Shown here: positions 1-49,687 of the stretch, piece by piece
Numbering within the stretch: the stretch's first letter is position 1
Layout of the letters: each line of letters starts with the position of its first letter
Assembly (NCBI GenBank): GCA_028875655.1
Contig: JAPPCX010000016.1
Span: 1-49,687, forward strand
Origin: Chloroflexota bacterium
Lineage (GTDB): Bacteria > Chloroflexota > Dehalococcoidia > Lucifugimonadales > UBA3495
DNA length: 49,687 nucleotides
Reading direction: 5' to 3'
The notes under the pieces: model-generated
Told to the model about the DNA's origin: nothing
Databases searched by the model: none
The model's input: the letters and a program-made list of their open reading frames with translations, nothing else
Translations under genes and position numbers: made by a program

Positions 1-1
1 G

Positions 2-1447
2 GGCCGCGTGGGCCTCTCCACCCGCGAAGCGTGCGGCAACACCGTTCGCAACGTGGTCGGCCCCGCCACAGCCGGCGTGAGTCCAGAGGAAGTGTTTGAC
101 CCCACGCCCTACCTGACCGCATACGTCCGTTTCGGCGTCCGTCACCCCATCACCCAGAACTTCCCCCGCAAATTCAAGTCGGCTTTCACCGGCAACGACA
201 AGCGGGACGAAGTGGCGGCGGCGATCCAGGACTTGACCTTCGTTTCGCAATACCAGGAAGTGGACGGCGAGCAGCGCAAGGGCTTCAAGGTCTATTGCGG
301 CGGCGGAACGTCCATCATGCCCCGGCTGGCCAAGCCCCTCTACGAATGGGTATCCGAGGACGACTACCTTCGCGTAGCTCTCGCGGTATGGACCGTTTTC
401 AACAACGCCGACATCCTCCGCAAGAACCGCATGATGGCCCGCCTCAAGGTGTTGATCGACAAGATCGGCCTGGACGAGTTCCGCACTATGGTGGACGCCG
501 AGTTGGCCAACATAGGCCCCATCGACTTCCGGCCCCTGATGGCCGCCGAAGAAATCCAGCGCGAAGGCCCGCCCACGCAGCCTGCTTCATCCAACGGCAA
601 TGATTCCAGCCCGGAATACCAGGCATGGCTCAACTCCAACGTGGAATCGCAGCGGCAGGATGGCTACCACGTCATCTACATTAAGGCCGTCCGCGGCGAC
701 CTCAATCCGGCCCAGTTCCACGGCCTGGCGGATATAGTCCGCAAGTACACCGGCGGCAAGGCCCGCACCACCCAGGAACAGAACATCGTCCTCCGCTGGG
801 TTCCCACGGGATACCTGCACGACGTGTGGGAAGCCCTCAAAGAACTGGAACTCGCCGAAGCCGGCCACAACCACATCACCAACGTAGTGTCCTGCCCCGG
901 AACCGACAGCTGCAAACTGGGAATCACCGCGTCAATGGGGTTGGCCAAAGCCCTCCGGGATGAAATGTCGAACTGGAACGGCCTCGCTGACGACACCGGC
1001 GTCGGCGACATCAAGATCAAGATGAGCGGCTGCCCCAACGGCTGCGGCCTGCACCACATCGCCAACATCGGGTTCCACGGCGCGGCGGTCAAGGGTGTGG
1101 ACGCCCAGCAGATCCCGTCCTACGAACTGTTCCTTGGCGGCAACTACGGCGACAACCAAGTTGAGGACTCTCGGATTGGCACTCGCGTCCCCAAGGTCAA
1201 GGTGCCCGCGAAGTTGGTCCCGTCGGTGCTGAAAGACATCGTCACCTACTACAAGGACAACCGCAGCGACGACTCCGAGAGTTTCAACGACTTCCTTGAC
1301 CGCGTGGGCCTCGAAGAGCTTACTTCGGTCGCTGCCCGCGCCCAGGAAGTTGGACACGAAGCCGAGGGCGGCGGCGAGATGTACTTCGACTGGGAGCGCA
1401 CCAATCAGTACGTGCTGGAACGCGGCGAAGGCGAATGCGCCGTCTAG
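2..1447 (+). CDS. Siroheme-dependent sulfite/nitrite reductase, 5'-truncated by window edge
   Basis: Ferredoxin-type sulfite or nitrite reductase, a cytoplasmic enzyme that reduces sulfite to sulfide or nitrite to ammonia with a siroheme coupled to a [4Fe-4S] cluster. The reading frame is open to the window edge and begins inside the conserved TREACGNTVRNV segment, so the N-terminal ferrodoxin-like half-domain lies upstream. The GTG at base 8 is internal, not a start. The cluster ligands are visible as C-x5-C (codons at 893 and 911) and C-x3-C (codons at 1031 and 1043), the second in SGCPNGCG. hemD follows 21 bp downstream on the same strand, which fits siroheme supply. Sulfite and nitrite reductases share these motifs, so I cannot choose the substrate. 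Confidence 0.93.
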   Translation, partial: GRVGLSTREACGNTVRNVVGPATAGVSPEEVFDPTPYLTAYVRFGVRHPITQNFPRKFKSAFTGNDKRDEVAAAIQDLTFVSQYQEVDGEQRKGFKVYCGGGTSIMPRLAKPLYEWVSEDDYLRVALAVWTVFNNADILRKNRMMARLKVLIDKIGLDEFRTMVDAELANIGPIDFRPLMAAEEIQREGPPTQPASSNGNDSSPEYQAWLNSNVESQRQDGYHVIYIKAVRGDLNPAQFHGLADIVRKYTGGKARTTQEQNIVLRWVPTGYLHDVWEALKELELAEAGHNHITNVVSCPGTDSCKLGITASMGLAKALRDEMSNWNGLADDTGVGDIKIKMSGCPNGCGLHHIANIGFHGAAVKGVDAQQIPSYELFLGGNYGDNQVEDSRIGTRVPKVKVPAKLVPSVLKDIVTYYKDNRSDDSESFNDFLDRVGLEELTSVAARAQEVGHEAEGGGEMYFDWERTNQYVLERGEGECAV

Positions 1448-1468
1448 CAACTCCCACACGGTAACGCA

Positions 1469-2293
1469 ATGGCTGCGGCATCCCTGAACGGAAGAGTGCT
1501 GGCCTTTGTCGAGGCTCGAATGCCCGACGAAATGGCCAGCCTCATTCGCCGGCATGGTGGCGTCCCCTATGGCGCGCCTGTCCTCCAGGAACACTACCTC
1601 AAGGACAGCCCGGAGGTTCAGCAGGCGATCACGGATGTTTGCGAAGGTCGGGTTGACACCGCCGTCTTTCTAACCGGCGTGGGCGCTAACGCCATGATGG
1701 GCATCGCCGAGGCGATGGGACGCCTGCCGGAGTTTGAGAACGCGCTGCGCGATATTACGGTGGTAGCGCGCAGTCCCAAGCCCGGCCGTGTTCTGCGACG
1801 CCACAAAATCCCCATTACCATCATGCCGCCCGAACCCTACACTTCCTCGGATCTGACTGCTGCCATGGCGGCGCTGGACCTCAGCGGCAAGAGGGTAGTT
1901 TTCCAGCGATACGGCGGTCCCGACTCCGAGCTACCGACATACCTGCGCGAACAGGGAGCGAACTACCAGGAACTGACCCTGTATGATTGGGGTCTGCCCG
2001 ACGACACCAGCCCGGTCGTCAAGTTGATCGACCGCATAGAACGCGGAGAGGTGGACGCCCTGGCGTTCACCAGCCGACCCCAGGTGCCCAACTTGTTGGA
2101 CATCGCCACCCAGGCGGGCAGGGAAGAGTCACTCAGGAACAGCCTGGCCGGTTCCATCGCCGTCGCTTCGGTCGGCCCCGTCTGTACCCGCAAGCTGGAA
2201 GAGTGTGGCATCGGGGTGGATGTTGAGCCGGAGCACCCCCACATGGGCAACCTGGTAATGGCCGTAGCCGACTATTTCGACGGCCGCTCCTAG
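1469..2293 (+). CDS. hemD: Uroporphyrinogen-III synthase
   Basis: HemD-family protein of 274 residues. The enzyme cyclises hydroxymethylbilane with inversion of ring D to give uroporphyrinogen III, precursor of siroheme, heme and cobalamin. The family is weakly conserved. Recognition rests on the length, the two-lobe alternating alpha/beta pattern, and the C-terminal stretch around residues 192-200 (ALAFTSRPQV) followed by ASVGPVCTRKLEECGI, typical of HemD. It begins 21 bp after the sulfite/nitrite reductase stop and is probably co-transcribed; no strong Shine-Dalgarno is visible. Its stop lies in the palindrome CTAG, which is also the stop of the convergent cupin gene, so the two genes overlap by 4 bp. 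Some bacteria fuse HemD to other domains; none is seen here. Confidence 0.85.
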   Translation: MAAASLNGRVLAFVEARMPDEMASLIRRHGGVPYGAPVLQEHYLKDSPEVQQAITDVCEGRVDTAVFLTGVGANAMMGIAEAMGRLPEFENALRDITVVARSPKPGRVLRRHKIPITIMPPEPYTSSDLTAAMAALDLSGKRVVFQRYGGPDSELPTYLREQGANYQELTLYDWGLPDDTSPVVKLIDRIERGEVDALAFTSRPQVPNLLDIATQAGREESLRNSLAGSIAVASVGPVCTRKLEECGIGVDVEPEHPHMGNLVMAVADYFDGRS

Positions 2294-2622
2294 TATTTGA
2301 ACTCTTCCCGCACCGGGCTGAATATGTCCAGGGCGATGGCTTTGGTTTCCTGCCCTTTGGCATAGTGCTCCACGTCGCCGGGGATTATGTACATATCCCC
2401 CGGCTTGAGCACTCTCACCTCGCCGCCGATTCCCATTTCCAGCTCGCCCTCGACTATGATGCCGCCCTGTTCATGCGGGTGGGTGTGCAACGGCACCAAG
2501 GCGCCGGCCTCCACTTCCACCAAAGAGAACAGCATCTGCGCCCCCCAGAATGTCCGCGTGCGCGCGCCCTCCGCCAACTCTTTGTAGCCACGGCCGCTCG
2601 GCTCCAGAAAATACTTGCTCAT
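2290..2622 (-). CDS. Small cupin-domain protein
   Basis: Single-domain cupin of 110 residues. The two cupin motifs are visible: HTHPHEQGGIIVEGELEMGIGG near residues 41-62 with His ligands and a Glu, and GDMYIIPGDVEHYA near residues 75-88 with the third His. Such proteins bind a metal in a small beta-barrel and may be dioxygenases, isomerases or sensors; nothing shows the substrate. It lies 24 bp downstream of the radC-like gene on the same strand and is probably transcribed with it. The stop codon is shared with convergent hemD through CTAG. Confidence 0.85.
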   Translation of the reverse strand: MSKYFLEPSGRGYKELAEGARTRTFWGAQMLFSLVEVEAGALVPLHTHPHEQGGIIVEGELEMGIGGEVRVLKPGDMYIIPGDVEHYAKGQETKAIALDIFSPVREEFKY

Positions 2623-2646
2623 AGGTCGTCTCCTTATTGGTTGCAG

Positions 2647-3522
2647 TCAGTCAAACCCCAACCCTTTTTCCTTCAGGCTGCTGAAGCGTCCGCCCTGTCC
2701 TATTATCAAGTGGTCCAGCAGTTCAATGTCCATCAATTTGCCGGCGGATACCAGGTCGCGGGTAACCGCCACGTCCTCGGCGCTTGGCGTCGGGTCACCC
2801 GACGGGTGGTTGTGCACCACAATGATCGAAGGGGCGTTTTCCCGCACTGCCGGCCGTAGGACTTCCGCAGGGCGAACCGCGCTGCTGTTCACCGTGCCAA
2901 TGTAGATTGTACGCCGCGCCACTACCATGTTCCGGGTGTTGAGCAGCAGAACGATCAGGTGCTCTTGCGCCAAAAGCGACATCTCCGCCGCCACCAGGTT
3001 CGCGGCGTCCTGAGGACAGGAGATCTGCGCCCTTTCCTCCGGCGCCAGCGACGCGATGCGCCGGCCCAACTCCAGGGCCGCCAGGATCTCGCAGGTCTTG
3101 GCGTCGCTCAATCCGCGCTGGCCGTTGAGTTCAGCGTAGCCAACCCGCGCCAGCCCTCCCAGCCCCTCAAACTCGGACAGCACCCGCGTCGCCAGGCTAA
3201 TGGCGTTTTCCCCGGCGATGCCCGTCCGGAGCAGAATCGCAACCAGTTCGGCGTTGTTCAGGTAGCGCGGGCCGTGCTCCCGCAGTCGTTCCCGTGGCCG
3301 TTCCTCCGCCGGCATTTGCCGAATAGTGGGCTGGTAGGAAGGACGCTCCGGGCGACGGGGCGCTGGTTTAGCAGGGGAGGAACCCACCGGCCCGGAATTG
3401 TCGGGAGCCTCGGGATCCTTTGCCGAGACGCCGGCGATGATTTCCTCAAGATAAGCCCGGAAATCGTCCAGCGCAGCGGCTTCGGCGGCCGATCCAGCTA
3501 TGACCATCGTCTTCTCCGGCAC
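2647..3522 (-). CDS. radC: RadC-family JAB/MPN protein with N-terminal extension
   Basis: RadC family (historically 'DNA repair protein'; real function unsettled). The N-terminal UPF0758 helix-hairpin-helix-like segment (RPRERL..GPRYLNNAELVAILLRTG) is at residues 75-100, followed by a C-terminal JAB metalloprotease-like domain with the metal motif HNHPSGDPTPSAED (His237, His239, Asp250). At 291 residues it is about 65 longer than usual RadC. The extra N-terminus is Pro/Ala-rich and low in complexity; a second start at Met70 (coordinate 3315) would give a normal RadC length, so the extension may not be translated. Upstream of the cupin gene, same strand. Confidence 0.88.
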   Translation of the reverse strand: MPEKTMVIAGSAAEAAALDDFRAYLEEIIAGVSAKDPEAPDNSGPVGSSPAKPAPRRPERPSYQPTIRQMPAEERPRERLREHGPRYLNNAELVAILLRTGIAGENAISLATRVLSEFEGLGGLARVGYAELNGQRGLSDAKTCEILAALELGRRIASLAPEERAQISCPQDAANLVAAEMSLLAQEHLIVLLLNTRNMVVARRTIYIGTVNSSAVRPAEVLRPAVRENAPSIIVVHNHPSGDPTPSAEDVAVTRDLVSAGKLMDIELLDHLIIGQGGRFSSLKEKGLGFD

Positions 3523-3588
3523 AAAATAGCGTCGCCGGCCAGTCTAAATCGGCTCCCTTCGATTGCGCTACAGTGTGCTGTCATCAAT

Positions 3589-4689
3589 TTATCGGCCTGG
3601 CAGAAATTCGTGGGCGTCCAGGTCATCGATGGCGGTCAAGGTGCGAGTCAAGAATACTTCGGCCAGTTGTCGGCTGCGGTCGCTAGAGAAGTCGAGCTGC
3701 CCGCCGGCGACAATCGGAGTCAGGAAGCACCCCAGCATAACCTGGCGATAGCTGCGCCAGCATTCCTCGAACGTGAAGTCTTCCACCCCGGTACTGCGAA
3801 GGACTTGGTGGTATTCGGACAGTACCTCCCGCTCAATCTCCCGGCGAACTCCGGGGGCAACGCTGGATGACAGGAAGTAGGCCACGTCGTACAGCCCACT
3901 GGATATGCCGCAAACCTGCCAGTCAACGACGGCGAAATCATCGCTGTCGGCGCTGAAGAACATGTTGTCCAGCCTGAAATCGCCGTGGGAAAACGTTCTC
4001 GACCCGGCGGCTACGGCCTCCAGGTGCTCAACGATACTTCGCCCGTATTCCTCGGCGAGCCACCGCATCGGGTCCGGGAAAAGGTGCCCGAAACGGTTGA
4101 GAGCGGCCGGCAGGCTGGCCTGATATACCGCGCGAACCAGCGGACGGCGTTCCGGGCTCGTGGAATCATGAAAACCCGATATGGGCGGTTCGTCCACCTT
4201 GTTCCAGTAGCGTCCGTGCAGGCGGGCCACCGCCCGGATGGCGGTCTTCGCCTGCTCCGGGCTGGCACCGTCGAGCTGGTCCACCGACGCCATCTCGCGT
4301 AAATCCTCCAACACCAGCACAAAGCGATGACTGCTGTCATCGAAGTCGCCATACAGGAGGGCCGGTGATCGGACCGGGACATGGTGCGCCACCTGGCGGT
4401 AATAGGCATACTCCCGGTAGTACAACCCCAGCGTGCGCGCGGTCTGTGCCGTTTCCGGGTGCGAACTGGGCAGTTTGACGATGACGGTTTGGGGGCCGGC
4501 GGAGTCAACATCCCTGTACGACAGGTGACAGCGCAGGATTTTCCCCACCAGGCCAACGCCGCTGCCGATTTCCTCGACAACGGCGTTTTGGATTTCCGGC
4601 GAATCACTGTCGCCGCCGTCGGACAACGCCCGCGCCAGCCAGTTAGCGGTTAGTTCGCTTTCCGTTCCGGGTATGCCGAGGCTGGCCAT
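3589..4689 (-). CDS. Aminoglycoside/ecdysteroid-kinase-like phosphotransferase
   Basis: APH-fold small-molecule phosphotransferase of 366 residues. The catalytic loop HGDFRLDN is at residues 235-242 and the metal-binding Asp at about 256 in VVDWQVC, both standard for the fold. The N-terminal lobe carries a VIVKLPS segment with the likely ATP-binding Lys. The N-terminus (TANWLARAL.. VVEEIGSGVGLVGKILRCHLSY) resembles the EcKinase/DUF1679-like group common in environmental bacteria, whose substrates are mostly unknown. The start ATG overlaps the stop of the upstream ThDP enzyme (TGATG), so translation is probably coupled and the two may act in one pathway. I would not call it an antibiotic-resistance gene on this evidence. 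Confidence 0.85.
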   Translation of the reverse strand: MASLGIPGTESELTANWLARALSDGGDSDSPEIQNAVVEEIGSGVGLVGKILRCHLSYRDVDSAGPQTVIVKLPSSHPETAQTARTLGLYYREYAYYRQVAHHVPVRSPALLYGDFDDSSHRFVLVLEDLREMASVDQLDGASPEQAKTAIRAVARLHGRYWNKVDEPPISGFHDSTSPERRPLVRAVYQASLPAALNRFGHLFPDPMRWLAEEYGRSIVEHLEAVAAGSRTFSHGDFRLDNMFFSADSDDFAVVDWQVCGISSGLYDVAYFLSSSVAPGVRREIEREVLSEYHQVLRSTGVEDFTFEECWRSYRQVMLGCFLTPIVAGGQLDFSSDRSRQLAEVFLTRTLTAIDDLDAHEFLPGR

Positions 4690-6335
4690 CAGTCAAATCG
4701 GAACTTGGAGAACGTGCCTTCTTCCTTGGTAATGAATTCCAGCAGCGCCGGCCGGCCCTCGGCGTTGGCCTGCATCGCCCGCTGCATGGCCGGCTTGATT
4801 TCGTCCGGTGTGTGGATCTGTTCCGCGTAAGCGCCCAGGGCCACGGCCACCTGGTAGAAATCGCCGCTCAAGTCCTTGAGGCCGTAGCGTTCCACTGCTG
4901 TCGGAATGCGGCTGTCGGGGTAGATGGCCATGGTGGAGTTATTCATCACCACCGTGGTAATCGGGATGTTGGCGCGAACCGCGGTTTCCACGTCCAGCCC
5001 CACCATGCCAAACGCGGCATCTCCCATGAAGTTGATAACCATTTTTTCGGGGGCCGCCATCTTTGCGCCCATGGCCAGGCCCAGGCTGTAGCCCAGCTGC
5101 GTGGACTTGCCCCATCCGATGAAACTGCGCGGCGCGCGGGCTTCCCAGAACGGCGACACCTGTTCGCGCGGGCTGCCGGATTCATGGGTGACGATGGTGT
5201 TATCCAGGTCAACGGTGTGCATGATGTCCCACACCACCCGGTACGGGTTCAGCGGCACCTCGTCGCTGGTGAGCCGGGGCAGCCACTCGGCCATCCAGGC
5301 TTCCCGGCTGGCGGTGATTTCGCCGGCAAGCTCCTGGTTCGGGGCACGTTGCTGCGCCCCTTGCGCCTTCAATTCATCGATGAACTGGCGCAGTGCCAGC
5401 TTGGCGTCGCCGAGGATGGGATACTCAGTGCGGTAGTCCTTGTTTATGTCGCCGTCGCCGTTGGTGAGGTGGATCAGCGTTTTGCCTGCGGGGATCGGCA
5501 CCGTGAAACTGCTCTTGGTGAAACTGACGCCAGCCCCAAACACCACGTCGCAGTTGGTGAGGAACCGATGCACCGGGCCGGTTTGGCTGGAACCGCCCAC
5601 TCCCAACGATAGCGGATGATTCTCCGGGAAGGCGCTCTTGCCTTCCAACGTGGTCAGCACCGGAATCTGCAAAAACTCGGCCAGTTCCAGCAACTCGTCC
5701 GTGGCCTCGGCATACAGAACCCCCTGGCCGGCCATTATCACCGGACGCTGCGCCGTCAGGAATCCGCGCGCCGCGCGGGTCACCGCCGCCGGGTCGGCCG
5801 CCACCCGCATCTGCACCGGCGGCACGTAGTCGAAATCCTCTTCGCTGATCTGATCGGACACCAGGTCCGACGGAATTTCCAACAGCACCGGCCCCGGCTT
5901 GCCCGAGCGCAATTTGGTGAAAGCCTGTCGAAACAGTTCCGGCACCCGGTCCGCAAAGTTCACGTGGGCGGCCCACTTGGTGATCGAGTCGTAAGCCTGC
6001 ACCGGGTGAAAGTTGGGCTCGACTCCAAGACGATTCCGGGCCACGCCGGCCGGCAGGACCAGGATAGGCACCGAGTCCGCATACGCCTGGGCAACCCCAC
6101 CGAATGCGTTTTCCGCGCCCGGTCCGTTCTGGGCCAGGAAAATTCCGGTCTTCTTGCCGTTGGTGATCCTGGAGAATCCATCGGCCATGTGTACGCCGGT
6201 GCGTTCCTGGCGGCAAACCACCGGCCGGATACCGGCAATGGCGGCGGCTTCGATGAGGGGATTGGACGGCATGACTGCGATCCAGTCCACGCCCTCCATC
6301 TTCAATACGTTGGCTACAGCGGTAACTCCGTCCAC
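4689..6335 (-). CDS. Thiamine-diphosphate-dependent enzyme, acetolactate synthase/decarboxylase-like
   Basis: ThDP enzyme of the acetolactate synthase/benzoylformate decarboxylase superfamily, about 548 residues. N-terminal Pyr domain with the activating Glu in CRQERTGVHMADG, a central sugar-isomerase-like domain, and a C-terminal PP domain with the metal/ThDP motif GDAAFG ending in MNN (near residue 438). I chose the GTG at 6335 because AGGAGG (6345-6350) sits 9 nt upstream. An in-frame ATG at 6383 would add 16 residues that partly derive from spacer next to a palindromic repeat (6386-6410). The stop overlaps the phosphotransferase start. Substrate unknown; oxalyl-CoA, 2-oxo acid decarboxylation or carboligation are all possible. 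Confidence 0.88.
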   Translation of the reverse strand: MDGVTAVANVLKMEGVDWIAVMPSNPLIEAAAIAGIRPVVCRQERTGVHMADGFSRITNGKKTGIFLAQNGPGAENAFGGVAQAYADSVPILVLPAGVARNRLGVEPNFHPVQAYDSITKWAAHVNFADRVPELFRQAFTKLRSGKPGPVLLEIPSDLVSDQISEEDFDYVPPVQMRVAADPAAVTRAARGFLTAQRPVIMAGQGVLYAEATDELLELAEFLQIPVLTTLEGKSAFPENHPLSLGVGGSSQTGPVHRFLTNCDVVFGAGVSFTKSSFTVPIPAGKTLIHLTNGDGDINKDYRTEYPILGDAKLALRQFIDELKAQGAQQRAPNQELAGEITASREAWMAEWLPRLTSDEVPLNPYRVVWDIMHTVDLDNTIVTHESGSPREQVSPFWEARAPRSFIGWGKSTQLGYSLGLAMGAKMAAPEKMVINFMGDAAFGMVGLDVETAVRANIPITTVVMNNSTMAIYPDSRIPTAVERYGLKDLSGDFYQVAVALGAYAEQIHTPDEIKPAMQRAMQANAEGRPALLEFITKEEGTFSKFRFD

Positions 6336-6385
6336 GGTACGGTTCCTCCTATCCTTCTGCTCTGTTGTTCCGGTCCTTCTCATCT

Positions 6386-6410
6386 GTCATTCCGGCGAAA
6401 GCCGGAATCC
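6386..6410. repeat. Dispersed 25-bp palindrome, copy 1 (CCGGC variant)
   Basis: GTCATTCCGGC, a GAAA loop, then GCCGGAATCC: a perfect hairpin lying 3 bp upstream of the ATG at 6383. It belongs to the same family as the copies at 25927, 28140, 28191, 38538, 40100 and 40536. In this copy both arms carry CCGGC where others have CCCGC, so the change is compensated and the hairpin is kept. Confidence 0.9.
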
Positions 6411-6437
6411 GGAACGTATTTCGCAATCAAAATCCCG

Positions 6438-7151
6438 TCAGCCAATCTCGGCGAGGAAAGCGTCCATCGCGGCGTTGAATTCGCCGGGCTTTTCAACCAT
6501 GGGGAAGTGGCCCGCGTCCTTCATCTTGATGAGCTTGGAGCCGGGAACGGCGCGGTGAATTTCCTCTTCATAATCGCCAGTGGCCAACGGGTCGTCCACG
6601 CCCTGGATTAGCAACAGCGGAGTTTCTAGCGTGTGGATGCGGTCACGCACGTCGAACCGATCAATCACTACCAGGTCGTGGTGTTGCGCCGCCGGGCCGA
6701 CCTCACGATGCCGTTGCAGCAGTTTCTCGCGCAGTTCCGGTTCGATGAAGTGCATAATGCCGTCCATCATCCCCAGCCACTTCTCATATGTTGTTGCATC
6801 GTCGGCGGCATCAAGACGAAACTGTAAATCCTCGGGCTTTCTACGCTTGGGCCGCATGGCAATGGTCATCAGGGCCAGCCCTTTCACTTCATCCGGATAG
6901 TCCAGCGCGTACTGCAATGCGATACAAGCGCCCAGCGTGAAACCGCTCAACACCAGGTCGCGGTCGCGTCCCCTAGCGTGCAGCCAGCCACGCAGCCAGT
7001 CGGTGTATCGCTCCACGCTGCTGCACGGCGCCCCATCAAGATGCCCGGGCAAATGGGGAGCCAGGCTGCCCGGGTAATGGGCCAACTGTTTAACGTAGGA
7101 ATCAGCGCATCCGCCAGCGCCCGGGCCGTGAATGAAAACCAATTGCGCCAT
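6438..7151 (-). CDS. Alpha/beta-hydrolase fold protein with Thr at the nucleophile elbow
   Basis: Alpha/beta-hydrolase of 237 residues, probably cytoplasmic. It has the oxyanion-region HGPGAGG near residues 8-14, the elbow SGFTLGAC near residues 69-76, the acid residue in QGVDDPLATGD, and the catalytic His in DAGHFPMVEKP near the C-terminus. The residue at the nucleophile position is Thr72 (codon ACG), where the family normally has Ser, Cys or Asp. The rest of the triad looks intact, so the protein may be a poor hydrolase, have another chemistry, or have lost activity. It closes a run of minus-strand genes; the gap to the next gene upstream is 79 bp. Substrate not inferable. Confidence 0.87.
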   Translation of the reverse strand: MAQLVFIHGPGAGGCADSYVKQLAHYPGSLAPHLPGHLDGAPCSSVERYTDWLRGWLHARGRDRDLVLSGFTLGACIALQYALDYPDEVKGLALMTIAMRPKRRKPEDLQFRLDAADDATTYEKWLGMMDGIMHFIEPELREKLLQRHREVGPAAQHHDLVVIDRFDVRDRIHTLETPLLLIQGVDDPLATGDYEEEIHRAVPGSKLIKMKDAGHFPMVEKPGEFNAAMDAFLAEIG

Positions 7152-7230
7152 CTCAACCTCGCCGGCGTAAAGGCTGCGGGCATTCTAGGGGTGTGGGAGA
7201 ATGGGGTCAAGGCGTGCGCTGCCGGGCAAT

Positions 7231-7674
7231 TCAGGCCCCCGACCATCCCGTGGCGCGATCCGGCGTTATCTTGATTACCGGGCTGTGCTCCAGGTCCATC
7301 TCCCGATACTGTTGGTATTTGCCGCGCAGCAATGAGATCGCCGCTGCTTGTTCCGGGCACGGTTCGAGCAGTTCCGCGTTGCCCTGCACCATCAGATACC
7401 AGAGCCTCGACCAATCGGACTCGTAGTGATCTATAACCAGCGACACCTGCGGGTTGGCCAGGATGTTGCGGACCCGGCGCAGTCCCCTTAAATTGCTGCT
7501 TTTCGGTTTGGCATCCAGCGCTGAATAGATAATCCCGCCATCGCACACAAAGCAGAACGGGATCACGTGCGGACGGCCATGAGCGTCAGCAGTTGCCAGA
7601 TGACCCACCGGGGTTTGATTCAGCAACTCGACTTGCTGCTGGCTGAGCGCCGCCCCTTCGCGTTTTCCGGCCAT
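7231..7674 (-). CDS. Pyridoxamine-5'-phosphate-oxidase-fold protein, Rv0121-like (F420/FMN)
   Basis: Split beta-barrel flavin/deazaflavin reductase-like protein of the PPOX class, resembling the Rv0121 F420-dependent group. Visible signatures are the N-terminal VGHLATADAHGRPHVIPFCFV, then DAKPKSSN..LRRVRNILANPQVSLVIDHYESDW, and a C-terminal SPVIKITPDRATGWSG. The family binds F420, FMN or heme; the cofactor here is inferred only from similarity. I chose the ATG at 7674, just after the TGA of nnr and 4 nt from GAGGG; an ATG at 7695 would overlap nnr by 20 bp and add seven residues. About 147 residues. Confidence 0.82.
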   Translation of the reverse strand: MAGKREGAALSQQQVELLNQTPVGHLATADAHGRPHVIPFCFVCDGGIIYSALDAKPKSSNLRGLRRVRNILANPQVSLVIDHYESDWSRLWYLMVQGNAELLEPCPEQAAAISLLRGKYQQYREMDLEHSPVIKITPDRATGWSGA

Positions 7675-7675
7675 A

Positions 7676-9244
7676 TCACCCTCGCAGTTGGTCAATAATC
7701 TGCGGAATGTGCAACAACAGGTCGCTCGCCACGACCCCCGCGCTGCCTACACTGTTCCGCGCGACCTCGCCGGCCGACCCATGCAGGTAGCCGCCTAGTT
7801 GGGCAGCCTCATAAGGTGACAGTCCTTGTGCCAACAGCCCGCCGATAATGCCGGTCAAAACGTCTCCGGTTCCGCCGGCGGCCAGCGCGGGATTGGCGAA
7901 AGGCAGGATACATCGCGGGCCGTCGGGCGATGCGACAATGCTGTGCGCGCCCTTCAGCAGCACCGTTTGGCCCCATTCCACCGCGGAGCTACCGGCAATC
8001 CCAAGGCGGTCTGCCTGCACGCCAGCGGTGAGTTGGCGGGTCAGCGTAGCCATTTCCCCGGGGTGTGGTGTTAGTACGGCGGAGCTGTGCAAGCGGGACG
8101 GCCAGGCTTCGCAACGGGCGAGGTTGTTCAGCCCGTCGGCGTCAATCACCACCGGCGGCATCGGCAAGTCGGTGTTGGCCAATAGCAGCCGCTCCATGAA
8201 CGCCGCAGTTCCGGGCGACAAACCCAGACCACAACCCACCGCTAACGCCGAATAACCGCCGAGACGCTCCTCGATTACCTCAACCGCTGTCGCGTTAACA
8301 CGCCCGTCCGCGTCCTCAGGCAGGGGCAAGTGTATGGTTTCGGTCAATTTAGAGGCCGCTATCGGATACACTGACTCCGGCGTGGCCAGCGTAACCAACC
8401 CGGCCCCTACCCGGTGCGCCGCCATGGCGGCCAGAACCGATGCACCGACAAAGTTCCGGGACCCGGCGACGATCAAGAGGTGTCCATAGGTGCCTTTATG
8501 TGAGTCCAGCGGGCGGGGCGGCAGCAAATCGGCGGCCGCCGAATCGGACATCCACTCCACCGGCAAGTCAATGCCTTCACGTGCCTGGAGCGGCAACCCT
8601 ATACCCAACACGACAATCCGGCCGGCATAGCCGGCGCCGGGGAAGTTGACAATCCCGAACTTGGGGTAGCACAGGGCCAGGGTTACGTCGGCAACCAGCG
8701 CGTTCTCGTCCGTCGCTCCGGTATCCGGGTTGACGCCGGTGGGCAAATCAATGCTGATGACGGAACAGTCGGAACCGGAAGACCGGTAGCGGTTCACCAG
8801 CTCGACGACTTCTCCTACCGCGCCTTCCAGGGGCCGGTACCGCCCGGCGCCGAGTATCGCATCCACCACCACCGATGATGAAAACAACCACTCTTGCAGT
8901 CGCGCGAAACCCGGATCCTGCTCGGCGTCCACAACATCCACGTCGTAGCGCAGCGCGTCGGTCATTTTGGGATCGTGGTCGGGACGGCCCCGGACGACGT
9001 AGCAGCAAACCTCGGCGCCCCACCGCCGGAGATGCCGCGCGATCACCAGGCCGTCCGCGCCGTTGTTGCCCGGTCCAATCAAAAGAAGGGTTTTGCGGCC
9101 CGCCGTGCCGCCCATGTGCCGGCGCACCTGCTGCGCGCAGGCCAGCCCGGCATTTTCCATCAGGGTGTCTTTGCTTACGCCGGCCCGCTCCGATGCGTCC
9201 TCCAGCGCCTGCATCTGGGCAACGGTCACGACTTTGACAGCCAT
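7676..9244 (-). CDS. nnr: Bifunctional NAD(P)H-hydrate epimerase/dehydratase
   Basis: Metabolite-repair enzyme of 522 residues that restores hydrated NAD(P)H. The N-terminal YjeF_N epimerase domain spans about residues 1-215 with LMENAGLA, GPGNNGADG and IDLPTGVNPDTGA. The C-terminal YjeF_C ribokinase-like dehydratase domain spans about residues 230-520 with HKGTYGHLLIVAGS, DADGLN, LTPHPGEMATL and the catalytic GGTGDVL. Both halves are full length. The start follows the acpS stop by 3 bp, so the two genes are probably one operon; the acpS-nnr pairing is common in bacteria. Confidence 0.95.
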   Translation of the reverse strand: MAVKVVTVAQMQALEDASERAGVSKDTLMENAGLACAQQVRRHMGGTAGRKTLLLIGPGNNGADGLVIARHLRRWGAEVCCYVVRGRPDHDPKMTDALRYDVDVVDAEQDPGFARLQEWLFSSSVVVDAILGAGRYRPLEGAVGEVVELVNRYRSSGSDCSVISIDLPTGVNPDTGATDENALVADVTLALCYPKFGIVNFPGAGYAGRIVVLGIGLPLQAREGIDLPVEWMSDSAAADLLPPRPLDSHKGTYGHLLIVAGSRNFVGASVLAAMAAHRVGAGLVTLATPESVYPIAASKLTETIHLPLPEDADGRVNATAVEVIEERLGGYSALAVGCGLGLSPGTAAFMERLLLANTDLPMPPVVIDADGLNNLARCEAWPSRLHSSAVLTPHPGEMATLTRQLTAGVQADRLGIAGSSAVEWGQTVLLKGAHSIVASPDGPRCILPFANPALAAGGTGDVLTGIIGGLLAQGLSPYEAAQLGGYLHGSAGEVARNSVGSAGVVASDLLLHIPQIIDQLRG

Positions 9245-9247
9245 ATT

Positions 9248-9682
9248 TCAGTCGGCGCGCGGAGCTGTGTCGTCGCCCCACAGGACGGCTGCGGCGGCCA
9301 GACGCGATTCATCAGTATCGGGCCGCGACGCGACGGCGACCACCATCGCGTAGTCCTTGGAATGGGACAGGCTGATCGCGATTTCGGTTACGCCGAGGCG
9401 TTCGGCACGGCGCAAGGCGCGGCCGTGCAGCCGGGGGCTGGGTGCGCCGCTCGGCGCGCGCACCACTTCAACATCCCGCCACCCGACTCCGCGAAATCCG
9501 GTGCCCAGCGCCTTCATCACCGCCTCCTTGGCGGCGAACCTGGCTGCCAGGTTGGGGGCGCGGCCACGGCAGTAGGCGATCTCGCCGGGAGTGAACACAC
9601 GTCTCAGAAACCGGTCGCCATAGCGGTCGAGTACGCTGGCGACACGCTCTATTTCGATGAAATCTACTCCGGTAGTGAGCAT
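9248..9682 (-). CDS. acpS: Holo-[acyl-carrier-protein] synthase
   Basis: Transfers 4'-phosphopantetheine from CoA to the Ser of apo-ACP. At 144 residues it is slightly long for AcpS (about 120-130) because of a C-terminal tail after SHSKDYAMVVAVAS. The Mg2+ ligands are visible as Asp7 in GVDFIEIERV and Glu53 in RFAAKEAVMKALG; the LSHSKDYA motif closes the domain. Directly upstream of nnr (3-bp gap). Translation start is the only sensible ATG, although no strong Shine-Dalgarno precedes it. Confidence 0.95.
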   Translation of the reverse strand: MLTTGVDFIEIERVASVLDRYGDRFLRRVFTPGEIAYCRGRAPNLAARFAAKEAVMKALGTGFRGVGWRDVEVVRAPSGAPSPRLHGRALRRAERLGVTEIAISLSHSKDYAMVVAVASRPDTDESRLAAAAVLWGDDTAPRAD

Positions 9683-9723
9683 CTTTTACATCGGTGGACA
9701 GTACTTTTGTCAACTGCGGCTGT

Positions 9724-9755
9724 GGATTCCCGCCCCGTATCAAGTACGGGATGAC
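9724..9755. repeat. Diverged member of the dispersed palindrome family
   Basis: Between acpS and metF. GGATTCCCGCCCCGTAT runs into CAAGTACGGGATGAC. The outer ends match the reverse orientation of the 25-bp palindromes (GGATTCCCGC ... ATGAC), but the centre differs: CCCGTA pairs with TACGGG around a TCAAG loop. I treat it as a related but diverged element. Confidence 0.65.
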
Positions 9756-9800
9756 GTTCCTTCGCGGAAACGACGGGAACCGGCGATAGTGACTGAGGTG

Positions 9801-10679
9801 TTACTCACCGGTGTGCCCGTCGATGTTCAAATCACGCAGGATGTGGGACACGGAATAACGCCGGTTCAGCACGTAGAAGTGGATGCCGGGAACGCCGTTG
9901 GCCCACAGGTCTTCGGCCTGGCGTGTGGCGTGTTCGACTCCAATTTCCCGGACGGCGCGGTTGTCGTCAGCGAACCGTTCCAGGCGCTCATCCAGCTCAG
10001 CCGGAATGGTCGCGCCACACAGCGAAGTGAACCTCCGAATCTGCGGAGTGCTCAAGATAGGAAGGACGCCGGGGATCACCGGCGCCGTGATGCCGGCGGC
10101 GGCGGCGCGCTCCTGGAAGCGGTAGAAGTAGTCGTTGTCGTAGAACAGTTGCGTGATCAGGAAGTCTGCGCCCAGGTCCTGCTTCATGCGTGCGTATTCG
10201 ATATCCGTGTCCAGGTCCTTGGATTCGGTGTGGCCTTCCGGGTAGCAGGCTCCCGCGATGCCAAAATCGAAGTTGTCCGTGATGTGCGTTATCAAATCGG
10301 TGGCATGGGGGAATTCGTCAACTCCCGGCTCGGTCCCGTTGCTGTCCGCCGGCCGGTCCCCACGCAGCGCGATCACGTTTTCGATCCCGGCGGTTTGCAG
10401 CCGCTCCAAAACGCCGTGCACTTCGGCGCGAGTCTGGGCTACGCAAGTCAGGTGCGCCATCACCTCCAAGGGAGTTTCGGCCTTGAGCCGCATGGTGATT
10501 TCTTCGGTGAAGGCGCGGGTGCCCCCGCCGGCGCCGTACGTGACCGATACGAAATCGGGGCTGAACTGCTGCAATCCCTTGATTACGTCAATGACGGCCG
10601 GTACGCCGTCCGCTTCCCTGGGAGGGAAAAACTCGAATGAAATGGTGCGTCGTTCGTTTAGTATTTTTTTAATCTTCAA
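9801..10679 (-). CDS. metF: Methylenetetrahydrofolate reductase
   Basis: FAD-dependent TIM-barrel enzyme of 292 residues, the normal bacterial length. It reduces 5,10-methylene-THF to 5-methyl-THF for methionine synthesis or C1 metabolism. Signatures are SFEFFPPREADG with the catalytic Glu near residue 16, the SVTYGAGGGTR segment, ALRGDRP, and ITQLFYDNDYFYRF. AGGAGA lies about 10 nt upstream of the ATG. It has a roughly 30-bp gap from the crotonase-fold gene upstream and may share its transcript. No MetH or SAM riboswitch is visible nearby. Confidence 0.95.
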   Translation of the reverse strand: MKIKKILNERRTISFEFFPPREADGVPAVIDVIKGLQQFSPDFVSVTYGAGGGTRAFTEEITMRLKAETPLEVMAHLTCVAQTRAEVHGVLERLQTAGIENVIALRGDRPADSNGTEPGVDEFPHATDLITHITDNFDFGIAGACYPEGHTESKDLDTDIEYARMKQDLGADFLITQLFYDNDYFYRFQERAAAAGITAPVIPGVLPILSTPQIRRFTSLCGATIPAELDERLERFADDNRAVREIGVEHATRQAEDLWANGVPGIHFYVLNRRYSVSHILRDLNIDGHTGE

Positions 10680-10707
10680 ACCGTCTCCTGGTGTTGTGTC
10701 GTCTGGT

Positions 10708-11487
10708 TCAAAATTCCGGCTGGCGCTTCTCCTTAAAGGCAGTGATGCCCTCCCTTGGATGTGGCGACGTTCCGAATAGGTGCGTGAACGTCGCTCCTTC
10801 CAGCGCGATGCCGTCCCTTAGCGGAACGTCCTGGCTGGCGCGGGCCAGGGATTTCATAAGCGCCAGGCCGGTGCGACTCTTGGTTCGCAAGCCGGCGAGC
10901 AATGACTCCAGCTCGGCTTCGAGAAGCTCGGACGGCGCCGACCGTAGGGCAAGCCCCCATTCCACGGCTTCGGAACCGGAGAGCCAGCGTCCGGTGGTCA
11001 GCAACTCCATGGCGCGCGGCATTCCCACGCGGCGCGGCAGGCGTTGGGTCGAGCCACCGCCGGGTATCAGGCCGAAATTGGCGTGCTGATCCCCGATGCG
11101 GGCATCTTCCGTGACGACCGCCATGTCGCAGGCCATCATCAACTCCATGCCGCCGGCCAGGGCGTAACCATGCACTGCCGCAATCGTAGGTATGGGCAAT
11201 TCCTCCAAAGCGAACAGCGCGGCGTTCAGGTCGCGCACGTAGTTCGGCAGCAGCGACAAGTCGTCAAACACCCGGTCGAAGTAGAGCAGGTCGGCCCCGG
11301 CGCAAAAGCCGCGACCCTCGCCTCGTAATACCAGCGCCTTCAAAGTCTCGTCTAAGGCTACTTCCCCAGTCGCCTGGGAGAACTCGTGCAGTAATTCGAG
11401 GCTCAGCGCATTCAGCGCGTCGGGACGATTCAACCGAATCGTTGCAATTCCATCCTTTCGTGAAAGTGTAATATTGCTATACTGCAT
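10708..11487 (-). CDS. Enoyl-CoA hydratase/isomerase (crotonase) family protein
   Basis: Crotonase-fold protein of 259 residues. The oxyanion-hole segment GRGFCAGADL and the second one AVHGYALAGGMELMMACDMAV are clear, with a Glu at the first catalytic position (GGMEL). By my alignment, the position of the second catalytic Glu of true hydratases is occupied by another residue in DQHANFGLIPGGG, which argues for an isomerase, lyase or thioesterase-like reaction over simple hydration. GGAG is 6 nt upstream of the ATG. The substrate is a CoA thioester but which one cannot be told. Confidence 0.88.
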   Translation of the reverse strand: MQYSNITLSRKDGIATIRLNRPDALNALSLELLHEFSQATGEVALDETLKALVLRGEGRGFCAGADLLYFDRVFDDLSLLPNYVRDLNAALFALEELPIPTIAAVHGYALAGGMELMMACDMAVVTEDARIGDQHANFGLIPGGGSTQRLPRRVGMPRAMELLTTGRWLSGSEAVEWGLALRSAPSELLEAELESLLAGLRTKSRTGLALMKSLARASQDVPLRDGIALEGATFTHLFGTSPHPREGITAFKEKRQPEF

Positions 11488-11616
11488 CCAGTTCTCCAGT
11501 CGCTGCGGGCCGGCGCTGACGTGCCCATAGCCAATACTATACCAGACCTTGATTGGCCGGTTGACGGCCAGGCCACGCGCCGCCCTACCGCGGCCACCTG
11601 TTCATCGGAGAAGCCC

Positions 11617-12096
11617 ATGCAAGACAGTTTTCGCAACTTTAGCTGGATCCTGCACGGCTCGCTTGCCGGCGCCATGGGTCCGACCGACCGCCGGCATCTG
11701 ATTTACTTTGAACGGCATGACATCACGGCCTTGGTCCGTATGGAAGAGAACACTATCTCAGGCGAGCCCTGGGGTTTCACGGAACTCTTCGAGCCGGTGC
11801 CTGATTTCGAGGCGCCCACCCTGGAACAGATCGACCGGATTGTGAATTTCGTCGAGCAGCAGATCGAGACCTGGGAACGTCCTACTGTAATCACCTGCGC
11901 CGCCGGCATCGGGCGCACCGGTACGATCCTGGCCTCCTATCTGGTGAACACCGGGTATGACCCGGAGGAAGCCATCGCGTACATTCGTCAATTGCGTCCG
12001 GGTTCCATACAAACCCCCAGGCAGGAAGATGCGATCCGGGAATACGCCCAGTTTGTGAAGGAACGAAACGCCAACCGCCCGCGGCGTTACCGATAA
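11617..12096 (+). CDS. Dual-specificity/tyrosine phosphatase-like protein
   Basis: Cys-dependent protein phosphatase-like protein of 159 residues. The P-loop CAAGIGRTG gives the C-x5-R signature (Cys94, Arg100); a candidate general-acid Asp lies near residue 63 in PVPDFEAP. The C-terminal part (ASYLVNTGYDPEEAIAYIRQLRPGSIQTPRQEDAI) is typical of the atypical dual-specificity group. I placed the start at the ATG preceded by GGAG with 6-nt spacing; the frame is open 96 bp further upstream to 11521 without a ribosome site. Substrate could be phosphoprotein, phosphoinositide or RNA 5' ends. Convergent with the first zinc-ribbon gene. Confidence 0.87.
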   Translation: MQDSFRNFSWILHGSLAGAMGPTDRRHLIYFERHDITALVRMEENTISGEPWGFTELFEPVPDFEAPTLEQIDRIVNFVEQQIETWERPTVITCAAGIGRTGTILASYLVNTGYDPEEAIAYIRQLRPGSIQTPRQEDAIREYAQFVKERNANRPRRYR

Positions 12097-12105
12097 AGTA
12101 AAAAA

Positions 12106-12134
12106 GGGGCCGACTCGCCGATGCGGTCAGCCCC
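12106..12134 (-). terminator. Intrinsic terminator of the first zinc-ribbon gene
   Basis: GGGGC-C-GAC pairs with GTC-A-GCCCC around an 11-nt loop. On the minus strand the hairpin is followed by a run of six T (12100-12105 complement), as expected for a Rho-independent terminator of the gene ending at 12160. It may also slow transcription arriving from the phosphatase gene. Confidence 0.75.
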
Positions 12135-12159
12135 GATCGGTGCTTCCGGTCTCGGGCAA

Positions 12160-12402
12160 TCAGGCGATCATGAGCTCCTCGCTCTCCCGCTCCGCCGGGC
12201 GAATTGCCAGTCCCTCATGGGATGTTGCCGTCAACGCCGCGGGCTGAATCTCCCGGCTGCACTGCAGGCACTGCAGGTAAGCTCCGTAGATATCGCGAAT
12301 CTTGCGCACGTTGCCGCCGCAGTGCGGGCATGCCTGCAATGCCACGCGGGGGCGACGCGCGCCCTGAGAAAACCGTTCGATGCTGACTTTGCTCTCCATC
12401 AT
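12160..12402 (-). CDS. Mini zinc-ribbon protein A
   Basis: Small 80-residue protein with one zinc ribbon: CPHC near residues 25-28 and CLQC near 45-48, spaced by VRKIRDIYGAYL, then a polar acidic tail. It is a paralogue of the 71-residue product encoded at 12580-12795, which has CPRC..RDTFGVYHQCAQC. No enzymatic domain is seen; such ribbons can bind nucleic acid or protein, but no function can be assigned. It has its own terminator downstream (12106-12134), and the 119 bp between it and the paralogue's terminator carry two 13-bp near-identical direct repeats (12456 and 12471). Confidence 0.78.
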   Translation of the reverse strand: MMESKVSIERFSQGARRPRVALQACPHCGGNVRKIRDIYGAYLQCLQCSREIQPAALTATSHEGLAIRPAERESEELMIA

Positions 12403-12521
12403 CAGTGCTCCTTGTTGACGGTGATTGCCAAAAGCGTCAGGTCAGATGGTCGTCGTTATCGGGTCTGGAATTATCGGATCTGGGTAGAAGGTCAGGAGGT
12501 CAAGCTGCGGTTAAATTGAAA

Positions 12522-12547
12522 CGGCCTCGGAGACAAGTCCGAGGCCG
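12522..12547 (-). terminator. Intrinsic terminator of the second zinc-ribbon gene
   Basis: A perfect 10-bp stem: CGGCCTCGGA, loop GACAAG, TCCGAGGCCG. On the minus strand it is followed by TTTCAATTTAA, moderately T-rich. It separates the two paralogous zinc-ribbon genes, so each probably forms its own transcript. Confidence 0.75.
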
Positions 12548-12579
12548 CTGCCTGCGGGTTGTCTGTCGGTGGATGATGG

Positions 12580-12795
12580 TCACACCATCATTGGCTCTTT
12601 ATGTTCGGTCGGATTCGTCGGCGCGTCGATGGTCGCGGTCGGTACCGTGGCCGTGGCCGGCCGGCGGAACTCGCGTCCACATTGGGCGCACTGGTGGTAA
12701 ACTCCGAACGTGTCTCTCATCCGGCAAACGTCACCGCCGCATCGTGGGCACGCCTTGCGCAATAGAGACTTGCGGGTAATGGTCTGCGTCTGCAT
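12580..12795 (-). CDS. Mini zinc-ribbon protein B
   Basis: Paralogue of protein A, 71 residues from the chosen ATG. It has CPRC near residues 17-20 and CAQC near residues 37-40 with CRMRDTFGVYHQ between, then a Thr/Ala/Pro-rich tail. I chose Met at 12795 because AGGA lies 9 nt upstream and GAGG 3 nt upstream; the frame is open to 12861 with further in-frame starts (one at 12804). The intergenic region shared with the divergent JAMM gene carries the direct repeats AGTATTACCGG/AGTATTACGG at 11-bp spacing. Function unknown. Confidence 0.75.
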   Translation of the reverse strand: MQTQTITRKSLLRKACPRCGGDVCRMRDTFGVYHQCAQCGREFRRPATATVPTATIDAPTNPTEHKEPMMV

Positions 12796-12872
12796 TTTCC
12801 TCATTCCTGGTTGGTTGCCGATACCGCTGTTTCGCGCCGCTGGTCCAAATGGTGATTCCATTTTACCGCCAT

Positions 12873-12891
12873 AGTATTACCGGAGTATTAC
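12873..12891. repeat. Two direct repeats, one helical turn apart, in a divergent promoter region
   Basis: AGTATTAC occurs at 12873-12880 and 12884-12891, each followed by CGG. The 11-bp period places both on the same DNA face. They lie in the 161-bp region between the divergent zinc-ribbon B and JAMM genes. A regulator-binding site is a reasonable guess; the sequence alone does not prove it. Confidence 0.4.
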
Positions 12892-12956
12892 GGCAATTCC
12901 AGCAAATGCGCTCGAATCAGCATATCACCTTACGTATTTCGTAACAAGGGGGTTTA

Positions 12957-13451
12957 ATGACGAATTTTACAAATCCGCTGAACATACCCGTCGAGCTGCT
13001 GAGCGCGGTGTACCGGCAAGCCCGGGCGGCCTTCCCTGCGGAGTGCTGCGGATGGCTCACCGGCCCGGCCGGTGGCGACGGCGTGGACGACATCAGGCCA
13101 GCCGAAAACGCCCAGGATGCCGATGCCCTGATTCCCATAGCCGGCAGGACCAGCGAACGGGCCTACTCATTTAAATTCGACGACATTCGCGCCCTCGATG
13201 AAAGCTTCTCTTCCGTGACGCCCGCCAGGATCATCTACCATTCCCATCCCAACGGCCAGGCGTATTTCTCAGAAACCGATCGGGAAGTGGCTACCCAGCC
13301 GCCGGGGTGGGGCGAAGGCCCGGTATTCCCCGTGCAGCAACTGGTCGTGGGCATTAATGCGGAACGGGTGGTGGAAGCCGCGCTCTTTGGCTGGAACGAC
13401 GACCCCGGCGGGTTTGTAGAACTGGCCCGTTACGATGGCGCAGAGATCTAG
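12957..13451 (+). CDS. Stand-alone JAMM (JAB1/MPN) metalloprotease-like protein
   Basis: Zinc-dependent JAMM-fold protein of 164 residues with a complete motif: Glu29 in PAECCGWL, then H95-x-H97-x7-S105-x2-D108 in HSHPNG..SETD. Bacterial relatives remove amino acids or ubiquitin-like tags (MoaD/ThiS/CysO type) from C-terminal Gly-Gly proteins. No ubiquitin-like or E1-like partner is encoded nearby, so the substrate is open. An AAGGGGG ribosome site lies 4-5 nt before the ATG. Its TAG stop is shared through CTAG with the convergent exchanger gene. It is distinct from the RadC-type JAB protein at 2647-3522. Confidence 0.88.
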   Translation: MTNFTNPLNIPVELLSAVYRQARAAFPAECCGWLTGPAGGDGVDDIRPAENAQDADALIPIAGRTSERAYSFKFDDIRALDESFSSVTPARIIYHSHPNGQAYFSETDREVATQPPGWGEGPVFPVQQLVVGINAERVVEAALFGWNDDPGGFVELARYDGAEI

Positions 13452-14464
13452 GCGGTAGGCGTGCCCAGCATGGCTACCCAGACCGCGCCAACGATGTACG
13501 CCGACGCCATCAGGACCAGCCCCGCCACGATCACGGGCTGCGGGAATCGATTGCGTCCCCAGAGCATCAGCCCGCCGAACAGGATCAGGGCGACAGCGAA
13601 GATGCCGGCCACAAAGTGCTCCGGTTCGGGGTGATTCAGTATGATGCCTTTGCGGTAGAACGGGTCGGCAAAGGACAGGATCGTAACGTTGAATACGCAG
13701 CTTCCGTAGAGACCGGCGACACCTAGGTCCGCGGCGCCCATTCGGGCCGCTGCAACGGTTGCCGAGGCCTCCGGCATGGTAGTTACGATGGACACGGCCA
13801 GGATGCCGAGGACGCCGGAGGATATGCCGGTCAAATCCGCAACCCGGTCCACGCTCTGGGCCAGGAATACGCCGGCGATGATCACGCCTATGGAGACCAG
13901 GCTGAACATCAGCCACGCCCTGCTCAACGTCATGCCCGGCCCTTCCTCTTCCTCGTCGTCCCCGCCGGCCGGCCGGCGCCGGTACACAATCCACATTCCG
14001 GCAACATAGACCACGAGCAATATGATGGAGGACAAGCCGATTTGCCAGACGTTAACCCCGTTCTTGACCCCTGCGAACAGCACGGCCAGTCCGGTCAACA
14101 CCGCCGCCAGCATTATGAGGTATCCCTGTTCCGGGGCAACGCGCTGCAGGAAACGCTTGCCGCCAAACACCAGCGCCACCATGGCCATGGTGAACATGTT
14201 GATCATGTTGGCGCCCACCACGTTGCCCAGGGCCAGTTGGGGGTTGTCGATCTGCACCGCCGTGATGTTGTTGGAAAGCTCGGGCAGCGACGTCGCCAGC
14301 GCCACCAGGATGCTCCCGACAAACAGGCGTCCCCACCCGGTCAGGGATGCCAGGGCATCCCCATATTTCGCCAGTTGGACGCCCAGGAATATGACAGCTA
14401 CGGCGCTGGCGAGGAAAACTATAATGGCGACCGTCAGACCGACGCTCCCCAGCAGGTTGAACAC
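13448..14464 (-). CDS. Na+/Ca2+ exchanger family (YrbG-like) membrane protein
   Basis: Calcium/sodium antiporter of 338 residues with about ten hydrophobic segments. The two inverted alpha-repeats are visible: VALATSLPELSNN with ALGNVVGANMINM in the first half, and SIVTTMPEASATVAAARMG with GLYGSCVFN in the second, each carrying the Glu that binds the cation. A hydrophilic stretch, RRRPAGGDDEEEEGPG, around residues 165-180 is the central cytoplasmic loop. It lies 18 bp downstream of leuB on the same strand but has no obvious functional link to it. The stop overlaps that of the JAMM gene. Confidence 0.9.
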   Translation of the reverse strand: MFNLLGSVGLTVAIIVFLASAVAVIFLGVQLAKYGDALASLTGWGRLFVGSILVALATSLPELSNNITAVQIDNPQLALGNVVGANMINMFTMAMVALVFGGKRFLQRVAPEQGYLIMLAAVLTGLAVLFAGVKNGVNVWQIGLSSIILLVVYVAGMWIVYRRRPAGGDDEEEEGPGMTLSRAWLMFSLVSIGVIIAGVFLAQSVDRVADLTGISSGVLGILAVSIVTTMPEASATVAAARMGAADLGVAGLYGSCVFNVTILSFADPFYRKGIILNHPEPEHFVAGIFAVALILFGGLMLWGRNRFPQPVIVAGLVLMASAYIVGAVWVAMLGTPTA

Positions 14465-14481
14465 GATACGGCTCCGCGACT

Positions 14482-15573
14482 CTAACCGATGGCCTGCGCG
14501 ACGAGATCGCCCATCGCCACCGTGCTGGTAACCGTTTCGTCGGACGTGGCAATATCCGCCGTCCGGTATCCACTCTCCAGGGTAGTCTGTACCGCCCGCT
14601 CAATGGCCGCGGCTTCTTCCGTCAAACCCAGCGAGTAGCGCAGCATCATGGCGGCGCTGAGAATGGACCCGCAGGGATTGGCGATGCCCCGGCCCGCGAT
14701 GTCGGGCGCGGTGCCGTGGATGGGCTCGTAGAACCCCGGCGTAGTGGCTCCGGCCCGGGGCACTCCCGAAAGGCTGGCCGAGGGCAGCAGCCCCATTGAC
14801 GCGGCCAGGATCGCCGCCTCGTCGGTCAGGATGTCGCCGAACGTGTTCTCGGCTACGATCACGTCGTAGGAAGCCGGCCGCAGCACGATTTGCATGGCGC
14901 AAGCGTCAACCAGCGCGTGCTCCAACTCGATGTCAGGGTACTCTGCGGCCAACCGGGTTGCAGTGGCCCGCCACAGCCGGGACGTTTCCAGAACGTTGGC
15001 CTTATCCACCGACGTCAGCTTTTTCCGCCGCCCTCGGGCCAGTTCAAAGCCTACCCGCAGCACGCGCTCGATCTCGGATTCGGAATACCGCATCGTATCG
15101 ACGCCGACGATGCCCTGGGGAGTTTCGGTTCGCCCCTTCGGCTGCGCGTAGTACAGCCCGCCGGTGAGTTCTCTCACCACCACCATGTCCACGTCTTCCA
15201 GGACGTGGGGCTTGAGCACGCTGGAACCCGTGAGTTCAGGATACACCTTGACCGGTCGGATGTTGGCGAACACGTTGAGGTGGGCGCGCAGGGCCAATAG
15301 CCCGTCTTCCGGGCGAGTCGGGGCCGATGGGTCGTCCCACTTTGGGCCGCCGACGGCTCCGAAAAGCACCGCGTCGGCGCCGGTGGCCAGGTCTCGCACC
15401 GAGTCGGTAAGGGGTGTGCCGTGGCGGTCGATGGAAATGCCGCCGACGTCGCCGTATTCCAGCGAGAAGTTATGCCCGAAGGCGCGGCCCACCGCTTCCA
15501 GTGTTTTGACGCCCTCCGCCGTAACCTCAGGCCCGATGCCGTCGCCGCCGAGAACGGCGATGTTGAAGTCCAT
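14482..15573 (-). CDS. leuB: 3-Isopropylmalate dehydrogenase
   Basis: NAD-dependent decarboxylating dehydrogenase of leucine synthesis, 363 residues. Signatures are [11 protein letters not shown] at the N-terminus, [48 protein letters not shown] with the catalytic Lys, [20 protein letters not shown] and [17 protein letters not shown]. The motif set and length fit LeuB better than isocitrate dehydrogenase. AGGAG precedes the ATG by about 8 nt. No other leu gene is in the window. Confidence 0.95.
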
Positions 15574-15678
15574 ATTAACCTGCTCCTGGCCGCCAGCCCA
15601 TTACGCAAAAACACCGGGCGGAACTGGCCGGCGGGTAGTATAGCCTATGACCGATGGGGTATCAAAGCGCGACCGCGC

Positions 15679-16551
15679 TCAGTCCACGACGAACGGAGTA
15701 TTGCCTTGCACGCCGTACCAGAACGCCAGAGGGCGCATGTCTCTGCTGCGCGACCGCGTAGCCCGCTGGCAGTATTCAATAAACAGGTCGTCAACTGTGG
15801 TCATGATGCGACGGGCCGGACTCATCGGCAGCTCTTCGTCCAGCATCTCCTGCGCCACCGCATCTCGGGCCTTGGCTTCATTGAAGGACACCATCAGATC
15901 CCCGCGGGTTGGCTTGCGGTCCTTCCAGGTTGACTCGTGGTGCAGCGTAAATCCGCAAATCCCCCCGGCCGCATCCAGGTACCGCAAGGCGTGGCTGAGG
16001 CGGTAGGTCACCTTGCGCAGGTAATCCGTCCGGAAGCTGGACGGCGTAAGGGCGTAGCACAGCACGGCGCAGGACAGGTGGTGAACGAACTCAACTCGCC
16101 GGGCGTTGAAGGACTCCAGGGCCTCGTTATAGGCCAGACGCTGAATCGTTGACATGGGTTTGGTGAACTTGAGCGTCGGGAAGGGAGGCCCGGTTTCCAG
16201 CAGAGCGCCGGCCAAATTTTCCAGCGGCGGCACGATGCGCTCGGCCGCTTGCACGTATTCCTGCGGAATCTGGACCTGGTCAACGATGCGGTCAATCTCC
16301 CGCGCCACGCTGCGGGGGAAATTGACTTTAAGCATTATGTCGTCCAGGAACTCTATCCTTCGGTCGTTCCTCATGGCGCCGGCCCGAGTCAATTCCACGG
16401 CGATGAGCGCGGTGATGGAGTCCTCTTTAATCGTGGGCGCTATCGTCGTCATGAAATCCCGCAGCAGAGAGGGAATCTCCCGGGGCTCCTCAAAAATCTG
16501 CCGGATTTCGCCGGGAGCGAGCAAGCGCAGCGGGCGCGGGGGAATCATCAT
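15679..16551 (-). CDS. Protein of unknown function, 290 aa
   Basis: I do not recognise this protein. It is predicted soluble, mostly alpha-helical, with no signal peptide or membrane segment. Visible features are an N-terminal basic/proline segment (MMIPPRPLRLLAPGEIR), a helical part rich in Arg/Glu, a His-His pair in VEFVHHLSCAVLCYA near residues 154-168, and a C-terminal FIEYCQRATRSRSRDMRPLAFWYG. Codon usage and GC look like the neighbours, so it is not an obvious recent import. It is single-standing: leuB is 105 bp downstream on the same strand, and the DUF1501 operon diverges from it. An ATG or the adjacent codon (MM) starts it. Confidence 0.7.
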   Translation of the reverse strand: MMIPPRPLRLLAPGEIRQIFEEPREIPSLLRDFMTTIAPTIKEDSITALIAVELTRAGAMRNDRRIEFLDDIMLKVNFPRSVAREIDRIVDQVQIPQEYVQAAERIVPPLENLAGALLETGPPFPTLKFTKPMSTIQRLAYNEALESFNARRVEFVHHLSCAVLCYALTPSSFRTDYLRKVTYRLSHALRYLDAAGGICGFTLHHESTWKDRKPTRGDLMVSFNEAKARDAVAQEMLDEELPMSPARRIMTTVDDLFIEYCQRATRSRSRDMRPLAFWYGVQGNTPFVVD

Positions 16552-16661
16552 GGTCGTGGCAACCTAACAGCGGGCCCACGGTCACCGGCCCGGTTTGGAA
16601 TAATATGCGATGCGGTCATTTTACTTTACAACTGCCTTGGGCGTCAGCCCGAGCCGTCTCG

Positions 16662-16690
16662 TTGACAGACCCGGCCCCAATCTTTAAACT
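16662..16690 (+). promoter_or_regulatory. Sigma-70-type promoter of the DUF1501-to-glcF gene run
   Basis: TTGACA (16662-16667), 17-bp spacer, TAAACT (16685-16690). The -35 box is perfect and the -10 box matches 4 of 6. It lies about 60 bp upstream of the DUF1501 start, which has a strong AAGGAGG ribosome site. Confidence 0.6.
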
Positions 16691-16752
16691 GCCACTATCA
16701 GCCACATTGCGCTGGCGCTTTCCGTCGTACTCATTAAGGAGGCCTTCGCAAG

Positions 16753-17883
16753 ATGACCACCACCAATAACAGCCGGTCCCTCGTCGTAATCCAGTTGGCT
16801 GGCGCGAATGACCCGCTGAACACCGTTGTCCCCTATACGGATGGACATTACTACGACTTCCGACCCAACGTCGGAATCCCCACTGACCAGGTGATTCCCA
16901 TTGACGGACGGTTCGCTTTCAACCCCAACATGGCCCCCATCAAGGCGCTTTGGGACGAAGGGAAAGTAGCCGTCGTCAACGGTATCGGGTATCCCAACCC
17001 GAACCGCTCGCACTTCCGCAGCATGGACATCTGGCATACCTGCGAGCCGGAAAAGGTCGCCACCGAGGGCTGGCTGGGCCGCGTCATCCGCGACCTGGAC
17101 CCGCAGGGCCAGAACGTTATCACCGGCGTGAACTTCGGACGCGGTCTGCCCAGGTCCATGGGAGCCCCCGGAGTTCCGGTAGCATCGGTGGGCAATCTGG
17201 AAACCTACGGGCTGTTCCCGGATGTTGAGGAGGAGCGCATTCGCGGCCTCTGCCTGGATGCTTTCGGGAAGATGTACGGCGGCACGATCCAGGATGCCGT
17301 GATGGACTACCTCGGCCAGACCGGCCGCGACGCGCTCAAGGGCGCCGACATCCTGCGCACGGCCCCCGAAAACTACTCGTCCACCGTGGAATATGCGGAC
17401 AACCCCATTGCCCAAGCCCTCAAGAACGCCGCACAGGTGATGACTGCCGACCTCGGCACCCGCATCTACTACACCCAGCACGGCAGCTTCGACACCCACG
17501 GCGACGAGGTGAAAGTCCACGGCGGCCTGTGGAACCAGGTTTCCGGCGCGGTCAGCGACTTCATGGCTGACCTGGAGGAGCACGGCCGGGCCGACGACGC
17601 CATCGTCCTCATCTGGACCGAATTCGGTCGCCGCATCCGGGACAACGGCTCCGGAACCGACCACGGGTCGGGCGGGACTGCCTTCATCATCGGCAACCAG
17701 GTCAACGGCGGTTTCTACGGCGAGTACCCGTCACTGGCGGAACGCGACCAGTTGGACGGCGACCTGCACTTCAACAACGACTTCCGATCCACCTACTCCA
17801 CCATCGCTGACCGGTGGCTCGGCCTGGACCCGGCGCCCATCGTCAACGGCCAGTTCGAGCAGTGGGACTTCATCCGTAACTAG
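16753..17883 (+). CDS. DUF1501 protein (alkaline-phosphatase/sulfatase-like fold)
   Basis: DUF1501 family protein of 376 residues, typically encoded beside DUF1800. Recognisable parts are VVIQLAGANDPLNTVVPY, the RSHFRSMDIWHT segment, QHGSFDTHGDE, WTEFGRR and DHGSGGTAF, a His/Asp-rich pattern like metal-binding phosphatase/sulfatase folds. Many DUF1501 proteins begin with a Tat signal peptide; this one starts directly at MTTTNNSRSLVVIQL and lacks one, so it may be cytoplasmic. AGGAGG lies upstream of the ATG. Followed after 50 bp by the DUF1800 gene. Biochemical role is unknown for the family. Confidence 0.88.
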   Translation: MTTTNNSRSLVVIQLAGANDPLNTVVPYTDGHYYDFRPNVGIPTDQVIPIDGRFAFNPNMAPIKALWDEGKVAVVNGIGYPNPNRSHFRSMDIWHTCEPEKVATEGWLGRVIRDLDPQGQNVITGVNFGRGLPRSMGAPGVPVASVGNLETYGLFPDVEEERIRGLCLDAFGKMYGGTIQDAVMDYLGQTGRDALKGADILRTAPENYSSTVEYADNPIAQALKNAAQVMTADLGTRIYYTQHGSFDTHGDEVKVHGGLWNQVSGAVSDFMADLEEHGRADDAIVLIWTEFGRRIRDNGSGTDHGSGGTAFIIGNQVNGGFYGEYPSLAERDQLDGDLHFNNDFRSTYSTIADRWLGLDPAPIVNGQFEQWDFIRN

Positions 17884-17933
17884 GTTCCCACACGGATCGT
17901 CAAGTCAAGCAAGCGAAATTCTAGGAGGCAATT

Positions 17934-19349
17934 ATGAGCAATGCCGACATTGCCTTGATGGCTCACCTGATGCGCCGAGCCGGCTTCGGCGCCAGCCGAG
18001 ACGAGTTGGAACAGCGGGTGGCGCGCGGCTACGAGAACGTGGTGGAAGACCTGGTCAATCCGGGCAGCCCCAACGCCATGCCCGACGACGTGATTCGACG
18101 CTACCACGTGGACATGGCGGAGATGCGCGAACTCAACAGCGCCGGCGCCTACTGGATCTACCGCATGGTAACGACGGACAACCCGTTGGAAGAAAAGATG
18201 GCTCTGTTCTGGCACAGTCTGTTTGCCACCGGCTACTCCAAGCTGAACCAGGCCCGGGCGCTGATGAACCAGATCGACACCTTCCGTCGCCACTCCATGG
18301 GTTCGTTCCACACGATGCTGGTGGAACTATCCAAGGACCCGGCCATGATTATCTGGCTGGACAACAACGACAACCACAAGGACGACATCAACGAAAACTA
18401 CGGTCGTGAGTTGCTGGAGCTCTTCTCCATGGGCATTGGCAACTACACCGAGGATGACGTCAAGGAATGCGCCCGCGCTTTCACTGGCTGGACTCTGGGT
18501 AACGCCGAGTACATGGCGACCCGAGCCAGCCGTGATTCCATTTGGCCGTACAGCCGCATCGCCTGGCACTTCCAATACCGCGATCACGACCACGACGACG
18601 GCGAAAAGACCTTCCTGGGCCATACCGGGAATTTCAACGGTGAAGACATCATCGACATCATCGTGCAGCAGGAAGCCACCGCACGTTTCGTCAGTACTCG
18701 CCTGTTCCAGTTCTTCGCCGCCGACGAAGTGGACGCAGCTGGAGAAGCCGTCATCGAGCAGATGATGGAAACCTACTTCGCGTCCAATTACGAGATCCGT
18801 TCGGTCCTGCGGACACTGTTCAACTCCGACTACTTCAAGTCGGAGGCGGCGCGCTTCGCCAGGGTCAAGGGCCCCGTGGAACTGGTGGTTGGCGCGGTCC
18901 GCTTGGCTGGCACCTACCAGGAACCTACCTTCGGCGCCGACCAACTGGCCCGGTACACGCTGTACATGGGGCAGGGGATTTTCCAGCCGCCCAGTGTGGA
19001 AGGATGGCACGAAGGCTCGGAGTGGATCGACAGCGGCGCGCTGGTGGAAAGGGTCAACTTTGTCGGCAAGGAGCTGGGTGATCCCGGCAACCCCGGCGTC
19101 AAGGCCCTCATCGACCGGATGTCCGCCGGCGTGAAACGTCCCCTGTCAGCCGAAGAGCAGGTGGATGCCTGCGCCGATCTCCTTGGCCCGATGGAACTGT
19201 CGTCCGCGACCCGCACCTCGTTGAGCGAGTTTGCCGGCGAGCAGGGCGAGGCCGACCTGCGGGCCGGCAGCCGAACCGAGGCTGACGACCAGCGCATCGC
19301 AAACCTGCTGCGGCTGCTCACCGCCACCCGCGAATACCAGTTGGCGTGA
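17934..19349 (+). CDS. DUF1800 protein
   Basis: DUF1800 family, 471 residues, about the usual length. Recognised from the N-terminal HLMRRAGFGASRDELE, the segment KMALFWHSLFATGYSK, DNNDNHKDDINENYGRELLELFSMGIGNYTEDDVKECARAFTGWT (split here only for description), and the C-terminal FQPPSVEGWHEGSEWI. AGGAGG is placed well before the ATG. DUF1800 and DUF1501 genes travel together across bacteria, mainly in Planctomycetota, Chloroflexota and Proteobacteria, suggesting a shared role, but the reaction is not known. No signal peptide is apparent, as for its partner. Confidence 0.9.
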   Translation: MSNADIALMAHLMRRAGFGASRDELEQRVARGYENVVEDLVNPGSPNAMPDDVIRRYHVDMAEMRELNSAGAYWIYRMVTTDNPLEEKMALFWHSLFATGYSKLNQARALMNQIDTFRRHSMGSFHTMLVELSKDPAMIIWLDNNDNHKDDINENYGRELLELFSMGIGNYTEDDVKECARAFTGWTLGNAEYMATRASRDSIWPYSRIAWHFQYRDHDHDDGEKTFLGHTGNFNGEDIIDIIVQQEATARFVSTRLFQFFAADEVDAAGEAVIEQMMETYFASNYEIRSVLRTLFNSDYFKSEAARFARVKGPVELVVGAVRLAGTYQEPTFGADQLARYTLYMGQGIFQPPSVEGWHEGSEWIDSGALVERVNFVGKELGDPGNPGVKALIDRMSAGVKRPLSAEEQVDACADLLGPMELSSATRTSLSEFAGEQGEADLRAGSRTEADDQRIANLLRLLTATREYQLA

Positions 19350-19382
19350 CAGTTCCTCGCCAACCAAACCCACCATGGACAT

Positions 19383-19410
19383 GTAGGGGCGAATAATTAT
19401 TCGCCCCTAC
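19383..19410. repeat. Perfect 28-bp palindrome between DUF1800 and NHL genes
   Basis: GTAGGGGCGAATAA is followed immediately by its exact reverse complement, with no loop. It lies in the 82-bp gap 22 bp before the NHL gene start. It is different from the GTCATTCC palindrome family. It could be a mobile palindromic element or an internal transcript-processing hairpin; only one copy is in the window. Confidence 0.8.
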
Positions 19411-19431
19411 GCAGAAAATGGAGAAGCAGTT

Positions 19432-20454
19432 ATGACTACCGCCGTTGCCGCCGGGCCGGTGGAATACATCAAGACCATTGGCCTTACTACCAACCAGAGC
19501 GGCCGAGGTTTCACCAATCCCTACGACTGCGCTTTCGCTCCCGACGGCCGCATCCTGATCCTGAACCGCTGCGACACGGTGCGGGCCTCGCTGGTGCGCA
19601 TCGGTATGATGAACTGGGAAGAGGATTACCTGGGCGAGTTCAGCCGGGGCTACGGCCGGGCGGACGGTCAGTGGATACTTCCGGTCGCTATCGCAATGGA
19701 TGACCAGGGTGTAGTGTACGTCACCGATGAACAGCAGCACCGCATCACCGCGCTGGATACCGATGGAAACTTCGTGCGGCAGTGGGGCGAGAAAGGCAGC
19801 GGACCCGGTCAGATGAACGGCCCGGCCGGCCTCGCCATGAACGCCGGGGAAACGCTCTACGTCGTCGAGCAGGGCAACAACCGTGTGCAAAGGTTCAGCA
19901 CGTCGGGTGAGTCCCTGGGAATGTGGGGCGAATCCGGCGACGGCCCCGGCCAGTTCAATATGCCCTGGGGCGTCGGGCTGGATTCGGCGGGCAACGTCTA
20001 TGTCGCAGACTGGCGCAACGACCGCATCCAGAAGTTCACCGGCGATGGACAGTTTATCGCCGCTTACGGTGCCTCCGGCGACGGGCAGCTCAGCCGGCCG
20101 TCGGGCGTCTGCGTCGATTCGGACGGCTACATGTACGTATCCGACTGGGGCAACGAAAGAGTGCAGATTCTTGACCCGGACGGCGGTTTTATCCAGTCGC
20201 TGCGAGGGCAGGCCACCCTGTCCAAGTGGGCGCAGGATTTCATGTCGGTTAACCCCGACGAGCGCAACACCCGCGAGATGTCCAACCTGGTTCCGGAACT
20301 GCCGCCGCACCTGGATACCCCCTATCTCATTTCGTCGCAGACCGAACCCTATTTCTGGGGCCCGGTATCGGTACGCCTCGACTCCGAAGATCGGCTCTTC
20401 GTGGTTGAATCCAACCGGCACCGCATCCAGGTGTACCAGCGGCGCAAAGGCTGA
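19432..20454 (+). CDS. NHL-repeat beta-propeller protein
   Basis: Protein of 340 residues built of about five to six NHL repeats, each with the pattern LDxxGNVYVADxxNxRIQKF. Clear units are at roughly residues 84-110 (GVVYVTDEQQHRITALD), 130-160, 178-205 (GNVYVADWRNDRIQKFT), 225-250 (GYMYVSDWGNERVQIL) and a last one near 320-335. Such propellers bind proteins, sugars or act as lyase-like enzymes. No signal peptide is visible. It follows DUF1800 after 82 bp and precedes glcD by 7 bp, so it is probably part of the same transcript. Function unassigned. Confidence 0.87.
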   Translation: MTTAVAAGPVEYIKTIGLTTNQSGRGFTNPYDCAFAPDGRILILNRCDTVRASLVRIGMMNWEEDYLGEFSRGYGRADGQWILPVAIAMDDQGVVYVTDEQQHRITALDTDGNFVRQWGEKGSGPGQMNGPAGLAMNAGETLYVVEQGNNRVQRFSTSGESLGMWGESGDGPGQFNMPWGVGLDSAGNVYVADWRNDRIQKFTGDGQFIAAYGASGDGQLSRPSGVCVDSDGYMYVSDWGNERVQILDPDGGFIQSLRGQATLSKWAQDFMSVNPDERNTREMSNLVPELPPHLDTPYLISSQTEPYFWGPVSVRLDSEDRLFVVESNRHRIQVYQRRKG

Positions 20455-20461
20455 GTGAAGA

Positions 20462-21895
20462 TTGAGAAGCTCGGACTTTCTGGAAGAACTGCGCGCCATC
20501 GTCGGTGAAGATTACGTTATCGACCACCGCGAAGACCTGCTGGTATATGAGTATGACGGCTCCGTTGACCGCTCGATGCCCCGAGCGGTCGTTTTGCCGG
20601 CAAATACCGACGAAGTCAGCCAGATTATGGCGCTGGCCTACGAGGCCGGCATCACGGTTGTCGGACGAGGCAGCGGGACCGGCTTGAGCGGCGGGGCCAT
20701 CACGCCACCCGACGGTCTCCAGATCGCTTTTCCCCGCATGAACCGAATTCTTGAGGTGGATTCGATCAACCAAACCGCGCTGGTGGAACCGGGTGTGATC
20801 AACTTGGACCTGGACAACCACGTCCGCCGGTTCGGCATGAGGTATGCTCCCGACCCGTCCAGTCAGCGCGCTTGCAGCCTGGGCGGCAACATCGCGGAGA
20901 ATGCCGGCGGGCCGCATTGCCTGGCCTACGGCGCCACTACCAACCACGTCATCGGCATGGAAGTGGTCCTTGAGGATGGCGAAATCGTCAACCTCGGCAG
21001 CCAGGCCCGGGAAGCGTCGGGCTACGACCTGCGCGGGGCGTTCGTGGGTTCCGAAGGAACCTTCGGCATCGCTACGAAGATACTGGTGCGGCTGCTGCCT
21101 ACGCCCGAATCGGTGCGGACTTTCCTGGGCATCTTCCCTGACATCGACTCCGCTTGCACGGCAGTTTCGGCGGTGATCGGCTACGGAATCGTGCCGGCCG
21201 CCCTGGAAATGATTGACGCTTTGAGCATCAAAGCGGTGCAGAACGTTACCGACGCCGGCTACCCTAACGACGCCGGCGCCGTCCTGCTCATTGAACTTGA
21301 GGGGCTGCGGGAAGAAGTGGAGGAAGTCACCAAAGAGGTTGAATCGGCTCTATGGGACACCGGCGCCGCCGACGTGCGCATCGCGGAGGATGACGCCGAG
21401 CGGGAGCGTTTGTGGGTGGGACGCAAGACGGCGTTTGGCGCTTTCGGCACCATCGCGCCCAACTACTACCTGGTTGACGGTGTGGTTCCCAGAACTCGGC
21501 TGACCCAGATGCTGCGCAAAGTCAACGAGGTGAGCGAGCGGTACGGCATCACCATCGCCAACGTCTTCCACGCCGGCGACGGCAATTTACACCCCTGTAT
21601 GCTGTTTGACGCCCGCGAACCCGGCATCATGGACAACGCAATGGCCGCCGCCGCCGAGCTGATGGAAGAATGTGCGGCGCTGGGCGGCACGCTCAGCGGC
21701 GAGCACGGCATCGGGCTGGAAAAGAAGCAGTTCATGCCGCTGGTGTACGCTGACGAGGACATGGCCGCCATGCAGCGAGTCAGAGAGGCCTTCGCTCCGC
21801 AGAACCGCCTGAATCCCGGTAAAATTTTCCCGGACGGAAGTTACTACCGCCCCGCGCCGCACCCTGCGGCGCACGCCGCCGGCCTGTACGCGTGA
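20462..21895 (+). CDS. glcD: Glycolate oxidase subunit GlcD-like FAD-linked oxidase
   Basis: FAD-dependent 2-hydroxy-acid dehydrogenase of 477 residues. The FAD_binding_4 domain spans about residues 38-220 (PRAVVLPANTDEV, GRGSGTGLSGGA, DPSSQRACSLGGNIAENAGG, GSEGTFGI) and a C-terminal FAD-oxidase domain ends with HAGDGNLHPCMLFD and SGEHGIGLEKKQFM. With GlcE and GlcF it oxidises glycolate to glyoxylate and passes electrons to the membrane quinone pool. D-lactate oxidation is an alternative. The start is TTG at 20462, forced by an in-frame TGA just upstream and no closer ATG. The next gene starts 3 bp downstream. Confidence 0.92.
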   Translation: MRSSDFLEELRAIVGEDYVIDHREDLLVYEYDGSVDRSMPRAVVLPANTDEVSQIMALAYEAGITVVGRGSGTGLSGGAITPPDGLQIAFPRMNRILEVDSINQTALVEPGVINLDLDNHVRRFGMRYAPDPSSQRACSLGGNIAENAGGPHCLAYGATTNHVIGMEVVLEDGEIVNLGSQAREASGYDLRGAFVGSEGTFGIATKILVRLLPTPESVRTFLGIFPDIDSACTAVSAVIGYGIVPAALEMIDALSIKAVQNVTDAGYPNDAGAVLLIELEGLREEVEEVTKEVESALWDTGAADVRIAEDDAERERLWVGRKTAFGAFGTIAPNYYLVDGVVPRTRLTQMLRKVNEVSERYGITIANVFHAGDGNLHPCMLFDAREPGIMDNAMAAAAELMEECAALGGTLSGEHGIGLEKKQFMPLVYADEDMAAMQRVREAFAPQNRLNPGKIFPDGSYYRPAPHPAAHAAGLYA

Positions 21896-21898
21896 TGC

Positions 21899-23248
21899 AT
21901 GACGGCATCGGCTGACCTGGGCCGGGATTTGTCCGGACAACTCACGGAGCTTCTGGGCGGGGACCGTGTGGTTCCATCTAGCCGGGTAACCGACTACACA
22001 ATCGGCCCGTTCGCCCCGTCTGCAATCGTGCGCCCATCGGAAGCTGACCAGGTTTCCGCCTTGCTGCAATGGGCGCACCACAACGACATCGCGGTGTATC
22101 CCGCCGGAGGCCGGACTTTCAGCCACTTGGGCAACACGCCGACCCGTCCCGGCATCGCGCTCGACATGACCGGACTCAACCGGATGGTTGACTTTCAGCC
22201 GGCAGACCTTACGGTGCGCGTTCAAGCTGGCATGACCGTTGGTCAGCTTGATTCCGAGTTGAGCCAGGATGGGAAGTGCGTTCCGCTGGCTCCCCCGCTG
22301 GCGCACCGGGCAACCATCGGTGGCACGCTGGCGACGGGCATCAGCGGCCCGATGCGCTCCGCTTACGGACTGCCCAGGGACTGGCTCATCGGCGTTAGCG
22401 TGGTCGGAGCCGATGGCACGATGAGCAAGGCCGGCGGCCAGGTAGTCAAGAATGTGACCGGCTATGACCTCAACCGCCTTTACATCGGATCACTGGGTAC
22501 GCTGGCGGTGATAACGGAAGCCACGTTCAAGATTGCGCCGGCGCCGATGGCCTGGGCGGCGATTGTCGCGGCGTTCGAAAACAACCAAACGGCGGTCGCG
22601 GCGTGCCGAAACCTCCTTTCTCAGCCCTTCGCTCCGCAGGCCCTGCACGTCCTGAGTCCACCGGCGGCCAGGCGGCTGGGAGATTCCAACATCCCTGTCG
22701 GATACGGGCCGGTAGCGGTCGCCTTGATTGCCGGCCGGCCGGCGTCGGTGAAGCGCAGGGTTGAAGACACAGCTTTGGTGTGGCTCGACGCTGCCAGCGC
22801 GCTCCATATCGCGGGCGAAGAGGCCACGCAGCTGATCGAACTGCTGGCGGACTTCCCGATCAATCCCGCAGATCCCCCGTCCGTGTGCGTTCGAATGAAC
22901 ACGTCTCCCTATGCTCTGGACAACCTGTTGGCGATGGATCACCATGAGATTGGTGGAGAAGCGCCGGGAGTAGTCGCGGACGCCGGATTTGGCGGCGGCC
23001 GCTTGATGTGGTGGGGCGATTTTTCGTCCCAAGACGCGGCTCAAGTCGCCGAACCTCTCCGTCAGGTCCAGTCAACCGTAGCCAGTTTGGGGGGCGACGC
23101 CATCGTCGAAGCCTGCCCGCAAGCGGCAAAAGAGCTGATCGACGTTTGGGGGCCGGCGCCGTCAGGAATAGGGATAATGCGTCGAATCAAGGAGCAATTC
23201 GATCCCAACAACCTCCTCAACCCCGGACGCTTCATCGGAGGACTGTAA
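21899..23248 (+). CDS. glcE: Glycolate oxidase FAD-binding subunit GlcE-like
   Basis: FAD-binding oxidase of 449 residues, fitting GlcE by position and domain. It has the FAD_binding_4 region at about residues 30-200 (IVRPSEADQVSALLQWAHHNDIAVYPAGG, then GGTLATGISGPMRSAYG and KNVTGYDLNRLYIGSLGTLAVITEATFKI) and a C-terminal NLLNPGRF. It is longer than E. coli GlcE (about 350), with a larger C-terminal part. The TAA stop overlaps the ATG of the next gene (TAATG), so translation of GlcE and GlcF is coupled. Confidence 0.88.
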   Translation: MTASADLGRDLSGQLTELLGGDRVVPSSRVTDYTIGPFAPSAIVRPSEADQVSALLQWAHHNDIAVYPAGGRTFSHLGNTPTRPGIALDMTGLNRMVDFQPADLTVRVQAGMTVGQLDSELSQDGKCVPLAPPLAHRATIGGTLATGISGPMRSAYGLPRDWLIGVSVVGADGTMSKAGGQVVKNVTGYDLNRLYIGSLGTLAVITEATFKIAPAPMAWAAIVAAFENNQTAVAACRNLLSQPFAPQALHVLSPPAARRLGDSNIPVGYGPVAVALIAGRPASVKRRVEDTALVWLDAASALHIAGEEATQLIELLADFPINPADPPSVCVRMNTSPYALDNLLAMDHHEIGGEAPGVVADAGFGGGRLMWWGDFSSQDAAQVAEPLRQVQSTVASLGGDAIVEACPQAAKELIDVWGPAPSGIGIMRRIKEQFDPNNLLNPGRFIGGL

Positions 23249-24654
23249 TGGCCAGCGGCGTGGAACCACAGACGGACGAAGTCCGGCACTCCGGCGGCGG
23301 CATCGACGCCGGCCACGGCTTTCCCTATGGCGTTCCTTTTGAAGGTTCTCTGAATGACGGGCCCGGATTCGCCGGCAGCGATGCGCCGGTGGAAGCCGAT
23401 CTATACCGCTGTGTCCACTGCGGCCTGTGCCTCAGCGCTTGTCCCACGTATGTGGAAACCCAGTTGGAAACCGAATCCCCAAGGGGCCGCATCGCCCTGA
23501 TGAAAGCGGTCCACGAGGGCCGGACCGGGATCAGCGAACGGCTGGTGTCCCATTGGGAGTTGTGCTTGCAGTGCCGCGCGTGCGAAGCCGTCTGCCCTTC
23601 CGGAGTGCCATACGGCCGCCTGATGGAGCACACCCGGGCGCAGGTGCAGGACAATAATCTTGCCAGTCCTGAGTTGAGCCGGCTGTCCCGCCTGTTCCTG
23701 CGGGCCGCTCTGCCCCACAACGCACGCCTGAGAATCGCCGGTCATCTGATGCGCGCCTACCAACGTTGGGGTTTGCAGCGGTTGGTGCGTCGTGCCGGCT
23801 TTCTGAAAGTCCTCCCCGGCGGCTTGGACGAAATGGAAAGGCAGATGCCCATGATGGGCGACCGGTTCTTCACCCCGAGCGGCCGGGTGTATCCGGCCCG
23901 CGGCGCGCGGCGCGCGACCGTGGGGCTGCTGTCCGGCTGCGTCATGCCTATGATGCAAGGCGACGCGATGCGGGCGACCGTGCGTGTATTGCAGCACAAC
24001 GGCTGCGATGTAGTGACGCCCACGGCCCAGGGCTGCTGCGGCGCGCTGAATCTCCACGCCGGCGACCTGGAATTGGGTAGGCAGATGGCGCGCCGCAACA
24101 TAGACGCATTCCACGCCGCCGGAGTTGACTTTGTCATCACCGCCTCGGCCGGCTGTGGCTCTTCGATGAAAGAGTACGGCGATCTGCTGCGCGACGACCC
24201 TGATTACGCCGACGCGGCCGCCGAGTTTGCCGAAAGTACGCGGGACATTACCGAATTTCTCGCCGAACTGCCCCTGGACTCGCCGCAAGCCGAACTGCCC
24301 TGGCGCGTAACCATGCAGGACCCGTGCCATCTGGCCCACGCCCAACGGATTACCGACGCCCCTCGGCAGGTACTGCGCAGCATCCCGGGATTGCAATTGA
24401 TCGAAATGGCCGAGTCGTCGCTATGCTGCGGCTCAGCTGGGTTCTACTCGCTGATCCAACGGGATATGTCGCAGCGGTTGCAGCGGCGCAAAATCGGAAA
24501 CGCCCTCGCAACCGAAGCCGAAGTGATCGCCTCCGCTAACCCCGGCTGCATGGCGCAACTGGAGCAGGGGTTGCGCAACGCCGAATCCGAAGTGCGGGTT
24601 ATGCACGTGGTGGAAATACTCGACGCGGCATACCAGGCAGAAAGCCGAGCTTGA
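23248..24654 (+). CDS. glcF: Glycolate oxidase iron-sulfur subunit GlcF-like
   Basis: Fe-S subunit of 468 residues. Two [4Fe-4S] motifs, CVHCGLCLSAC (Cys55, 58, 61, 65) and CLQCRACEAVC (Cys106, 109, 112, 116), precede two cysteine-rich CCG domains, with CCGALNLHAGD and CCGSAGFYS. It takes electrons from GlcD/GlcE to quinone. The ATG at 23248 is overlapped by the TAA of glcE; the frame is open upstream to 23008, but that stretch overlaps glcE and lacks family similarity. It ends 1 bp before the convergent aminotransferase. Confidence 0.93.
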   Translation: MASGVEPQTDEVRHSGGGIDAGHGFPYGVPFEGSLNDGPGFAGSDAPVEADLYRCVHCGLCLSACPTYVETQLETESPRGRIALMKAVHEGRTGISERLVSHWELCLQCRACEAVCPSGVPYGRLMEHTRAQVQDNNLASPELSRLSRLFLRAALPHNARLRIAGHLMRAYQRWGLQRLVRRAGFLKVLPGGLDEMERQMPMMGDRFFTPSGRVYPARGARRATVGLLSGCVMPMMQGDAMRATVRVLQHNGCDVVTPTAQGCCGALNLHAGDLELGRQMARRNIDAFHAAGVDFVITASAGCGSSMKEYGDLLRDDPDYADAAAEFAESTRDITEFLAELPLDSPQAELPWRVTMQDPCHLAHAQRITDAPRQVLRSIPGLQLIEMAESSLCCGSAGFYSLIQRDMSQRLQRRKIGNALATEAEVIASANPGCMAQLEQGLRNAESEVRVMHVVEILDAAYQAESRA

Positions 24655-24655
24655 C

Positions 24656-25852
24656 CTAGCTCCCGTTGTTCGCGAAGCTGCGCTGGGCAGCGGCTACGCT
24701 GGCTCCGTAGGCTACCTCGTACCCGGCGTCGGACAGGATCATCTCCAGCGCGGACAGCACCGACAGGACGTTGCTCTCCCGGGCGCCCTCGCCCATCATG
24801 CCGATGCGCCAGACCCGGTTGCGGAACTCGCCCAGGCCGCCGCTGACCTCAATGTTGAATTCGTTAAGCAGTCTGGCGCGCGCTGCGCCCTCGTCCACGC
24901 CTTCCGGCGCTTTCACTATCGTGATCGGATTCAGCTGATACTCCGGATTGGTGGTCAGTTCCAGGCCCATGGCGGCGAGGCCGGCCCGCAAGCCGGCGGC
25001 AACGCGGGCGTGCCGGGCGTGGCGCTCCTCAATGCCCTCTTCCATCATCATGCGCAGCGATTCCCGCATGGCGTAGGTCATGGTGATCGGGCTGGTGTGA
25101 TGATAAACGCGCTGGGTTTCGTTCCAGTACTCCGCGACGCCCTGCAGGTTGAAGTAGAAGCTCTCCACCGGGGTGGCGCGCTTGTCGATAACGTCCATGG
25201 CCCGCTGACCAAAGCTGACCGGCGCCAGGCCGGGAGGTGCGCCCAGGCACTTCTGGCTGGCGCTGTAGCATACGTCGATGTCCCAATCGTCCACGCGCAC
25301 CTCGTGGCTGCCCAGGGAGGTGACGGCGTCAACTACCACCAGCGCGCCATAGCGGTGCGCCATGTCGATGGCGTCCTGCAACGGCGTGAGCGCGCCCGTC
25401 GAAGTCTCGGCGTGAACCAGCCCGACCATCTTCGTGCCGGGGTTCGCTTTCAGCGCGTCTTCGAGAGCGTTCAGGTCCGCCGGCTCTCCCCACGGAGAAT
25501 CCACCATTATCGTGTTGGCGCCGCAGCGCTGGGTAATGTCCGCCAGCCGCACGCCAAAGTATCCGTTGCGGCAGACGATGGCGGTGTCGCCCCTCTCCAG
25601 GACGTTGACGCACGCCGTTTCCATCGCGCCCGTTCCGGTGGAGGAGATGGGCATGGTTACATAGTTCTCGGTGTGAAAGACCTGCCGCAGCATCTCGCAC
25701 ACCTCGTCCATGATCTGGAAGAAAAGGGGGTCAAGGTGTCCCACCACTGGCTGCGTCATCGCGCGCAGCACTCGGGGATGCACGGTGCAGGGGCCAGCGC
25801 CCAACAACAGACGGCTGGGCGCTTCAAATTCATCGAAGTATGATTCGTTCAC
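24656..25852 (-). CDS. Serine/alanine-glyoxylate aminotransferase family protein
   Basis: PLP-dependent class V aminotransferase of 398 residues. Features: GPCTVHPRVLRAM near the N-terminus, TGTGAMETAC, the PLP-binding Asp in VVVDAVTS (about 175) and the Schiff-base Lys in YSASQKCLG (about 201). The family transfers the amino group of Ala or Ser to glyoxylate, giving glycine. It faces the glycolate oxidase operon tail-to-tail with a 1-bp gap, which links glycolate, glyoxylate and glycine. The GTG at 25852 has GGAG 6 nt upstream; the frame is open to an ATG at 25912 that lies in repeat-derived DNA, so I prefer the GTG. Confidence 0.9.
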   Translation of the reverse strand: MNESYFDEFEAPSRLLLGAGPCTVHPRVLRAMTQPVVGHLDPLFFQIMDEVCEMLRQVFHTENYVTMPISSTGTGAMETACVNVLERGDTAIVCRNGYFGVRLADITQRCGANTIMVDSPWGEPADLNALEDALKANPGTKMVGLVHAETSTGALTPLQDAIDMAHRYGALVVVDAVTSLGSHEVRVDDWDIDVCYSASQKCLGAPPGLAPVSFGQRAMDVIDKRATPVESFYFNLQGVAEYWNETQRVYHHTSPITMTYAMRESLRMMMEEGIEERHARHARVAAGLRAGLAAMGLELTTNPEYQLNPITIVKAPEGVDEGAARARLLNEFNIEVSGGLGEFRNRVWRIGMMGEGARESNVLSVLSALEMILSDAGYEVAYGASVAAAQRSFANNGS

Positions 25853-25926
25853 TGTGATCTCCGCTTCGCGATCAGTAATTCCGCTTCCGTCATTCACACA
25901 CAACCCCGTCATTCCAGCACACTCTC

Positions 25927-25951
25927 GTCATTCCCGCGAAAGCGGGAATCC
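25927..25951. repeat. Dispersed 25-bp palindrome, copy 2, with half-unit
   Basis: GTCATTCCCGC, GAAA, GCGGGAATCC. A half-unit GTCATTCCAGC begins 19 bp upstream at 25908. It sits between the aminotransferase and SDR genes, at the 3' end of the SDR gene. Confidence 0.9.
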
Positions 25952-25957
25952 ACGCCC

Positions 25958-26755
25958 TTAAACTACCGCCGACGCGCCGCCATCGATGTTGATAGCCACG
26001 CCGGTCAGATAGCTGGCGCGTTCGGACGCCAGGAATGCGATGACATCGCCGGCCTCCGCGCCTTCGCCAACCCTGCCCAAGGGCACGCCGCGCCCTGCAG
26101 CCAGCTGGGCGTAGAAGTCATCCATGTCCAGATCCGGCTCGTTGACGATCCGCGTGTCGTACCGCCGCTGGTGCTGGCCGCTCTTGATGAGGCCGATGCA
26201 AACGGTGTTGACCAGGATGTTGTCAGATGCCAGGTCTTTGGACAGGCCTTTGGTGATGGCGATGCCGGCGGCCCGGGAGATTGACGTGGGCATGGAGTTG
26301 GCGCCGGGGGTGCGCCCGCCGAGGTTCGTAACGTTGATGATGCGGCCACCGCCGACCTTGCGCATTTCGGGAATGGAGGCCCGGATCAGCCGCACCGCGC
26401 CCCACATCTTGAGCTCGAAATCGAACTCCCAGTCGTCATCGCTGACGTCCTCGAACCCCTTGGCCATGGACGTGCCGGCGTTGTTCACCAGGATGTCAAC
26501 ACGCCCGTATCTCTCCACGGCGGTGTTTACTACTTGGGCGGCGGTGTCCCGGTCGGAAACGTCGGCGGAGAGTGGCAACACTTCTCCTTCTGTTGCGGTG
26601 CGGATTTCGTCGGCCGCGGCATCCAGGATGTCCTGCCGCCGCGCCACGATAATAACGTTTGCCCCCTCACCGGCCATACGCAAAGCGGCTGCTTTGCCAA
26701 TGCCTTCACTGCCTCCGGTTACGATTGCTACCTTCCCGTCCAATCCCAGCTCCAT
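25958..26755 (-). CDS. Atypical short-chain dehydrogenase/reductase, tetrad residues replaced
   Basis: Classical-type SDR of 265 residues. The nucleotide-binding TGGSEGIG (residues 13-20) and NNAG (91-94) are present, so the Rossmann fold and NAD(P) binding look intact. The catalytic tetrad is not: the YxxxK window reads T157-S-I-S-R161, the Asn position is Lys116 and the Ser position Asn144 by my hand alignment. It may be a non-canonical enzyme, a binding protein, or a member of a degenerate SDR subgroup. AGGAGG lies before the ATG. It is 129 bp downstream of trpB and may share its transcript, but is not a known trp gene. Confidence 0.85.
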   Translation of the reverse strand: MELGLDGKVAIVTGGSEGIGKAAALRMAGEGANVIIVARRQDILDAAADEIRTATEGEVLPLSADVSDRDTAAQVVNTAVERYGRVDILVNNAGTSMAKGFEDVSDDDWEFDFELKMWGAVRLIRASIPEMRKVGGGRIINVTNLGGRTPGANSMPTSISRAAGIAITKGLSKDLASDNILVNTVCIGLIKSGQHQRRYDTRIVNEPDLDMDDFYAQLAAGRGVPLGRVGEGAEAGDVIAFLASERASYLTGVAINIDGGASAVV

Positions 26756-26884
26756 CGCTCGCCTCCTTATAAAAACCCGGATAGTGTGACGGTATCCGGG
26801 CGCAATTGTGTCGATAACCGACGGGGATTATAGCACAGGGCGGCGACTCCTACCGGGACACGCCCCCCAGACGGGCCTGGCAGC

Positions 26885-28093
<1,209 letters not shown>

Positions 28094-28139
28094 AGGTGTG
28101 CCTTTCCTCATTTGAGCCCGCGTTAGCGACATCTATACC

Positions 28140-28164
28140 GTCATTCCCGCGAAAGCGGGAATCC
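28140..28164. repeat. Dispersed 25-bp palindrome, copy 3
   Basis: GTCATTCCCGC, GAAA, GCGGGAATCC, in the 127-bp gap between trpF and trpB. It faces copy 4 in reverse orientation 26 bp away. Confidence 0.9.
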
Positions 28165-28190
28165 AGAACCGCTTTGCCGTATAGAACGTT

Positions 28191-28215
28191 GGATTCCGGC
28201 TTTCGCCGGAATGAC
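28191..28215. repeat. Dispersed 25-bp palindrome, copy 4, reverse orientation
   Basis: GGATTCCGGC, TTTC, GCCGGAATGAC: the reverse-oriented CCGGC variant, the same variant as copy 1. It ends 5 bp before the trpF stop. The CCCGC and CCGGC variants occur side by side here. Confidence 0.9.
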
Positions 28216-28220
28216 AATTT

Positions 28221-28880
28221 CTAACAATCACTGCGCCTTGCATTGGCGATAAATCGCCGGATTTTTTCGCTGTCCTGCTTCCCGTCGGTTTCCACGCCGC
28301 TGGAAACGTCCACCCCCCAGGGGTTCACTCGGGCCGCCGCGTCAGCCACGTTCTCCGGAGTTAGCCCGCCGGCCAGCAGGAACTGTCGCCCGCTCTTGGC
28401 CAACTTCGCGGCGATACTCCAGTCAAAAGACTGCCCCGTACCCCCGTGGAATCCGGTCACCTGGCTATCGAGGGTGACGGTGCAGCCGGCGGCGGCGTAG
28501 GTATCGATCAACTCAACCATCCCGGCAATGTCGGCGTCATCCGCGACGTGCAGGACCTTGATGACGCCGGCGTGTTCATTAACCTTCAGACAGTATTCCG
28601 CCGACTCGTCGCCGCAAAGTTGCGCACAGTCCAGGCCGGCAGCGGCGATAGTATCGAGTACTTCGTCCAGTGGTTGGTCGCCAAACAACCCGACGGAGCG
28701 GGGCGCGTCCGCCCCGAGTTCGCCCAGCGCGTCGGTGATCACTCGGGCCGCTCCCGGTTCGATACGCCTGCGCCGTCCGGGGACGAATACCATCCCGATG
28801 TAGTCTGCACCGGCTTCTGCGGCCACCAGGGCATCTTCCAGCCGGCGCACGCCACAGATTTTTACCGTCGATACCGGCAT
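28221..28880 (-). CDS. trpF: Phosphoribosylanthranilate isomerase
   Basis: TIM-barrel isomerase of tryptophan synthesis, 219 residues. Recognised from VKICGVRRLEDAL with the catalytic Cys, GADYIGMVFVPGRRRRI, VGLFGDQPLDEV, LLAGGLTPENVADA and GVDVSSGVETDGKQD with the catalytic Asp. It starts 5 bp after the trpC stop, so both are in one transcript. The C-terminus ends near palindrome copy 4. Confidence 0.95.
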   Translation of the reverse strand: MPVSTVKICGVRRLEDALVAAEAGADYIGMVFVPGRRRRIEPGAARVITDALGELGADAPRSVGLFGDQPLDEVLDTIAAAGLDCAQLCGDESAEYCLKVNEHAGVIKVLHVADDADIAGMVELIDTYAAAGCTVTLDSQVTGFHGGTGQSFDWSIAAKLAKSGRQFLLAGGLTPENVADAAARVNPWGVDVSSGVETDGKQDSEKIRRFIANARRSDC

Positions 28881-28885
28881 TGGCG

Positions 28886-29692
28886 TCAGCGGACGGACAG
28901 CACGGGAGCGCCGGTCAACGAACGCACTTTGGCGGCGGTATCGTCTGCGGTTACCAGCGCCTCGCCGACCAGCACCGCGTTGACCCCATAGGGTTGCAGC
29001 CGCAGCAGGTCGTCGGGCGTGCTGATTCCGCTCTCGCTCACGATGACCCTGTCTGTAGGAATCAGAGGGGCCAGCGACTCAGTGGTCGCCAGGTCGGTGA
29101 CAAAGGTGTGCAGGTCCCGGTTGTTGATGCCGATGACTTCGGCCCCTGCGCCAACCGCCGTAGCAATCTCATCGGCATCATGGGTTTCCACCAATGGCGT
29201 CATACCCAGCGTCCGGCCCACGTCAATCAACTCGGACAACTGCGAAGCCGAAAGAATATCCACGATCAGAAGGTAGGTATCTGCCCCAATGGCCCTTGCC
29301 TCATAAACCTGGTACGGATCAAATAGAAAGTCTTTTCGCAGCACCGGCGCATTCCCGGAAGCCCCACTGTCCTTGACCGCCGTAAGATGCCCAAGTTCCC
29401 CCAGGAAATGCCCATCCGTAATCACCGAAACTGCCGATGCCCCATTTTGCACGTAGGTGCCAGCCAGCTCAGTAGGCCGGAAATCTTCCCGGAGCAGGCC
29501 CTTGGACGGCGAGGCTTTCTTGACCTCCGCAATCAGCCTGATGCCATCGGCGCGTAGCGCTGTGGCAAAATCCAGCGCGGCCGGCCGGCCGGCAATCCGC
29601 TCCTGCAAGGCGCTCAACGGCGTAGCGGACGTCGCAGCCGAAAGTTCTTCGCGCTTCTTGGCAACGATTCGGTCAAGGATGCTTGCCGGCAT
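28886..29692 (-). CDS. trpC: Indole-3-glycerol phosphate synthase
   Basis: TIM-barrel enzyme of 268 residues catalysing the indole-ring closure step. Signatures are ILDRIVAKKREEL, IRLIAEVKKASPSKGLLREDF, VLRKDFLFDPYQVYEARAIGAD with catalytic Lys, EVIGINNRDLHTF, and SESGISTPDDLLRL. It begins 14 bp after trpD and ends 5 bp before trpF. The gene order is trpD-trpC-trpF-trpB. Confidence 0.96.
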   Translation of the reverse strand: MPASILDRIVAKKREELSAATSATPLSALQERIAGRPAALDFATALRADGIRLIAEVKKASPSKGLLREDFRPTELAGTYVQNGASAVSVITDGHFLGELGHLTAVKDSGASGNAPVLRKDFLFDPYQVYEARAIGADTYLLIVDILSASQLSELIDVGRTLGMTPLVETHDADEIATAVGAGAEVIGINNRDLHTFVTDLATTESLAPLIPTDRVIVSESGISTPDDLLRLQPYGVNAVLVGEALVTADDTAAKVRSLTGAPVLSVR

Positions 29693-29706
29693 ATCCTGTC
29701 TCTCCT

Positions 29707-30732
29707 CTATTCCGTGGCCGGGGACAATTCCTGCGTCAGCTCAACCAGGGCGTCCAGCTTCTCCATCGCCCGACCGTCAGCGATTGACGCCCTGGCCAGC
29801 TCGATACCTTCCGACAGCGTATCGACCATATCGCCCGCCACCAATGCCGCGGCGCTATTCAAAACTACTACGTCGCAGATTGGCCCGGTAGCGCCGGACA
29901 AAACGCCGCGCATGGTGGCAGCGTTGTCGGCGGCATCGCCGCCGCGCAGATCGTCTGGAGTAGCGTAGGGCAGGCCCAACTCACGAGGCCGCACCACATA
30001 GGGAGAGATTTCGTCGTCCAGTATCTCCCATCCGGTGGAGTCGCTGCCGAGGGAGAGTTCGTCCATGCCGTCAGCGCTGTGGAAGATGATGGCATGGTGG
30101 ACGCCAAACAGGCGCAGGGCTTCGGCCATTTTTTCGACGGCCTCCGGATAACCGACGCCGAGCAACAGGCAGGGCACGCCGGCCGGGTTAGTGAGCGGCC
30201 CCAGCACGTTGAACACAGTGCGGATACCGATTTCCCGGCGCACCGGCGCGACGTAACGCATGGCTGGATGGTAGGCCGGCGCGAACATGAACCCGATACC
30301 GATTTCCCGCAGGCAGCGTTCCACGGCCTCCGGGGGCAGTTCGATGCGCACGCCCAACGCTTCCAGCACGTCGGCGCTGCCGCAAGTGCCAGACGCCGCC
30401 CGATTGCCGTGCTTCGCGACGGTGAGGCCGGCGCCAGCCACGACGAAAGCGGCTGCGGTGGAGATGTTGAACGTTCCCTTGCCGTCGCCCCCGGTGCCAA
30501 CGACGTCGATGGCCGGGCCGTCCGTGCTGACCCTCAGGGACTTCTCGCGCATCACGGTAGCGAACCCCGCGATTTCCTCCGGCGTCTCACCCTTGAGCGC
30601 CAGCGCCGTCAGGTAAGCCCCCAACTGCGCCGGCGTGGCTTCACCCTCCATGACTTCGCGCATCACCTCGATGGCGTCGTTCATGGACAGGGACTCGCCG
30701 GCCGCCGCCGCTGATATGGCTTCACGAATCAT
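29707..30732 (-). CDS. trpD: Anthranilate phosphoribosyltransferase
   Basis: Transfers the phosphoribosyl group to anthranilate. The 341 residues from Met at 30732 match the normal TrpD length; an upstream start at 30777 would add an unusual hydrophobic N-terminus. Signatures are DVVGTGGDGKGTFNIST (PRPP/Mg loop), KHGNRAASGTCGSADVLEALG, and NVLGPLTNPAG. It is the first trp gene of the run; trpE and trpG are absent and the accessory island lies directly upstream. A candidate promoter is at 30768-30795. Confidence 0.95.
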   Translation of the reverse strand: MIREAISAAAAGESLSMNDAIEVMREVMEGEATPAQLGAYLTALALKGETPEEIAGFATVMREKSLRVSTDGPAIDVVGTGGDGKGTFNISTAAAFVVAGAGLTVAKHGNRAASGTCGSADVLEALGVRIELPPEAVERCLREIGIGFMFAPAYHPAMRYVAPVRREIGIRTVFNVLGPLTNPAGVPCLLLGVGYPEAVEKMAEALRLFGVHHAIIFHSADGMDELSLGSDSTGWEILDDEISPYVVRPRELGLPYATPDDLRGGDAADNAATMRGVLSGATGPICDVVVLNSAAALVAGDMVDTLSEGIELARASIADGRAMEKLDALVELTQELSPATE

Positions 30733-30767
30733 CTGGCACCGCGGTTCGGGTAGAATTATCGACAAAT

Positions 30768-30795
30768 ATAATAGCACGCTCCGTCCTGTCGTGAA
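30768..30795 (-). promoter_or_regulatory. Candidate promoter of the trpD-C-F-B run
   Basis: On the minus strand: TTCACG (30790-30795), 16-bp spacer, TATTAT (30768-30773), about 36 bp before the trpD ATG. The -10 matches 5 of 6 and the -35 4 of 6. It would let the trp genes be transcribed independently of the island gene upstream. No leader peptide with Trp codons or attenuator hairpin is visible in the short gap. Confidence 0.45.
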
Positions 30796-30802
30796 GGATC
30801 GT

Positions 30803-31576
30803 CTATGTTAAACACTCGCTAGCATGTTTCCACAGCAACTTTGATATAACCTCGCTTTCGTGATCGGGGAATCCACCGGCCATCTCGCATAGCCAGTCCT
30901 GGCATTCTTGTGTAGTGAGGTAGCACCCAGTCATGATGTTCCTAGTCAGCACAACCTCGCCACCAGTAGCTGTTGCTGTCACGCCGTGCGACAGGGTGTT
31001 AAGCATCCTGAACATGCCCCTTGCAACATCCACTATCCCCTCCAACCCCTCACCTTCTAGTTTAGCAGCCACGGCTTGCCTCCTATTGTTCGAGTTGGTG
31101 ACGGTTCTCTCACCTTCTATCACCGTCCACTCGTCTGGACTTCTGTTCAGCCTGTCGCCGTACCGCCTTCGCGCTTCCTGAATCGCCGCAGCCCCGAACT
31201 CAGGACGCCCGTTGATTTCATGCATCGCGACGAGATGCCAAGTCATAAACTGCTCAGACAGCCTACCGTCACCATCTTTCATCCGCAGCCAAGCGGCGTC
31301 GGTGTACAGTTCGTAAGCGGTTCTGGCTTGATGTCCCAATACGCCGTCGATGTTGGCGTTCAGTACATCTGATGTGCTTCTCATCAGTCGCCCGGATGCT
31401 TTGGCGATTTGTGTTGCTGCTATCGCCCTATTGAAATTCGCTTCGTTCCCTGCAATTCTAGGCATCCTACGCCATTTGGGTATTTGGTCTATCCAACACT
31501 GGATTTTGTCAGCCATCAGTAGAGCTACGGCTTGCTCTGGCGTAGGTTCGACTATCAATAGATTTTTCGTATCCAT
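30803..31576 (-). CDS. DUF5677-like protein in accessory island
   Basis: Hypothetical protein of 257 residues from the ATG at 31576, which has GGTAGAG immediately upstream (the frame is open to 31672). The layout resembles DUF5677-type proteins: a central ARTAYELYTDAAWLRMKDGD segment, a later GMFRMLNTLSHGVTAT, and a Cys-containing C-terminus (MTGCYLTTQECQDWLCEM). The similarity is weak and from memory, so treat the name as tentative. GC is lower than in the flanking housekeeping genes. It is divergent from the ankyrin gene. Function unknown. Confidence 0.65.
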   Translation of the reverse strand: MDTKNLLIVEPTPEQAVALLMADKIQCWIDQIPKWRRMPRIAGNEANFNRAIAATQIAKASGRLMRSTSDVLNANIDGVLGHQARTAYELYTDAAWLRMKDGDGRLSEQFMTWHLVAMHEINGRPEFGAAAIQEARRRYGDRLNRSPDEWTVIEGERTVTNSNNRRQAVAAKLEGEGLEGIVDVARGMFRMLNTLSHGVTATATGGEVVLTRNIMTGCYLTTQECQDWLCEMAGGFPDHESEVISKLLWKHASECLT

Positions 31577-31633
31577 CTCTACCTGCCGCTTGATTTGGTT
31601 AATTTGATTGTACCTTACTCGAACGCCCGTACA

Positions 31634-31662
31634 TTGACACATCCAATACCGTGGGCTACATT
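31634..31662 (+). promoter_or_regulatory. Candidate promoter of the ankyrin/TPR gene
   Basis: TTGACA (31634-31639), 17-bp spacer, TACATT (31657-31662). It lies 27 bp before the ATG at 31690, with AGGAGG 6 nt before the ATG. Perfect -35; -10 matches 4 of 6. Confidence 0.5.
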
Positions 31663-31689
31663 CGTCCAGCAAAAATGAGGAGGAATTCC

Positions 31690-32286
31690 ATGCGCGATTG
31701 GGCGCGCTCTATGCTAGGTCTCAGCGCTAAACCTAGCCTTCACCAACTGGCTGTCAACGACAGGAACGGCGAGGCCGTACGGACAGCTATACGTAGAGGG
31801 GGAAATCCGAATGCCCCAATGCCTCCACAGGGTTTGACGCCCCTGCATATTGCCGTCCTTAACGATAACATCGTGGCGGCAAGATCACTGCTGGACTCTG
31901 GCGCCAACCCGATCTCACGAGATCGAGAAGGCGTAACGCCGTTCCAGATGACGGTGCTAAGGGACTGCGCCAGTCCAGATCTTGTGCAATTACTCATTGA
32001 TTACGGTGGAATGGAGGGTTTCGAAACCTATGCGCCACCATTACCGCGCCACGAACTGTGGGCCTATAGCTTCTGGCGAGACCAAGATGATGCCACCATC
32101 ATTGCCGCTCTCGCAGACGTCCCGGAAATTAACGACAGCGACAGTGTGTACCATGACCATAAGCCGCTCCATATGGCAGCGGGTGCAGACTGTGGCGTAC
32201 CGGTTATCGAAGCGCTGGTCCAACGAGGGGCAAATCCCAACCTGCCCAACCACAACGGCAACATTCCTCTCCACCTTGCAGCATAA
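31690..32286 (+). CDS. Ankyrin-repeat protein, N-terminal part of a gene split by an in-frame stop
   Basis: The 198-residue product starts MRDWARSMLGLSAKPSLHQ with AGGAGG 6 nt upstream. Ankyrin repeats are clear at about residues 36-70 (LTPLHIAVLNDNIVAARSLLDSGANP) and near the end (PLHMAAGADCGVPVIEALVQRGANPN, then GNIPLHLAA). It ends at TAA (32284-32286) exactly where a new ankyrin repeat should continue. The same reading frame continues without shift into the downstream part at 32305, so this looks like one gene broken by a nonsense codon. Confidence 0.75.
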   Translation: MRDWARSMLGLSAKPSLHQLAVNDRNGEAVRTAIRRGGNPNAPMPPQGLTPLHIAVLNDNIVAARSLLDSGANPISRDREGVTPFQMTVLRDCASPDLVQLLIDYGGMEGFETYAPPLPRHELWAYSFWRDQDDATIIAALADVPEINDSDSVYHDHKPLHMAAGADCGVPVIEALVQRGANPNLPNHNGNIPLHLAA

Positions 32287-32304
32287 CGATCACAAAACCC
32301 TGCA

Positions 32305-32937
32305 TTGATTACAGCACTCATTAGACATGGTAGTTGCGTAAACGCCGTCAACAAAGATGGCAATACACCTTTGCACTCGGCAGCCAGAGACAATTCCTCC
32401 CTGCTTGTAATCGAAACCCTGACGAATAACGGCACTGAGCTCATGGCAAGGAATGACGATAACCTTACGGCAAAGGGTATTGCTGCACAGCACCGAAACC
32501 ACGCTACTTTTTTATTTCTGCGCGAGCAGGAAGAAAAATATGCCGCTGCGTTGGAAACATACATGATGGCAGTGATGATCAGTATGCAAGGAGACCATGA
32601 AACAGTTCTGGAAATGTCAAACAAAGCAATCGGCCTGTATCCCGGTTTAGCGAAGCTGTACAGGACAAGAGCAATAGCTCACGCAGCCCTAGGCCACATT
32701 CCAGACGCTTTAAAGGACCTTGAGCGTTTCGTGGATTTAGCCAATGATGATTTGGACGAGTGCTGGTTTATTTTTAACCAAATGACGGCACTCAACCCTA
32801 CTGGTATGCTTGCCAGGCAGGTTCGCAGTAGCACCATAGATATGCTAGGTCGCAAAATCTCGGAAAATAATCTAGCCGCGCTCACATCAATGGGGATAGA
32901 TAGGGCGGAACTCAAACTCCCTGACTGGATCGGTTAA
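32305..32937 (+). pseudogene. Ankyrin/TPR C-terminal part behind the in-frame stop
   Basis: In the same frame as the preceding ankyrin fragment, separated by one TAA and six codons. It encodes LITALIRHGSCVNAVNKDG and NTPLHSAARDNSS, completing the repeat cut by the stop. A C-terminal helical region follows with TPR-like features (MQGDHETVLEMSNKAIGLYP, LYRTRAIAHAALGHIPDALKDLERF). No ribosome site or good start codon precedes it, so it is translated only by read-through or not at all. Without the stop the gene would encode about 415 residues. The stop could be real, a sequencing error, or a recoded codon. Confidence 0.7.
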
Positions 32938-32956
32938 TCTTCAAGGCTCTACCTCA

Positions 32957-33757
32957 ATGCGCGTTGATGTTCACACCCACGTTTGGCCCGACCGCATCGC
33001 CGATGCCGTCGCTGAAAATATGGAGGCCGACCTGGGTTTTACCCCCATCGCCGCCAACACCGTCGCCGGCATCAAGGCGCACATGGCCGACGCCGGCGTG
33101 GACAAGTCCATCGTCCTGGGCGTGGCGGCGCGGGCTGACCAGGTACGTCGAGCCAACAACTGGCTCATCTCCCTCGCCGACGATAACCTGGTTCCTTTCG
33201 GCGCCGTTCACCCCGACCTCGCCGACAAGGCGGGCGAAATCCGCCATCTACGTGAGCACGGCGTCAAGGGCATCAAGATGCACCCGGTCATCAACGGCTT
33301 CTACCCCGACGATCCGCAGTGGTTCCCGGTGTACGAGGAACTTGGCGATGACATGACCCTCGCCATCCACGCCGGGCGGCTGCCGCACCAGGGGCCGGAT
33401 GCCCCGCTGTACGCCGCGCCCCAGCGTATCGCCAACGTCGTCAAGCGGTTTCCAAAGCTCAAGGTCATCGCCCTGCACCTGGGCGGGTTCTACATGCTGG
33501 ACGAGGCGGAGCGCGCCCTGATGGGACACGAAAACGTGCTGGTCGATACCACCTGGCCGCCGTCCATCCGGGAACTCACTGCCGAAACCCTCACTGCAAT
33601 CATCGGCAAGCACGGCGCGCACAAAGTCTGCTTCGGCACCGACTACCCGCTGGTGGACATGGGCAGCGAGTCCGACTACCTCGCTTCGCTGCCCCTCACA
33701 TCAGGCCAGGTGGAAGGCATCTTGGGCGAAAACGCCCGCCGGTTTATCGGGCTTTAG
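32957..33757 (+). CDS. Amidohydrolase-family TIM-barrel protein (ACMSD-like)
   Basis: Amidohydrolase 2 family of 266 residues. Metal-binding HTH is at residues 6-8 (VDVHTHVW). Other likely ligands are the His in the mid-barrel segments GIKMHPVINGFYP and LAIHAGRLP, HLGGFYML, and the Asp in GTDYPLVDM. Relatives are decarboxylases or hydrolases of small aromatic or carboxylic acids. It begins 19 bp after the ankyrin gene's stop and returns to the GC-rich codon use of the rest of the window. Its TAG stop overlaps the stop of convergent oligopeptidase B by 4 bp. Confidence 0.86.
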   Translation: MRVDVHTHVWPDRIADAVAENMEADLGFTPIAANTVAGIKAHMADAGVDKSIVLGVAARADQVRRANNWLISLADDNLVPFGAVHPDLADKAGEIRHLREHGVKGIKMHPVINGFYPDDPQWFPVYEELGDDMTLAIHAGRLPHQGPDAPLYAAPQRIANVVKRFPKLKVIALHLGGFYMLDEAERALMGHENVLVDTTWPPSIRELTAETLTAIIGKHGAHKVCFGTDYPLVDMGSESDYLASLPLTSGQVEGILGENARRFIGL

Positions 33758-35823
33758 TCCACCATCCCGAAGGCGTTCAGCACAAAGGCGTACTCCTCAG
33801 CCACTTCCTTGATGCGCTCAAACCGCCCCGAGGCTCCCGCATGGCCCGAATCCATGTGGATTTTCAGGAGCAGCGGGTTCGCATCCGTGCGCGTTGCCCG
33901 CAGCTTGGCGACCCACTTGGCCGGTTCCCAGTACGTTACCCGCGGGTCGCTGATCCCGCCGGTAACCAGCATCGGCGGGTAGTCCTGCTCCCGCACATTG
34001 TCGTAGGGCGAGTAAGTGCGGATGTACCGATAGTATTCGGCATCGTTGGGGTTGCCCCACTCGTTGTACTCCATGGTGGTCAGGGGCAGCGTGTCGTCCA
34101 GCATCGTGTTCAGCACGTCCACGAAGGGCACGTGGGCAACCACGCAGCCGAACAGGTCGGGCCGCTCGTTGACCACCGCGCCCATCAGCATCCCGCCCGC
34201 GCTCCCACCGGCGGCGGCGATGCGTCCCGCCGACGTGTAGCCTTTTGCAATCAGATGCTCGGCGCAGTCGATGAAATCGTTGAAGGTGTTGCGCTTGTTC
34301 AGCAGCTTTCCGTTCTCGTACCAGTCCCAGCCCATTTCCATGCCGCCGCGAATGTGGGCGATGGCGAAGATAAACCCCCGATCCACCAGGCTGAGGGCCG
34401 AAATGCTGAAACTGGCCTCCATGTTCAACCCGTAGCTGCCGTATCCGTACAGGTACAGCGGCGCGCTGCCGTCAGTCGCCGTGCCCCGGCGCATCAGCAG
34501 GCTGATGGGGACCGCCGTGCCGTCCCGAGCCGTGGCCCAGACGCGGCGAGTCTCATACTCATTGCCATCGTAGCCCGATGGTATCTCCTGCTGTTTCCGC
34601 AGTATCCGCTCCTGCGTTGCCATGTCGTAGTCGTACACTGCGGCGGGAGTTTTCATGGACGTATAGCCAAACCGCAGGAAAGTGGTATCGAATTCACGTC
34701 CGCCGCGCGGTGATATGGCGAAGTCATCCTCCTCGATGCCGGCGATGTAGTGACTGGCCCCGTTGTCCAGGCTGAGGATCATCACCTGCGGCAGCCCGTC
34801 TTTCCGACAACCCACTACCAGGTGTTCCCGGTAAGCATCGATTCCCCGTATGGGCCGGCCAGGTTCGTGAGCCATGAACTCACTCCAGTTCTTCCAGCTA
34901 GGGGCCGATACCGGGGCTGTTGACAGCATGAAGTCCCTGGCGCCGTGTCCGTTATGTCGGATGAAAAAGCGGTCGCCGTGATCCACGACGTCGTACTCGA
35001 AGTCCTCCGCGCGAGGCTCGATCAACGTGAGCTCGGCATCCGGGTAGTTGGTGTCTAAAAACCGCCATTCGGACATATTATTGCCGCCCGCCACTACGTA
35101 AATGAACCGTCCGCTGTTCGATTTGCCACATCCAACGAAAAAGCGCGGGTCGTCCTCGTGATACACCAGTTGGTCGTTGGCCGGGTTATCGCCCAGCGTG
35201 TGCCGGTGGATGCTGACCGGCCTGTGGTGCTCGTCCAGCACGGAGTAGTAGAAGGTGCGGTTGTCATTGGCCCATTCCAGGCTGTAGTACGTGTTGGGTA
35301 TGGTGTCGGGCAGCGTCTCGCTGGTGGCCAGGTCCACAACCCGGATCGTGTACTGCTCCGACCCGTCAAAATCGACGCCATAGGCGATCAACCGATGGTC
35401 GGGGCTGTTCTCGAACACGCCAACTCGGGTGTAGTCGTGGCCTTCGGCAAGGGCATTCACGTCCAGGAGGATTTCCTCAGCGCCCTCTTCGCTTCCGTAT
35501 TTCCGGCAGTAAATCGGATACTGGCCGCCTTCTTCGTACCGGACGTAGTAGTAGTAATCGCCCTCTTTTTCCGGCACGGTGTTGTCGTCTTCCTTGATGC
35601 GCCCGCGGATTTCGCCGTAGATGCCGTCCTGCAGCGATTGCAGCGGCGCCAGAAAAGCATCGGTGAAGGCATTCTCGGCTTGCAGGTATTCCATCGTGGC
35701 CGGATCATCCTGATCGCGAAGCCAGTGCCAGGGATCGGCCCAGGCGTCCCCATGGACTTCCACCAGGTGCGAACGGCGGGGAGCCGACGGTTCGGCCCTG
35801 GACCGGTCAGGCGTTTGCATCAC
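33754..35823 (-). CDS. ptrB: Oligopeptidase B-like prolyl oligopeptidase family serine peptidase
   Basis: S9 peptidase of 689 residues: an N-terminal beta-propeller (about 80-400) and a C-terminal alpha/beta-hydrolase domain. Catalytic triad: Ser541 in GGSAGGM, Asp626 in SDPRV, His661 in SGHAGASG. N-terminal DPWHWLRDQDDPATMEYLQAEN is typical of oligopeptidase B, which cuts peptides after Lys/Arg; prolyl oligopeptidase remains possible. No signal peptide, so cytoplasmic. The start overlaps the end of the upstream SRPBCC-like gene by 17 bp. Confidence 0.93.
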   Translation of the reverse strand: MMQTPDRSRAEPSAPRRSHLVEVHGDAWADPWHWLRDQDDPATMEYLQAENAFTDAFLAPLQSLQDGIYGEIRGRIKEDDNTVPEKEGDYYYYVRYEEGGQYPIYCRKYGSEEGAEEILLDVNALAEGHDYTRVGVFENSPDHRLIAYGVDFDGSEQYTIRVVDLATSETLPDTIPNTYYSLEWANDNRTFYYSVLDEHHRPVSIHRHTLGDNPANDQLVYHEDDPRFFVGCGKSNSGRFIYVVAGGNNMSEWRFLDTNYPDAELTLIEPRAEDFEYDVVDHGDRFFIRHNGHGARDFMLSTAPVSAPSWKNWSEFMAHEPGRPIRGIDAYREHLVVGCRKDGLPQVMILSLDNGASHYIAGIEEDDFAISPRGGREFDTTFLRFGYTSMKTPAAVYDYDMATQERILRKQQEIPSGYDGNEYETRRVWATARDGTAVPISLLMRRGTATDGSAPLYLYGYGSYGLNMEASFSISALSLVDRGFIFAIAHIRGGMEMGWDWYENGKLLNKRNTFNDFIDCAEHLIAKGYTSAGRIAAAGGSAGGMLMGAVVNERPDLFGCVVAHVPFVDVLNTMLDDTLPLTTMEYNEWGNPNDAEYYRYIRTYSPYDNVREQDYPPMLVTGGISDPRVTYWEPAKWVAKLRATRTDANPLLLKIHMDSGHAGASGRFERIKEVAEEYAFVLNAFGMVD

Positions 35824-36328
35824 TCTCTCCTGAACTCTGTTGTTCGTCGGGTTGGTTGTCGGGCACCGGCTCGGCGGGCACTGATTCCGACGCCGAGACG
35901 ATGGCCGCCAGCTCGTCCTCCAGGTACCGCCGGCAAGCGCCTGGCCTCAACTTCGCAATCAGGCTGCCCAGCCAGCCCCCGTACTCCGCGCGAATTACCA
36001 GAAAGGCGGAACCGAAATCCTCGTTGGTATATCCCGGGTCCCGCTCGTCGCACAACCTGATCCGGTAGGAGTATTCGGCCCAGAAACCCGGCCCGATTGT
36101 GCGATGAGAGAGACTGCTCGGCTTCTGTGCCGCCGTGATTATGCTGGTGAACCGGTCCCGTCCGATGTGCAGCAGAATCCGGTGCCCGGGCATCGGCTCC
36201 TCCCCGTCCGGCAAATCGGCTCTCCGATACTGGTCACTGTGTATGGTGCGACTTGGGAAATCGACAACCGCTTCCCATGCCGCGTCCAACTGGCAGGGTA
36301 ATATCTTGGTGATTTCAAAGACGGGCAT
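35807..36328 (-). CDS. SRPBCC (START-like) fold protein
   Basis: About 173 residues from the ATG at 36328. The start MPVFEITKILPCQLDAAWEAVVDF is typical of SRPBCC ligand-binding proteins such as polyketide-cyclase or coenzyme Q-binding-like proteins; a middle FWAEYSYRIRL and a long C-terminal helix (GSLIAKLRPGACRRYLEDELAAIV) fit. An acidic, Ser/Glu-rich tail (PAEPVPDNQPDEQQSSGES) is added. The frame is open to 36367. Overlaps ptrB by 17 bp, so they are likely co-transcribed. Ligand unknown. Confidence 0.72.
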   Translation of the reverse strand: MPVFEITKILPCQLDAAWEAVVDFPSRTIHSDQYRRADLPDGEEPMPGHRILLHIGRDRFTSIITAAQKPSSLSHRTIGPGFWAEYSYRIRLCDERDPGYTNEDFGSAFLVIRAEYGGWLGSLIAKLRPGACRRYLEDELAAIVSASESVPAEPVPDNQPDEQQSSGESDANA

Positions 36329-36441
36329 CAGGTTATCCAAGACTCTGGGAAACGGCGGGAAAGGCAATTTGACCCTAACGGCGATTTATGCAATTGTAGC
36401 GCACGTCTTTTGCTGGTGGATGCTGTAGCAGGAACGAAATT

Positions 36442-37692
36442 ATGTCAAACGGAGCGCTCACGGGTCTCAAAGTCCTTGACTTCACCCACTACGTCGCCGG
36501 GCCTTATTGCACCAAGCTGCTGGCCGACTACGGCGCGGATGTGATCAAGGTGGAGGCTCCCTCCGGTGATGGAGCGCGGCAAATTGGCCCGTTCCCCGAT
36601 GATGTGCCGCACCTGGAGAAAAGCGGCCTTTTCCTGCACTTGAACACCAACAAGCGCAGCATCGTCATCAACCTGAAGGGGGATGGCGCGGCCGATCTGG
36701 TCTGTGGCCTGGCATCCTGGGCGGACGTAGCCGTCGAAAGTTTCAGACCCGGCGTTGCCGACCGGCTGGGAATCGGATACGGGCAGTTATCGGCCACCAA
36801 TCCCCGGCTGATCTGCACCAGCATTTCCAATTTCGGGCAGACCGGCCCCTATCGTGACTACCGGGGTTCCGAGATAATCTTCTACGGGATGGGCGGCGAG
36901 ATGCACTCCACCGGACTCGCCGACCGGGAACCGCTGAAGTTGGGCGGCAACGTCGGACTCTACCAGGCTGGCGCGGTCGCCGCCGTAGCCACCATGGGCG
37001 CCATCCTCGTCGATTCTTTAGTCCCGGATGGCGGCGAAGCCCCGGGTCAGCACATCGACGTATCGATCCTTGAGACTCAGCTCGGCTCCGTTGACCGCCG
37101 CCAGAGCGCGCTGCTGGCCTACCAGTACACCGGCGAACTGAGCCACCGGCCGGCATCCGGCGGTTCCGGCGGCTATCCCAACGCCGTGTACCCAACCGCC
37201 GACGGTTACTTGCAGATCAACGGCAGCCGGATGTACTGGCCCCGCGCCGTCTCCATGCTGGGCAACCCGCCCGAACTGAACACGGAACGCTGGCGAGACC
37301 CGGCATCCCAGGGCAACCCGGACATGCAGGAGGAGTTTGAATCGGAGCATTTCTTGCCCTGGCTGCTGGAGCGCACCAACGCCGAGGCGTGGCAGGCTGC
37401 CCAGGCCCACCACGTGCTTTCCGGCCCGATTAACACCATGGCCGACATTAACGCCGACCCTTCTTTCAACTCACGTGGCGCTTTCGCCGAGGGTGATCAT
37501 CCCGCCGCCGGCCCGCTCCGCTATCCCGGCCGGCCTTTTATTATGAATCAATCGCCCTGGCAACTCCGCCGCACGGCCCCGTTGCTGGGCCAGCACACCG
37601 CCGAAATCCTTGCCGAACTCGGCTATGACGACGCGGCCATCGCCGGGCTGGTCGATGCCGGCGTTGTGGGACTCAACCACACGGACGGATGA
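36442..37692 (+). CDS. CaiB/BaiF family CoA-transferase 1
   Basis: Class III CoA-transferase of 416 residues. LTGLKVLDFTHYVAGPYCTKLLADYGADVIKVEAPSGDGAR is the typical N-terminus, followed by SIVINLKGDGAADLV, CTSISNFGQTGPYRDYRGSEII, the C-terminal HTAEILAELGYDDAAIAGLVDAGVVG. Such enzymes swap CoA between acids such as formate, carnitine, or succinate and degrade unusual carboxylic acids; the acceptor is unknown. It begins a plus-strand run of three CoA-transferases with oxidoreductases between them. The next gene starts 12 bp downstream. Confidence 0.93.
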   Translation: MSNGALTGLKVLDFTHYVAGPYCTKLLADYGADVIKVEAPSGDGARQIGPFPDDVPHLEKSGLFLHLNTNKRSIVINLKGDGAADLVCGLASWADVAVESFRPGVADRLGIGYGQLSATNPRLICTSISNFGQTGPYRDYRGSEIIFYGMGGEMHSTGLADREPLKLGGNVGLYQAGAVAAVATMGAILVDSLVPDGGEAPGQHIDVSILETQLGSVDRRQSALLAYQYTGELSHRPASGGSGGYPNAVYPTADGYLQINGSRMYWPRAVSMLGNPPELNTERWRDPASQGNPDMQEEFESEHFLPWLLERTNAEAWQAAQAHHVLSGPINTMADINADPSFNSRGAFAEGDHPAAGPLRYPGRPFIMNQSPWQLRRTAPLLGQHTAEILAELGYDDAAIAGLVDAGVVGLNHTDG

Positions 37693-37704
37693 CGGATAGC
37701 AGCT

Positions 37705-39060
37705 ATGGCACGACTACCCCTTGAGGGCCTGCGCGTCCTGGAGATTACCGTTGTTTGGGCCGGGCCCTACTGCGGTTCCTTCCTTGCGGACCTGGGCGCG
37801 GAGGTCATTCGCGTTGAGTCCACCAAGACCTTCGTACCGCTGACTCGCGGCGCTGCTCCGCACCCTACGCAGGATGTGATTGACAACTTGCCTCTGTACT
37901 CCGGCGGCGTTCCCAACCGCATTCCCGGCGCGCGTCCGTTCAACCGCTCGCCCATGTTCAACTCCCACGCCCGCAACAAGCGCAGCATGACCGTGAACCT
38001 GCTGGACCCCGGCGGACGGGAGATTTTTGACCGCCTGGTCGCCATCAGCGATGTCCTGGTGGAAAACAACCCCACCGAAACTATGGAAAAGCTGGGCATA
38101 TCCTACGAATCCCTGAAGGCCGTCAAGGACGACATCATCATGCTGCGGATGCCGGCCTACGGCAGCACCGGGCCTTACCGTAACTTCCGCGCCCATGGCG
38201 TCCATATTGAAGGCGTGGTAGGCCACACCATGCTGCGCGGCTATGAGGATACCGACCCGTCTTACAACACCACTGTCCTGATGTCGGACGCGGCGGCCGG
38301 CGCCCAGGGCGCTTTCGCGGTTCTGGCCGCGCTCCATCATCGGAAACGAACCGGCGAAGGCCAGCTGGTGGAGTTGGGTCAAGCCGAAAACGTTTTTCCG
38401 TTCCTTGGGGAATACTATCTCGACTATCTGATGAACGGACGGACCCATGGACCGACCGGTAACCGCCACCCGTCGGCCCTGCAAAACTGCTACCCGTGCG
38501 CCCCAACTCCCAACCCGTCAGTCCCGCCGCCTGACCCGTCATTCCCGCGAAAGCGGGAATCCAGCGACAATGACCGATGGGTCGTCATCACCGTTTATGA
38601 CAACCACCAATGGCAAACCCTCTGCGACGTAATCGGCGCGCCGGATCTGGCTGCCGACCAGGAACTGGCCGACCCGGCCGGCCGCCATGCCCGACAGGAC
38701 GAAATCGATCACCGCATCGCCGCCTGGACGCGCACGCAAACCCCCGATGCCGCCATGCGCGCGCTGCAACAACGCGGCATCCCCGCCGGCGCGGTGATGA
38801 ACCAGGCCGACTCCTTCGCCGACCCGCATGTCCAAAGCCGCCGGTTCTTCCAGGAAGCCTACCAGGAAGACTGCGGGACGCATCTCTACCCCGGCCCGCT
38901 ATACAAAATGTCCGCAACCCCGCTGGGTATAAGGCGCGGCCCCGTTATGTTCGGCCAGGACAACGAGTACGTTTATCGTGAACTGCTGGGCTACAGCGCC
39001 GAGGAATACGCCGCATTGGAGGCAGCCGGCCATATCGGGACAGATTACGTGGTAGGATAA
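37705..39060 (+). CDS. CaiB/BaiF family CoA-transferase 2 with a repeat-derived insertion
   Basis: Class III CoA-transferase of 451 residues, about 35 longer than its two neighbours of the same family. N-terminus: LEGLRVLEITVVWAGPYCGSFLADLGAEVIRVESTK. Between the conserved NCYPCA and DRWVVITVYDN lies a low-complexity segment encoded by a dispersed palindrome with a half-unit (residues ~265-288, SVPPPDPSFPRKRESS). The downstream domain is in frame and looks intact, so the gene should still be translated. Gene start AGCAGCTATGG has no strong Shine-Dalgarno. Confidence 0.9.
   Translation: MARLPLEGLRVLEITVVWAGPYCGSFLADLGAEVIRVESTKTFVPLTRGAAPHPTQDVIDNLPLYSGGVPNRIPGARPFNRSPMFNSHARNKRSMTVNLLDPGGREIFDRLVAISDVLVENNPTETMEKLGISYESLKAVKDDIIMLRMPAYGSTGPYRNFRAHGVHIEGVVGHTMLRGYEDTDPSYNTTVLMSDAAAGAQGAFAVLAALHHRKRTGEGQLVELGQAENVFPFLGEYYLDYLMNGRTHGPTGNRHPSALQNCYPCAPTPNPSVPPPDPSFPRKRESSDNDRWVVITVYDNHQWQTLCDVIGAPDLAADQELADPAGRHARQDEIDHRIAAWTRTQTPDAAMRALQQRGIPAGAVMNQADSFADPHVQSRRFFQEAYQEDCGTHLYPGPLYKMSATPLGIRRGPVMFGQDNEYVYRELLGYSAEEYAALEAAGHIGTDYVVG
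38517..38562. repeat. Palindrome copy 5 plus 21-bp half-unit, inside a coding sequence
   Basis: Half-unit GTCAGTCCCGC (38517-38537 as a 21-bp unit) followed directly by the full palindrome GTCATTCCCGC, GAAA, GCGGGAATCC (38538-38562), in frame in CoA-transferase 2. The half-unit spacing of 21 bp matches the spacing at 40058, 40079 and 40100, and 21 is a multiple of three. Confidence 0.88.
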
Positions 39061-39080
39061 CCGCAACCCACTGTGAGGTT

Positions 39081-40037
39081 ATGGCTATGTCCACCAAACG
39101 CATCGGCATCCACGCCGGCGCTCCCAACGCGGAAGCATCGCTGGATCTAATGCGCCGCGCGGAGGCGGCCGGCGCTCAGGCTGCGTGGCTAACCACGGGA
39201 GGCACCGGCCTGGATGCCCTGACGCTCTTCTCCGCCGCCGCCGTGCAGACCGACAACATTCTCTTCGGCACGTCCATCGTTCCCACGTATCCGCGTCATC
39301 CCATCGTCGTAGCACAGCAGGCCCAGGTGATCGACCAGTTGGCTCCGGGACGGCTCCGCATCGGCGTCGGCCCCAGCCATCGCCCTCCCATGCGAGCCAT
39401 GTTCGGATTCAACCTGCGCGCGCCGCTGACCAACCTGCGCGAGTACCTGCAAATCCTGCGGGCGCTCTTGCAAGAAGGCTCCGTCGATTTCGACGGCCAG
39501 GAATACACCGCCCACGCCAGCATCTCACGCCCGGTGAACGTTCCCGTAATGGCATCCGCTCTACAGGAAGGCTCTTACGAGCTATGCGGCGAACTTGCCG
39601 ACGGGGCGATCAGCTGGGTCAGCCCGGCGGTGTACCTGCGGGACAAGGCGCTGCCGGCAATGCGGCGCGGCTCCGACCAGGCGGGGCGCGAAACGCCGCC
39701 CTTGATTGCCCACGCCCCCGTTTGCATCAGCACGGATTCCGACGCCACGCGGCTGGCGGTTCAACAGCAATTGTCCAATTACCCCCGCCTGCCCTTCTAC
39801 CAGCAGATGTGGGCCGCCGCCGGCTACCCCGAAGCCGCTGAGGAAACCTGGAGCGACGGCATGATCGAGGCTACAGTGTTTACGGGCGACGCCGATACCG
39901 TCGGCGAGAAGATGGTCGCCATGCTCGACATGGGCATCGACGAACTGCTGGTGACGCCGGTAACCGCCGGGGACGATCCGGCCGCCGATATGGAGCAAAC
40001 CATCCGGTTGCTGGGCAAAGTCGCCCAATCTCTCTAA
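39081..40037 (+). CDS. LLM-class flavin-dependent oxidoreductase
   Basis: Luciferase-like monooxygenase of 318 residues, TIM-barrel, FMN- or F420-dependent. Typical segments are GAQAAWLTTGGTGLDALTLFSAAAVQT, IVPTYPRHPIVVAQQAQVIDQLAPGRLRIGVGPSHRP, NLREYLQILRALLQEGSVDFDGQEY and a C-terminal GDADTVGEKMVAMLDMGIDELLVTP. Substrate unknown; SAR202-like bacteria carry many such enzymes thought to oxidise recalcitrant organic matter. The start is preceded by GTGAGG. It lies 20 bp behind CoA-transferase 2. Confidence 0.92.
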   Translation: MAMSTKRIGIHAGAPNAEASLDLMRRAEAAGAQAAWLTTGGTGLDALTLFSAAAVQTDNILFGTSIVPTYPRHPIVVAQQAQVIDQLAPGRLRIGVGPSHRPPMRAMFGFNLRAPLTNLREYLQILRALLQEGSVDFDGQEYTAHASISRPVNVPVMASALQEGSYELCGELADGAISWVSPAVYLRDKALPAMRRGSDQAGRETPPLIAHAPVCISTDSDATRLAVQQQLSNYPRLPFYQQMWAAAGYPEAAEETWSDGMIEATVFTGDADTVGEKMVAMLDMGIDELLVTPVTAGDDPAADMEQTIRLLGKVAQSL

Positions 40038-40057
40038 TGGGCACACCCCCACCTACC

Positions 40058-40124
40058 ATCATTCCCGCCACCTAACCCGTCATTCCGGCCATTTAACCCG
40101 TCATTCCCGCGAAAGCGGGAATCC
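40058..40124. repeat. Palindrome copy 6 with two half-units at 21-bp period
   Basis: Half-units begin at 40058 (ATCATTCCCGCCACC), 40079 (GTCATTCCGGCCATT) and the full palindrome at 40100-40124. Each half-unit ends in TAACCC, so the array has a 21-bp period. It fills most of the gap between the LLM and IsdG-like genes. Confidence 0.85.
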
Positions 40125-40158
40125 AGAATCCTCACGTTACCAGGATGGAGAATTGATT

Positions 40159-40488
40159 ATGTTCATCGCCACCAACCGCATCAAGGTCAAGACCGGCTAC
40201 GGCGACACCCTGGAGCAGATGTTCAAGGCCCGTGGCGCGGTTCAGGAGCACCCCGGATTCATCAGCTTCGAGCTGTGGAAGATGAACAAGACTCCCGACC
40301 ATGAAGAGTTCCTGGTGGTGACCCATTGGGAAGCCGAGGAGCATCACAACACCTGGACTCGTAGTGACGCCTTCCGCTCGGCTCATGCCGGCGGCCCGCC
40401 CGACTTCCTGCTCGGCCCCGGCGATTTCCACACCTACGAGGTTGTGCATCGGCTGGATGCAGCCAGCGCAGCGGCGGCAGCCGACTGA
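40159..40488 (+). CDS. IsdG-type antibiotic biosynthesis monooxygenase, possible heme-degrading
   Basis: Small ABM-fold protein of 109 residues. Asn6, Trp66 and His76 fall at the same residue numbers as the catalytic triad of staphylococcal IsdI/IsdG heme monooxygenases (N6, W66, H76 in IsdI). That makes heme degradation possible, although many ABM proteins lack this activity. The ATG at 40159 has GGAG 8 nt upstream; an alternative upstream TTG is unlikely. Alanine-rich C-terminus. It stands between two CoA-transferases without visible heme transport genes. Confidence 0.85.
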   Translation: MFIATNRIKVKTGYGDTLEQMFKARGAVQEHPGFISFELWKMNKTPDHEEFLVVTHWEAEEHHNTWTRSDAFRSAHAGGPPDFLLGPGDFHTYEVVHRLDAASAAAAAD

Positions 40489-40516
40489 CCCACACTTCCC
40501 TTTGCAATCATATTCC

Positions 40517-40560
40517 GTCATTCCCGCCACATTCCGTCATTCCCGCGAAAGCGGGAATCC
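40517..40560. repeat. Palindrome copy 7 with one half-unit at 19-bp period
   Basis: Half-unit GTCATTCCCGCCAC starts at 40517, and the full palindrome GTCATTCCCGC, GAAA, GCGGGAATCC is 40536-40560, 14 bp before CoA-transferase 3. It occupies the spacer that would carry this gene's ribosome site. Confidence 0.88.
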
Positions 40561-40574
40561 AGAAGGGTTAGGCA

Positions 40575-41822
40575 ATGGGGCCGTCCGAACCTACGTTATT
40601 GGCTGAACAGTTCGGCCCCCTACAGGGGGTTCGCATACTGTCCACCGGCACCATAGTGGCGGAGCCGTTTGCTGCCGTGATGGCGGCTGAAATGGGCGCC
40701 GAGGTAATCCATATCGAGCGCCCCGGCAAGGGCGAAGACTGGCGGGTGGCCGAGTTCCCCATAGAAGCTCCCAACGGGGATCTGGTAGCCAGTTCCTGGC
40801 TCCAGGATCACCGGAACATGTACCACACCACCCTGGACTTCAGCACAACCGAGGGGCGGGATATCTTCCTCAAGTTGGTGGAGCGGGCTGACATTTGGAT
40901 GGAGAGTTCCAAAGCCCGCACCTACGACAAGTGGGGATTGGATGACGCCACGGTTCTGGCGGCCAACCCCAGCATAGTGATCTGCCATATTTCCGGATAC
41001 GGGCAGGATGGCGACCCGGAATACGTGGGTCGGGCATCTTACGACTTCACGGCCCAGGCGTTCGGCGGCATGATGAACCTCATGGGCAATCCCGAACCCG
41101 ACCCGCCGACCCGGGCAGTGCCCTGGACCGCGGACTACATCACCGGCCTGTTCTGTATGTGGTCGTCCCTGGCGGCGTACATTCACGCGCAACGCACCGG
41201 AGAAGGCCAGGTCATCGACCTGGCCCAGTTCGAGGCGGTTCATCGCATCTTGTCGGGCACCATGGTTGCCTACAACGAGCTGGGACTGGTGCGTGAGCGG
41301 GCCGGCAACAAGGCCGGCAACGCTCAGCCTTGGGACACCTTTAAGGCCAGCGACGGTTGGGTCGTTATCGCCGCCGTCGGACCGGTGGTGTACGCCAGGG
41401 TCTGCCGCGTACTGGACCTGGACCCGAACGATGACAAATGGATAAAAGCCCGCCGTGAGGTAAACTCGCCCGAGGGCATCGAGTTCGACGCCATACTGCG
41501 CGGCTGGGTGGAAGACCGAACGGTGGACGAGGTGGTCAGGATATTCAACGAAGCCCAGGTCGGTTGCAGTCGGATCATGAACGCGCGGGAGATGGCTGAG
41601 AACCCCCATTACCGCGCCCGGAAAGTACACCTGGAGTGGGAAGACCAACAGCTGGGAAAAACGGTCAAGGGAGTGGGCATAGTGCCCAAGCTCTCCAGAA
41701 CGCCGGGCAAGATCTGGCGCGGCTCGGTACCCGTCGGCCACGACAACAACCTGGTCTATGGCAACCTGCTCGGAATCAGCCCCGACACGCTCCGCGAACT
41801 GGGCCAGCGGGGCGTGATCTGA
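40575..41822 (+). CDS. CaiB/BaiF family CoA-transferase 3
   Basis: Class III CoA-transferase of 415 residues. LQGVRILSTGTIVAEPFAAVMAAEMGAEVIHIERPGKGEDWR at the N-terminus, then STTEGRDIFLKLVERADIWMESSKA, CHISGYGQDGDPEYVGRASYDFTAQAFGG, and the RMNAREMAENPHYRARK-like C-terminal segment. Its acceptor is unknown, and it differs enough from its neighbours to suggest separate substrates. The palindrome copy 7 lies directly upstream. The next gene (Uma2) follows after 26 bp. Confidence 0.92.
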   Translation: MGPSEPTLLAEQFGPLQGVRILSTGTIVAEPFAAVMAAEMGAEVIHIERPGKGEDWRVAEFPIEAPNGDLVASSWLQDHRNMYHTTLDFSTTEGRDIFLKLVERADIWMESSKARTYDKWGLDDATVLAANPSIVICHISGYGQDGDPEYVGRASYDFTAQAFGGMMNLMGNPEPDPPTRAVPWTADYITGLFCMWSSLAAYIHAQRTGEGQVIDLAQFEAVHRILSGTMVAYNELGLVRERAGNKAGNAQPWDTFKASDGWVVIAAVGPVVYARVCRVLDLDPNDDKWIKARREVNSPEGIEFDAILRGWVEDRTVDEVVRIFNEAQVGCSRIMNAREMAENPHYRARKVHLEWEDQQLGKTVKGVGIVPKLSRTPGKIWRGSVPVGHDNNLVYGNLLGISPDTLRELGQRGVI

Positions 41823-41848
41823 GGAACTACCGGAGAGGAGTACGAACC

Positions 41849-42490
41849 ATGACCACAGCAGCCGAAGCCCGCATCGCCTCAGACAGCGCCCTAGTGATCG
41901 ACCCGCAGAGCTTGGGCATCACTGCAACCGGGCGCGAATTGGAAAAACTGTTCATGGAGTTTTGTAACCAGAATAGTCAAAGCGCTTGGCGGTTTGAGCT
42001 CAGCCCACAAGGAGAAATCGTCATCATGCCGCCCGTTCATCACCCCGGCGATGGCCACGAGCACGACTTGGGCATCGAGCTGGGGTTGTGGGCGCGCGAT
42101 TTTGACGGGGTGGCTAGAGGTTCCAGCGCCGCTTATCAAATGCCGGTAACCGGCGGCACCCTCTCGCCCGATGCTTCGTGGACGACGCAAGAAAAATGGG
42201 ACTCCCACCCGCATTTGGCTGGCGATTCGCACCCATTCTGTCCCGATTTCGTCGTTGAAATCCGCTCCACATACGACAACTTGGCCCCACTCCATGCCAA
42301 AATGCAATTCTACATGAGGAACGGCGCGCTGCTGGGCTGGCTCATTGACCCTCCCAACCGCCGCGCCTATATCTACCGCGCCGACCGCACTGAACCGGAG
42401 TTGCTGGAAAACCCGGCCACGCTATCCGGCGAGGGCATACTGCCGGGCTTCACCTTTGACGTGGCGCGCTGGATTTTTGGCCGCGTTTAG
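41849..42490 (+). CDS. Uma2-family PD-(D/E)XK nuclease-like protein
   Basis: Uma2/DUF820 protein of 213 residues, a restriction-endonuclease fold of unknown role that is expanded in Cyanobacteria and Chloroflexota. The fold signature is visible: a Glu in FELSPQGEIVIMPPVHH, Asp in TLSPDASW, then PDFVVEIRS with the E-x-(R/K) step and the K-containing helix LAPLHAKMQFYMRNGALLGWLIDP. GAGAGGAG lies 8 nt upstream of the ATG; the open frame upstream overlaps CoA-transferase 3 and is not used. Tail ends just before the bidirectional terminator. Confidence 0.87.
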   Translation: MTTAAEARIASDSALVIDPQSLGITATGRELEKLFMEFCNQNSQSAWRFELSPQGEIVIMPPVHHPGDGHEHDLGIELGLWARDFDGVARGSSAAYQMPVTGGTLSPDASWTTQEKWDSHPHLAGDSHPFCPDFVVEIRSTYDNLAPLHAKMQFYMRNGALLGWLIDPPNRRAYIYRADRTEPELLENPATLSGEGILPGFTFDVARWIFGRV

Positions 42491-42533
42491 CCCGGCGTCG
42501 CGGCGCGAGTTCAGTAGCTCGCATAAAACATAA

Positions 42534-42555
42534 GCCCCGGCGATTGCGCCGGGGC
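42534..42555. terminator. Bidirectional intrinsic terminator (Uma2 gene and rRNA/tRNA operon)
   Basis: GCCCCGGCG, loop ATTG, CGCCGGGGC: a perfect 9-bp stem. The plus strand continues CCAAAATTTT and the minus strand TTATGTTTTATG, both T-rich, so it can end the Uma2 gene and the convergent 23S-tRNA transcript. Confidence 0.7.
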
Positions 42556-42570
42556 CAAAATTTTGCCTTT

Positions 42571-42645
42571 TGGTAGCGGGGGTTGGACTCGAACCAACGA
42601 CCTTCGGGTTATGAGCCCGACGAGCTGCCACTGCTCCACCCCGCA
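42571..42645 (-). tRNA. Initiator tRNA-fMet (anticodon CAU)
   Basis: Minus-strand cloverleaf: acceptor strand TGCGGGG pairs with CCCCGCT leaving an unpaired 1-72 position, a hallmark of initiator tRNA; anticodon stem with CGGG and CCCG, loop holding CAT; T-arm GTTGG/CCAAC with TTCGAGT loop; CCA encoded. The three G:C pairs in the anticodon stem (GGG/CCC) are another initiator mark. The D-loop is two bases shorter than in E. coli. It lies 82 bp after the end of 23S rRNA, outside the rRNA processing stem, and is followed by the terminator. Confidence 0.93.
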
Positions 42646-42666
42646 TCGTCCCTATAGAAAAACCGA

Positions 42667-42682
42667 AATAGGAAGTTTGAAC
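42667..42682 (-). other. 3' arm of 23S pre-rRNA processing stem
   Basis: AATAGGAAGTTTGAAC on the plus strand is the exact reverse complement of 45828-45843. With a further 9-bp pair (42693-42701 to 45810-45818) and a 13-bp pair at the mature ends (GCGTGGGTCAAAT), it forms a long interrupted stem that brackets the 23S rRNA, as RNase III processing stems do. Confidence 0.8.
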
Positions 42683-42727
42683 CCTTTTGTCGAGAACCGA
42701 GCCAGAAGAATTAGAAGCTCCTGGCGT

Positions 42728-45783
<3,056 letters not shown>

Positions 45784-45827
45784 ACGCTAGGAACTTCAAA
45801 TTCTCTAGACTCGGTTCTTTTTATGCA

Positions 45828-45843
45828 GTTCAAACTTCCTATT
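45828..45843 (-). other. 5' arm of 23S pre-rRNA processing stem
   Basis: GTTCAAACTTCCTATT on the plus strand, exact reverse complement of 42667-42682. In the transcript it lies in the leader between the promoter (45945-45973) and the mature 5' end of 23S. Confidence 0.8.
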
Positions 45844-45944
45844 CAGTTTTTAACCTGCTCCAACCGCCCGTGGCCTCCCCGGCTCTCCGCCGGTGGCGCT
45901 GCCGCATCCGCAGAAAACGGCTTCCGTTCAGTTGGTGGACATGG

Positions 45945-45973
45945 AGTATAGGCCCAAAGCGCGTTTGCGTCAA
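45945..45973 (-). promoter_or_regulatory. Strong sigma-70 promoter of the 23S rRNA operon
   Basis: Minus strand: TTGACG (45968-45973), 17-bp spacer, TATACT (45945-45950). Both boxes are close to consensus (5/6 each) at the ideal spacing. It lies about 160 bp upstream of the 23S gene and just downstream of the crotonase gene stop (46007), which is on the same strand. Confidence 0.75.
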
Positions 45974-46006
45974 GGGCCGCGACTTCCATCCGCCCAAATC
46001 CCGCCG

Positions 46007-46858
46007 CTATCGGCCAATAAACGGCGGCATGCCCCGGTTCTTGTCCAGGAACCACTGCACCGCGATCTTGTGGTCCTCCGTTCGCCGCACGTGCTCCTGC
46101 GCCGCCGACGCCAGTTCCAACGCCTCCCTGAAAGTCAAGTCCATGCTCTCCTGCACCAGGTACTTGGTGAGGGAGTGGGCCACCGTCGGCCCTTTAGCAA
46201 TTCTCGTCGCCAGTTCCATCGCGCCTTCCATTAGCTGGTCGTCCGGGAAGCACTTGCTGGCCAGGCCGATGCGCACCGCGTCCTCTCCGCCCATCCAGTC
46301 GCCGGTGTACTGCAACAGCAGCGTGTTGCTGGTGCCGATCAGCTTGGGCAACTGCCAGCAACTGCCGTCGCCGGGGATCAGGCCATTGAGCACAAACCGC
46401 TCCGACAGCCGCCCGCTGTCCCCCACTACCCGGATATCGCACGACAGCGCCAGCCCGCAGCCAACCCCCGCCGCCGGCCCGTTCACCACCGCGATCGACG
46501 GCTTTTGCAGGTCGTGGATGCGCAACGGCACGAAATTCACCCGCGGCCCGCTCTCCACGTTGCGCTGTCGGCCCTTCATGTACTCCATCTTCCCCCAGGT
46601 CAACGGCTCGGGGTCTTCTTCGGCTTCCCGCTCGTCGATCCTGCGCCGGAAACCGCGCACGTTGGCCCCGGAGCAGAACGACGGCTCGGTGCCGGTGAGC
46701 ACCAGCACCCGCTCCTCCGGGTTGTTTTCAAACTCGTCCAGCCGTTCGAACATCTCCGCAGCCATGTCCGGCCCCAATGCGTTGCGCGTCGGAGGATCGT
46801 GCATCGTCATCACCAGCACGCCATCCACTACCTCGGTCTTGATAAATTCGTATCCCAT
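46007..46858 (-). CDS. Enoyl-CoA hydratase/isomerase-family protein
   Basis: Crotonase-fold protein of 283 residues. FCSGANVRGFRRRI and AVVNGPAAGVGCGLALSCDIRV form the two oxyanion-hole segments. The Glu residues of true hydratases are missing by hand alignment; an Asp appears in IPGDGSCWQL. It may be an isomerase, dehalogenase or thioesterase-like member. The C-terminal helical part is longer than usual. No other genes lie in its operon; the rRNA promoter follows its stop by about 34 bp. Confidence 0.85.
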   Translation of the reverse strand: MGYEFIKTEVVDGVLVMTMHDPPTRNALGPDMAAEMFERLDEFENNPEERVLVLTGTEPSFCSGANVRGFRRRIDEREAEEDPEPLTWGKMEYMKGRQRNVESGPRVNFVPLRIHDLQKPSIAVVNGPAAGVGCGLALSCDIRVVGDSGRLSERFVLNGLIPGDGSCWQLPKLIGTSNTLLLQYTGDWMGGEDAVRIGLASKCFPDDQLMEGAMELATRIAKGPTVAHSLTKYLVQESMDLTFREALELASAAQEHVRRTEDHKIAVQWFLDKNRGMPPFIGR

Positions 46859-47284
46859 AGCGATAGCCTCACCAAGCCCCGGCGAACTGGCCGAGGCGAC
46901 AAATTGGATTGCATTCTACCCGCACCGGCAAATGGGGGCTACCTCGCCCCCTCACGTTGTTGAGCTGCCCCTCCTCAGTGACACTTCCCCCTTGCCCCAA
47001 CCCGCCACCCATCCCTACCATTTAACTCAACAATTCAACCGCCCAACCCAACCATCCAGTCGCCCAACCCCCGCTCATGGTGAGCCTGTCGAACAACCAC
47101 CTCCAAATCCTCCCAAATGCCCGCCAAATCCTTCATTCTCGCCCTCAATACCCTCCCAATCCGCACCCATCACCCGCCCCAACGCCCCACTCAAATGAAC
47201 AGAAATGAGCGGAAATAAGTGGGAAATCCCATAATCCTGTCCATCCTGTATATCGATGTAAAAACTCCCTCCCGAGGTAATCCC
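46859..47284. other. 426-bp intergenic region with C-rich repeats
   Basis: No convincing gene. The plus strand is C-rich and G-poor from about 46930 to 47200. At 47073-47094 is GCTCATGGTGAGCC followed by TGTCGAAC, a type of short intergenic repeat seen in many genomes. From 47232 a short internal repeat, ATCCTGTCCATCCTGTATAT, occurs. These precede the small gene at 47285. The large open frame across 45777-47198 on the plus strand is an artefact of the rRNA leader and the crotonase antisense. Confidence 0.6.
47073..47094. repeat. Intergenic repeat with GTCGAAC end
   Basis: GCTCATGGTGAGCC then TGTCGAAC. Sequences of this kind (reverse complement GTTCGACAGGCTCACC) are familiar as short dispersed intergenic elements in many bacterial genomes. 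Only one copy is visible in this window. Confidence 0.55.
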
Positions 47285-47617
47285 ATGACCATCTCCCAAA
47301 TCCGCCGCCGCGTCAACGCCCTCATGCGCAAGTTCGCCCCCGAACTCGCCATCATCCGGCTCCGCCGCCTCGCCCAAGCCGTCAGCAACGACTGGGACCC
47401 CGACCAACCCCCGGAGCCCCACGACGTCATCCAGCGCGTCGCCAAAGCCGGCTTCCGCCTCTCCACCTTCATGCGCCTTCGTCGCTACCTTGACGACACC
47501 ATACGCCAGGGCGACGTCCCCGAGCCTGAGCGCATCGTCCTCGACCTGCTGCCCTGGGTCAGCGGCGACCGCTACCGCAATTTCCTCCGCTGGGACCTTC
47601 CCGCCCCAACCCGGTAG
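47285..47617 (+). CDS. Small basic protein of unknown function, 110 aa
   Basis: From ATG at 47285: MTISQIRRRVNALMRKFAPELA, then IRLRRLAQAVSNDWDP, PHDVIQRVAKAGFRLSTFMRLRRYLDDTIRQG and PERIVLDLLPWVSGDRYRNFLRWDLP. It is rich in Arg, probably helical and DNA- or RNA-binding in appearance, but I recognise no family. GAGGTAATCCC before the ATG holds a weak ribosome site. The frame is open 66 bp further upstream. MOSC follows after 100 bp from its own promoter. Could be real or spurious; the biased composition favours real. Confidence 0.55.
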   Translation: MTISQIRRRVNALMRKFAPELAIIRLRRLAQAVSNDWDPDQPPEPHDVIQRVAKAGFRLSTFMRLRRYLDDTIRQGDVPEPERIVLDLLPWVSGDRYRNFLRWDLPAPTR

Positions 47618-47639
47618 CCTTCCCGCCACGCCCCACCGT

Positions 47640-47668
47640 TTGCCAACCCCCCGGCCATCGCCTACAAT
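47640..47668 (+). promoter_or_regulatory. Sigma-70-type promoter of the MOSC gene
   Basis: TTGCCA (47640-47645), 17-bp spacer, TACAAT (47663-47668), both 5/6. AGGAG (47706-47710) and the ATG at 47718 follow at normal distances. Confidence 0.6.
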
Positions 47669-47717
47669 TCGCCCACAGCGATAAACCCCGGCGTAACGCG
47701 CCGGCAGGAGTCACGCC

Positions 47718-48155
47718 ATGCAACACGGAACTATCGTCAATCTCCACATCGCCCGCGTTAAAGGAACCCCCTCCGACCCGGTGGACGCCGCGCGCGCCAT
47801 ATCCGCCGAAGGCTTGGAAGGCGACCGCAGCCGTAACCCCCGGAACCTTCGGCAGGTCCTGGTGATGGACAAGGAGACCCTTGACCACTACGGCCTCCAG
47901 CCCGGCCAAATCAAAGAGAATCTCACCGTGACCGGCCTGGACTTGTCCCAGGCGCGTCAGGGCCACGTCTTTTTCATCGGAGACGAGGCTAACCACGTCA
48001 CCCTGGAAGTCACCGGGGATTGCGAGCCGTGCCAGAAAATGGACGCCCTGATACCCGGCCTGCGCGAGGAAATCTTCGGCAAGCGCGGCATCCTCACCGT
48101 CGTTTTGCAAGGCGGCGAAATCAAGGTGGGCGACGCCATCCGGCTCGAACCCTAG
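47718..48155 (+). CDS. MOSC-domain protein
   Basis: MOSC domain of 145 residues, likely a stand-alone sulfur-carrier or molybdenum-cofactor-linked protein. The domain is recognised from the N-terminal IVNLHIARVKGTP, EGLEGDRSRNPRNLRQVLVMDKETLD, GQIKENLTVTGLDL and the conserved Cys segment GDCEPCQKMD, ending GILTVVLQGGEIKVGDAI. The Cys of GDCEPC matches the position thought to carry sulfur in the family. AGGAG lies 7 nt before the ATG. No molybdoenzyme is nearby. Confidence 0.9.
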   Translation: MQHGTIVNLHIARVKGTPSDPVDAARAISAEGLEGDRSRNPRNLRQVLVMDKETLDHYGLQPGQIKENLTVTGLDLSQARQGHVFFIGDEANHVTLEVTGDCEPCQKMDALIPGLREEIFGKRGILTVVLQGGEIKVGDAIRLEP

Positions 48156-48214
48156 CTCAATCGCAACTGGCATCGACTTGCGGCTACTCGTACCCATCAA
48201 CCGTGAGATTGACC

Positions 48215-49606
48215 ATGAGCTTCTTGATGAGTCTTCCATTCCGTCGCGTCCGCGTCGCGGCCATCGCCACGGCATTGACGCTGCCGGCCCTGGCGTTCGT
48301 TGCCTGGCCCCACGTGGCCCACGCCGCCGGCGTCGATACCGAAACCCAGTTCGTGCTCAATACCTTTGCCTTCCTGATCTGGGGCGCGCTGGTGATGTGG
48401 ATGTGCGCCGGGTTCACCATGCTGGAAGCCGGCTCCGTGCGGACGAAGAACGCCTCGATGATCTGTCTTAAGAACATCGGCCTCTACTCAATCGCCGGGC
48501 TGGCCTTCTATTTCATCGGGTACAACCTGATGTACAACGACGTGCAGCATGTAATCGGCACCGTGGTCTGGCCGTTGTACGGGCCGTCCGGCGACGAAAT
48601 CGCCCTGCTGGCCGGCGATGACTCCGCGCTGGCCGGCGTCCTGGACAACGGCTACTCGGTCATGTCCGACTGGTTCTTCCAGATGGTGTTCGTAGCCACC
48701 ACCGCCTCCATCATCTCCGGCGCCCTGGCCGAGCGCGTCAGGATGTGGAGTTTCTTCCTGTTTACCCTGATCCTGACGGCGCTGCTTTACCCGGTAATCG
48801 GCGCATGGACCTGGGGCGGCGGCTGGCTGGCGGAGATGGGATTCCAGGACTTCGCGGGATCCACCATCGTGCACAGCACGGGCGGATGGGCCGCCCTGGC
48901 CGGCGCGCTGGTGGTCGGTCCCCGGCTGGGCAAGTTCCGGCGCGACGGCTCAGCACGGGCCACGCCGCCGTCCAACGTGGTCCTGGTAACGCTGGGCGTG
49001 TTCGTCCTTTGGTTCGGCTGGTTCGGATTCAACGGCGGCTCTCAACTTGCCCTGGGTTCGGCTCTGGACGCCGTCGCCATGAGCAACGTTTTGGTCAACA
49101 CGAACCTTGCGGCCGCGGCGGGAGTGATCACCGCTCTGTCTCTGTCCAGGCTGGTGTTCGGACGGATTGACCTGTTGGTTGGCCTGAACGGAGGCCTGGC
49201 CGGCCTGGTGTCAATCACAGCCGGCCCGGACATCGTCCCGCACGCCTGGTCGGTGCTCATCGGCATCGTGGGCGGCGCGATCTGTACGGGCGGGATCAAG
49301 CTCCTGGAAATCGTCAAGATTGACGACGTGGTGGGCGCGGTGCCGGTGCACCTGTTCGCCGGCATCTGGGGCACCATTGCGGTGTGCATCGCGGCCGGCG
49401 GTAACTTCGTTACCCAGTTGATCGGCATACTCTCAATCGGCGCATTCGTGTTCAGCCTGTCCTGGGTGGTCTGGTTCGCCATCGAAAAGACCATCGGCGT
49501 CAGGGTCTCCGAAGCAACGGAGCGTCTGGGCCAGGACACCGCCGAGCTCGGCATGGAATCCTACCCCGAATTCGTCCTGATGCCCGAACCCGCGGACGAC
49601 GACTAG
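48215..49606 (+). CDS. amt: Ammonium transporter
   Basis: Amt/Rh channel of 463 residues, imports ammonium across the inner membrane. It begins with a Sec signal peptide (FRRVRVAAIATALTLPALAF..AHAAG, predicted cut after about residue 38), as in several bacterial Amt proteins, then about 11 membrane segments. The twin-His residues are visible in TIVHSTGG and VPVHLFAGIWGT, and the Asp in GMDFAG-like FQDFAGS. Cytoplasmic C-terminus ends FVLMPEPADDD. The start ATG at 48215 was chosen because the open frame before it overlaps the MOSC gene. No glnK/PII gene is adjacent in the window. Confidence 0.94.
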   Translation: MSFLMSLPFRRVRVAAIATALTLPALAFVAWPHVAHAAGVDTETQFVLNTFAFLIWGALVMWMCAGFTMLEAGSVRTKNASMICLKNIGLYSIAGLAFYFIGYNLMYNDVQHVIGTVVWPLYGPSGDEIALLAGDDSALAGVLDNGYSVMSDWFFQMVFVATTASIISGALAERVRMWSFFLFTLILTALLYPVIGAWTWGGGWLAEMGFQDFAGSTIVHSTGGWAALAGALVVGPRLGKFRRDGSARATPPSNVVLVTLGVFVLWFGWFGFNGGSQLALGSALDAVAMSNVLVNTNLAAAAGVITALSLSRLVFGRIDLLVGLNGGLAGLVSITAGPDIVPHAWSVLIGIVGGAICTGGIKLLEIVKIDDVVGAVPVHLFAGIWGTIAVCIAAGGNFVTQLIGILSIGAFVFSLSWVVWFAIEKTIGVRVSEATERLGQDTAELGMESYPEFVLMPEPADDD

Positions 49607-49687
49607 GTCAGACCCTCCGCGCCGCAACACTAAGAGCCTATCCTAATAACCCTGCGGCCCTGAGGGTGATGAGGGCGCAAGCGAAAT

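Follow-up and report, generated by a model that had tools for sequence, protein, structure and literature searches.

In the window, a 49,687-nt stretch of DNA from a Chloroflexota bacterium, the second gene of a tandem pair (37705-39060, + strand) encodes a family III CoA-transferase of 451 amino acids. Pfam CoA_transf_3 (PF02515) matches the gene at 308 bits in two stretches, one on each side of an in-frame insert, and the closest solved relatives of the product are a benzylsuccinate CoA-transferase subunit and formyl-CoA transferase. The insert contains a complete 27-nt REP of the CGTC-1 type (38537-38563, +), recognized by exact match, RNA fold and a consensus of 131 copies. It consists of the CGTC tag (38537-38540), stem arms ATTCCCGC and GCGGGAAT (38541-38548 and 38553-38560), a GAAA loop and a CCA tail (38561-38563), and its RNA is predicted to form a hairpin of 8 bp with a 4-nt loop (z = -3.65). 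A degenerate half-unit, CGTCAGTCCCGC (38516-38527), starts 21 nt 5' of the full REP and is followed by a 9-nt spacer, the two together occupying 38516-38536 (+). The 451-aa frame crosses the REP with zero stops; the REP and its half-unit are read in frame as SVPPPDPSFPRKRESS, the full REP contributing (P)SFPRKRES. An Rfam search of 37700-40700 returned zero matches.

At residue 167 of the product, the presumed catalytic aspartate position appears to be a histidine in a phmmer alignment to formyl-CoA transferase. Together with its upstream paralogue (36442-37692), the gene may encode a two-subunit enzyme like benzylsuccinate CoA-transferase, in which the downstream product would be the non-catalytic subunit.

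The repeat and its distribution

The 27-mer, CCGTCATTCCCGCGAAAGCGGGAATCC, is present in the window as four exact copies, one copy with one mismatch and one with three, all on the + strand; the expected count from 100 dinucleotide shuffles is 0. Apart from the copy in the CoA-transferase gene, the exact copies are intergenic: one at 40099-40125 with two 5' half-units (array 40060-40125), one at 40535-40561 with one 5' half-unit at a spacing of 19 nt, which is no multiple of three, and one at 28139-28165 that forms a CGTC-outside dimer with an inverted variant copy (28193-28215, - strand). The single-mismatch copy (25926-25952), also intergenic, has two 5' half-units at 19-nt spacing (array 25885-25952), and the copy with three mismatches (6385-6411) is a variant, GTCATTCCGGCGAAAGCCGGAAT, with a compensated stem. 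Across the genome under study (G000, 3.45 Mb), about 220 copies were found within three mismatches and 0 with the reversed pattern. Among 50 genomes of the bacterial family, some have 0 copies, such as that of the congener G018 (one contig), and the highest count is 776 within three mismatches, in G021, a 3.4-Mb genome in two contigs without a PF01797 match.

We surveyed 132 copies in 549 kb, comprising 80 stretches around listed copies, the window included, with about 90 of the ~220 copies lying outside; to be picked, a stretch needed an exact or near-exact match to the core, which biases copy identity towards high values. The consensus of 131 aligned copies is CGTC, ATTCCCGC, GAAA, GCGGGAAT and CCA, 27 nt in total (4+8+4+8+3), usually with G next. 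Within the tag, C at position -1 is conserved in 92% and GTC in 100% of aligned copies, values that reflect a finder that itself demands most of this core; the tail bases C, C and A are conserved in 98, 96 and 95%, and the GAAA loop is present in 114 of the 132 copies. The same number (114/132) lie outside predicted genes. Most copies are single, and among eight close pairs six are tag-outside (head-head) and none are tail-tail.

Half-units are strongly polar. At least one (CGTCATTCCCGC plus 7-9 nt) stands 5' of the full REP in 69 of 132 copies, with a 3' equivalent in 2 of 132. Neighbouring spacers within an array agree at 4.35 of 7 bases, versus 2.77 of 7 between arrays, and the outer flank is closer to the first spacer of its own array than to those of other arrays, a likeness consistent with an insertion junction that was duplicated repeatedly. 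A slippage or one-ended copying step may lie behind the arrays, for which we found no description among CGTC REPs in the literature.

A second dispersed repeat, with core GAGCCTGTCGAA, has 18 copies in the 549 kb (L135 near 1027 and 1078 (-), L156 near 4909 (-) and window position 47081, among others). In LarC, and possibly in RecG, this repeat too is translated in frame, giving HGEPVEP/PEPVEG.

The insert in homologues and in the predicted fold

The segment is absent from all 26 distinct homologues compared (same bacterial family, ~53-86% identity), including those of 11 species of the same genus and of the sister species, G008; the relatives' records are named as Dehalococcoidia, Chloroflexi and SAR202 metagenome genomes. 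The usual loop in these homologues is NCYPC-A-GENRW, with 4 additional residues in three congeners (G007, G009 and G015). Relative to the G000 gene, that of G008 is 63 nt shorter and those of G007 and G009 are 51 nt shorter, and the extra codons map to 38503-38569 (+) in a protein alignment of 27 sequences and a nucleotide alignment, with edges that depend on the alignment. G008, whose loop is short, is placed as sister to G000 by a concatenated tree of RecG, UbiE and acyl-CoA dehydrogenase, and since the REP is absent from G008 and all other congeners, gain in the G000 lineage is the simplest reading. Downstream segments of up to 3 kb in the relatives lack the REP too. The insertion in the CoA-transferase gene is real and recent, and the first-pass annotation, which had described a half-unit and a full copy of a dispersed palindrome inserted into this coding region with the frame continuing, is confirmed by the exact 27-mer, the open frame and the alignment. 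A recombination junction at the repeat (identity to G008 of 96% in the N half and 81% in the C half) was considered and rejected because residues 289-370 evolve fast in all comparisons.

A predicted model of the CoA-transferase, of moderate quality (pLDDT 70, pTM 0.67), matches the fold of known family III CoA-transferases. In it the insert is flanked by strands 259-265 and 291-297, and pLDDT falls below 50 at residues 271-287. By this prediction, the REP insert sits in a beta-hairpin turn, a surface loop. In G017 (L041 / L078) the same turn is filled by an 18-bp tandem repeat, present about eleven times and encoding SSxHSA, and in G045 by KGDEG repeats, unrelated expansions which argue that it accepts additions of any origin.

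Other coding copies and the reading frame

Predicted coding regions make up 81% of the sequence, yet only 6 of the 132 surveyed copies clearly lie mid-gene in conserved proteins, with support from codon usage on both sides. These are read as SFPRKRES in the CoA-transferase, RHSRESGNP in an acyl-CoA dehydrogenase, RHSRESGNP plus heptads in an MFS transporter, RHSRFRGNP in LarC, VIPAKAGIQ in RecG and SFPRRQES in UbiE. Most congeners lack the mid-gene inserts, and the alignment gap is exactly 27 nt in UbiE and 36 nt in the acyl-CoA dehydrogenase. Further in-frame copies, for which the first-pass annotation had proposed a search in this genome and its relatives, number at least five in G000, in addition to REP variants in congeners.

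Insertions recur at the same loops. The interdomain linker of the nickel-insertion protein LarC was readable in 13 congeners and in five family genomes from outside the genus; it contains REP-derived peptides in nine of the former (six of the CGTC-1 type and three of another hairpin, GTCATTGCGAGCGAAGC...) and in none of the latter (loci: the 2102 region of L135 (G000:C69), L176-L187, L224 and L225); in G014 the linker shows a very long expansion. The acyl-CoA dehydrogenase of G015, a distant congener in the tree, has a different REP variant in the same loop (SHSGESRNP). A similar peptide occupies the MFS loop of G012, and RecG of that genome contains an apparent decayed REP copy.

All six mid-gene copies are oriented forward with respect to the gene, and all three frames are used among them. 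The three forward frames of the REP are open and one of the reverse frames has a stop; after correcting for this stop alone, the 6/6 forward bias (p ~0.05) is suggestive only. At 27 nt, the full unit is divisible by three, and with nine codons and no stop in any forward frame, a forward insertion would be translatable as an inert, probably disordered peptide.

Half-unit spacings range from 18 to 24 nt genome-wide, and those outside the mid-gene copies include 31, 30 and 38 at 19, 20 and 21 nt, respectively. Spacings divisible by three account for 7 of 7 in mid-gene copies versus 46 of 114 elsewhere (Fisher p = 0.002), as counted by an automatic search for chains with up to two mismatches; the seven mid-gene spacings come from three genes and are not fully independent. 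Because only the coding spacings are all multiples of three, the frame is kept through selection and not by a built-in 21-nt step, contrary to an earlier suggestion that the 21-bp half-unit spacing itself helps to preserve it.

Origin of the insert and relation to known systems

We favour the explanation that a CGTC-1-type REP inserted into the beta-hairpin turn of the CoA-transferase, that coding copies are the survivors of purifying selection and that the peptide is most likely functionless (probability about 0.88). A 27-nt hairpin DNA element entered the gene, most simply after the split from G008, at a turn that joins two strands and tolerates extra residues. The half-unit would have come from local duplication of the junction (flank plus 5' arm), a step of 21 nt that kept the frame, and the insert would presumably be expressed as part of the protein. 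Purifying selection would remove most insertions into genes, leaving a few coding survivors in tolerant loops.

We consider it unlikely that the peptide instead has a function, as a new segment for binding or regulation that positive selection maintains. In favour is the recurrence of inserts at the same sites, in the LarC linker and in the acyl-CoA dehydrogenases of two distant species, but tolerance of linkers and turns accounts for it equally well; moreover, the use of three frames yields different peptides, the six affected proteins are unrelated, the loops take unrelated expansions too and the RecG copy of G012 looks decayed. Still less probable is that the segment formed on the spot, through slippage or templated copying and without a moving element. 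Such a process would suit a turn that is already length-variable, and the spacer likeness within 5' half-unit arrays does show local duplication, but slippage fails for 27 nt that are identical to dozens of intergenic copies and absent from the sister gene, and it fits the half-unit only. We give an equally small chance to an assembly or binning artefact that put the repeat into the gene: the genome is metagenome-assembled in 123 contigs and repeats are classical misassembly points, but the element is shorter than ordinary reads, the gene continues in frame on both sides and matches one homologue there, and independent like cases are found in further genes and in the assemblies of other species.

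PF01797 (Y1/RAYT transposase), the sole family searched, had no match in G000 or 13 congeners, with control genomes matching, and was absent also from the high-copy relatives G021 (two contigs) and G049 (one contig). This absence counts against a resident RAYT as the mover of the REP, although such an enzyme may since have disappeared. At the insertion, no target-site duplication could be resolved, so transposition is a presumed mechanism. Tentatively, and with more doubt than conviction, we suggest that CGTC REPs in this clade might spread without a host Y1/RAYT-type enzyme, by a 5'-polar process in which half-unit arrays would build up as the junction is duplicated time after time (7-9 nt of flank together with the 12-nt tag and 5' arm). 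In coding regions, such a process would add 9-residue peptides and heptad repeats, building disordered linkers stepwise, as perhaps in LarC of G014.

CGTC-1 REPs have been described as having an unpaired CGTC (or TGTC/CCTC) tag, an 8-bp stem starting AT, a 4-nt loop and a CCA tail; they are mostly intergenic, with dimers mainly head-head (tag outside), no dedicated flanking transposase and intragenic copies in several species, and were equated with Neisseria dRS3 and R. conorii RPE-6 (Di Nocera 2013, PMC3733652). The repeat studied here, with its tag, stem and loop, CCA tail, mostly intergenic placement, tag-outside dimers and lack of a flanking transposase (PF01797 only), is a CGTC-1-type REP and shares its superfamily with Neisseria dRS3 and Rickettsia RPE-6. 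The likeness to Rickettsia palindromic elements raised in the first-pass annotation therefore holds, through RPE-6, and its view that the family was undescribed does not, as CGTC-1 REPs and their intragenic copies are published (PMC3733652).

In-frame REP insertion, listed for Rickettsia, Opitutus and various Proteobacteria, now extends to Chloroflexota. In the literature, we found no earlier report of CGTC REP insertion in a Chloroflexota lineage, no paper on the translated peptides (RHSRESGN, FPRKRES, IPAKAGI and others) and nothing relevant on palindromic repeats in SAR202; the RepRanger paper, which lists Chloroflexota genomes, leaves intragenic copies unmentioned and refers to CGTC only where Di Nocera is cited. 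The phenomenon itself is known; as far as this literature goes, the lineage, same-loop recurrence, measurable frame filter and 5'-polar arrays go beyond the published picture. Close relatives provide clean sites for comparison, certain loops have been hit repeatedly and the frame filter lends itself to measurement, and the system's recent insertions in genomes without a detectable Y1 transposase bear on how CGTC REPs move.

Compared with the CGTC-1 family, the repeat shares the features listed above, intragenic in-frame copies included, and differs in its Chloroflexota host (Dehalococcoidia/SAR202-type), in the 5' half-unit arrays that accompany half of the copies and in the absence of a Y1 transposase from the genus genomes searched. 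With the Rickettsia palindromic elements (RPE-1 and others) it has in common a palindrome translated in frame at tolerated positions in unrelated genes; the unit here is 27 nt, of the CGTC-1 type and comparable to RPE-6, whereas RPE-1 is set apart by its description as a longer palindromic insertion (PMC3733652). GTAG REPs mobilized by RAYT are likewise tagged, high-copy hairpin repeats with intragenic copies, but the tag here is CGTC, and PF01797 was not found in G000 or the 13 congeners.
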